A stretch of 39,923 bases of DNA, taken from Candidatus Kapaibacterium sp. Its GTDB lineage: Bacteria; Bacteroidota; Ignavibacteria; Kapaibacteriales; HRBIN21. Positions 1 through 39,923 of this stretch are shown piece by piece (positions within the stretch are counted from its first letter, which is position 1; each line of letters starts with the position of its first letter). The notes under the pieces are model-generated. The model was given only the letters and a program-made list of their open reading frames with translations. It was not told where the DNA came from and searched no databases. A program made the translations under genes and the position numbers. Location: the NCBI GenBank assembly GCA_938084565.1, contig CALKEU010000015.1, positions 1-39,923 on the forward strand, read 5' to 3'.

Positions 1-3000
1 CCCCATCCACCAACGCTACCCCCCCACGATACCACTGATACTCCGCCTGATACGTCGGCGGCGCCCCAACAACGTTCGCCTCTACCTCCATCTCCGCCCG
101 ACCCCCAAGCGCTACAACCACTGTGTCAGGAGAAGAGCTGAACTCAATGTTGCCGAGGACAAATACCGTTGCTGGCTCCGTGGGCAGCTGTGCTGTGCCA
201 CACGTGCCGAAGAGTACGCAGCGATAGCGCCCAGAGGCGGCGTAGTCGAGATTGCTCAGCCGGAGTTGTCCTTGTGTTGCACCCGGGATGTCTTGCCACC
301 CTGTCGGTCCCTCCTTCTGCCACTGGTAGCCAAAGATTGTTCCATTGGCAATGACACCGAGAATAACTTCTCCGCCACGGCAGACAAACTGCGACTGCGG
401 CTGCTGGACGATCTCTATAGGAGCCCATACAATAAGGATGCTCAGCCGTGACAGCACTGGTGTTGCTCCACTGTTACCCGTGACAAGACATGCATAGGCC
501 CCTTCGTCGCTCGGCTTCGTGTTCAAAATGGTTAGCGTAGGCGTCTGGGTTCCGAAGAACCGCCCATCATAACCCTCGGGGATGGGGGCCCCGTTGCGGA
601 GCCACTGATACGAGAGGCGGGCGTTGAAGGTAGCTGTTGCCTGAATACTGAGGGTGGTCGAACTGCCGAGGCAGCCGCGAGTTGTATCCACAGGCTGCTG
701 CGTGATAGTAATGACGGGGATGACTTCGTCCGCACCCATATACCAGACCCGACGTGCTTCGCCATCGATATCGATGGGCACGTCAGTGTTCTGTGGAACA
801 CCTGTGTAGAGCGGATCGTCAACCTCTGTCAAATGGAGGTCTGTCGGCGAAGTCCATGGGACGGTCTTCGAGACGGAGTTTTGATCGTATCCACTCGCGC
901 TCCTCCACGCTGCCAGCGTTGGCTGATTCGCGCCTGCCCAGTATCCCAGATTTGCCCCTGCGGTATAGAGATTGTTGTAGTTGCACACATTCGCAAAAGC
1001 CCCGCTTGCCCAGATGGCATATCCAGCTCCGCTGTTGATGAAAATGTTGTGCGTCACCCGTAATCCGCTGCCCCCACTAACGTAGAATGCCGCAGAGCTC
1101 GTGTGAGTGCTACGGATGTTTACACTGTTGTGTACAATAGCTATCCCCGAACGAGAACGGATGTCAATCCCGCGAGCGAGATTAGCCGTTGCTCCCCCGA
1201 TCTCGATGAAGTTGTTCACTATCCGCGCTGTGGCTGCCGTGGACATATAGTACGAGTTCACCAGCACACCGCTCCCTCCGGGCATACCCCACATCCGATT
1301 CCGCTCCACTGTAATCGCATCGTCGTTGGAGAGGAAGTACAGATAGTACCCTCCGGAGGCGATGGAACTCGGAGAACCGATGAGCTGATTGCCGATAACG
1401 GTGGGAGCATTGAGGTAGACAGCGTAGAGGGCTCCGACGTAGAAGTCACGGATCGTATTCCCCTCTAGCCGCAGACCCGTCGTCAGTGGATACCACCATG
1501 AGTTGACGAAGACCCCGACACTACCGTTCCGGATCACGTTGTTCCGCAGTACGAGATTATTGTGATTGTTTTCGTAAGCGTAGACAACGGCGTCGGCGGT
1601 CGAAGTTGTTGCAGCGCTCCGGCCGATAAGGATGCATCCCTCGAGGGTGACGTTATCGCATCCGGCCCCAAAGCTCGTGCTAGTGGAGGTCAGCCAGATG
1701 ACGCGGCCGAACGATGGGCTCGTATTCTGAATGGTGAGATTCCGTAGTACGACGTGCTTGAGCTCGTTGAGTCGCACGACGAAGTTCTCTGTCGAAGACA
1801 TCGGGGCATACCGTAGGGTAACATCGGCGGCGTTGCCTGACTCAGACTCAAAGGTGATGCGTCGCGTTGCAAGCCCAGATCCGGGAATGGTAGCATTGAG
1901 ATTCAGCTGTTCTGTGTATATACCTGTACGGACACGGAAAGTTACCGTGTCGAGTACTCCGCCGATGTGCAAGTATGTAGCTGCCTGCGTAAAGGTTGTA
2001 AAGTCAGGATTTGTCCCACCGATGGTGTAGACTCCAGCTAGCGCAGGAGCAAGCTGGACAGTAATACCATCGTTCGAAGGATCCTCGTCCACCTGCCCGT
2101 TCGGGCTAGCAGTCGAGGCTTGGAGGGTAACGAGTGTTTTGGGAGCAAAATTCACCGTACCCAGCGTCACTGTGGTGATGGCATTCGGATTGAGGCTACC
2201 AGTCCATGTATATGGTGACTGCGGGGTTCCGTTGATAGACCAGTTTATAGTCACGCTCGTCAGCACTTGGCGGCCAAAGTTCTGCAGCCGAACGGTTACC
2301 CCTTGATTCCCGGAGGAGAAAGGTGGCTGAGGATTGGCAAGCCCCACAATGCCTGCGTCGTAGTTGGGCATGAACTTCATCTTGGCAACGAACCCTGCAT
2401 TGTAGTAGTTGCAGGATTGCCCATTGGGGTTGTCCAGGTTAATTGTGCCGAAGACGAGGGGGTTGCTGTAGAAATACCCTGTGATGACTGCTTCCCTCCG
2501 GGGACGGGAGACGCGAAGGTGGTACGTAATGTCAGTACTCCCGCCAGTGGCAGCAACGCCGAATTGTGGGGTACCGTTAGCATCCCACACAAGGATGAAC
2601 ACATCGGGGGTAACGTTAGTCGAAATTGTAGAGCTGGCAAACGTGAAGGCCCCGTAGTGGTAACCTCCAACGTAGACATTCCCATTGTTGTCAACATCGA
2701 TCCCATAGCCGTACTCGGAAGAGGTCCCGCCGGCAGCTCGTGCCCACTGCACAACGCCGTTGGTGTTGAATTTTACCGCATAGACATCGGGTGTAGAGCC
2801 CGCAGGGTAGAGAGTGACACTGCCCCCGCCGCTCCCAGCTGCAGAAATGGCGTAAGCCGGGTTACTAAAGAAGTAACCCGTCAGATAGCAGTTGCCCTGG
2901 GCATCGGTGGACATGTCGTAGAGGATCTCTGTCGAGGGACCTACGAGTCCGTGAGCAGCCCAGAGGGCAGAGCCATTGGCATTGAATTTCGCTAAGAAGA

Positions 3001-3826
3001 CCTCCGGTGTCGTGTATGGCATGCTCAAAGAGAGGGCGGTTGAGCCGATGTAGAGTGGATTGCTGTAATAGTAGCCGGCAACGTATACATTTCCGTCGGC
3101 ATCCACGCCGACGCCGTAGCCGTATTCAGAAGAGCCTCCCCCAATGGCCCGAGCCCATTGGAAGACACCGTTGGTGTTGTACTTGGCAACAAAGGCCTCG
3201 ATGCCGCTCCCGACCGCCGTCAGGCTCGTTCCGGTTGTGGCTCCTGCAGAGTAGAATACCGTCGAGGTCGAGAAATAGCCCGTTAGGTAGCAATTGCCGG
3301 AGGCATCGACTGCAAGATTGTACACGATGTCTGTAGAGGTTCCCGCCATCCGGGCTGCCCAGAGAACGTTGCCGTTTGCGTCATACTTGACGAGAAACAC
3401 ATCAGGTGTGGTCACTGTTGCAAGGGACCAGCTCCCGAAGTAGGCGGGGTTACTGTAGTAGTACCCAGCCACGTACACGTTGCCATTAGCGTCAACTCCG
3501 ATACCATATCCGTACTCGGTGCTGGTACCGCCGCCGGTACGAACCCACTGCAGCTGCCCAGCAGCATTGTATTTAGCCACGAACATATCTACGTTGGCGC
3601 CGTAGTTGTAGGCGTAGTACGTAGTGCCTTCGATGGTGACGTAGTAGTAGAAATAGCCCGTTACGTACACGTTGCCCTGTGCATCGGTTGCGACACGATA
3701 GGGGTAGAGGTAGTAGTCATAGCAGGCTCCAGCAAGACGCTTTGCCCACATCCAGGACTGGGCAAGGGTGAAGGAGCTTGTGAGAGTCGTCAGGAGAGCA
3801 GCCAAGGCAAGTAGGCGCCGTGCCAT
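1..3826 (-). CDS. Giant secreted SBBP-repeat / beta-helix / Ig-like protein (3' end outside window)
   Basis: The frame stays open from an ATG at 3826 to the window edge, giving about 1275 residues with the C-terminus missing. A GGAGG ribosome-binding site lies about 8 bases upstream. Residues 1-21 form a signal peptide (MARRLLALAALL...TLAQ). Residues ~22-485 hold seven tandem SBBP-like units with cores such as GNVYVAGYYYSNP, GNCYLTGYF and PDVFLVKYDANG. A CARDB-like Ig domain follows at ~488-595 (NYDAGIVGLANPQPP onward). Next comes a parallel beta-helix-like stretch at ~596-1010, rich in short N-x-I/V and LRNLTIQN/VLRNNVIRNG turns. At least two Ig-like domains follow from ~1033 (YQWLRNG...DEGAYACLVTG and YQWQKEG...SGRYRCVLFG), and a third begins near the edge. 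This is an adhesin-like or surface architecture. A T9SS sorting domain is expected at the missing end but cannot be seen. Substrate and ligand are unknown. Confidence 0.85.
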   Translation of the reverse strand, partial: MARRLLALAALLTTLTSSFTLAQSWMWAKRLAGACYDYYLYPYRVATDAQGNVYVTGYFYYYVTIEGTTYYAYNYGANVDMFVAKYNAAGQLQWVRTGGGTSTEYGYGIGVDANGNVYVAGYYYSNPAYFGSWSLATVTTPDVFLVKYDANGNVLWAARMAGTSTDIVYNLAVDASGNCYLTGYFSTSTVFYSAGATTGTSLTAVGSGIEAFVAKYNTNGVFQWARAIGGGSSEYGYGVGVDADGNVYVAGYYYSNPLYIGSTALSLSMPYTTPEVFLAKFNANGSALWAAHGLVGPSTEILYDMSTDAQGNCYLTGYFFSNPAYAISAAGSGGGSVTLYPAGSTPDVYAVKFNTNGVVQWARAAGGTSSEYGYGIDVDNNGNVYVGGYHYGAFTFASSTISTNVTPDVFILVWDANGTPQFGVAATGGSTDITYHLRVSRPRREAVITGYFYSNPLVFGTINLDNPNGQSCNYYNAGFVAKMKFMPNYDAGIVGLANPQPPFSSGNQGVTVRLQNFGRQVLTSVTINWSINGTPQSPYTWTGSLNPNAITTVTLGTVNFAPKTLVTLQASTASPNGQVDEDPSNDGITVQLAPALAGVYTIGGTNPDFTTFTQAATYLHIGGVLDTVTFRVRTGIYTEQLNLNATIPGSGLATRRITFESESGNAADVTLRYAPMSSTENFVVRLNELKHVVLRNLTIQNTSPSFGRVIWLTSTSTSFGAGCDNVTLEGCILIGRSAATTSTADAVVYAYENNHNNLVLRNNVIRNGSVGVFVNSWWYPLTTGLRLEGNTIRDFYVGALYAVYLNAPTVIGNQLIGSPSSIASGGYYLYFLSNDDAITVERNRMWGMPGGSGVLVNSYYMSTAATARIVNNFIEIGGATANLARGIDIRSRSGIAIVHNSVNIRSTHTSSAAFYVSGGSGLRVTHNIFINSGAGYAIWASGAFANVCNYNNLYTAGANLGYWAGANQPTLAAWRSASGYDQNSVSKTVPWTSPTDLHLTEVDDPLYTGVPQNTDVPIDIDGEARRVWYMGADEVIPVITITQQPVDTTRGCLGSSTTLSIQATATFNARLSYQWLRNGAPIPEGYDGRFFGTQTPTLTILNTKPSDEGAYACLVTGNSGATPVLSRLSILIVWAPIEIVQQPQSQFVCRGGEVILGVIANGTIFGYQWQKEGPTGWQDIPGATQGQLRLSNLDYAASGRYRCVLFGTCGTAQLPTEPATVFVLGNIEFSSSPDTVVVALGGRAEMEVEANVVGAPPTYQAEYQWYRGGVALVDG
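2375..3765 (-). repeat. Seven tandem SBBP-like repeat units, two alternating subtypes
   Basis: These are intragenic repeats coding for the N-terminal half of the giant secreted protein. Units alternate between an 'SSEYGYG...DxxGNVYVAGYYYS' form and an 'STDIxY...DAxGNCYLTGYF' form. One pair therefore recurs about every 390 bases: the SEYGYG copies lie near 3500, 3120 and 2710, and the GNCYLTGYF copies near 3285 and 2880. The last unit (around 2480-2560) is diverged and lacks the DAxGN turn. Similarity is clear at both protein and DNA level, which implies duplication of a two-unit block. Confidence 0.8.
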
Positions 3827-3881
3827 CGTAGTATCCTCCACCTCAAGGACTTGTGGAACATGAGTGCTCTTTGTGCTCTCC

Positions 3882-3912
3882 CGAAAATACAAAAACCGAG
3901 GGATGCATCCAA
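3882..3912 (-). promoter_or_regulatory. Candidate Bacteroidota-type promoter for the giant secreted protein
   Basis: On the minus strand a TTG (3912-3910) is followed after 20 bases by TATTTTCG (3889-3882). This is one base from the TAnnTTTG -7 element of Bacteroidota sigma factors, at an acceptable spacing. Transcription would start about 50 bases before the ATG at 3826. It is pattern matching only. Confidence 0.35.
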
Positions 3913-3967
3913 CATGTCGAGCGCGACAGACGAGGAGGGCTGATACGGCGTTTGCCGGGCGAAGTAG

Positions 3968-3975
3968 TAGTTTTG
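3968..3975 (+). promoter_or_regulatory. Possible -7 element upstream of ispF
   Basis: TAGTTTTG matches TAnnTTTG, 14 bases before the ispF start. The only TTG upstream (3952) is too close for a normal -33 box, and the predicted transcript would begin almost on the ribosome-binding site. This is a weak call. Confidence 0.2.
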
Positions 3976-3989
3976 AGAAAGGAGAAGGG

Positions 3990-4472
3990 ATGCGCGGAAT
4001 GGTTGGCTTTGGGTACGATGTCCATCAGCTTGTGGCGGGTGGGAGGCTCGTGCTCGGGGGGATTGAGATCCCGTCGGCAAAAGGGGTTATAGCCCATAGC
4101 GATGGTGATGTCCTCCTCCATGCGCTCTGTGATGCACTCTTAGGGGCTGCTGGTTTGGGAGATTTAGGGGAGCATTTCCCGGATACGGATCCAGCATACC
4201 GGGGTATTGCGAGCTCTGTGCTGGTGGAGCGGGTCGTTGCTCTCCTTCGGGCACACAAGTACCGGGTGGTGAACGTGGATGCAACCGTTGTACTCCAGGA
4301 GCCCAAGATTGCTCCTTATCGGCAGGCAATGCGGGAGCGGATAGCGGCTTTGTGCGGTGTAGCGGTCGAGCGGGTCTCTATCAAGGCAACAACACCGGAG
4401 CACTTGGGGTTTGTCGGACGGGGTGAAGGGATAGCGGCATTTTGCGTCTGCGAGCTTCAGCCTCTGCTGTGA
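3990..4472 (+). CDS. ispF: 2-C-methyl-D-erythritol 2,4-cyclodiphosphate synthase
   Basis: IspF converts CDP-methylerythritol 2-phosphate to the cyclodiphosphate in the cytoplasmic MEP isoprenoid pathway. The product is 160 residues, the usual family length. The metal-binding D-x-H motif is at residues 10-12 (GFGYDVHQL). It is followed by AHSDGDVLLHALCDALLGAA and GDLGEHFPDTDP, and near the end by the conserved KATTPEHLGFVGRGEGIAA. I chose ATG 3990 because AAAGGAG lies 5 bases upstream. A longer frame reaches back to 3864 but adds non-family residues, and ATG 3999 is the other option. The 3' end overlaps the next gene, so the two are probably co-transcribed. No ispD is adjacent. Confidence 0.96.
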   Translation: MRGMVGFGYDVHQLVAGGRLVLGGIEIPSAKGVIAHSDGDVLLHALCDALLGAAGLGDLGEHFPDTDPAYRGIASSVLVERVVALLRAHKYRVVNVDATVVLQEPKIAPYRQAMRERIAALCGVAVERVSIKATTPEHLGFVGRGEGIAAFCVCELQPLL

Positions 4473-6556
4473 TCGCCCTGCTCTGCGGTGGGTGTAGCCT
4501 CTGGGAACCACCGAGGGGGATGGAGGCAGTGCTGCGCTCTTACGTGGAAGGAGGTTCCGGGAATGTGGTGGTTCTGGGGGGTAGGGAGCCTGCACTGCTG
4601 ACTCTGCGGCAGTACGGGAGTCAGAGTTGGGAAGTCCCGTGGCAGCTACAGGTGCAGATAGTGGCACCGTCCGGGGATACGGTGGTTGAGCTCCCCGGTA
4701 GATGGTGGGCTATCTGTGCGGAGGACAGCGTGGCGAGTGTCCTTGTGAGTCGTGCCAATGAGGTGTGGTGGTATACGATTGCAAAGACGGGGAAGCTTCT
4801 CCGACGGGAGCCCGCTCACGGTCTTCCGGGCGGGTCAGCGCTGGTGTCTGTGGCCGCGCTTGGTCGGTGGTGGGTGTTCCGCGGTGGGGAGGAGTTGTGG
4901 CTCTACGAGCGTGAGGTAGATCGCTGGCAGAGGCTCGGACAGGCTGTCTTAGCTGTTGCGCAGGGGGATGAGGGGCTGGCGTGGGTGCAGCGCAGCAGTG
5001 GACGGCTCTCTGTAGAGTGGCTCGGGCCCGATGGACAGCCATTGTGGATTGCCTCTGCTCCCGAGGGGGAGCGTGTCCGGTGCTGGGTACTAGCTGGCCG
5101 GCGCTTGGCTTTGGCAGTCCAGCGTGAAGGGCAGACGTGGGTGCGCCTCTGGGACAGCGATGGGCGTCTCGAGTATGAGTGGAGATGTCCGGAGCCGGTC
5201 GAACGGGTGGCCGTGGGGCAGATGCCGGAAGGAGGTGCTATCCTCTACTGCCTGCAGCGCTCCGATGGAGGGTGGGAGCTGTGGCAGCGCGGAGCGCGGG
5301 GAGAGAGGCGTGTGACTAGCATGAGTTCTGCGGCAACGGAGGCCAGTATACAGGCTACCGGAGAGAGATGGGTGCTGGTTGTCGGCAACCGCCTGTTCCT
5401 CGGCGATTGGCGGGGTATCTGGGGGGACAGCCGTGGGGAGGAGGCGATTCCCTCCCTCGAAGAGGTGCTCTGGATAGAACCGTCAGCTGTGGTGCTTTTG
5501 GGCCAACACGGTGTCCAGCTCTGGGCTGTGGTGCCGACGCCTGTAGGACGATGGGTGCTCTTCTGGGGCGTGTGGGCAGTTCTGGGCGGTGTGGTGGTGG
5601 TAGCTCTGCTCGGAGGCGGGAAGTATGTCTGGCGCGGGGTGCAGCGTCGGGCGATACGAGAATTGCTGCGTCGGAGTGGGATTCCGGCGGTATTGGTAGC
5701 GCTCGGCAGGCGGGGCCAGCTTCGGCCTATTTTGGGAAATGTGCTGGGCGATGGGCTCCCGAGGCAGAGTCAGGCGGTGCAGGGGCATTCCGCCCCGTGG
5801 CTCTTCCAGATCGATGGCCGGTGGTGGGTGTGGTTTCCCCTTGGTTCGGACCTGCAGTGTGGGCTGGAGGTGACGGAGGCCATTCAGGAAAGACAGCTAG
5901 AACTTGCCAGCACGCTCGTCCACGAACTGCGGGATATGCTCCGCCGCTTGGACGATATGCTGAAGCGGGGGGCTACCAATGCAGCCCAACAGGCTGTAGG
6001 CCGGCTGTGGGAGCTGACCGAGAGCGCCCGGAAGTTGGTCGTATCGGCCCCAGCAAAAGGATGGGTCCCGCTGGAAGAGCTGTGGCGTCGGTTGCGTGCA
6101 GAATATGCTCCGCTGGAGGCTGAAGGGGTTATACGGTGGCATCCTCCTCTGCCGAAATTGGCCGTATGGGCCGATGCGGAGTGGATTCTGCATGCGCTCC
6201 GCAATGGGATTGCTAATGCGGTGCAAGTGCTCCGGGATCCGAAGACAGGGCTTTGGCGGCCGGGGGCCCGGATTGAGCTGCGCACATGGCTGTCCTGGGC
6301 TCGTGACCAGCGCAAGGGAGATGGTCCGGCGCTGCATGGCACTCGGCAGCGATACGTCGTCGTCGAAATACAAGATACCGGGGGAGGGATCCCAGGTGGA
6401 GTCCGAGAAGGACTTGGCATGCGCATCATCAGTACGATTGCTCGAGCGCACGGCGGCTTTGTGCAGTGGGAATCTGTGCCGACTTCTGGGACACACCTGC
6501 GCCTCTTTATCCCTGTGGACCCTATGCTGGGTGGCCGATGGCAGCCGATGAGGTAG
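4442..6556 (+). CDS. Sensor histidine kinase with large extracytoplasmic beta-rich domain
   Basis: 704 residues from a TTG start. The N-terminus looks like an export or lipoprotein signal (MRLRASASAVIALLCGGCS). Residues ~25-365 are Trp/Gly/Val-rich short beta repeats, propeller-like, probably the periplasmic sensor. One transmembrane helix lies at ~368-396 (FWGVWAVLGGVVVVALL). The cytoplasmic part has an H-box (STLVHELRDML, His ~494), an N-box (LRNGIANAV), a G1 box (IQDTGGGIP) and a G2 box (GLGMRIISTIARAHGG), which gives a DHp plus HATPase kinase. The start is uncertain: TTG 4442 gives a full signal peptide and overlaps ispF by 31 bases, while GTG 4469 overlaps the ispF stop (GTGA) but truncates the signal. 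No response regulator is nearby, so its partner is unknown. A lipobox-like Cys upstream of a later membrane helix is unusual. Confidence 0.82.
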   Translation: MRLRASASAVIALLCGGCSLWEPPRGMEAVLRSYVEGGSGNVVVLGGREPALLTLRQYGSQSWEVPWQLQVQIVAPSGDTVVELPGRWWAICAEDSVASVLVSRANEVWWYTIAKTGKLLRREPAHGLPGGSALVSVAALGRWWVFRGGEELWLYEREVDRWQRLGQAVLAVAQGDEGLAWVQRSSGRLSVEWLGPDGQPLWIASAPEGERVRCWVLAGRRLALAVQREGQTWVRLWDSDGRLEYEWRCPEPVERVAVGQMPEGGAILYCLQRSDGGWELWQRGARGERRVTSMSSAATEASIQATGERWVLVVGNRLFLGDWRGIWGDSRGEEAIPSLEEVLWIEPSAVVLLGQHGVQLWAVVPTPVGRWVLFWGVWAVLGGVVVVALLGGGKYVWRGVQRRAIRELLRRSGIPAVLVALGRRGQLRPILGNVLGDGLPRQSQAVQGHSAPWLFQIDGRWWVWFPLGSDLQCGLEVTEAIQERQLELASTLVHELRDMLRRLDDMLKRGATNAAQQAVGRLWELTESARKLVVSAPAKGWVPLEELWRRLRAEYAPLEAEGVIRWHPPLPKLAVWADAEWILHALRNGIANAVQVLRDPKTGLWRPGARIELRTWLSWARDQRKGDGPALHGTRQRYVVVEIQDTGGGIPGGVREGLGMRIISTIARAHGGFVQWESVPTSGTHLRLFIPVDPMLGGRWQPMR

Positions 6557-7032
6557 TGACGCTGGAGCAGGTACGGGGGAAGCGCCTCTTGGGGCTCGAT
6601 TTCGGAGTGCGCCGTGTCGGATGGGCAGTCTGCGATGAGCTCCACTTGAGTGTGACGCCGGGGGGAGTCTTAGCTTATGGGAGCCCGCAGTTCTGGCAAG
6701 CGTTGGAGCAGACGGTGAAGACGGAGCGGGTCGAGGGGATTGTCGTGGGGATGCCAGTGGGGGCAGAATCCGTGCGGACGTCTTCGGTAGTGGAACAGCT
6801 GCGGGAATTCGTTCAGCAATTGCGCCAGCGCTTCCCGCAGCCGGTGTATGTCTACGACGAGACGGGCTCCACACGTCGAGCCCAGGAAGCCCTTCGCCTC
6901 CTTGGGATCCCGCGCAAGCGTCGCCAGCAGAAAGGATACACCGATCGAATTGCGGCGGCGCTCATCCTGTGGGATTTCCTGCAGGAACTGCACGCCTGGG
7001 GCGTGGTGCGGCAGGAGGATTTAGGCCTATGA
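6538..7032 (+). CDS. ruvX: Putative pre-16S rRNA processing nuclease (YqgF/RuvX family)
   Basis: RuvX/YqgF is an RNase H-fold nuclease implicated in 16S rRNA 5'-end maturation. The 164-residue product has the family motifs: GLDFGVRRVGWAV (first acidic residue), IVVGMPVG, VYDETGSTRRAQEAL and DRIAAALIL (final Asp). VGMPVG replaces the common VGLPLNMDG, a minor variation. ATG 6538 lies inside the 3' end of the histidine kinase gene (19-base overlap), and the ruvX stop overlaps the next start (ATGA). The whole plus-strand run therefore looks translationally coupled. The frame extends upstream to 6466, but that part has no family similarity. Confidence 0.92.
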   Translation: MAADEVVTLEQVRGKRLLGLDFGVRRVGWAVCDELHLSVTPGGVLAYGSPQFWQALEQTVKTERVEGIVVGMPVGAESVRTSSVVEQLREFVQQLRQRFPQPVYVYDETGSTRRAQEALRLLGIPRKRRQQKGYTDRIAAALILWDFLQELHAWGVVRQEDLGL

Positions 7033-8354
7033 GAGGAGGGCTCGTCGGGATTGGGCTCGGGCTGAGCGTGCTCGCCGCTGTGCAGCAGCTACCTGCACAG
7101 ACTGTCGTACTGCCGCCGGGACGCCACGTGCTGGACCAATTTGGGGAGGGATGGTTTGCCGAACTCTTCTCTCTGCCCGATGGAGATTCGCTCTGGGTGG
7201 GCCTCTCTGTCCGGGTTTCCTACGCCGCGCTCCTCTTCGAACAGCGTGCAGAGCGCTCGGGATTTGCTGCCCCTGTACAGCTGAGCGTAGTCTTTCTGGA
7301 TACGGTGGAGATAGTGCGGCGGCGGCTGGAGCTCCGCGATACGGTGTGGGTACGCGAGTACAAGGCGACGCTGGTGCGAGATTCTGCGTGGGTACGGGCG
7401 GTGGCAGTCAGAGTACCGAAGCAGGTAGTCCGGTGTCGGCTTCAACTCTCCCTGGGACAGAGGGAACTCCGGCAGCAAGAGCTCTCCATTGGGGGGACGA
7501 GCGGTGTGCCACAGTGGACCGCTCCGTTAGTGGCATCTGCAGACGATACACTCCTTGTGCCGTGGGTGTTCGGTTCGGCGATTCCTTTTGGGCATACCTC
7601 TGTGCGGCTCCTCCTCTGGGATAGTCGCATCCGGCTCGGGAGGCCGTATACGTATCGATTCTGCCAGCTCCCTCCAGTTGAGGGCGAGTGGTGGTGGGAT
7701 AGCGTACCAGAAGTTGTAGGGCAGGTATGGGCGGCGCGGTGTGGACGTCTGAGCTTAGTGGAGCGGCTGACGGGGATGCCTGCGTATCGGCTCGAGCCTG
7801 ATTCCCTCTGTGGATGGGTAGAAGTAGTACTCCCGACAGCGGCTGCGGTCCCGGGGCGGTACGAACTACAGCTTATCCGAGCCGATACGATACCGGCCGA
7901 CACACTACGCTGGAGTGTGCGCGTGGTCTGGCCGACAATGCCGATGGCGCTGCGGCGCATTCCGTATGCCGTGCAGAGCATGCGCTACCTGCTCACCGAT
8001 GAGCAGTGGAAGCAGCTCCGACGCGGAACAGCGCAGGAGCAGTGGAACAAGCTCTGGCGCTACTGGAAGCAACGCGATCCAACCCCGGCCACAGCATACA
8101 ACGAAGCAATGGCGGTCTACTTCCGGCGCGTGGACCATGCCTCTTTGGCCTTCCGATCCATTGCCGAACCAGATGGAGCACAGACGGAGCGGGGCAAGAT
8201 CTATATCCTCTACGGCGAGCCGACTCGGGTGGAGCGCCTCTTCCCCCCCGAGGGAGCCCCGCAGGAGCTGTGGGTATACGAGCGCTTCCGCAAGCGCTTT
8301 CTCTTTGAGCTGCGTAGCGATGGGCGGTGGTACTTGGTGACGGTCGAAGGGTAG
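7029..8354 (+). CDS. GWxTD domain-containing exported protein
   Basis: 441 residues from the ATG at 7029, which overlaps the ruvX stop; GGAGG lies about 10 bases upstream. The N-terminus is a signal peptide (GIGLGLSVLAAVQQLPAQ). A beta-rich region follows to about residue 310. The C-terminal domain carries the GWxTD-family pattern: LTDEQWKQL, a WKQRDPTP-ATAYNEA stretch, YFRRVDHASLAF, then AQTERGKIYILYGEP and ELWVYERF. The namesake GWxTD is degenerate here (GAQTE), but the flanking RGKIYILYGEP is clear. The family is frequent in Bacteroidota, Acidobacteria and related phyla and has no established biochemical function. Location is periplasmic or surface by the signal peptide. Confidence 0.85.
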   Translation: MRGGLVGIGLGLSVLAAVQQLPAQTVVLPPGRHVLDQFGEGWFAELFSLPDGDSLWVGLSVRVSYAALLFEQRAERSGFAAPVQLSVVFLDTVEIVRRRLELRDTVWVREYKATLVRDSAWVRAVAVRVPKQVVRCRLQLSLGQRELRQQELSIGGTSGVPQWTAPLVASADDTLLVPWVFGSAIPFGHTSVRLLLWDSRIRLGRPYTYRFCQLPPVEGEWWWDSVPEVVGQVWAARCGRLSLVERLTGMPAYRLEPDSLCGWVEVVLPTAAAVPGRYELQLIRADTIPADTLRWSVRVVWPTMPMALRRIPYAVQSMRYLLTDEQWKQLRRGTAQEQWNKLWRYWKQRDPTPATAYNEAMAVYFRRVDHASLAFRSIAEPDGAQTERGKIYILYGEPTRVERLFPPEGAPQELWVYERFRKRFLFELRSDGRWYLVTVEG

Positions 8355-8367
8355 ATACTGGTGAGCC

Positions 8368-9498
8368 ATGGAGGTCCGGATTGTGCCCCTTGCACCCGAA
8401 AGAGCTGCAGAGCGCCGGCGCTTTGTGCGCCTGCCGTGGCGTCTCTACCGGAGCGATCCCCTCTGGGTGCCACCGCTGCGCTCGGAGGTGGACAAGCTCC
8501 TGGATCCGCAGCGCAACCCCTTCTTTGAGCACGCCAGCATAGGCCTGTTTATAGCCGAACGAGCCGGGGAACCGGTTGGCCGCATTGCTGCCATTGTCAA
8601 CGAGCTCCATAATGCGACACATCACGACACGGTTGGATTCTTCGGCTTCTTCGAGTCCATTGCCGACACAGCAGTAACCCGAGCCCTGATTGAAGCGGCG
8701 TGCGAGTGGCTGCGCCAGCGGGGACGCACGCATATCCGCGGCCCAGTCAATCCCTCAATGAACGATGAGTGTGGCCTCCTGGTGGAAGGATTCGACCGGC
8801 CCCCGGTGATTATGATGCCGTACAACCCACCCTACTACGCTGCCTTGCTGGAGGCGTGCGGATTCCAGAAGGCCAAGGATTTGCTCGCTTACTGGCTGAC
8901 GGAAGCCTTCCTCTCGGAGAAGCTCCGACGCGGACAAGAACTCGTGCGTCGACGCCTAGGGCTGCAGCTCCGCGGCATGAACTTCCGGGATCGGGCACTC
9001 TTCCGGGAGGATGTGGAGCGCATTAAGGCGATCTACAACCGAGCCTGGGAACGGAACTGGGGTTTTGTGCGTCTGACCGATGCGGAGATGGAAGCTTTGG
9101 TAGCTGGACTCAAGCAGATTGCCGATCCCGATCTGGCCGTCTTCGCATTTCGTGGAGAGGAAGCAGTAGGCTTTGCCTTAGCGCTGCCCGATATCAACCA
9201 GGTGCTGCGATACAATCGCTCGGGGAGCCTGCTCGGTGCACTCTGGCACCTGGCCACAAAGCGAAAGCGCATCGATACGATGCGGATTCTCATTCTAGGG
9301 GTTGTGCCCGAGCATCGGCAGAGCGGTATAGACGCCGTGCTCTACTACGAGCTGGGCATGCGCGGGCTCCAGAAGGGCTTCCGCTACGCTGAGGCCAGCT
9401 GGGTGCTGGAGGACAACTGGGCCATGCGAAATCCCTTGGAAAAGACGCTCGGGGCTCAGCTCTACAAGCGCTACCGTATCTACGAGATGGCGCTCTGA
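8368..9498 (+). CDS. GNAT-fold acyltransferase-like protein
   Basis: 376 residues, cytoplasmic, starting at an ATG 13 bases after the GWxTD gene. The N-terminal segment (FVRLPWRLYRSDPLWVPPL) and NPFFEHASIGLFIAERAGEPVGRIAAI are typical of a conserved family usually annotated as N-acetyltransferase. The C-terminal half carries a GNAT motif A-like acyl-CoA loop (GVVPEHRQSGIDAVLYYEL) and a conserved end (SWVLEDNWAMRNPLEK). The acyl donor and acceptor are unknown. Its 3' end overlaps the convergent guanine deaminase gene by 19 bases. Confidence 0.82.
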   Translation: MEVRIVPLAPERAAERRRFVRLPWRLYRSDPLWVPPLRSEVDKLLDPQRNPFFEHASIGLFIAERAGEPVGRIAAIVNELHNATHHDTVGFFGFFESIADTAVTRALIEAACEWLRQRGRTHIRGPVNPSMNDECGLLVEGFDRPPVIMMPYNPPYYAALLEACGFQKAKDLLAYWLTEAFLSEKLRRGQELVRRRLGLQLRGMNFRDRALFREDVERIKAIYNRAWERNWGFVRLTDAEMEALVAGLKQIADPDLAVFAFRGEEAVGFALALPDINQVLRYNRSGSLLGALWHLATKRKRIDTMRILILGVVPEHRQSGIDAVLYYELGMRGLQKGFRYAEASWVLEDNWAMRNPLEKTLGAQLYKRYRIYEMAL

Positions 9499-10820
9499 CG
9501 GCTGCCGTTCTCATCCCTGGGAGCCAGCAGGGCCTTCCCGCGCACGAAGACAGCCCGTATGGCTGCTGGCGTTGCTGTGTAGAGAAGACGCGCAGAGAGG
9601 TGCTCGGGCTCGGTGTATAGGGGATTCTGGGGCTCGAGCAGGGTGGTGTCTATCACAATGAAATCTGCCTCCTTGCCTACCTCGAGGCTGCCGATGCGTT
9701 CGTCGAGACCGAGTGCTTGGGCTCCACCCAGGGTTGCAAGCCAAAGGGCTTCTTCGGGGGTGATCTCGGTGGGAATTTCCTCGGGAGCAAGAAGGGCACG
9801 CACCTTTGTCATCTCACGGGCATAGCGAGCTTCTTCCAGCAGGCAGAGCGAGTATCCAGCGCCGATATCACTGCCGAGCCCAATGCGAAAGCCTAAAGAC
9901 CGATACCGCTGCAGGGGCATGATGCCACTGCGCAGAAAGAGGTTGGAGCGTGGACAGTGGGCGATGGCGCATCCGGCACGGCGCAGCCGCTCCAGCTCTG
10001 TAGCGGAGAGATAGAGACAGTGCGCGCAGAGCGTTCGCGGTGTCAAAAGTCCTGCAGCTTCATAGATGGCCGTGTAGTCAGGGAAGCTGGGAAATAGCTC
10101 TGCAATCCAGCTGATCTCCAAAAGGCTTTCGGCCAGATGAGTCTGCAGGAGGAGCCCATGGCGACGGGCGTATGCGGCGCAGAGGCGGAGAAGCTCCAGC
10201 GTACAGCTACCGGCAAAGCGTGGAGTGACGGCATAGAGGAGACGGCCGCTATCGTAGCCGTGCCAGAGCTCGACTAAGTGCTCGAGTGCTGGCTCGACGT
10301 CCTCAAGGCGCATGCGGAGAGATTCGGGAACGTTGGTGTCCATGAGGGTTTGCCCCATGAGGACGCGCAGACCCAGGCGGGCTGCTACGGCAAAAGCTCG
10401 CGAGGTTGCCTCGGGAAACGGTGGGCCAAAGACGGCCAGCGTCGTTGTCCCGGCTCGGAGTGCCGCTCGGAAGAAGAGCTCCGCCTGTTGCTCGGCAAAG
10501 TTGGGATCGGCGTAGCGCTGTTCCAGAGGGAAGATGAGAGTATTGAGCCACTGCAGTAGCTCCCCTCGGTCGAGGGCAATGGCTTGGTACTGGGGCAAGT
10601 GGGTGTGTACATCCACCAGACCGGGTAAGAGGAGGCTGTGTGGACCGAAATCCTCTACTGGAGCGGCTGGGAAGCGGTCTTGTAGCTCGGTAGCTGCCCC
10701 ACAGGCTTGGATGAGACCTTGTGAATCCACCACGATAGCCCCATCGGCCTGGCAGACAAGGCGGCCATCTGGGGTGGGATTGAGGATGTAGGCGGCCCGG
10801 TAGAGCGTTGGTACAGCCAT
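9480..10820 (-). CDS. guaD: Guanine deaminase
   Basis: GuaD hydrolyses guanine to xanthine and ammonia in purine salvage or catabolism. The 446-residue product is a metal-dependent amidohydrolase. It has the Zn-binding DVHTHLPQY motif with the guanine-deaminase-type LDRGELLQWLNTLIFPLE stretch, then QTHLAES, LCAHCLYLS, CPRSNLFLRSG and GLGSDIGAG. The C-terminal LEVGKEADFIVID is the usual composite-domain strand. The PQY and LQWLN signatures favour guanine deaminase over chlorohydrolase or adenosine deaminase relatives. It is the last gene of a minus-strand run, 39 bases after the monoheme barrel gene. No xanthine dehydrogenase or other purine genes are nearby. Confidence 0.88.
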   Translation of the reverse strand: MAVPTLYRAAYILNPTPDGRLVCQADGAIVVDSQGLIQACGAATELQDRFPAAPVEDFGPHSLLLPGLVDVHTHLPQYQAIALDRGELLQWLNTLIFPLEQRYADPNFAEQQAELFFRAALRAGTTTLAVFGPPFPEATSRAFAVAARLGLRVLMGQTLMDTNVPESLRMRLEDVEPALEHLVELWHGYDSGRLLYAVTPRFAGSCTLELLRLCAAYARRHGLLLQTHLAESLLEISWIAELFPSFPDYTAIYEAAGLLTPRTLCAHCLYLSATELERLRRAGCAIAHCPRSNLFLRSGIMPLQRYRSLGFRIGLGSDIGAGYSLCLLEEARYAREMTKVRALLAPEEIPTEITPEEALWLATLGGAQALGLDERIGSLEVGKEADFIVIDTTLLEPQNPLYTEPEHLSARLLYTATPAAIRAVFVRGKALLAPRDENGSRQSAIS

Positions 10821-10859
10821 AGACAGGCCTGGGCAAATCCGCCTTCGCTGCCTATCCCT

Positions 10860-11966
10860 TCAGTAGGCGAAGTCTACCCCGAGAGTCAAGCGAGTCAGGG
10901 GGCTCTGGAACTGGCGCTCGAGTTCAGCAGTGAGGAATACATTTCGATAGAGGCCGTACCGGTAGTGGAGTGCCACCGATTGGTGGCGCTGAGCTCGGTA
11001 GAAGGAGCCCGGAGGCGCATGGATGAGATTGGCCAGAACCGCTACCGCATGCGGGAAGTCCGTGTAATCGAGCCCGAGAAAAGCACCATACAGGACATGG
11101 GTACGCGAACTGTCGTACCCGTAGAGGGTCTGGAGGAAGAGCTCCGTGTTGTCCCATACAGTCCAACGCCAGTCCACCCCGAGACGATAGCCGCGGATGA
11201 GCTGGCCGGTACTGTCGTACGTTTCACCGTAGAGCCCGAAAAGTCCGAGGTTGAGCGGGAGATCCACGTGCCCGAAGAAGACTCGGCGGTTATTGGCACT
11301 AGCGTCTCCACCAATGTACTCACCGATGCCGTTACCGTTGACAACCCCGATGTCGAGATTCCATGGGAAGTTGAGGATGAGCCCTCGCTGGTAGGTCAGC
11401 GGGAAGCGACCGATTTTGTAGATGAGGTAGTCGCTCCGAGTCAGGCGAAGTTCCCGGGGGAACATCAAGTCGCAGATTTGAAATTGCCCCAGCTGTAGGC
11501 CCCATCCCTGCCATGGATGGAGGTGGACCCAGGCATCTTCAAAGAACGGGGCCTCACCCTTCTCGAAGATGACGTAGGCGTAGAAGGAGGCTATACGCCC
11601 CAGCGCCCCTCCGCTGAGGAGTTTTGTGGCCCAGGGAGCCTTGAAATCCTGCCGCCATTGCCTGCCTTCGGTTCGGAACTCCAGCCATTGCTGGAAGCGA
11701 ATCCCAAGCGGAATGTGGTCAAAGAGATTCAAGGCGTCGTCGCCCGTATTGGGGACGTAAGCCTTCTGCTGGAGCCCTTCGAAGAAGTAGCCGCCTGCAG
11801 CAAACTGCTCTCCGAAGGCGTTGAGCTTAGGAGGGATAGCATGGCAGGTCGCACACGAGAGCCCGTACTGGCGAGCAAATGCCGGAATTGCCTCGGCGAG
11901 GCTGGGAGAGCAGAGGAGAGCTATACCGAAGGCCCCAATAGCCCTCAGAGGCAGAGCTTGCTGCAT
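10860..11966 (-). CDS. Outer-membrane beta-barrel with a single N-terminal c-type haem motif
   Basis: 368 residues. A signal peptide (residues 1-25) is followed directly by a CxxCH haem c site, Cys38-Ala-Thr-Cys41-His42, in the context FARQYGLSCATCHAIPPKLN. The rest is an amphipathic beta-strand pattern ending in an aromatic residue (LTRLTLGVDFAY), as in outer-membrane barrels. Similar CATCH-plus-barrel proteins exist in sequence databases as generic 'cytochrome c' proteins, but I know of no assigned role. I chose ATG 11966 because TGAGG lies about 6 bases upstream; GTG 11978, overlapping the previous stop, is the alternative. It lies 8 bases after the PorE-like gene, so they probably form one operon. 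An electron-transfer or redox-sensing role at the outer membrane is inference. Confidence 0.8.
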   Translation of the reverse strand: MQQALPLRAIGAFGIALLCSPSLAEAIPAFARQYGLSCATCHAIPPKLNAFGEQFAAGGYFFEGLQQKAYVPNTGDDALNLFDHIPLGIRFQQWLEFRTEGRQWRQDFKAPWATKLLSGGALGRIASFYAYVIFEKGEAPFFEDAWVHLHPWQGWGLQLGQFQICDLMFPRELRLTRSDYLIYKIGRFPLTYQRGLILNFPWNLDIGVVNGNGIGEYIGGDASANNRRVFFGHVDLPLNLGLFGLYGETYDSTGQLIRGYRLGVDWRWTVWDNTELFLQTLYGYDSSRTHVLYGAFLGLDYTDFPHAVAVLANLIHAPPGSFYRAQRHQSVALHYRYGLYRNVFLTAELERQFQSPLTRLTLGVDFAY

Positions 11967-11974
11967 AGCAAACC

Positions 11975-13453
11975 TCACTGGATGACGGATACCTCGACGC
12001 GTCGATTCTGGGCGCGCGCCTCCTCGGTTGTTCCCTGAACGAGGGGGCGCCGGCGCCCCCAGCCCTTCGTCTCGATGCGATTCGCACTGATGCCCTGCTT
12101 GACCAGGTATTGCTTGACAGCATCGGCACGGCGTTGGGAGAGGCGGTCGTTGTATGCATCCGTTCCTACGTCGTCGGTGTGCCCTTCGATGAGGATACGC
12201 ACTGCTGGGTAAGTCTGCAGGAATTCCACGAGCCGGTCCAGATCCGGCAGCGATTCCTCTTTGAGTTCAGCTTTGTCGAAGTCGAAGAAGACCAAAAGGC
12301 GGGTCCGACCGCGCTCGGCCGGGGTCAGGGCAATATCTTTCGTGATGGGATTGACCGAGATGGAGCGTTCGACTTCGAAGCGTTCGCTGTAGAAGAGGTA
12401 GCCCTCGCGCGAGGCCGTAATGGCGTAGGAGCGTCCGGCGGGGAGAGCCACAAAGTAGTGCCCACTCTCCTCGTCGCTGTAGAGTTCGGCAATTCTGCGC
12501 CGGGTGCGTAAGTCCGTAATGGTGATGGTAGCTCCGAGAGGAGCTTCCGTATAAGCGTCGCGGACGGTTCCCTGCACAATCAACACTGGGTCAGGAGGGG
12601 TGGGATTGGGAACAACGAGGAAGACATCGAGGTCGCCAGCAGCTGTGGTTCGGCTCAGCAGGGCAGCGTTCTGGTCGGGCAGAGGAACGTAGAAGTACTC
12701 GTCGGCGGCAGTGTTGATCGGGGAGGGGAGCTTTTCGGGACGTCCGAAGGTGCCGTCGGTTCCTAGACGGCTGACGAAGATGTCGAAGGAGCCGTCGCGA
12801 TTGGAGGCAAAGTAGAGTGTACGCCCATCGGCTGCCAGGATGGGAGCCATCTCATCGGCTGGGGTATTCAGACTGCGCAGTGGCAACGGGGCAGACCAGC
12901 GATTGCCCTCGCGCCGGCTCATCCAGAGGTCCGTTCCCCCAGAGCCACCTGGACGGTCGGAGGCAAAGATCAGTAAGGTTCCATCGGCTGCAATGCACGG
13001 TTGGGAGTCCCAAAAGGAGGAATTCACAACTGGGCCGAGATTTTCAACCCGCTTCCAGCGATTGCCGACGCGACGGGCCATGTAGAGATCGGTTCGGCCG
13101 CTGCCCGGTAGATCATGTTGGAAGGCGGCAAAGATCATGAGGTTGCCATCCATCGTCAGAGTTGCACCGCCGACGTGAGTGGCATCGGCTACCTCCCCTG
13201 TGAGGCGTTCGGGGGAGTCCCAGCGGTTTCCGCTGCGGCTGACCCGATAGAGACGCTGCCGTCCGCCAGCACGGCTGGAGGTCAAGAAGAGCTCCTGCCC
13301 CCCGCGAGCTACACCGGTGACAAAGTCATCGGCCGATGAGTTGAGCTCCGGCAGCGCAGTTACTTGAACTGCTGGCGTTACGGGACGTGTCTGTAGCTGA
13401 GCACAGAGGAGCACGGGGCTCAGCAGCGCTGCAACTATTGCCAGGAGCTGCAT
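11975..13453 (-). CDS. PorE-like outer-membrane protein: PD40 propeller, carboxypeptidase-regulatory-like, OmpA domains
   Basis: 492 residues. The signal peptide is LLAIVAALLSPVLLCAQ. Residues ~40-285 carry PD40/WD40-like blades (DGNLMIFAA, ADGTLLIFASDRPGGSGGTDLW, DGRTLYFASNRDGSFDIFV). Residues ~299-375 form a carboxypeptidase D regulatory-like Ig domain (VQGTVRDAYTEAPLGATI). Residues ~385-490 are an OmpA C-terminal peptidoglycan-binding domain (FFDFDKAEL, IEGHTDDVGTDAYNDRLSQRRADAV). The order propeller-CRD-OmpA matches the T9SS component PorE of Porphyromonas, but its N-terminal TPR region is absent. The role as a T9SS anchor is inferred from architecture and from T9SS cargo nearby. ATG 13453 is preferred over the longer GTG 13489, which would overlap the upstream gene and spoil the signal peptide. 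Confidence 0.85.
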   Translation of the reverse strand: MQLLAIVAALLSPVLLCAQLQTRPVTPAVQVTALPELNSSADDFVTGVARGGQELFLTSSRAGGRQRLYRVSRSGNRWDSPERLTGEVADATHVGGATLTMDGNLMIFAAFQHDLPGSGRTDLYMARRVGNRWKRVENLGPVVNSSFWDSQPCIAADGTLLIFASDRPGGSGGTDLWMSRREGNRWSAPLPLRSLNTPADEMAPILAADGRTLYFASNRDGSFDIFVSRLGTDGTFGRPEKLPSPINTAADEYFYVPLPDQNAALLSRTTAAGDLDVFLVVPNPTPPDPVLIVQGTVRDAYTEAPLGATITITDLRTRRRIAELYSDEESGHYFVALPAGRSYAITASREGYLFYSERFEVERSISVNPITKDIALTPAERGRTRLLVFFDFDKAELKEESLPDLDRLVEFLQTYPAVRILIEGHTDDVGTDAYNDRLSQRRADAVKQYLVKQGISANRIETKGWGRRRPLVQGTTEEARAQNRRVEVSVIQ

Positions 13454-13473
13454 TGTGGAATCCTGGGCGGGTG

Positions 13474-14334
13474 TTACAGACCAAACCAAAGTCCAACAAG
13501 GAGTTGGAGGGAGTACTGCGAGGCGTTGCGCCCCCGCACGTTTGCTGGACCTTCAGTGTAGGGCTTCCAAGCATCCGTACCATCCAGGTCGTCACGGAAG
13601 GAGGATAGGAGCTGGAACTGTAGGCGTGGCACCAGCCAGAGCCTATGGGCGATGGGCACCACATACCCGGCCCCAAGCTCGACTCCGAAGCGTGTGCTCT
13701 TGATGGGAGGGGAGTCGAACTCGGCTTCGATCTGAAGGGTGCGGTGCAGTTGGCCGTCTGGCCCTAGAAAGCCACAGCTGGTGTCTTGGGATGCCGAATA
13801 TGTGGTTTTCTGCCGATTGCTACGGTGGAAGTGTGCCGTGACACCGCCGGTAAGCCAGAGATGAGGGGTTACAGCATAGCGCAATCCAGCGCCAGCTGTG
13901 AGATATTCGGCTGTAAAGGTCCAGTCGACGGAGACAGGGATGACCGTAACCAGGGTTGGGTTGAGGAGATTTTGGCAGTCTGCTTCAGCTGTGCCCGAGC
14001 GCCCCCATGTCTTGACATCGTAGCCGACGTGCAGTTGAAATCCGAGTGCCGGGCTGAGCCCAATATCGGCCAAGACGCGGACAGCCGGAGAGAAACCGCT
14101 GCCACTTTTAAAGAGCTGGGTGGGAGTGTTCGTGGGCTGGAAGGGGGAGTACTGCAGGGTTTGCGAGGCTGTGTTCCAATTGAGAGCTCCTTCGATGCCA
14201 AGCATGATCGGGAGTGCTCGCTCATGCGGCGATGCCATGATTGGGGCTCCACGAGGACGCAAGATGTCCTCCTGTGCGAGGGCTGAACACAGCAGGCCGA
14301 ACAGCAATGGCAGTATCCTCAGCCACGGTTGCAT
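13474..14334 (-). CDS. Outer-membrane beta-barrel protein
   Basis: 286 residues from ATG 14334 with GGAG about 6 bases upstream. A signal peptide (MQPWLRILPLLFGLLCSALAQ) is followed by strand-turn patterns typical of an 8-12-strand barrel (SPALGFQLHVGYDVKTW, YLTAGAGLRYAVTPHLWLTGG, FGVELGAGYVVPIAHRLW), ending in LLVGLWFGL. Two pairs of Cys residues could form disulphides. It is first in a minus-strand run with the PorE-like and monoheme-barrel genes (gaps of 20 and 8 bases). PorE is reported to partner a barrel (PorP) in T9SS, but the NPA/AG-type start of PorP is not evident, so I do not call it PorP. A TAACTTCG -7-like element lies at 14373-14366. Confidence 0.75.
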   Translation of the reverse strand: MQPWLRILPLLFGLLCSALAQEDILRPRGAPIMASPHERALPIMLGIEGALNWNTASQTLQYSPFQPTNTPTQLFKSGSGFSPAVRVLADIGLSPALGFQLHVGYDVKTWGRSGTAEADCQNLLNPTLVTVIPVSVDWTFTAEYLTAGAGLRYAVTPHLWLTGGVTAHFHRSNRQKTTYSASQDTSCGFLGPDGQLHRTLQIEAEFDSPPIKSTRFGVELGAGYVVPIAHRLWLVPRLQFQLLSSFRDDLDGTDAWKPYTEGPANVRGRNASQYSLQLLVGLWFGL

Positions 14335-14415
14335 GGTAACTCCTGCCAGTAACACAGTTGCCCTGCGAAGTTAGCAGAGAGTCCCGAATTTAGGAGTCAC
14401 TTCCGGGAGTGAGTG

Positions 14416-16434
14416 ATGTGGTCCCTTGTGGTAGCAGCGAGCTGCGTGCTCGTCAGTTTTGCGCAGGAACAGACCTGGCGCGTCTTCTTCCGCGACAAAG
14501 GCCCGGAGCCTTTTCGGGTGGGCAGCTCACTCTATGAGCGGACACTCCAGCAGCTTTCGCCGCGGGCACGGATGCGGAGGGCGTGGGTTCGCCCGCCTGA
14601 TTCACTCGTGACACTGGCTGATGCTCCGCTCTATGGTCCCTACGTCGATAGCGTGCAGCGGCTTGGGGCATCAGTGTGGCTGCAGCTACGGTGGAACAAC
14701 TACGCGGTTGTCCGGGCTGACTCCACTACTGTTGAGCGTCTACGGCAACTGTCTTTCGTGCGAGCTGTACAGCCAACCGGGCAGATTCCTCTGCCGCTGC
14801 CCAGTCGTCCCAAAGGGTCCTCGGTGGGGATAGCGGAGAGAGGGGAGCGCTCCTTACAGTGTGGGGCCTTCGAGTACGGAGCATCGTGGAGACAGCTCCA
14901 GATGCTCGAGATTCCCCTCCTGCACCGAATGGGGCTCACTGGGGATAGTGTCCTGATTGGGCTCTTGGATACGGGCTTCCGGTGGCGTGATGTTGCAGGA
15001 TTGCAGCATGTACGAGTGCGGGGGGAATGGGACTTTCTCGGCTGGGATTCTGTGACAGCCAACCAGGGAACGGATCATCCGCTCCAGGATGCACACGGTA
15101 CGGTCGTGTTGTCAGTCCTTGCGGCCCTCCGGCCGGGCGAACTCATCGGTGTAGCGCCGACGGCAGGTTACCTGCTGGCTAAGACGGAGGACATTACTGC
15201 GGAGCGGCATATCGAGGAGGATGCCTATGCGGCAGCTGTGGAGTGGATGGAAGCGCAGGGAGTGGATATCCTCTCCTCGTCGCTAGGCTACCGGGACTTC
15301 GATGCCCCGGAGGAGTCCTATACGGCCGAGCAGTTGGACGGGCGCACAACGATTGTGGCCCGGGCAATAGGAGCAGCGGCCGAGCGCGGAGTGCTCTGCC
15401 TTACAGCGATGGGGAATGACGGAGTGCGGGGGCTGAACTCTCCGGCCGATGCCGACAGTGCTGTGGCCGTTGCTGCTGTTGACAGTGCCGAGCAGCGGGC
15501 TCCGTTCAGCTCCGTTGGCTTCCGGCGTGGTGAGAGAGTGCGCCCGACAGTGGCGGCCATGGGGGTTGCAGTCGTGGCCATAGGGCCTGAGGGGAGGCTG
15601 CTGCGGGCCTCCGGTACGTCAATGGCAACCCCGCTTGTGGCGGGGGCACTGGCTTTGCTGCGGGAGGCGCGGCCAGATCTTCCCCCGTGGACGGTACGGC
15701 AGGCAATGTTGCAGACGGCCTCCCGCGGTATGCAGCCTGATACGCTCGTTGGCCATGGTGTTCCACGCCTTGCGCGAGCGCTGGCCGAGCTTGGAGGGGC
15801 CATAGGCCCGCCGGCTGTGTGGGAACTTGCCTCGGGAGCGATACGCCTGGCCTGCTTCGGGCTGATTCCCTTCAGCGTCTTCCGTGCATGGCTCCAGTGG
15901 GCTCCAAAGCCGTCAGAGGAAGCCCTCACCGGGACCCTCCTTCTGCGGGCTGTTGCTCAAGAGGAGCTGATGCTGCTATACGGGGATCTTCCGCGGGCGC
16001 TCCTCCAGGACAGCGTATGGGTGCGTATCCGGGTGGTTGGACTCAGTGGACAGAGTATAGCAAGCCGGTGGTATCTGTTGCCCTCCCAGCCGAGCATCCC
16101 CTGTGGGATGGAGATACCGGAAGGGGTGTACCGAGGTGAGGCTACTCCTGAGGCGGAACTCCGCCTCTTTCCGAATCCCCTCCAGGCGGGACGGGAGTGC
16201 ATCGTGCACTTGCCGGGGGTACATCCGGCTAGTCGGCAGCCGGCGCATGTGGTGTGCCTCTGGGATATGCTGGGGCGGGCTGTGCTGTGCTTGTCGCTGC
16301 CTGCTCTCGATGGCGTGGGGGAATGGACGGTGCGGCTCCCGACTGTGGGACTGTCGGCGGGCCCTTACTGGGTGGAAGCTTGCTATGGCCAGGGCAGAGA
16401 GGATCGTCTCAGAGCGCTGCTGATTATTTACTGA
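14416..16434 (+). CDS. Secreted subtilisin-like serine protease (S8) with T9SS sorting domain
   Basis: 672 residues. ATG 14416 with GGGAG about 6 bases upstream is preferred over the in-frame GTG just before it. Order: signal peptide (~1-18), an I9-like propeptide region (KGPEPFRVGSSLYERTLQQL onward), then the S8 catalytic domain. The triad is Asp185 (IGLLDTGFRW), His227 (DAHGTVVLSVLAA) and Ser402 (GTSMATPLVAGALALL), with a likely oxyanion Asn in TAMGNDG. The C-terminal ~90 residues form a T9SS type A domain (LRLFPNPLQAGRECIVHLPG ... LSAGPYWVEA). It is therefore exported by Sec, then secreted or anchored by T9SS. The SDR gene follows after 30 bases. Confidence 0.92.
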   Translation: MWSLVVAASCVLVSFAQEQTWRVFFRDKGPEPFRVGSSLYERTLQQLSPRARMRRAWVRPPDSLVTLADAPLYGPYVDSVQRLGASVWLQLRWNNYAVVRADSTTVERLRQLSFVRAVQPTGQIPLPLPSRPKGSSVGIAERGERSLQCGAFEYGASWRQLQMLEIPLLHRMGLTGDSVLIGLLDTGFRWRDVAGLQHVRVRGEWDFLGWDSVTANQGTDHPLQDAHGTVVLSVLAALRPGELIGVAPTAGYLLAKTEDITAERHIEEDAYAAAVEWMEAQGVDILSSSLGYRDFDAPEESYTAEQLDGRTTIVARAIGAAAERGVLCLTAMGNDGVRGLNSPADADSAVAVAAVDSAEQRAPFSSVGFRRGERVRPTVAAMGVAVVAIGPEGRLLRASGTSMATPLVAGALALLREARPDLPPWTVRQAMLQTASRGMQPDTLVGHGVPRLARALAELGGAIGPPAVWELASGAIRLACFGLIPFSVFRAWLQWAPKPSEEALTGTLLLRAVAQEELMLLYGDLPRALLQDSVWVRIRVVGLSGQSIASRWYLLPSQPSIPCGMEIPEGVYRGEATPEAELRLFPNPLQAGRECIVHLPGVHPASRQPAHVVCLWDMLGRAVLCLSLPALDGVGEWTVRLPTVGLSAGPYWVEACYGQGREDRLRALLIIY

Positions 16435-16464
16435 GGCGCAGTCTTACAGAGATGGGCGAAAGCG

Positions 16465-17163
16465 ATGCCGACGGTAGTCATCACTGGCGCAAGTGGGAAT
16501 ACTGGGCGGAGCGTGACGGTGTATTTTCTCGAGCGGGGATGGAGAGTACAGGCGCACTGTCGTGACGAGGCTGGGGTTACGCTGCTGCAGCAACATGTGC
16601 CAATGGGGTTGCGGCAACGTTTGGGGATCTCGGTCGGGGATTTAAGTCTGCCGGGCGTGGCCGAGCACTGTCTCGCTGCCGCTCCTGCTCCAGTTCAGGC
16701 GGTGGTGCACCTGGTTGGGGGTATTCGAGCGGGCACGGCTATCGAAGAGACGGAGCCAGAGGATTTGGAGCAGATGTTGCGCGTCAATGTCTGGACAACC
16801 TTCCTGGTCCTGCGGGCAGCTCTGCCTGTGTTGCGGCAGACGGGTGGGGCATTGGTGACGGTGGCAGCCAAAGCGGCACTCCATCCAGAGGGAGGGAAAG
16901 CGGCTTACGCCGCCGCAAAGGCTGCTGTCATTGCCCTCACACAGGTAGCGGCAGAGGAGGGCCGTCCGTATGGGGTGCGCGCCAACGTCCTTGTGCCGAG
17001 CATCCTCCGTACGCCGGCCAATCTGGCCTGGGCTCGTGAGGGGGAAGAGCGGGCATGGGTTCCGGTGGAAGACTTTGCGGCCGCAATCTACACGCTCTGC
17101 TCGGAAGCCGGACGAGCTATCAGTGGTGCTGTCATTCCGCTCTACGGTGGTATCCCAGCCTGA
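16465..17163 (+). CDS. Short-chain dehydrogenase/reductase, dihydropteridine-reductase-like
   Basis: 232 residues, cytoplasmic, Rossmann fold. The cofactor motif is TGASGNTG near the N-terminus, followed by VVHLVGGI and an LRVN-type helix start. The catalytic region has the Tyr-x-x-x-Lys pair (AAYAAAKAAV), but the expected catalytic Ser is replaced in VTVAAKAALHPEGG. This resembles the GAKAAL segment of quinonoid dihydropteridine reductases, which also lack that Ser. An NAD(P)H-dependent reductase is likely; the substrate is unknown. It lies between the subtilase and manC (9 bases before manC), probably in one transcript. Confidence 0.83.
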   Translation: MPTVVITGASGNTGRSVTVYFLERGWRVQAHCRDEAGVTLLQQHVPMGLRQRLGISVGDLSLPGVAEHCLAAAPAPVQAVVHLVGGIRAGTAIEETEPEDLEQMLRVNVWTTFLVLRAALPVLRQTGGALVTVAAKAALHPEGGKAAYAAAKAAVIALTQVAAEEGRPYGVRANVLVPSILRTPANLAWAREGEERAWVPVEDFAAAIYTLCSEAGRAISGAVIPLYGGIPA

Positions 17164-17172
17164 GGTGACCCG

Positions 17173-18291
17173 ATGGAGAGTGTGGCCATTATCATGGCAG
17201 GGGGAAGTGGGGAACGCTTCTGGCCACTGAGCCGGCAGCAGAGGCCGAAGCAGCTCTTGCAGCTCACACCTTCGGGGCGAACTCTAGTGGAAGAGGCCGT
17301 CGAGCGACTCTCTGGAGTGGTGCCGGCAGAGAATGTGTACGTGCTCACCTCGCCGGCACTTCAGGCATTGTTGCGCCGGAAGTTACCGCAGGTACGCCCG
17401 GCCCATGTCGTTGCTGAACCCGTGCGTCGCAATACTGCCGCCTGCCTTGTGCTAGCAGCTGCCCTCATCGTGGAGCGCTTCGGGGAAGCGGACAAGATTC
17501 TCATGGCAGCTTTCCCATCGGACCACGTGGTAGAGCCGGTGGAGGAGTTTCAGCGTACGCTGCGAGTAGCCCTTGCGTATGCAGCGCAGGGGGAGTATCT
17601 CTTCACCATTGGCATTGTGCCGACCCGTCCGGAGACGGGTTACGGCTACATGGAGTTAGGTGAGGAGCTCGGCAGTACCGATGGCGTGGTGGCCTATCGC
17701 GTGCGTCGTTTCCGGGAAAAGCCCAGCCGTGAGGTGGCCGAGGAATTTCTCCGCAGTGGCCGCTTCCTCTGGAACAGTGGCATGTTCTTCTGGCGTGTGG
17801 ATCTTTTCATAGAGGCATTACGTCGCCACATGCCTGCCTTCTGGAGTCAATGGGAAGCTCTCCGTAAGGCTGTCCGGCCATGGGTAGAGCAGCCCGTCGA
17901 GGGCCCCTATCCTGAGTTGCAGGCGATCTTTGAGCAGTTGCCCGATGTGTCCATCGACTACGCCTTGGCCGAACGGGTCGAACGGCTGGCCACCGTGCGG
18001 GCCAGCTTCCGCTGGGATGATCTCGGAGCTTGGGATGCTCTGGAGCGGATCTTCCCTACCGACAGCCGAGGCAATGTCGTCATTGGGGAAGTGATCCTGC
18101 AGGATTCCGAAGGCTGCATCGTGCTGGATGCCCGGGCACATCCGCAGGCGGTGGTCACTCTCGTGGGCCTGCGTGAGTGCGTGGTGGTACTCACCGACGA
18201 TGCCCTGCTGTGTTGTGCAAAATCGCACGTCCAGCAAGTGCGGCATACTGTAGCCTACTTGCGCGAACACGGCTACGAGGCGGTGCTATAA
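17173..18291 (+). CDS. manC: Mannose-1-phosphate guanylyltransferase
   Basis: The enzyme makes GDP-mannose from mannose 1-phosphate and GTP, for glycans and exopolysaccharide. 372 residues, i.e. the guanylyltransferase domain without the isomerase extension of bifunctional ManC/AlgA. The signature loop is intact: AGGSGERFWPLSRQQRPKQ (residues 9-27). FPSDH, ETGYGY, FREKPS, LWNSGMFFW, SIDYALAE and WDDLGAWDAL are all present. ATG 17173 has GAGGTG 5 bases upstream. The stop overlaps the hutI start (TAATG). A second, degenerate paralogue lies at 29929-31014. Confidence 0.93.
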   Translation: MESVAIIMAGGSGERFWPLSRQQRPKQLLQLTPSGRTLVEEAVERLSGVVPAENVYVLTSPALQALLRRKLPQVRPAHVVAEPVRRNTAACLVLAAALIVERFGEADKILMAAFPSDHVVEPVEEFQRTLRVALAYAAQGEYLFTIGIVPTRPETGYGYMELGEELGSTDGVVAYRVRRFREKPSREVAEEFLRSGRFLWNSGMFFWRVDLFIEALRRHMPAFWSQWEALRKAVRPWVEQPVEGPYPELQAIFEQLPDVSIDYALAERVERLATVRASFRWDDLGAWDALERIFPTDSRGNVVIGEVILQDSEGCIVLDARAHPQAVVTLVGLRECVVVLTDDALLCCAKSHVQQVRHTVAYLREHGYEAVL

Positions 18292-19574
18292 TGGCAACCC
18301 TTCTGGTCAACATTGGGCAGCTTGTGACTATCAGCACGGGAGGGGAGCGCTGGAAGGCCGGGGCAGCACTCCGGGAGCTGGGGATTCTCTCCGATGCGGC
18401 TATGGTGGTCGGAGAGCGCATTCAGTGGATTGGCTCTCCGTCGGAGGCCTATCGGCTCCGCGAAGCCGGGCTCTTACAGTGGGATACTCTCTACGACGTT
18501 GGGGGCCGAGTTGTTGTCCCCGGATTTGTGGATTCGCACACGCATGCGGTCTTCGTAGGTAGCCGGGCCCATGAGTACCGACAGCGGCTGGCCGGTGCCA
18601 CGTACCAGGATATTGCAGCAGCCGGTGGTGGTATCATGGCCACCGTCTATGCGGTGCGCCGAGCAAGCGAAGAGGAACTCGTCGAGGCAGCGCGTCCCCT
18701 GCTGTGGAATGCTCTGCGCCATGGGACAACGACGATAGAGATCAAGAGCGGCTACGGACTGACGACGGCCGATGAGCTTAAGCTGCTGCGGGCTATCCGG
18801 CGCCTTGCAACGGAGCTCCCCCTCCGGATTGTCCCTACCTTCATGGGTGCTCACGCCCTCCCGCCGGAATACCGTGATCGGCGAGCTGCGTACGTGGAGC
18901 TGATCTGCCAGGAAATGCTTCCGGCCGTTGCAAGCGAAGGGTTGGCCGAATATTGCGATGTCTTTGCCGAGGAGGGCTACTTCACGCTCGAAGAAGCCGA
19001 ACAGATTCTGCGGACAGCTCAGGAGTATGGTCTTCGCCCCCGACTCCATGCCGACGAGTTTACCCCCCTGGGAGCAGCTGAACTAGCAGCACGGCTTGGA
19101 GCTGTATCGGCTGACCATCTTCTGTACGTGTCGGAGCAAGGCATTGCAGCATTGCGGGAGTCCGGTACCGTAGCGACCCTTCTTCCCGGAACCTCGTATA
19201 CGCTGCGCCTCCCCTATGCGCCTGCCCGTCGGCTCATTGCTGCCGGTGTCCCTGTAGCATTGGCTACAGATTGCAATCCTGGCTCGTGCTTCTGCGAAAA
19301 CATGCAAATGGTGCTCTCCTTGGCGTGTCAGTACATGGGCCTCCTGCCGGAAGAGGCTCTCGTTGCAGCAACGCTCAATGGTGCAGCTGCACTTGAGCGC
19401 TCCCACGAATTAGGGAGCCTCGAAGTGGGCAAATGGGCAGATTTCCTCATTTTGCAGCTCCGTGAAGTGGTTGAACTGGTCTACCACTTTGGAGTCAACC
19501 ACGTGGCAGAGGTCTGGATTGGCGGACGTTGCGTCTGGCGCGAATCGTCGCCCCCTGCTGTAGAGGAGTGCTAG
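18291..19574 (+). CDS. hutI: Imidazolonepropionase
   Basis: HutI hydrolyses 4-imidazolone-5-propionate to N-formimino-L-glutamate, the third step of histidine degradation. 427 residues, the usual size. Metal and substrate motifs are clear: VVPGFVDSHTHAVFVGSR, EYRQRLAGATYQDIAAAGGG, HGTTTIEIKSGYGLT, FMGAHALPPEYR, LHADEFTPLGAAELA, SADHLLY and ALATDCNPGSC. The C-terminus returns to the beta-sandwich (LEVGKWADFLIL). The start is ATG 18291 overlapping the manC stop, with GAGG 9 bases upstream; the frame reaches back to 18177 but that part lies within manC. hutH is about 15 kb away on the other strand, and hutU and hutG are not in the window. Confidence 0.95.
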   Translation: MATLLVNIGQLVTISTGGERWKAGAALRELGILSDAAMVVGERIQWIGSPSEAYRLREAGLLQWDTLYDVGGRVVVPGFVDSHTHAVFVGSRAHEYRQRLAGATYQDIAAAGGGIMATVYAVRRASEEELVEAARPLLWNALRHGTTTIEIKSGYGLTTADELKLLRAIRRLATELPLRIVPTFMGAHALPPEYRDRRAAYVELICQEMLPAVASEGLAEYCDVFAEEGYFTLEEAEQILRTAQEYGLRPRLHADEFTPLGAAELAARLGAVSADHLLYVSEQGIAALRESGTVATLLPGTSYTLRLPYAPARRLIAAGVPVALATDCNPGSCFCENMQMVLSLACQYMGLLPEEALVAATLNGAAALERSHELGSLEVGKWADFLILQLREVVELVYHFGVNHVAEVWIGGRCVWRESSPPAVEEC

Positions 19575-19747
19575 ACATGACATCTGATCTGGCATCGACG
19601 GTGGCCAGAATACAGTTGGACAGATCGTGCATCTGTCTTTGTCTGCGTGGGTGAGGAGATGGCCGAGGCAGCATGAGAACGGCAAACTTCATATATTAGC
19701 ACCCGTCCTTTGCGTGCCGCTTGTACCACAAATAACTGGGGTGTGTG

Positions 19748-21703
19748 ATGGTGCGTTCCACACTGTACTTGTTAGGGCTTGCGGTGGCAGGTTTATTCGT
19801 CGCTGGAGGGGTGTACGCCGGGCAGGGTGTGCGAACGGAACAGAAGGGGAACATCACTGTGCTCGACTTCCGGCTACCAGCGAACCTGCCCTTCTATCCA
19901 GTTGCCGGGCGGCCAAAGGTTGTATGGCATCGGGGGGAGTGCCGTGAGATCCCCGCTGCGCAGCAGCAGAGGAATTCTCTGCTCCGCCTTCCGGCACGGA
20001 CGCTGCAGACACCTCCAGGTGTGAAGATTGCGAGCACGTCCTATGACTGGCAGACCAATTTCCTCATCAAGAACCGTACTGTCTGGGCGGCATCGGACAA
20101 CATTCTCCAGCTGGTGTGGATGAGTGGTAGTGGGGATCCGTCTGGAGGATGGCCGGATCGGGGCACGTATTACGGTGCTGTAGATCTTGAGAACCCCGGG
20201 AATCCACAAGTTATGCCGACACAGCGAGGGTGGACACGTATTGAGCCTTCGCGTACGGGATGGCCGGCAGCAGCAGAGCTGCCCGGAGGAGCCCTGGCCT
20301 TTATGTCCCATACCCCGCTTCGGTTCGGCAAAAATGGAGGTGTGCTCGATGAGAATTGGACCGTCGCCCAGATAGGTCCGGAAGGGAGTCTCTGGCCCTA
20401 TATGACCAGCACCCCTGAGGGCTCGCTACACGTTGTCTATACTTACAGCAGTGGGCCCAATGCAGGACAGGTAGGCTACCTTCGCTCCACCGACCAAGGG
20501 CAGACGTGGAGTGAGGAAGTCTTCCTCTCTGGCGCAGATGCTCCACGAGCGGTTGCAGCGGCAGATCACTATGTTATCGAGTACGGTGGGGGCAAGCTCG
20601 TAGCAGGGTACTATGCGCTATTGCTGGAACGGGGACCGGGTATCGTGCTGCGCATTTCTACCGATAATGGACAGAGCTGGAGCGAGCCGCTTGGGATCTT
20701 TCCTGGGCAATTCCAGCTCACGCACTATGTGGACAGCACCGTCACCACCGATACGCTGCGTGTGACATACTTCCACACAGACACTGCGCTGGGCATAGAC
20801 ACCTACAGCATGCTCGTGGATGCCCAAGGGCGATTTCACATTCTGGCTACCATAGCAGGTTACTACTGGCAGGGGCAGATCAGCGACACCCTCCAACCCG
20901 GAGGGGGGGTGAGCGGGAGTGATACGTCCTATACGCTCGCCTTTGGTGGCGTATTCCCCGTGGCGGCATATCTCCTCGAAGGGAGTTCCGAGCCCGTATT
21001 GCTGGCTCTCCCAACGCCTGTGCTAGATGCCAATGGCAATCTCGTCCGCGTTGTCCATGCGCGGGCGGATGGTTACGTTGACAGGATTAAGCTCGGGCAG
21101 GATGATGAAGGTAAGCTCTATGCCGTCTTCATTGCGCCGAAGGAAGGGGATCTTGTGGAAGTGGAAGGGCAGACGCATGGATATGGGCACTTGTACGTAG
21201 TTGCGCAAGTGGACGACCAGACGTGGGGCAGCCCTATTGATCTGAGCCCCGACGGCATAGACTGCAGCTTCCCCACAGCCTCGAAGGGAGGCCCGGCGGG
21301 ATATGCACTGATTGTCTATCAAGCTGGGACGGTTCCGGGTTCGTTCGTCCAAGGTGCTCCGTGGGCGGCAGGCCTTGATGATGACATCTACGTCTACGCC
21401 TACGCCCTACCGGTTGGGGTGCGGGAGAGCACGCCAGAGGAGCTCTTCACACTACAGGTACGGCCGAATCCTCTAACGCAGTCGGGGTATGCACAACTGA
21501 AGAGCTCCGAGCCCGGTTGGGCAACCGTAGAGCTCTACACGCCCGTGGGCAGTAAGCTCCGGACGCTCTACGAGGGCTGGGTCAATGCCCATGAGACGCG
21601 TTTGCTCTGGGTAGATGTGTCGGAGCTAGCCTCGGGGAGCTACTATCTGAAGCTGCAGCTCAATGGGCGATCGATGCTGCAGCCAATCATCGTGGTGCGC
21701 TAG
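19748..21703 (+). CDS. Secreted sialidase-fold (Asp-box) protein with T9SS sorting domain
   Basis: 651 residues; ATG 19748 is chosen among tightly spaced GTG/ATG/GTG codons. The signal peptide spans ~1-25 (LYLLGLAVAGLFVAGGVYA). The middle is a beta-propeller with two good Asp-boxes, STDQGQTWSE and STDNGQSWSEP, as in BNR/sialidase-like folds. The sialidase arginine triad cannot be assigned by eye, so enzymatic activity is not claimed. The C-terminal ~85 residues are a T9SS type A domain (LQVRPNPLTQSGYAQL ... LASGSYYLKLQLNG). The 173-base gap before it holds no gene and no TAnnTTTG element that I can find. A hairpin follows the stop. Confidence 0.85.
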   Translation: MVRSTLYLLGLAVAGLFVAGGVYAGQGVRTEQKGNITVLDFRLPANLPFYPVAGRPKVVWHRGECREIPAAQQQRNSLLRLPARTLQTPPGVKIASTSYDWQTNFLIKNRTVWAASDNILQLVWMSGSGDPSGGWPDRGTYYGAVDLENPGNPQVMPTQRGWTRIEPSRTGWPAAAELPGGALAFMSHTPLRFGKNGGVLDENWTVAQIGPEGSLWPYMTSTPEGSLHVVYTYSSGPNAGQVGYLRSTDQGQTWSEEVFLSGADAPRAVAAADHYVIEYGGGKLVAGYYALLLERGPGIVLRISTDNGQSWSEPLGIFPGQFQLTHYVDSTVTTDTLRVTYFHTDTALGIDTYSMLVDAQGRFHILATIAGYYWQGQISDTLQPGGGVSGSDTSYTLAFGGVFPVAAYLLEGSSEPVLLALPTPVLDANGNLVRVVHARADGYVDRIKLGQDDEGKLYAVFIAPKEGDLVEVEGQTHGYGHLYVVAQVDDQTWGSPIDLSPDGIDCSFPTASKGGPAGYALIVYQAGTVPGSFVQGAPWAAGLDDDIYVYAYALPVGVRESTPEELFTLQVRPNPLTQSGYAQLKSSEPGWATVELYTPVGSKLRTLYEGWVNAHETRLLWVDVSELASGSYYLKLQLNGRSMLQPIIVVR

Positions 21704-21722
21704 TTCCACCTGCGTTGATCGG

Positions 21723-21750
21723 GGCTCCCTACCGCTGTGGGTAGGGAGCC
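21723..21750 (+). terminator. Perfect 11-bp hairpin after the Asp-box protein gene
   Basis: GGCTCCCTACC (21723-21733) pairs perfectly with GGTAGGGAGCC (21740-21750) around a 6-base loop. It lies 20 bases after the stop at 21703 and 51 bases before the TonB receptor ATG. No T-tract follows, so it could be a terminator, an attenuator or an mRNA 3'-end stabiliser. Confidence 0.6.
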
Positions 21751-21801
21751 TCTGCAGGAAAGACCGAGAGTGAAAAGTTTCATAGGTGTGCAGGTGTACC
21801 G

Positions 21802-24800
21802 ATGCGCCGGGCGTTGGTCTACAGTGCTATTCTTGTGGCCTTCTCAACATGGGTATGGGCTGGCATCTATGGGATTCTGGCCGGACGGGTGACTGATAAG
21901 GAGGGAAAGCCCATCCCAGGTGCCACAGTCCGTATTGAAGGGACAACACTGGGCGGCTTTGCACGCGCCGATGGGCGTTTCAGTATCGTGAATATCCCAG
22001 CAGGGACCTATACCGTGGTGGTCCGAGCCGTGGGCTACCGTGAAGTACGTCTCCAGGTGCGGATCTCGGCCGACCAGACGACAGACATTGCGGTCCAGTT
22101 AGAACCCGAAGCTGTCCGAGTGCAGGAAGTAACGGTTGAAGCAAAAGCTCCACTGGTGGAGAAATACGCCATTGGAACACTGCGCAACATCAGCTCGGAG
22201 GAGCTGCGCAATATTCCGCGGCAGACCGTGCAGCAGGTTGCCCTTCTAACCCCAGGGGTTCTAGCTGCTGGCAATGGCTTCATCGTGCGGGGCAGTCGAG
22301 CCATTGAGACGCAGATCCGCTTGGATGGGCTGGATATTGCCGATCAATTCGTTGGAGCTTTCGGCAATGGAGGCTTTCGCTATTTCCCAACGGTGAGCAA
22401 TCTGGCTGTCGAGGAGGTGCAAGTGTTGACGGGGAATTTCGCTGCTGAGTACGGCAATGCCCTGGGCGGGGTTGTCAATACAGTAACCAAGACAGGACGG
22501 ACGGATCGCTACGAGGCAACGCTGCGCTTCTATACCGATGATGTTGGATTCCTCTATGGGAAAGCCCGCAATGGTCTGAGACGGCTTCCACGGAAGGAGT
22601 ACAACTACGAACTTGCCTTCGGTGGGCCAATCCCGCTCTTGTCTGGCTCCACGTTCTACGTGACGGCGCAGTATCTGACCAATAGGCATCGCAATGCTGG
22701 CCTGGAGGTACGTGATCCCTGGGGGAATAGCTGGGGGCAACTACCGCAGGATCGAACGTGGATGCGCTCTCTGAGCGCTCGCCTCAAGTTCGCGGTGACG
22801 AAAGACATTAACCTCTTGCTCGGCGGGATGTTTGGATTGACCGACTACGAGCGTCCCTCGATCGGGTGGATGTATGCTCGGGACGAGGGCATCGTGGATG
22901 GGGTGAGCAACGGCGTACCGACCTACTTGGCCAAACGAGCCGTTATCGATCAATTTGTCGGCAATGTGCTTGCGCGCATCACCCATACACTGAGCCAGAC
23001 AACCTACTACGAGCTTACGGTGTCCAATACGTGGAATGTCAATGAGGTGTCCCGACGCTACCTGGCCTACGAGCCCGGTAGGGGGTGGGTCAAGGGGTAC
23101 TTCGACCGTCCGCATTTCTTCAAGGGCTTCGATCTGTGGTATCCCCAGGATGAATACGTCATCGAGGGCAACCAGCTCCTCCGTAAGGAGCTCCGGGGTG
23201 GCGTTGGAGACAAGGTCATCGATCACTACTCTCTGTTGACCGGGCAAACCGTGAGTGAGGATGGCTATCTTATCACCGTTCGGCCGATCCGCCATCCATG
23301 GACCGGATACGTCGAGGGTGGATCGAATGCCACGAGTACTCGCAATCCATATGGGCTCCAAGGGTTCTTTGCCGGCGCGGGCAACGAGCGGGCCTTTGAG
23401 TTTCGCTACTCGCAGTACTTCCAGGTCGATGGCTATGTGACGAGCCGAGTCGAGGTGGGGGATATCGTGCACTTGCTCAAAGCGGGCTTCGAGACGCGCT
23501 TCCTGAGGCTCCACTATCACTACAACAGCCTCCCGTGGGATGGGAATGCGTTCTTCGATGTCTACACCGATCGGTGGGGCGGCAACATTTATGCCGAGAA
23601 TCAGCAGGTATGGCAGCTGACCAGTAAGCCTTACAAGCCGTATACGATTGCCGCATACGTGCAGGATCAGTTTGCCTACCGGGGTATGATTCTCAACCTG
23701 GGCCTGCGCTTTGACTATTTCCAGCCGAATGCGAAGTACCGCACGGAGTCTCAGCGCTTCATTCCAATCCAAGAGCAGGCCTACTTTGCTCCGGCCACGG
23801 CGAAGTTTCTCTTGAGTCCGCGCGTTTCGATCAACTATCCCATAACGGAGCGCTCGGCTTTCTCGGTCGCTTATGGTATCTTCCAGCAAATGCCTCAGCC
23901 GCGCTTCCTCTACGATGCTCTCAATACCTTCCGGTTGCGGGGGAATCAAATCTTGGGGAATCCGAATTTGGGGACTCAACGGAGCAATCAGTACCAAGTT
24001 TCCTACGCCCATTCGGTGACGGAGGATTTTGCCGTTGACGTGACGGCCTTCTACAAGGACATCTACAACCAGGTGGGACTCCGGTACGTGCCCACCCTTC
24101 CTGATCCGTATTCGGAGTATACCGTGGCAGAGTATGGCAATGTCCGGGGCTTCGAGCTGCGCTTGCGGCGTCGTCCGGTAGGGAATTTCGCCTTCGATCT
24201 TAACTACACACTCTCGTATGCTCGTGGCACAGCCTCTGGCCCGACGACGCAGTACTGGCAGACCATTCTGGCGGGTGAAGATCCCTACACGGGGACCAAG
24301 ACTTTCCCCTTGACAGAATACTTCCTCGACTATGACCGCCGACATGTGGTGAACTTCTCCCTGTCCTTCTTCCTCCGTGAGGGGGAAGGTCCGTCAATTG
24401 CCGGTTTGCGCCTCCTAGAGAATACGACGTTGAACCTGACGGGCTTTTTCATGACCGGCACGCCGTATACGCAGCGCGATCGGCAGGGGAACCAGATTGG
24501 TGAATACAACGGTGCCCGGCAACCTTCGGATTGGAGTGTTGATATGCGCTTGCAGCGCGCTATCCCGCTCCATACTGTGTTGGGTGAGGCCTTCAAGAGG
24601 GCAACGCTGGAACTCTACATCGACGTTTTCAATCTGCTCAACAATACCAAGCCCGTTGCAGTCTACGAGCGGACCGGAAGCCCAGACTATGACGGGGTAG
24701 ACCTCAATCGGCAGATTGGCGACTTCAGTATTGTCAACTGGTACAGAGATCCGGACCCGAATCGGCCTGAAACTCTGAGCCCAGCGCAGTACGACAGCTA

Positions 24801-24966
24801 TGGCCGGCGCCTCTACTCGCCCGATGCAGATTTCAACCGCGATGGTATCGTCACGCAGGAGGAGAAGTACCAAGGTTACCTGCGGTGGGTGCGGGATACC
24901 ATTGGCCGGCAGCTCAATTATCGACTGCCAAGATCGATCAATCTCGGATTCATGCTGCGTTTCTGA
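21802..24966 (+). CDS. TonB-dependent outer-membrane receptor with carboxypeptidase-regulatory-like N-domain
   Basis: 1054 residues. Signal peptide ~1-20. Residues ~25-110 are a carboxypeptidase D regulatory-like domain (GRVTDKEGKPIPGATVRIEG, GRFSIVNIPAGTYTVVV). The plug spans ~120-240 (LRNIPRQTVQQVALLTPGV, FIVRGSRAIETQIRLDGLDI, EYGNALGGVVNTVTKTG). The remainder is the barrel, ending LPRSINLGFMLRF with a terminal Phe. No convincing TonB box precedes the plug. An EF-hand-like loop (DFNRDGIVTQEE, residues 1010-1021) sits near the C-terminus. It is followed after 55 bases by the 1271-residue exported protein and then a PorV-like gene, all plus strand, suggesting an operon. The imported or displayed substrate is unknown. 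Confidence 0.92.
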   Translation: MRRALVYSAILVAFSTWVWAGIYGILAGRVTDKEGKPIPGATVRIEGTTLGGFARADGRFSIVNIPAGTYTVVVRAVGYREVRLQVRISADQTTDIAVQLEPEAVRVQEVTVEAKAPLVEKYAIGTLRNISSEELRNIPRQTVQQVALLTPGVLAAGNGFIVRGSRAIETQIRLDGLDIADQFVGAFGNGGFRYFPTVSNLAVEEVQVLTGNFAAEYGNALGGVVNTVTKTGRTDRYEATLRFYTDDVGFLYGKARNGLRRLPRKEYNYELAFGGPIPLLSGSTFYVTAQYLTNRHRNAGLEVRDPWGNSWGQLPQDRTWMRSLSARLKFAVTKDINLLLGGMFGLTDYERPSIGWMYARDEGIVDGVSNGVPTYLAKRAVIDQFVGNVLARITHTLSQTTYYELTVSNTWNVNEVSRRYLAYEPGRGWVKGYFDRPHFFKGFDLWYPQDEYVIEGNQLLRKELRGGVGDKVIDHYSLLTGQTVSEDGYLITVRPIRHPWTGYVEGGSNATSTRNPYGLQGFFAGAGNERAFEFRYSQYFQVDGYVTSRVEVGDIVHLLKAGFETRFLRLHYHYNSLPWDGNAFFDVYTDRWGGNIYAENQQVWQLTSKPYKPYTIAAYVQDQFAYRGMILNLGLRFDYFQPNAKYRTESQRFIPIQEQAYFAPATAKFLLSPRVSINYPITERSAFSVAYGIFQQMPQPRFLYDALNTFRLRGNQILGNPNLGTQRSNQYQVSYAHSVTEDFAVDVTAFYKDIYNQVGLRYVPTLPDPYSEYTVAEYGNVRGFELRLRRRPVGNFAFDLNYTLSYARGTASGPTTQYWQTILAGEDPYTGTKTFPLTEYFLDYDRRHVVNFSLSFFLREGEGPSIAGLRLLENTTLNLTGFFMTGTPYTQRDRQGNQIGEYNGARQPSDWSVDMRLQRAIPLHTVLGEAFKRATLELYIDVFNLLNNTKPVAVYERTGSPDYDGVDLNRQIGDFSIVNWYRDPDPNRPETLSPAQYDSYGRRLYSPDADFNRDGIVTQEEKYQGYLRWVRDTIGRQLNYRLPRSINLGFMLRF

Positions 24967-25021
24967 ACGCACCGGTGGCAGGGTCTACGAGCAGTTGTCG
25001 AACTAACGGTAGGGGTCTCCG

Positions 25022-28000
25022 ATGCGAGGTCGGCGTGCACTGGTTGCAGTTTGCGTGATAGGAGCTGGCGTGCTTGTCGGTCAGGCTCGCACGGCATACG
25101 ATACCAAGCCAGGCAAAGAGGGTGATCCTACCCAGCCTCTGCGTCTGGCGCAGAGCACGTTTGAGCAGCGCAAAAACCGCGTCAGCCGTATTGAGTTCTA
25201 CACGACCAACTACGGCATCTTTGGGCTCAATATTGCGGCCAATCGTGGAGGGGGCTTCTGGCCGCGAGGCTCTCAGAATCAGTACATCTTCGGAGGAGGT
25301 ATCTGGCTTGCGGCCAAGAAGTGGGTACGGGATGAGTTGCGCAAGCTCGTTATCCTCTCTTACAACCCCAACTCAGGGGCATCGTGGATGGTGCCCGGAC
25401 GCGTTGCCGATGGAGATGAGTACAGCGACGACCTGAAGGATAAGTATCAGTTGTACTTCTCCACGGACTATGCGCCCGATGGGACTCCGCTACCCGAGAA
25501 AGCAGGTGAAGCCCCTCGGGGACCCAATTGGCCGCTCTGGATCACATCGGAGACCGAAACCCTGAAAGTCAATCGCTACTTCGGGGATTACGTGGATGAT
25601 TTGGACAAGCGGAACGTAGCAACGTACCCGCGTGGGCCAGCGTTCATCTCGCAGGAGGACATCTGGAGTGTTTTCAAGGATACGGATCTGCGTCGCTACG
25701 AAGGTGGTGTTGCCGTACGCCGCTCGCAAGGGTACCCGCTGCGGGTGGATATTGAACAGACCATCTACTCGTGGGGCTTCGGGGATTACGGGGATTTCAT
25801 CTTTCTGAAGTACGTCATCATCAATCGCTCACAGGATACGCTGTGGGAATGCTGGATGGCCCCAGCCATGGACTTCGATATTGGTCCGGCTGGTAATCCC
25901 GTGGGAATAGCCGGCAATGACCGCGTCCGCTTCTACGACGAGGATCCGAGCCTGAATTTAGCCATTCAATGGAGCAACCCGGATCAGGGAGAGGCGGGAA
26001 AGGGATTTGGCTACTTGGGAATGACCTTCCTGGAGAGTCCCGCCGTTGATCCGCTGACGGGCTTCATCCGTAAGGACAAGCGCTTCTATCCCCTCAGTGA
26101 GCAGCTTGGGTTGGTAACGTTCCGGAACTGGGTCATCCAGAATGACCCTTCGGGGGATGAGGAGCGGTACGACTTCATGGCAGCCCGTGTCCGTGAGGGT
26201 GACACTGGGCCTGGAGATAAGCGCTTCCTGATGGCAACCGGCCCCTTCAATATGGCCCCTGGTGATACTGCGCGAGTTGTCGTCGGATTGGTTCTGGCTC
26301 CAACCTCTACGGGAGCCGATCCGACAGGGTATGGAGACCTGGATGAATTGGTCCGCAAGGTCCGCTTTGCGCAAGCTGTCTACGATGGCGGCTTCAAAGC
26401 GCCGGTGCCACCAGACCGGCCGAATGTGACGTGGAGGCCCCTCAACAATGGTATTGTTGTCCAGTGGGATTCCACGGCTGAGTACTCCTACGACGACAGT
26501 GAGCGCGGATTGGATTTCCTTGGATATCGGCTCTACCGGGCACGGCGTATGGATCTGGATTCATTCGATGTGGACAATCGGCCTGCGGTGGCACGGGGTC
26601 CTTTCGGTTGGAAGGAGATTGCTCGTTGGGAAGTGCCTTTCCCGTTTGTCAAGAAAAGCGATCGCCCGCTTCTGCCAGGGGTAAGCCCCTACCCGCTTCT
26701 CGATTCGCTTGTGTTCCTCTCGCAGATCGATTCGTTTACCGTAGAAGTAGCCCGTGTTGGCTACGGCGGTGAGCCGTGGGGAGAGTTCTGGCAGAGTCTG
26801 GATCCGAACCAACGGAACCTGTACCTCCGGGGCAGGGTCGAAATTAGCCGAGCATTGACCGGGGGACGGGGCTTGAGGCGAGCAGACTTTCCTACGGTAG
26901 CCGAGTTCCTCAACGCTCTCTACGACTATATCCAGCAGGGGAAGGCAACCCCTATCTTTCGTGACTTCGACGATGACCTAGCTATTCGGCAACGCGTGCG
27001 CCAGACCATTGCCCGCTACATGGCACAGGTGACTAACAATCGTACGTTTGTCGATATCGGGGATGATAATCGCAACGGTGTCGTCGACGAGCATCCCGAT
27101 CCGACTCGTACGGAACGCCTCTTTAACAACGTGGACTACTACTACCGCTTGCTTGCCTACGACGAAGGTGACCTCATCCAGCGAACGCCGAGCAAGCTCA
27201 ACATTGGAGTTACAGGAGTTAACGTCATTCAGGCTTTTCCGCGTTCGGCCCCGGCCAGCGAGCCAGCGACAGTGGCCATCACGAATGTGGACCAAGAAAA
27301 GATAGGCGGTATCTACAACGTGCGATTTCTCGTACAGGATCCGCAGCGCCTCCAACAACTCTTTGCCGGCCATGAGCTCGAGATAGAATTCCGTCCCCTG
27401 TGGTTTGGAACCGCCTTCTTGGCCCCATCGGGGTCGGTCAATGGGATTTACGCCCGGGAGATCATCTTTCGCGATCTAACGGCGGGAACAGAGCTGGGGC
27501 GCTACCAGACCCTGTTTGAACCGACACAGTGCCAGAGCAGTGTGCTGGGTATGCCGTCAGAATTTGCCGGCGTATCGACGGGCGATACGACGCAGGGGAT
27601 TGGACGCTTGGATACCGTCGGGTATATCCAGCGGACGGGGACATTCCGGACCGACGTGGCTTGTAATACCCCGAATCAGTATGTGTTCGGGACGCTCGGC
27701 TTTGCCTTCGACTATGCTCTCCAGCAGTGGGCTGGGCAGTATCGCCCCTACCGGGCTGAGCGGCGTTCGGCAGCTGATGTGCCTGTCTATGCTGACCGGA
27801 CACAAGTACAGCTGACACAACCGGATCCGGTGACACGCCGATATGTGAGTTTCAACAACGGTCCGGCACGCTATCTCATCATCTTTGAGCCGGGAGGAGT
27901 TGAGACAGTCACCGTGACGTGGAATTCTGGGCGGAACACAAAGGAGGTGCAGGTGCCCTACTACAACATCCGGGTGGTCAACGACATCAGCTTTGAGCGC

Positions 28001-28837
28001 TCCGATCCGGAAACAGGGCGCCCGGTAAGGGTAAGCTATCCAGGCGAGTTGCCACGTGAGGAATTGAGTCTTACCCGTGGGAGCGGCCCTGATGCTCGAC
28101 AGGTTCCTATAGGGGCATACGGCTTTGCTGCCGTACCGTGGGTCAACGGGCGGAGCGCCGATGGAATCGCCCAGCGGCGAGTGCAATTGGGCGATTGGAT
28201 GCCGACGCAGGGGCGGTATTACCTCTCGGTTGTTGACGGCACCGATACGATCGACTTCGTCCATGTCTTTGTGGCGTCAGGCTGTCGGTTCGTAATAGAC
28301 TTTGCTAACAAGCGTGGATGGGCGGTGTCCCCATTGGCCGGAGTCGATCGCGCCCCGGAACCGAGTCGGGATTTTCAGCCTGGAGATACAGTTGTCTTCG
28401 AGACAACGGGTGGAGCGTTGGGATTGCCTCTGCCGGGGGCCAAGATTCGCGCTCGCGTAAGCCAGCCCACACCGCCGGACCGCATAACTGATGCTATCCT
28501 CGAAGAGCAGGTCAAGATTGTGCCAAACCCGTACTATGTCGTCCACCAGGCCCAGCGCTCTCAGTACGATGCAAAGATCTTCTTCACGCGGCTACCCGAG
28601 CGGTGCACAATTCGGATTTACACGCTCGCTGGCGAGCTTGTTCGAACGTTGGAGTATGACGCTCGCACGGCACAGGAGGTTGGACGTCTAGGGGTAGCAA
28701 TCTGGGACCTACTCTCGGACAACCTCCAGCGAGTTGCCAGCCAGGCGTTCGTAGCACACATTGAGACGCCGAACGGGGCCAAAGCGGTACTTCCCTTCAG
28801 TGTCGTCGTTGGTGGCATTCGGCAAGTTCCAGAATAG
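25022..28837 (+). CDS. Very large exported protein paired with the TonB-dependent receptor
   Basis: 1271 residues with a signal peptide (VAVCVIGAGVLVGQARTA). I cannot assign a family. Residues ~45-100 contain aromatic/Gly-rich motifs (NYGIFGLNIAANRGGGFWP, YIFGGGIWLAAKKW). Around residues 475-510 there is an FN3-like stretch (FLGYRLYRARRMDLDSFD). A Ca-binding-type loop DDNRNGVVDEHP lies at residues 681-692. The C-terminal ~110 residues (VKIVPNPYYVVHQ, CTIRIYTLAGELVRTLEYD, GVAIWDLLSDN) resemble the FlgD-Ig/T9SS sorting fold, but the terminal strand is atypical. It is expected to be surface-exposed, possibly a receptor partner as SusD is for SusC, although it shows no SusD features. A GGTAGGGG ribosome-binding site precedes the ATG. 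The PorV-like gene follows after 16 bases. Confidence 0.8.
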   Translation: MRGRRALVAVCVIGAGVLVGQARTAYDTKPGKEGDPTQPLRLAQSTFEQRKNRVSRIEFYTTNYGIFGLNIAANRGGGFWPRGSQNQYIFGGGIWLAAKKWVRDELRKLVILSYNPNSGASWMVPGRVADGDEYSDDLKDKYQLYFSTDYAPDGTPLPEKAGEAPRGPNWPLWITSETETLKVNRYFGDYVDDLDKRNVATYPRGPAFISQEDIWSVFKDTDLRRYEGGVAVRRSQGYPLRVDIEQTIYSWGFGDYGDFIFLKYVIINRSQDTLWECWMAPAMDFDIGPAGNPVGIAGNDRVRFYDEDPSLNLAIQWSNPDQGEAGKGFGYLGMTFLESPAVDPLTGFIRKDKRFYPLSEQLGLVTFRNWVIQNDPSGDEERYDFMAARVREGDTGPGDKRFLMATGPFNMAPGDTARVVVGLVLAPTSTGADPTGYGDLDELVRKVRFAQAVYDGGFKAPVPPDRPNVTWRPLNNGIVVQWDSTAEYSYDDSERGLDFLGYRLYRARRMDLDSFDVDNRPAVARGPFGWKEIARWEVPFPFVKKSDRPLLPGVSPYPLLDSLVFLSQIDSFTVEVARVGYGGEPWGEFWQSLDPNQRNLYLRGRVEISRALTGGRGLRRADFPTVAEFLNALYDYIQQGKATPIFRDFDDDLAIRQRVRQTIARYMAQVTNNRTFVDIGDDNRNGVVDEHPDPTRTERLFNNVDYYYRLLAYDEGDLIQRTPSKLNIGVTGVNVIQAFPRSAPASEPATVAITNVDQEKIGGIYNVRFLVQDPQRLQQLFAGHELEIEFRPLWFGTAFLAPSGSVNGIYAREIIFRDLTAGTELGRYQTLFEPTQCQSSVLGMPSEFAGVSTGDTTQGIGRLDTVGYIQRTGTFRTDVACNTPNQYVFGTLGFAFDYALQQWAGQYRPYRAERRSAADVPVYADRTQVQLTQPDPVTRRYVSFNNGPARYLIIFEPGGVETVTVTWNSGRNTKEVQVPYYNIRVVNDISFERSDPETGRPVRVSYPGELPREELSLTRGSGPDARQVPIGAYGFAAVPWVNGRSADGIAQRRVQLGDWMPTQGRYYLSVVDGTDTIDFVHVFVASGCRFVIDFANKRGWAVSPLAGVDRAPEPSRDFQPGDTVVFETTGGALGLPLPGAKIRARVSQPTPPDRITDAILEEQVKIVPNPYYVVHQAQRSQYDAKIFFTRLPERCTIRIYTLAGELVRTLEYDARTAQEVGRLGVAIWDLLSDNLQRVASQAFVAHIETPNGAKAVLPFSVVVGGIRQVPE

Positions 28838-28853
28838 TGGGAGGGAGCTGACG

Positions 28854-29915
28854 ATGCGTGCACATACGATTGCGGGGATTCTGCTCACAGGTGTGGCCCA
28901 CCTTGCAGCACAGCTCTATGCTCCATCGGCTGGGGAGTTCAAAAAGGTCGGTGCAGCAGGATCGCAGTTTCTGAAGATCCCAGTTGGGGCACGCGCTGTT
29001 GGATTAGGAGGAGGGGGGAGCGCTGTCAATGATTTGTCGGCCGTCTACTGGAACCCTGCCGGGATTGCAGATATAGCGAATCTGAGTGGCCATTTCTCCT
29101 ACACTCAGTGGTTCGGCGGCTTCTCGCACAACTTTGCTGCTGTCGCTATCCCTCTGGGAGAAAACTACCGCATTGCTGCCAGTCTGGTCAACTTCACCAG
29201 TGGGGATATCCCCGTGACCACCCTCGAACAGCCCGAGGGAACGGGGGCAACGTATACAATCTCGGACATCGCTCTCGGGGTTACTTTCGGGGGGCGGGTG
29301 ACCGAGCAGTTCTCCTTTGGGATTACGGGGCGCTTCGTACAGAATAGCCTGCTGGATGTCTCCAGCACGGGGCTTACTTTCGACGTCGGGACGCTCTACC
29401 AGACGGACTTTTACGGACTTCGGCTGGGCTTTTCCGTGCACAATTTGGGGCCGGATATGCAGTATACCGGCCAGGGGCTCTACATACGGCGTCGCCTCAT
29501 CGATGCTCTCAATGCTGATCCGACAGCCTTTAGCATCGTCACCAACCCCTACGCTATCCCGCTCATGTTTCGTGCGGGAATTGCCTTCGATGCTTTGAGC
29601 GTGATCCAAGGGCGTCAGCAGACACCCAAGCTCTACGCCGATGGGTACCAGGAGCATCGTCTGATTGCTGCGGTGGACTTTGAGACGTACTCTGATGTCC
29701 CGGAGCAGTTTGCTGTTGGACTGGAGTATACGTGGAACGATCTCCTCTCGGTACGGGCGGGCTATCGATTTGGCAACGACCAGATGTGGCTCACCGGCGG
29801 GGTTGGAGTACGGTACATCGGGAGCGGATTCCGTGGCCAGCTGGACTATGCTCTGACGCCAACTCGGCTGCTTGGGCTCGTCAATCGGCTGAGCTTGACG
29901 GTGGCTGTGGAGTAA
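28854..29915 (+). CDS. PorV/PorQ-family outer-membrane protein
   Basis: 353 residues from ATG 28854 with GGGAGGGAG upstream; the frame reaches back to 28761 but overlaps the previous gene. The signal peptide is followed by the diagnostic N-terminal motif of the PorV/PorQ/UPF0164 group: GAAGSQFLKIPVGARAVGLG, then AVNDLSAVYWNPAGIADI. The rest is a barrel (DIALGVTFGGRVTEQFSFGI, LRLGFSVHNLGPDMQYTG). In characterised T9SS, PorV carries cargo from the translocon to the attachment complex. Position immediately after a giant exported protein suggests a dedicated shuttle or assembly factor for it; this is inference. Its stop is 13 bases from the convergent manC-like gene. Confidence 0.88.
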   Translation: MRAHTIAGILLTGVAHLAAQLYAPSAGEFKKVGAAGSQFLKIPVGARAVGLGGGGSAVNDLSAVYWNPAGIADIANLSGHFSYTQWFGGFSHNFAAVAIPLGENYRIAASLVNFTSGDIPVTTLEQPEGTGATYTISDIALGVTFGGRVTEQFSFGITGRFVQNSLLDVSSTGLTFDVGTLYQTDFYGLRLGFSVHNLGPDMQYTGQGLYIRRRLIDALNADPTAFSIVTNPYAIPLMFRAGIAFDALSVIQGRQQTPKLYADGYQEHRLIAAVDFETYSDVPEQFAVGLEYTWNDLLSVRAGYRFGNDQMWLTGGVGVRYIGSGFRGQLDYALTPTRLLGLVNRLSLTVAVE

Positions 29916-29928
29916 GGGGGGAGATACG

Positions 29929-31014
29929 TCAGAGCAGGTTGTAGCGCTTCTTGCGGCGCAGGTATTGGACGACCTCGGCCACACGGTCGGAAGCGTCGCG
30001 GGGGCAGATCAGGATTGCCTGCTCGGTTTCTACCACGATGAGGTCGGAGACCCCGACGAGGGCAATGGGCTTGCCCCCGCAAGCGTTCACATAGCAGCAG
30101 CTGATATCGATGGCGATGATATCGCCCTGGAGCACATTGCCGCGAGGATCCTTCAGAGCGCGGCGATAGAGTTCGTCCCAAGTTCCCACATCGCTCCAGT
30201 CGAACGAGCAGCGTAGGGCGAGGATGTCTGAGGCAGCGCTCTCCAGGATACCATGTTCGATTGAGAGCGGCCGGAGTTGGCGATAGAGGGATTCGGTAGC
30301 TGCCCAGAGTTCCTCTGGGGAAAGGGTCCGGTAGCGCAGAGGGGCAAAGAGAGCGTAGTAGTCCGGGCAATAGCGTTCCAAGAGCTCCCATACAGTAGCC
30401 AGCGGCAGCGCAAGGATGCCTGTATACCAGAGGAAATCCCCCAACTCGAGGAAGCGTCGGGCTGTCTCGAAGTCTGGCTTTTCAGCGAAGGTGCGAACAC
30501 GGAGTACGCCAGGGAGCTCATCACCGTAGGGACCCTCCACTTGGACATAGCCGAAGCGTGTCTCTGGCCGCTTGGGAGGTAGTCCCAGTACAACGGGCTG
30601 GCGGGTGTGGGAAGCCACCCAGGCAGCATACTCCAGGCTTTGATGGAACTCGCCAACGTTGGCGATGGCGTGATCGGCCGGGAAGAGAAAGAGAATGGTC
30701 TCAGAGGGATAGCGCTGCTCCCACCAGAGTGCTGACAATGCCAGACACGGTGCCGTATTCCGGGCAATAGGCTCGAGGATAAGCTGGGAAGGAGGGAAAT
30801 CGGGTATGTGCCTCTGAAGCACGCTGCTGAGAGCTGCTGTTGTAGCAATGGCAATGCGTTCGGGAGCAAAGAGAGGGCGGAGCCGCTGGAGAGTATTCTG
30901 GAGCGTAGAGCCATCGGGGTGTAACGGGAGGCAGAATTTGGGCATCTGCTGGCGGCTCTGGGGCCACAGGTAAACGTCGATACCACCGGCTAAGATCGTC
31001 GCAACAGCATCCAT
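29929..31014 (-). CDS. ManC-like protein with degenerate nucleotidyltransferase signature
   Basis: 361 residues, colinear with ManC: FPADHAI, RPETRFGYVQVEG, FAEKPD, SIEHGILES and WSDVGTWDEL are kept. The signature loop is not. Where ManC has GGSGERFWPLSRQQRPKQ, this protein has GGIDVYLWPQSRQQMPKF (residues 10-27), so the loop Gly and Arg and the final Gln are lost while Lys26 stays. WNSGMF is also changed to WYTGIL. Reading the DNA in other frames does not restore the motif, so this is substitution and not a frameshift. It may be a catalytically impaired or regulatory paralogue, or have altered nucleotide or sugar specificity. AGGAG lies 6 bases upstream of the ATG. It is last in the hutH-fsa-acnA direction but has its own candidate promoter. 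Confidence 0.85.
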   Translation of the reverse strand: MDAVATILAGGIDVYLWPQSRQQMPKFCLPLHPDGSTLQNTLQRLRPLFAPERIAIATTAALSSVLQRHIPDFPPSQLILEPIARNTAPCLALSALWWEQRYPSETILFLFPADHAIANVGEFHQSLEYAAWVASHTRQPVVLGLPPKRPETRFGYVQVEGPYGDELPGVLRVRTFAEKPDFETARRFLELGDFLWYTGILALPLATVWELLERYCPDYYALFAPLRYRTLSPEELWAATESLYRQLRPLSIEHGILESAASDILALRCSFDWSDVGTWDELYRRALKDPRGNVLQGDIIAIDISCCYVNACGGKPIALVGVSDLIVVETEQAILICPRDASDRVAEVVQYLRRKKRYNLL

Positions 31015-31040
31015 GAGGAGACTCCTTATGGCGTAGGGTG

Positions 31041-31048
31041 CAAAAATA
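31041..31048 (-). promoter_or_regulatory. Candidate -7 element for the ManC-like gene
   Basis: On the minus strand TATTTTTG (31048-31041) matches TAnnTTTG exactly and lies 26 bases before the start codon, in the 99-base gap after acnA. No TTG is present at the -33 distance, so only the -7 half supports the call. Confidence 0.35.
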
Positions 31049-31113
31049 GGGGAGCCGTCTGCAGGGAGGGGGCATTGCTCCTGCGCTCGGGGTATGCTGT
31101 AAAGCGGGAGGCC

Positions 31114-33879
31114 CTATGGACGGGGAGAGTGTGTAGCTTCTTGGTGGCGATGCCGCTGCACGATGTGGCGGAAGACGTAGTGCAGGACGCCACCGTGGCG
31201 GTAGTATTCAATCTCGGCCGGCACATCCAGCCGGGCAATGACCTCGAAGGTCCGGAGGCTGCCGTCGGATTTTCGCGCATGGACGCGCAGGCGCTTCAGC
31301 GGTGTCAGTCCCTCGCTGATGCCTATAATGTCGTAGATCTCCGTGCCATCGAGTCCCAAGCTCTGCGCTGACTCACCCGGCAGGAACTGTAGTGGCAGGA
31401 CCCCCATCCCGACGAGATTGCTACGGTGGATGCGTTCAAAGCTCTCAGCCAGAATAGCTCGGATCCCGAGCAATGCCGTTCCCTTAGCTGCCCAATCGCG
31501 AGAAGAGCCGCTGCCGTACTCCTTACCGGCGATGACGATGACTGGTACACCATCACTCTTGTAGCGCAAGGCGGCTTCATAGACCGTGAGCTCTTCTCCG
31601 CTCGGGATATAGCGGGTCCAGCCACCTTCGCGGCTAGCTAGCGCGTTCCGGAGGCGAATGTTGGCGAAGGTTCCCCGAACCATCACCTCGTGGTTCCCCC
31701 GGCGAGCCCCGTACGAGTTGAAATCGGCTGGGTCGACTCCATGTTCAATGAGCCATCGACCGGCGGGAGAGAAGGGAGAGATGGAGCCCGCTGGGGAAAT
31801 GTGGTCGGTTGTGACGGTATCGCCGAGGAGGAGGAGGACCCGGGCACCCACAATGTCTGTGGGTTCCCCAGGGTGGGGTGGGAGGTTGTGGAAGAAAGGA
31901 GCTTCTCGGATGTAGGTTGAGTTCGGGTCCCATTCGAAGAGTTCGCCCGTGGGGGCCTCGAGTTCGTGCCAGAAACGGTCGCCAGCATAAGCGTGTGCGT
32001 ATTCTGTGCGGAAGTCCTCTGGCGTGAGAACACCCTCCATCAGAGAGCGGATCTCCTCAGGGCTGGGCCAGAGATCATGTAGGTAGACCGGCATGCCGTT
32101 GGGATCGGTCCCGAGGGGCTCTGTAGAGAAGTCGATGTCCATTCGCCCTGCTAGAGCATAGGCCACCACCAGGGGTGGGGAGGCAAGGAAGTTCATCCGT
32201 ACCTGGGGATGGACGCGAGCCTCAAAGTTGCGGTTGCCCGAAAGCACAGCGGCAACAATGAGCTCGTGCTCTCCAATGGCACGGGCGATCGGTTCGGGCA
32301 GTTGGCCACTATTGCCGATACAGGTCGTGCAGCCATAGCCAACCACGTGGAAACCTAGTGCCTCGAGAGCGGTTAGCAGTCCGGAGCGTTCCAGGTAGCG
32401 CGTCACCACGCGTGAGCCTGGCGCCAGGCTGGTTTTAACCCATGGTTTGACGCGCAACCCGAGCCGAACGGCGTTGCGGGCCAGGAGTCCGGCGGCAAGC
32501 ATGACAGTGGGGTTGGAGGTGTTGGTGCAGCTTGTAATGGCGGCAATGACTGTAGCCCCATCGCTGAGGAGGTACTCCATGCTGTCGGTGCGGAGGGCAA
32601 CCGAGCGCAGGGGCGGGCGCGCGTTGGGCTCGCCAGAGGCGCTCGGCGCCACTGCGGAAGCATTCCAACGCTGTTCAGGTGGGAGATAGGCCCGGTTGTA
32701 GTGCTGTTCGAGCGTCTGGATGACGACCTGTTTGGCCTGCCTCAAGGGGACGCGGTCATGTGGCCGCCGTGGGCCAGCCAAGGTGGGCTCTATGGTAGAC
32801 AGGTCGAGTGTGAGCACATCTGTGTACTGTATCTCGCTTTCACCCTCACGCCAGAGCAGGTTCTCCTTGCAGTAGCGCTCTACGCGCTCGAGGAGTTCGG
32901 GTGGACGCGCTGTCTGCCGTAGGTACTCCAGCGTGCGATCGTCGATAGGGAAGTAGGTGACCGTACAGCCAAACTCTGGAGACATGTTGGCAATCGTGGC
33001 ACGGTCGGGAACAGTTAAAGCATCCAAGCCCGGGCCGAAGACTTCCACGAATTTCCCCACAACGCCGTAACGGCGGAGGAGCTGGGTGATGGTCAAGACA
33101 ATATCTGTGGCCGTCACCCCAGGTGGGGGAGACGCAAGCAGTTGGAGCCCAATGACTTCAGGCAGCAGCAGGACAAGAGGTTGCCCCAACATGGCCGCTT
33201 CCGCTTCAATGCCCCCCACGCCCCATCCCAAGACTCCAATCCCATTGACCATGGGCGTATGCGAATCGGTCCCCACCAAGGTATCGGGGTAGGCATACCC
33301 ATCTCGGGCGGTGATGACGTGTGCCAGATACTCCAGATTCACCTGGTGGCAGATTCCCATGCCGGGTGGGAGTACTGTGACATTCCGAAACGCCTGCTGG
33401 GCCCACTTCAGGAGGGTGTAGCGTTCTCGATTGCGGTGGTACTCCAGCTCGACATTTTTCTCGTACGCCCAGACCGTGCCGAAGAAATCGACCTGTACAG
33501 AATGGTCGATGACCACGTCGACAGGTACAAGGGGGTTGATGACGTCCGGCGGTATACCCTGCCGGGCTGCTTCAGCGCGGAGGGAAGCCAGATCGACGAT
33601 GGCGGGTACCCCGGTGAAGTCCTGCATCAGGACCCGTCCTGGTAGGAAGGGAATCTCTCGCTCGCTCGGGCGGGGCTGCCATGAGAGGAGGTTGGTTACA
33701 TGTTCCTCGGTTACCAGGAAGCCATCTTCCGAGCGCAGGATATTCTCGAGCAGAATCCGCAGGCAGAAGGGGAGATGGCTGACTCGGTAGCCCTGCCGTT
33801 CCAGTTCGGCCAGGCTGTAATAGTGTAGGGTTTCCGTCGATGTCCGCAGTTGGCGGATGAGGCCAAAGCGGTCGCGCAT
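31114..33879 (-). CDS. acnA: Aconitate hydratase (AcnA/IRP type)
   Basis: Isomerises citrate and isocitrate via cis-aconitate in the TCA cycle, using a [4Fe-4S] cluster. 921 residues, typical for AcnA. Cluster ligands are Cys451 (SCTNTSNP) and Cys517/Cys520 (GYGCTTCIGNSG), with the family's 66- and 3-residue spacing. Also present are VLMQDFTGVPAIVDLA, VIDHSVQVDFFG, VGTDSHTPMVNGIGVLGWGV, the swivel-domain GDTVTTDHISPAGSI, and GSSRDWAAKGTALLGIRA. The start ATG 33879 is 18 bases after the transaldolase stop, with GGAG 11 bases upstream, so it is probably co-transcribed with fsa and hutH. Confidence 0.97.
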   Translation of the reverse strand: MRDRFGLIRQLRTSTETLHYYSLAELERQGYRVSHLPFCLRILLENILRSEDGFLVTEEHVTNLLSWQPRPSEREIPFLPGRVLMQDFTGVPAIVDLASLRAEAARQGIPPDVINPLVPVDVVIDHSVQVDFFGTVWAYEKNVELEYHRNRERYTLLKWAQQAFRNVTVLPPGMGICHQVNLEYLAHVITARDGYAYPDTLVGTDSHTPMVNGIGVLGWGVGGIEAEAAMLGQPLVLLLPEVIGLQLLASPPPGVTATDIVLTITQLLRRYGVVGKFVEVFGPGLDALTVPDRATIANMSPEFGCTVTYFPIDDRTLEYLRQTARPPELLERVERYCKENLLWREGESEIQYTDVLTLDLSTIEPTLAGPRRPHDRVPLRQAKQVVIQTLEQHYNRAYLPPEQRWNASAVAPSASGEPNARPPLRSVALRTDSMEYLLSDGATVIAAITSCTNTSNPTVMLAAGLLARNAVRLGLRVKPWVKTSLAPGSRVVTRYLERSGLLTALEALGFHVVGYGCTTCIGNSGQLPEPIARAIGEHELIVAAVLSGNRNFEARVHPQVRMNFLASPPLVVAYALAGRMDIDFSTEPLGTDPNGMPVYLHDLWPSPEEIRSLMEGVLTPEDFRTEYAHAYAGDRFWHELEAPTGELFEWDPNSTYIREAPFFHNLPPHPGEPTDIVGARVLLLLGDTVTTDHISPAGSISPFSPAGRWLIEHGVDPADFNSYGARRGNHEVMVRGTFANIRLRNALASREGGWTRYIPSGEELTVYEAALRYKSDGVPVIVIAGKEYGSGSSRDWAAKGTALLGIRAILAESFERIHRSNLVGMGVLPLQFLPGESAQSLGLDGTEIYDIIGISEGLTPLKRLRVHARKSDGSLRTFEVIARLDVPAEIEYYRHGGVLHYVFRHIVQRHRHQEATHSPRP

Positions 33880-33897
33880 GGGAGTGTGGCTCCAGAA

Positions 33898-34584
33898 CTA
33901 CACAACCAGCGGTACCTGGCGGAGGCGAGTCTGGGCTTCTTGTAAACGCTGATAATCTGCCAGAAACGCCTGCAGCCCTAGATCGGTCAGCGGGTGTTTG
34001 AGCGCCTGTTGGAGAACGCGGAAGGGGGCAGTAGCAATGTCAGCACCGGCTCGGGCAGCCTCGACTAAATGCATAGGATGGCGTAAGGAGGCAGCGATGA
34101 TTTCTGTCTCCAGCCCCTGGCGCTCCCAGATCTCGCAAATATCTGCCAGCACGCGTACGCCATCGCTGCCGGTGTCATCCAGCCGCCCCAGGAAGACGCT
34201 GATGAAGCTTGCTCCGGCATTGGCCGCGATAATGGCCTGTGCAGGGGAGAAGACCAGTGTCACGTTGGTGGGAACACCTTGTCGACTGAGCTGCCGGACA
34301 GCTGCCATGCCCTCGGCTGTCATCGGGATTTTGAGCACAGCTTCTGGCAGCCAGGAGATGATCTCTTCGGCTTCCCGCAACATCCCTGCTACGTCGGTGG
34401 AGATAACCTCGACCGAGATATGCCCGCCGACAATCTGGTGGATTTCCCGAATGCGTTCCCGAAGGTCCACGCTAGGGTCTTCCTTGGCCAAAAGTGTTGG
34501 ATTGGTCGTCACGCCGCTGAGAATCCCCCACGAAGCGGCGGTGCGGATCTCTTCGAGATTGGCTGAATCGATGAAGAGGCGCAT
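33898..34584 (-). CDS. Fructose-6-phosphate aldolase / small transaldolase
   Basis: 228 residues, the short (FSA/TalC-type) class I aldolase family that includes microbial transaldolases. The Schiff-base lysine is Lys85 (VLKIPMTAEG), the same number as in E. coli FsaA. The conserved FIDSANLEEI, GVTTNPTLL, TNVTLVFSPAQA and GASFISVFLGRLDD motifs are present. Sequence alone does not separate transaldolase from fructose-6-phosphate aldolase. ATG 34584 fits the family N-terminus; the frame extends to 34644 but those residues look foreign, and there is no strong ribosome-binding site. The gene lies between hutH (61-base gap) and acnA (18-base gap). Confidence 0.92.
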   Translation of the reverse strand: MRLFIDSANLEEIRTAASWGILSGVTTNPTLLAKEDPSVDLRERIREIHQIVGGHISVEVISTDVAGMLREAEEIISWLPEAVLKIPMTAEGMAAVRQLSRQGVPTNVTLVFSPAQAIIAANAGASFISVFLGRLDDTGSDGVRVLADICEIWERQGLETEIIAASLRHPMHLVEAARAGADIATAPFRVLQQALKHPLTDLGLQAFLADYQRLQEAQTRLRQVPLVV

Positions 34585-34645
34585 GGCACATGGACGGCAG
34601 TTGTGACATCTCTGGCTGGCTACGGTGACGTCTCCAGCGAGCACT

Positions 34646-36202
34646 TTATTGCCTCGAGCTCATCGGTATGGTAAGGCTGGGTTGCTCATCGCCGAAGGCA
34701 GCCTGCTGGATCTGGCCCGTGTCGATCAAGCGGCGCAGAATTTGAATGTCATCGGCAAGGGGTCGGTCAGCCTCGAGCGGCGGAACATGCTCCCGGATGC
34801 AGGCAACCACGCGCTCGAGTGCTGGACTGCTCCGTGCTGGGCGAAGGAACTCTAAGGCTTGTGCAGCGCAGAGCAGTTCGATGGCCAGCACGGTTTTCAG
34901 GTTCTCCACCACTTGCCATGCCTTTTGGGCAGCAATGCTGGACATGGAGTTATGGTCTTCCTGGCCTGCTGAGGTTGGGATAGAATCGACGCTAGCGGGA
35001 TGGCAGAGTACCTTGTTTTCCGAAACGATGGAAGCCGCCGTATACTGTGCAATCATCAATCCGGAGTGGAGCCCGGCTTTCGGGGCAAGGAAGGCTGGAA
35101 GGTTGCTGGTGTGGGGATTGAGGAGGCGTTCGATGCGGCGTTCGGAAACATTGGCAAGCTCTGCACAGGCAATAGCCAGAAAATCGAGGGCGAGCGCAAG
35201 GGGTTGGCCGTGGAAGTTTCCCCCTTCGAGATGCTCGCCCGTGGCAGGGTCGATGAGGGGATTGTCGGTGACGGCATTGATTTCGGTCTGGAGCACATTC
35301 CAGACGTAGGCAATGGCATCGTGTGAGGCACCGTGAATTTGCGGGATGCAGCGGAGGCTGTAGGCATCTTGCGGCAGAGTGGTAGGGCGAGGGAGAGCCG
35401 AAAGCTGGCTCCCGGTGCGGAGCCACCGCAGGCGGGCTGCCGTCTGCTGCTGTCCGGGAAAGGGACGGAGTCGATGGATACGCTCGTCATATGCTCGCAG
35501 ATGAGCACGGAGGACCTCTGCTGAAAGTGCCGCTGCAATGTCAGCAACGAGGGCGCATCGACGTGCACGGTAGACGGACAGCGCTCCATAGGCTGCCGAC
35601 ATCTGGGTACCGTTGATCAGTGCAAGCCCCTCTTTTGCTTCAAGGCGGAGTGGGCTGAGCCCGAAGCGGGACAGCACGTGCGCTGCTGGCTCTATTCCGT
35701 GCTCAGTGTGGAAGAAGCCCTCCCCGATGAGTGCAAGGGCAAGGTGCGCAAGGGGGACCAGATCCCCGCTGGCCCCGACCGATCCCTGCCGAGGAATGGC
35801 AGGCAGGAGATTGCGGGAAAAGAGCTCGAGGAGAAAATCGACCACAACGGGGCGAACTCCACTGTAACCGCAAGCTAAAGTGTTGGCTCGTAGCACAAGC
35901 ATTGCTCGCACAACCTCTGGGGGGATCCATTCGGCTGTCCCTGCACTGTGGGAGCGCACGAGATTGTACTGCAGTTCGACAGCCTCAGCCGGTGAGATAG
36001 CGACAGAGCCGAGCGCTCCAAAACCTGTCGTCACTCCGTAGACTCGTCTGCCTGATTGGAGCCACTGCCGGACCCATGCGGAGGAGGTCTCCATGCGGCG
36101 GCGTGCTTCGGGGGCCAATTCGACTCGCCAGCCTGGCTCAGTTGCAAGACGCCAGAGCTCTTCAAGCTGCAGAGAGGCTCCATCGAGTAGGAGCGTTGGC
36201 AT
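34646..36202 (-). CDS. hutH: Histidine ammonia-lyase
   Basis: Deaminates L-histidine to urocanate, the first step of histidine degradation. 518 residues. The autocatalytic MIO cofactor triad is Ala144-Ser145-Gly146 in GSVGASGDLVPLAH. Other family motifs are YGVTTGFG, QYNLVRSHSAG, LINGTQMSAAYGAL, a CIPQIHGASHDA stretch, AVTDNPL, GGNFHGQPLA and SAGQEDHNSM. It is first in a minus-strand series with the small transaldolase and acnA. The ribosome-binding site is weak. A TACTTTTG promoter element lies just upstream, suggesting transcription separate from the flagellar genes. Confidence 0.96.
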   Translation of the reverse strand: MPTLLLDGASLQLEELWRLATEPGWRVELAPEARRRMETSSAWVRQWLQSGRRVYGVTTGFGALGSVAISPAEAVELQYNLVRSHSAGTAEWIPPEVVRAMLVLRANTLACGYSGVRPVVVDFLLELFSRNLLPAIPRQGSVGASGDLVPLAHLALALIGEGFFHTEHGIEPAAHVLSRFGLSPLRLEAKEGLALINGTQMSAAYGALSVYRARRCALVADIAAALSAEVLRAHLRAYDERIHRLRPFPGQQQTAARLRWLRTGSQLSALPRPTTLPQDAYSLRCIPQIHGASHDAIAYVWNVLQTEINAVTDNPLIDPATGEHLEGGNFHGQPLALALDFLAIACAELANVSERRIERLLNPHTSNLPAFLAPKAGLHSGLMIAQYTAASIVSENKVLCHPASVDSIPTSAGQEDHNSMSSIAAQKAWQVVENLKTVLAIELLCAAQALEFLRPARSSPALERVVACIREHVPPLEADRPLADDIQILRRLIDTGQIQQAAFGDEQPSLTIPMSSRQ

Positions 36203-36229
36203 TGCTCAGTGACGTCGGTGGAGTGGATG

Positions 36230-36237
36230 CAAAAGTA
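36230..36237 (-). promoter_or_regulatory. Candidate -7 element for hutH
   Basis: On the minus strand TACTTTTG (36237-36230) is an exact TAnnTTTG match, about 28 bases before the hutH ATG. No TTG is seen at -33. It directly follows a hairpin that could end flagellar transcription. Confidence 0.4.
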
Positions 36238-36239
36238 CA

Positions 36240-36270
36240 CACCGCTGACCTCCGGGGAGGCGCTCCGGTG
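36240..36270 (-). terminator. Possible terminator hairpin after the flagellar genes
   Basis: On the minus strand CACCG (36270-36266) can pair with CGGTG (36244-36240), with an inner CCTC/GAGG stem (36260-36257 with 36252-36249) around a 4-base loop and an internal mismatch. A T-rich stretch (TACTTTTG) begins 2 bases later. The imperfect stem keeps confidence low. Confidence 0.35.
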
Positions 36271-36315
36271 GTGTTGGTGGGTCCTTAGCCCATCATCTCG
36301 GGTAGGGGGCTTGTC

Positions 36316-36576
36316 TCATTGAAGGTCTGACAAGAGGCGCTCGGCCACGGCGCGGAGCACCTCTGGTCGGGTATAGAAATTTGCCTGGAGGCGCTGGCGG
36401 ACGCGCTCGAGAAGCTCCTGGCGCTGGAGCTCCTGCAACTGCTGGGCTTCCGGGGATAGCTCAACGCTATCCTTCGTTCCCGAGGTAGGACTCCCCCGAG
36501 CTGGTTTGGAGGGCCGCTGTGGTGGACTTGCCGGACTACTCGGGGAGGGATGCTGCCGTATCGGATCGATGCCCAT
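36316..36576 (-). CDS. flgM: FlgM-like anti-sigma-28 factor
   Basis: 86 residues from ATG 36576, with GGGAG 6 bases upstream. The N-terminal half is Pro/Ser-rich and probably disordered. The C-terminal half shows the FlgM pattern: DSVELSPEAQQLQEL, then helical ERVRQRLQANFYTRPEVLRA and VAERLLSDL. FlgM binds sigma-28 until the hook is complete, then is exported. The start overlaps the preceding gene by 41 bases, and it is last in the late flagellar cluster. A longer frame to 36624 is not supported. The assignment rests on a short motif plus context. Confidence 0.68.
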   Translation of the reverse strand: MGIDPIRQHPSPSSPASPPQRPSKPARGSPTSGTKDSVELSPEAQQLQELQRQELLERVRQRLQANFYTRPEVLRAVAERLLSDLQ

Positions 36577-36928
36577 CGTTTTCTCCCTCGATGTATCGCA
36601 CAACGCGGTGCTGGAGCAGCGCACTGCGAAGCCGCTGTTCTGCGCGCTGCAGCAACAAACGTATCAACTCCTGCTGTCGTGTGCTGCGATGCAGGAGTTC
36701 CTGGGTCATCACGATCAATTCTCGTGCCTGTTCACGTGACCAATCCTGATAGGCACAGCGATCCCACCACTGCTGGAGCGAGACAAGCAGGGCTTGGCGT
36801 TGGCCATAGAGAGACTCCAGCATGGCGAGCTCCGACAAAGAGAGATTCGCCGTCGTTAGGTAGGTCTCAATCTGTTCAGTCAGCTCCATGCACTGGCGCA
36901 AGATAGACCGGCCGTCATGCGCGTACAT
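36536..36928 (-). CDS. Flagellar export chaperone candidate (FliT/FlgN-like)
   Basis: 130 residues, almost entirely predicted helix (MELTEQIETYLTTANLSLSE, ALLVSLQQWWDRCAYQDW, REQARELIVMTQELLHRSTR), like the antiparallel helical bundles of FliT and FlgN. Sequence motifs in these families are weak, so the call leans on position directly after fliD and flaG and before the FlgM-like gene. The start ATG 36928 overlaps the flaG stop by 14 bases, with GAAGG about 10 bases upstream; ATG 36889 is an alternative. The frame runs back to 37069 but within flaG. A FliD-specific chaperone (FliT) is slightly favoured. Confidence 0.55.
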   Translation of the reverse strand: MYAHDGRSILRQCMELTEQIETYLTTANLSLSELAMLESLYGQRQALLVSLQQWWDRCAYQDWSREQARELIVMTQELLHRSTRQQELIRLLLQRAEQRLRSALLQHRVVRYIEGENDGHRSDTAASLPE

Positions 36929-37319
36929 CGGCGACAATACCTTCTCGTTGCAGCAGTTCCATAACGAAGCGGGCGATGCGGAGAGCAATATCCGGGGGAA
37001 TTTGTTGGAGGATTTCCTTCGTCTGCGCATTCCGGATTCGCAGCACAAGCTTTTGCGTTGCTTCATCAATGACGAACTCCAACTCCACGTCCTCTGACGC
37101 CACCATCGACTGAAGCGTAGCGATGAGAGTGGAGAAGTCTAGCGCTGAGCCCTCGTGCTCGGTGTCCTTGCTCTGTGGACGTGCTGCGCTTGGAGAAGGT
37201 GCAGGATGCTGTGTCGGTGGCTGTCCAGCTCCACCCTCCCCTTCGGTCATGATGCGCTCTGACTCTGTAACCACCGGTACCGTTACTGGGAGTGTGATGG
37301 GCTGTACAGGAGCGACCAT
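36915..37319 (-). CDS. flaG: FlaG family flagellar protein
   Basis: 134 residues. The N-terminal ~70 residues are low-complexity (Pro, Ser, Glu). The C-terminal domain fits FlaG: LEFVIDEATQKLVLRIRNAQ, then EILQQIPPDIALRIARFV, MELLQREGIVADVRA. FlaG proteins affect filament length in some bacteria; the mechanism is not well settled. ATG 37319 has AAGGG about 5 bases upstream and lies 7 bases after the fliD stop, so the two are coupled. Here flaG follows fliD rather than preceding it as in many genomes. Confidence 0.85.
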   Translation of the reverse strand: MVAPVQPITLPVTVPVVTESERIMTEGEGGAGQPPTQHPAPSPSAARPQSKDTEHEGSALDFSTLIATLQSMVASEDVELEFVIDEATQKLVLRIRNAQTKEILQQIPPDIALRIARFVMELLQREGIVADVRA

Positions 37320-37326
37320 GGTACCC

Positions 37327-38766
37327 TTACCGCAGAGTGGGCCATACAGCGGCAACCGAGGTTGCAAAGTTATTCACCATACCCAACTGCGCTGTCGCTG
37401 CCGAATAGAGTTGCTGCAAGTGGAGATACTCCTTGCGGTACAGCTCTACCTGCTGTTCGAGCCGACGCTCCAGCTGCCAGATGCGGTTATCGAGGATCCG
37501 GAGACGACCTCCGATGCTATTCCACCGCATTTGGAGGGTGCCGGCAGAACCGGTGATGTCGTGGAGCTCTGCAACGATACGCTCACCGAACCCACCGCTA
37601 GCGGTAAACAGTGCGGCCACACGGGCGCTATCAATGCTTAGTTCCTGTGCCAAGCGCTGGCGGTTTGTGAGGGTGAGCGTGCCATCTTTCCCCGCACTGA
37701 TGCCAATGTCGGCCAATGTCTGGAGTGGTCCACTCCCGAGCGACTGGCTCCCCAGAGAACGGAGGGTGCTGAGGAGCTGGCGGAGCGCTGTGTCGCCTTT
37801 GAAAGGCCCTGTGAGTGCTCGGTTCAACTCTTTGAGGGCAGCATTGTAGGCGTCGAGCAGCTTCTGGATGACTGCAGCTGCGCCGTCGGTGTCGACCGTA
37901 GTAGTCAGCGTTGCCGGTGGCTCATTGGCGGTATGGCTCCGTAAGAGGGTCAGTGTCAGGCCGGGCAAGAGATCCGAAATTGTGTTGGACTGCCTGGTGA
38001 CGGAGATACCGTTGACGTTCAGGAGTGCATTGAGTTCGGAGAGGCGGGCGCGGTGATAACCGGCGGTTGTGTCTGTCAGCACGGTGCGGTTTTCGGGGTC
38101 AGCAAAGAGGCTGCTATCCCATCCCAAGCGGGCGAGCATGCCATCGATGTCGACGAAAGAAATAGCAGCGTCGCTTCCCGTCCGTTTGGCAGTCAATGTC
38201 AGGCGTACGGTGGTTGCTGTATCTGCAATGACGGTGGCCACGGCGCCGACCTCGGCTGTGGTATTGACAGCTGTGGCGATTTTTCGTAGGGCTGTCTCTG
38301 TGTCTTCTGTACCGTCCAGCGTAACGGTGACTGTGACAGTACTACCGGTAGCGGTGAGCTCGAAGCGGTACGTCCCGGCGGGGGCAAAGGGATCGGTCTT
38401 GGTCAGGCGAGCGGAAGCCAGGACATCGTTGGATGCGGTACGAGCAACGTAGACGGAGGCGCTCCCCAGCGGAGCAGCGTTCTGTGCCGTTGCGGTGATA
38501 ACCTCGGAGTGCGAGCTCTGCACCGTACGCGTGGCAAAGCGTTGCTCAGCTCCCGGAAGTGTCAGGAGCTGGGCCTGGAAGAGGAGCTCCTGCAGCGTAC
38601 TACGGAGGCTGCTGAGCACCTTCTGTTGCTCTTGGAACTGATTACGCTGTTTTTTGAGAGCCTCTACTGGGCGGCTCAGTTGAGCGCGATAGGCCGCCAA
38701 GAGCTGCTCTAACATCGGGGAGGCCGGCGGGCCGAGGGAAGCTGAACTATTGCTACTCCATGGCAT
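37327..38766 (-). CDS. fliD: Flagellar hook-associated protein 2 (filament cap)
   Basis: 479 residues. FliD caps the growing filament and folds exported flagellin outside the cell. The N-terminal D0 coiled coil (LAAYRAQLSRPVEALKKQRN) and C-terminal coil (IWQLERRLEQQVELYRKEYL) flank a beta-rich centre. The conserved FliD_C segment is present: LLNVNGISVTRQSNTISDLL, PGLTLTLL, and LQTLADIGISAGKDGTLTL. There is no cleavable signal, as expected for type III export. AGGAG lies 8 bases before ATG 38766, 15 bases after the fliS stop. Confidence 0.93.
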   Translation of the reverse strand: MPWSSNSSASLGPPASPMLEQLLAAYRAQLSRPVEALKKQRNQFQEQQKVLSSLRSTLQELLFQAQLLTLPGAEQRFATRTVQSSHSEVITATAQNAAPLGSASVYVARTASNDVLASARLTKTDPFAPAGTYRFELTATGSTVTVTVTLDGTEDTETALRKIATAVNTTAEVGAVATVIADTATTVRLTLTAKRTGSDAAISFVDIDGMLARLGWDSSLFADPENRTVLTDTTAGYHRARLSELNALLNVNGISVTRQSNTISDLLPGLTLTLLRSHTANEPPATLTTTVDTDGAAAVIQKLLDAYNAALKELNRALTGPFKGDTALRQLLSTLRSLGSQSLGSGPLQTLADIGISAGKDGTLTLTNRQRLAQELSIDSARVAALFTASGGFGERIVAELHDITGSAGTLQMRWNSIGGRLRILDNRIWQLERRLEQQVELYRKEYLHLQQLYSAATAQLGMVNNFATSVAAVWPTLR

Positions 38767-38781
38767 GGGGGGACTCCTGTG

Positions 38782-39081
38782 TTACTCTAACCCGAAGGCC
38801 TCAGCCCATGCATCACGCAGGCCTTGGATGAGGGTAGCTGCTTCCTCATAGCGTCGTTCCCAGACACAGCGCTGACAGTACTCGTAGAGTCGGTAGAGCC
38901 GTAGGGCGATCTCTCCCGCTTCGAAATTGAGCGCTTCCATGAGCTGGACCAGGGCCAGATTCATGCGCGTGGCATCCCGCCGCCGAGCCGCAGCAAGGAA
39001 GACGTCGTAGGTTTTAAGAATCAGCTTTTCCGGACTCCAGCTGAGGACCTCGTGCTCAACGTATGGGTTGAGGGTTCTCAT
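38782..39081 (-). CDS. fliS: Flagellin chaperone FliS
   Basis: 99 residues, shorter than the usual ~125. FliS binds the flagellin C-terminus and prevents premature polymerisation before export. The N-terminal family motif is clear: NPYVEHEVLSWSPEKLILKT, YDVFLAAA. The rest is helical, ending YEEAATLIQGLRDAWAEAFG. I chose ATG 39081 because GGAAG lies 7 bases upstream; ATG 39093 adds four residues but has no ribosome-binding site. It lies between flagellin and fliD, the usual order. Confidence 0.9.
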   Translation of the reverse strand: MRTLNPYVEHEVLSWSPEKLILKTYDVFLAAARRRDATRMNLALVQLMEALNFEAGEIALRLYRLYEYCQRCVWERRYEEAATLIQGLRDAWAEAFGLE

Positions 39082-39137
39082 GAAGGCTTCCATTGCTGTC
39101 GTACGTGTATGGAACCCACCTCAGATTGTGCGAGCGG

Positions 39138-39163
39138 GGGATGGGGGCGACAGCCCCCATCCC
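39138..39163 (-). terminator. Perfect 11-bp hairpin between flagellin and fliS
   Basis: GGGATGGGGGC (39138-39148) and GCCCCCATCCC (39153-39163) form a perfect GC-rich stem with a 4-base loop, in the gap between the flagellin stop and the fliS start. No T-tract follows on the minus strand. It probably limits or stabilises transcripts so that flagellin greatly exceeds fliS and fliD. Confidence 0.65.
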
Positions 39164-39194
39164 ACGTGTGTCACACGCCCGCTGCGCTGCTGGG

Positions 39195-39923
39195 TTACCG
39201 GAAGAGCTGGAGGAAGACCTGTGGCTGCTGATTCGCCTGCGCAAGGGAGATGAGCGATGTCTGCTGCAAGAATTGTGCTCGGATGAGTTCTAGCTGCTCC
39301 TTGGCAACATCGGCATCCTCGATGCGGGAGATAGCGGCATTGTAATTGGTGATCTGCGACTGCAGAAGGGTCTCCTGCGAACTCAAGCGGTTGATGATAC
39401 CGCCGATGTAGGAGGCTACCTTATTGACGTTCTGCAGCGCAATGTCCAGGCTCTGCAGTGTGGCGGTAATGTTGGCTGCATCGAAGATGCCGAGATCATC
39501 AGAGCTAACCCCCGAGAGCGCGGTCAAGTCCAGACCTGACACGCCAGCAAAGTCGGAGTTGTCGTCCACAGCAAGCAGGAAGGGGGTGTCGCCGCTAATG
39601 TTAAATTCCGCTGTGTTGATGCTTTCGAGATTGATGGCCAGCGTGATCAGGCTATTGTCCGCCTGATAGCCGATGACGAAGTCAGCGGAGAAATCGCCGT
39701 CGAGGAGCTGTCGGCCGCCGAAGGTTGTGGAATCCACAACGCTCTGGATCTGTTCAGCCAGCCGATAGGCTGCGCGGGCCAAGGAGACCTTCTCGTCCGT
39801 CCCTAGGGCACCGGAAGAAGCCTGGGAGGCAGCTTCCTTGATTTGAGCGATCAAGCTCTGGATGTTGTCGAGAGCGTCCTGAGCAATGGCGGCCAGGCTT
39901 CCGGCATCACCGACAGCGTTGAG
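39195..39923 (-). CDS. Flagellin (N-terminus outside window)
   Basis: The last 242 residues of flagellin are present; the frame is open to the window edge, so the start is missing. The N-terminal-side helix is seen as DNIQSLIAQIKEAASQASSG, LARAAYRLAEQIQSVVD, then STTFGGRQLLDGDF. The C-terminal D0/D1 helices are diagnostic: NRLSSQETLLQSQITNYNAA, ISRIEDADVAKEQLELIRAQ, and AQANQQPQVFLQLFR at the end. The middle domain is short. It is the filament subunit, exported by the flagellar type III apparatus, and first of the late flagellar genes seen here. Confidence 0.93.
   Translation of the reverse strand, partial: LNAVGDAGSLAAIAQDALDNIQSLIAQIKEAASQASSGALGTDEKVSLARAAYRLAEQIQSVVDSTTFGGRQLLDGDFSADFVIGYQADNSLITLAINLESINTAEFNISGDTPFLLAVDDNSDFAGVSGLDLTALSGVSSDDLGIFDAANITATLQSLDIALQNVNKVASYIGGIINRLSSQETLLQSQITNYNAAISRIEDADVAKEQLELIRAQFLQQTSLISLAQANQQPQVFLQLFR

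Follow-up and report, generated by a model that had tools for sequence, protein, structure and literature searches.

A conserved gene trio of TonB-dependent receptor, giant T9SS-type protein and PorV/PorQ-family barrel in a Candidatus Kapaibacterium contig and its relatives

Gene Content of the Locus

The window analyzed here (the whole stretch of DNA, 39,923 bases) is an entire contig of a 1.87 Mb genome in 16 contigs. It carries three consecutive plus-strand genes—for a TonB-dependent receptor, a giant exported protein and a PorV/PorQ-family outer-membrane barrel, hereafter the trio—whose ORF coordinates leave intergenic gaps of 55 and 16 bases, the co-directional layout and spacing that the first-pass annotation had claimed. 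The mechanically called start of the barrel ORF, TTG 28761, overlaps the giant gene; ATG 28854, preceded by GGAGGG, is a plausible start and gives a protein of 353 aa and the 16-base gap. The giant has named relatives at 80–84% identity in Candidatus Kapaibacterium sp. SKYG35, Bacterium HR21 and a Bacteroidota MAG. As the same gene order recurs in relatives (see below), the trio arrangement is not a chance one. The features of the region are as follows.

19745..21703, plus strand: BNR/sialidase-like repeat protein, 652 aa, with a type A-like C-terminal domain (BNR_2; TIGR04183 near cut-off)
21802..24966, plus strand: TonB-dependent receptor, 1054 aa (CarbopepD_reg_2, Plug, borderline OMP_b-brl_3; C-terminal F)
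21880..22137, plus strand: receptor carboxypeptidase-regulatory-like domain, N-terminal (PF13715, residues 27–112)
22180..22473, plus strand: receptor plug domain (PF07715, residues 127–224)
25022..28837, plus strand: giant exported protein, 1271 aa (ORF; homologues in 104/119 genomes of the order)
25022..25087, plus strand: giant, Sec signal-like segment without lipobox (sequence)
25151..26401, plus strand: giant, predicted super-beta-sandwich domain, N-terminal, about residues 44–460 (AlphaFold model, fold search)
26402..28474, plus strand: giant, middle region, predicted to be beta-rich with a helical insertion (confident model)
28475..28831, plus strand: giant, T9SS C-terminal domain of PorU/PorZ type, residues 1152–1270 (profile bounds, hhalign, fold)
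28854..29915, plus strand: PorV/PorQ-family outer-membrane barrel, 353 aa (NF033709; PorV 6h3i chain F)

The receptor was correctly called in the first pass as a TonB-dependent receptor with a carboxypeptidase-regulatory-like domain. In Pfam, CarbopepD_reg_2 scores 73.8 bits (cut-off 32.2) and Plug PF07715 36.0 bits (cut-off 23.9), OMP_b-brl_3 is borderline (26.7 vs. 27.0), and the last residue is F, as in outer-membrane barrels; the protein has the plug domain within an outer-membrane barrel by which a TonB-dependent receptor is defined. It fails the SusC/RagA model TIGR04056, reaching 66.5 bits against a cut-off of 368.25 in a match confined to residues 27–242.

The third gene is likewise the dedicated PorV/PorQ-type barrel that had been proposed: the PorV/PorQ family model NF033709 scores 177.9 bits against a cut-off of 90, and the best solved relative is PorV (6h3i chain F, E 1.6e-9). 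The barrel stays below the equivalog cut-offs of both PorV (76.8 vs. 250) and PorQ (81.7 vs. 220), and its match to Toluene_X/FadL is weak and under cut-off (E 5.8e-5). Because the genome has a canonical PorV, which passes the PorV equivalog cut-off at 251.2 bits, and a PorQ-like gene elsewhere, the window barrel is an extra one and not the general shuttle.

Architecture and Probable T9SS Secretion of the Giant Protein

As a whole protein the giant matches no Pfam family, and NCBIfam matches only its C-terminal domain. Its earlier description as belonging to no recognizable family holds for Pfam but fails by fold and profile, where both the N- and C-terminal domains are recognizable. The protein opens with a Sec signal-like segment. 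There is no lipobox in the window giant and a lipobox-like motif in just 2 of 70 relatives' giants; together with the lack of a Pfam match, this agrees with the earlier statement that the giant has neither SusD features nor a lipobox.

The giant was modeled with AlphaFold on alignments of relatives, in two overlapping parts (mean pLDDT 86.1 for residues 44–1155 and 86.5 for residues 735–1271). Its predicted N-terminal domain aligns at Z 15–20 over about 220–280 residues with the N-terminal domains of GH94/GH15/GH65/GH116 enzymes, e.g., dextran dextrinase (Z 19.8) and glucodextranase (Z 18.9), with 236–254 residues aligned at about 3 Å. In GH94, GH15, GH65, GH116 and related enzymes this super-beta-sandwich precedes a catalytic (alpha/alpha)6 barrel; a catalytic-barrel fold is not among the matches listed for the giant, a listing that is not readable as absence. 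With the modeled fold a carbohydrate ligand is plausible, but a shared fold shows neither function nor ligand binding. Farther along, the middle of the giant (26369–27230) has no Pfam match and residues 735–1150 gave no clear match in the fold search. Over residues 735–1271 that search clearly matched the C-terminal domain only, and the alignment to a flagellar FlgK domain (Z 9.6) is made up of 87 scattered residues. By sequence, the giant found nothing above noise in the PDB except the C-terminal domains of PorZ (E 0.013) and PorU (E 0.034), and its C-terminal alignment alone, searched there, found no match.

The C-terminal domain is of the PorU/PorZ kind. Among the tails of 27 giant-family members, the PorZ model matches 21, the PorU model 10 and the type A cargo model 5. 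Compared by hhalign with tails drawn from the same order, the giant's domain scored 2.5e-9 to PorU, 3.4e-7 to PorZ and 3e-7 to type A tails, and its best fold match is the PorZ tail (5m11 residues 686–776; Z 9.7, 2.4 Å, 87 residues); profile and fold both identify it as a T9SS Ig-like C-terminal domain. The type A sorting model TIGR04183 does not match the window giant and matches 5/27 relatives weakly (best E 0.016), and the giant matches no sortase, nor PorZ beyond the tail. T9SS machinery is encoded in the same genome: SprA, PorU with the canonical PorV just downstream, the PorQ-like gene, and a PorZ-like gene (254 bits, just under the cut-off of 260). Delivery by the T9SS, as first suggested, is well supported by this machinery and by the PorU/PorZ-type domain.

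In Porphyromonas gingivalis, PorV holds PorU and PorQ holds PorZ at the surface (PMC5562754). Both surface proteins keep their C-terminal domains once secreted (PMC11285876), and one review suggests that cognate PorV-like barrels shield domains of this kind from being cleaved (PMC10202324). Type B cargo has a PorP/SprF barrel of its own, the gene of which commonly lies immediately downstream, and the tail of the cargo determines where it finally resides (PMC12618676). With a PorU/PorZ-like tail and its own PorV/PorQ-family gene directly downstream, the giant fits this PorU:PorV or type B cognate-barrel logic well. Being of the PorU/PorZ kind, its C-terminal domain is probably uncleaved, and by the same analogy we regard T9SS secretion of the giant together with anchoring by the barrel as very probable.

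Conservation and Co-inheritance of the Trio

Conserved adjacency in relatives had been set beforehand as the refutation test for the first-pass annotation, and adjacency is what emerged, both in the order and outside it. N-terminal peptide patterns, scanned across named genomes and blind to neighbors, gave 80 loci, in 79 of which the giant is callable; the gene immediately before it is the receptor in 77/79, and the one immediately after it the barrel in 65 of the 69 loci with a next gene in view. The giant is present in 104 of the 119 order genomes covered and absent from all 10 sampled genomes of family f6 and from five genomes of 86–92% completeness. At the scale of the phylum, a profile of the N-terminal domain (N-domain) searched over 148 genomes matched in 79. 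The best-match regions show receptor, N-domain protein with tail, and barrel in 57/66, with the receptor adjacent in 62/66; outside the order, the trio occurs in 53 of 61 distinct best-match loci (the 66 regions minus three duplicates and two from the order). Across 72 trios the median gaps are 20.5 and 13.5 bases.

Lower-ranked N-domain genes in the same genomes number 53, of which 21 form trios; the other 32, without a complete trio, mostly encode solitary or tandem proteins. Since such proteins occur without receptor or barrel, the N-domain needs no receptor. The cassette is thus widespread in the phylum, and the N-domain also exists outside it. One such protein is encoded in the window's own genome (L049:1330-3204), with a T9SS-type tail and an N-domain match at E 8e-31, and no receptor or barrel in the stretch seen. 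At two loci, L140 and L056, the giant is followed not by the barrel but by two minus-strand genes, an arrangement that offers a natural way to see whether the giant can make do with a different barrel. We also found the Kapaibacterium-type cassette in records titled Melioribacter roseus, Bradyrhizobiaceae, Armatimonadetes and Desulfobulbaceae (L113, L115, L125 and L153), titles that are probably wrong.

The three proteins also travel together. In a set of 37 trios from 14 genomes with at least two trios each, trio paralogues within one genome share a median identity of only 24–30%, and between-genome distances correlate at rho 0.85 for receptor and giant, 0.86 for giant and barrel, and 0.85 for receptor and barrel. 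When partners were shuffled within genomes the correlation was 0.03–0.05, and the observed value was never reached in 2000 trials; nearest neighbors agree in 24–28 of 37 cases vs. a shuffled mean of 4–5. Inheritance keeps each trio together as a fixed set, and no partner swapping is apparent. Such co-inheritance is consistent with a complex but is no proof of one, because physical linkage alone can produce it.

Neighboring Genes and Regulation

The gene upstream of the receptor in the window encodes the BNR-repeat protein (BNR_2 30.0 bits; TIGR04183 19.9 bits, just under the cut-off of 23), and the same T9SS cargo family occupies the position just before the receptor in many loci of the order. 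Ahead of the cassette, most loci of the order carry the gene of an ECF-type sigma factor and a second gene, its partner, which probably encodes an anti-sigma factor. In near relatives L091 and L092, sigma factor and partner fill the interval that separates the BNR gene from an imidazolonepropionase-like gene, an interval that in the window is just a short gap (19574–19745); the L092 partner protein, used as query, found no copy in the window's own genome and copies in 2/6 genomes of the genus. The partner gene (L050:386-2342) begins in L092 with a weak zf-HC2 match, and its C-terminal part looks, on visual inspection, like an outer-membrane barrel, which would be an unusual build for an anti-sigma factor.

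On the other side, the trio is followed in much of the order by a conserved succession of genes, for a GWxTD-domain protein, a lipid A acyltransferase, a glycosyltransferase family 9 member and a pseudouridine synthase-like protein (L050:13293-17527). The sigma factor, its partner, and the GWxTD, lipid A acyltransferase and glycosyltransferase family 9 genes are all missing from the window. Elsewhere in the window, two diverged mannose-1-phosphate guanylyltransferase-like genes on opposite strands (17173–18291 and 29929–31014) flank the region, and a subtilase-family protease (14413–16434) has a weak match to a type A-like tail profile (E 1.7e-5) and is possibly T9SS cargo.

A Possible Three-part Outer-membrane Machine

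We propose, with a little better than even confidence, that the trio forms a three-part outer-membrane machine in which a T9SS-delivered, barrel-anchored giant serves the TonB receptor in uptake. The giant would cross the inner membrane via Sec and the outer membrane via the T9SS, which would read its C-terminal domain. That domain, probably uncleaved, would be plugged onto the co-encoded PorV-type barrel as a permanent anchor; both its retention and the anchoring role of the barrel are drawn by analogy. Anchored in this way, the giant would sit over or beside the receptor, its large beta-rich outer part, made up of the super-beta-sandwich and other domains, would capture ligand, and the ligand would be handed to the receptor for TonB-driven import, with the giant in SusD's place. 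The parts of this proposal differ in strength: the anatomy, the T9SS-type C-terminal domain, the T9SS of the genome, the conserved cassette and the faithful co-inheritance of partners have good support, contact between receptor and giant seems reasonably likely, import as the trio's purpose is evenly balanced, and the cognate barrel might be a shuttle passing the giant to A-LPS, not a permanent anchor.

The giant could instead be an adhesin or coat protein on its barrel, with the receptor merely co-transcribed under the same nutrient state and no joint machine. Solitary and tandem N-domain proteins without a receptor would suit such a protein, as would the length and beta-richness of the giant and the fact that T9SS type B adhesins likewise pair with a dedicated barrel (PMC12618676); a mere co-expression partner, however, should swap more often than the strong receptor–giant co-variation suggests, and the receptor sits next to the giant in 77/79 and 62/66 loci, so that we consider this reading unlikely. 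A role in envelope modification is less probable again. Here the trio would be an offshoot of the T9SS attachment complex, in which a PorZ-like giant binds a glycolipid (e.g., A-LPS) and hands it on and the receptor is a TonB-energized handler of envelope sugars, as the PorZ-like C-terminal domain and the GWxTD, lipid A acyltransferase and glycosyltransferase family 9 genes after the trio in many genomes of the order might indicate. Yet those genes are missing behind the trio in the window and in its near relatives, loci outside the order do not generally have them there either, and the same genome has true PorZ-like and PorQ-like genes at other sites.

Two further readings change the task of one of the barrels. 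The receptor may help to export or assemble the giant, with no import, as Oar does with PopC in Myxococcus: PopC secretion there requires a TonB-dependent receptor (PMC6434023), and the strict receptor–giant pairing would fit. However, the giant bears a T9SS-type C-terminal domain and the genome encodes T9SS parts, so that a second route is not needed, and we hold this to be very improbable. That the PorV-type barrel is a FadL-type channel, making the trio a two-channel uptake system for lipids or hydrocarbons, is scarcely credible on present evidence; PorV is itself a FadL relative (PMC12578637) and the barrel has the weak Toluene_X/FadL match noted above, but its PorV/PorQ-family score is far higher and above cut-off, and the neighboring giant bears a T9SS-type C-terminal domain.

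Returning to the three-part uptake machine, we raise as a tentative extension, which may well prove wrong, that the trio represents a phylum-wide class of two-barrel TonB transport complex, in which a PorV-type barrel permanently anchors a T9SS-secreted capture protein and which does the work of SusCD where SusD proteins are few or absent. SusCD-type gates are the textbook route of large-nutrient uptake in Bacteroidota, with lipoproteins as surface parts, and the T9SS is mostly considered in connection with secreted enzymes, adhesins and virulence factors. Should the trio indeed serve uptake, large parts of the phylum beyond Bacteroidia would use a non-SusCD solution, and the T9SS would build a permanent part of a transporter. 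A function would also follow for many genes annotated just "TonB-dependent receptor," "hypothetical" or "PorV/PorQ family protein."

Comparison with Known Systems

Like SusCD/RagAB, the trio sets a TonB receptor with an N-terminal carboxypeptidase-regulatory-like domain beside a large surface partner, often several times per genome. Unlike them, its receptor stays far under the SusC/RagA cut-off (66.5 vs. 368.25 bits), its partner is not SusD but a beta-rich protein without lipobox and with a T9SS C-terminal domain, and the gene of a PorV-type barrel is the third member. Because the receptor fails the curated SusC model, "SusCD-like" can only mean "may work like"; as a statement of membership, the first-pass label did not hold, with the receptor at this score and no SusD_RagB protein anywhere in the genome. 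Genomes of family f6 (e.g., G275, G283 and G305), where the giant is missing from the whole sample, have 3–8 SusD genes each, whereas other families of the order have none or one per genome, with the sole exception of three in G386. This contrast is a hint of substitution, from one clade only. In the vitamin B12 system BtuB-BtuG, a TonB receptor likewise forms a stable complex with a surface partner; BtuG, however, is a lipoprotein, unlike the T9SS-type and probably barrel-anchored giant.

The pairs PorU:PorV and PorZ:PorQ resemble the other half of the trio, a surface protein with the same kind of C-terminal domain plus a PorV/PorQ-family barrel. They differ in that the giant lacks a sortase match and a PorZ match outside the tail, that the trio barrel falls under both equivalog cut-offs (76.8 vs. 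250 and 81.7 vs. 220), and that the pair is coupled to a TonB receptor. Type B cargo shares the gene order, in which the gene of a dedicated PorV-like barrel directly follows that of the cargo; in contrast, the giant's C-terminal domain matches PorU, PorZ and type A profiles rather than type B, the trio barrel is of the PorV/PorQ family rather than PorP/SprF, and type B pairs are described without a receptor (PMC12618676). The BAM accessory complexes of Bacteroidota, which also combine a FadL-type barrel with surface proteins, were set aside, as their surface parts are lipoproteins and the complex holds no TonB receptor (PMC12578637; PMC12611786). The cassette is not described in the literature covered on Ignavibacteria, Kapabacteria and Calditrichota, which is weak evidence of novelty given thin coverage of subscription papers and preprints. 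By the tests run, the trio is a member of neither group: it may work like a receptor with its surface partner and, at the same time, like a PorU:PorV pair.
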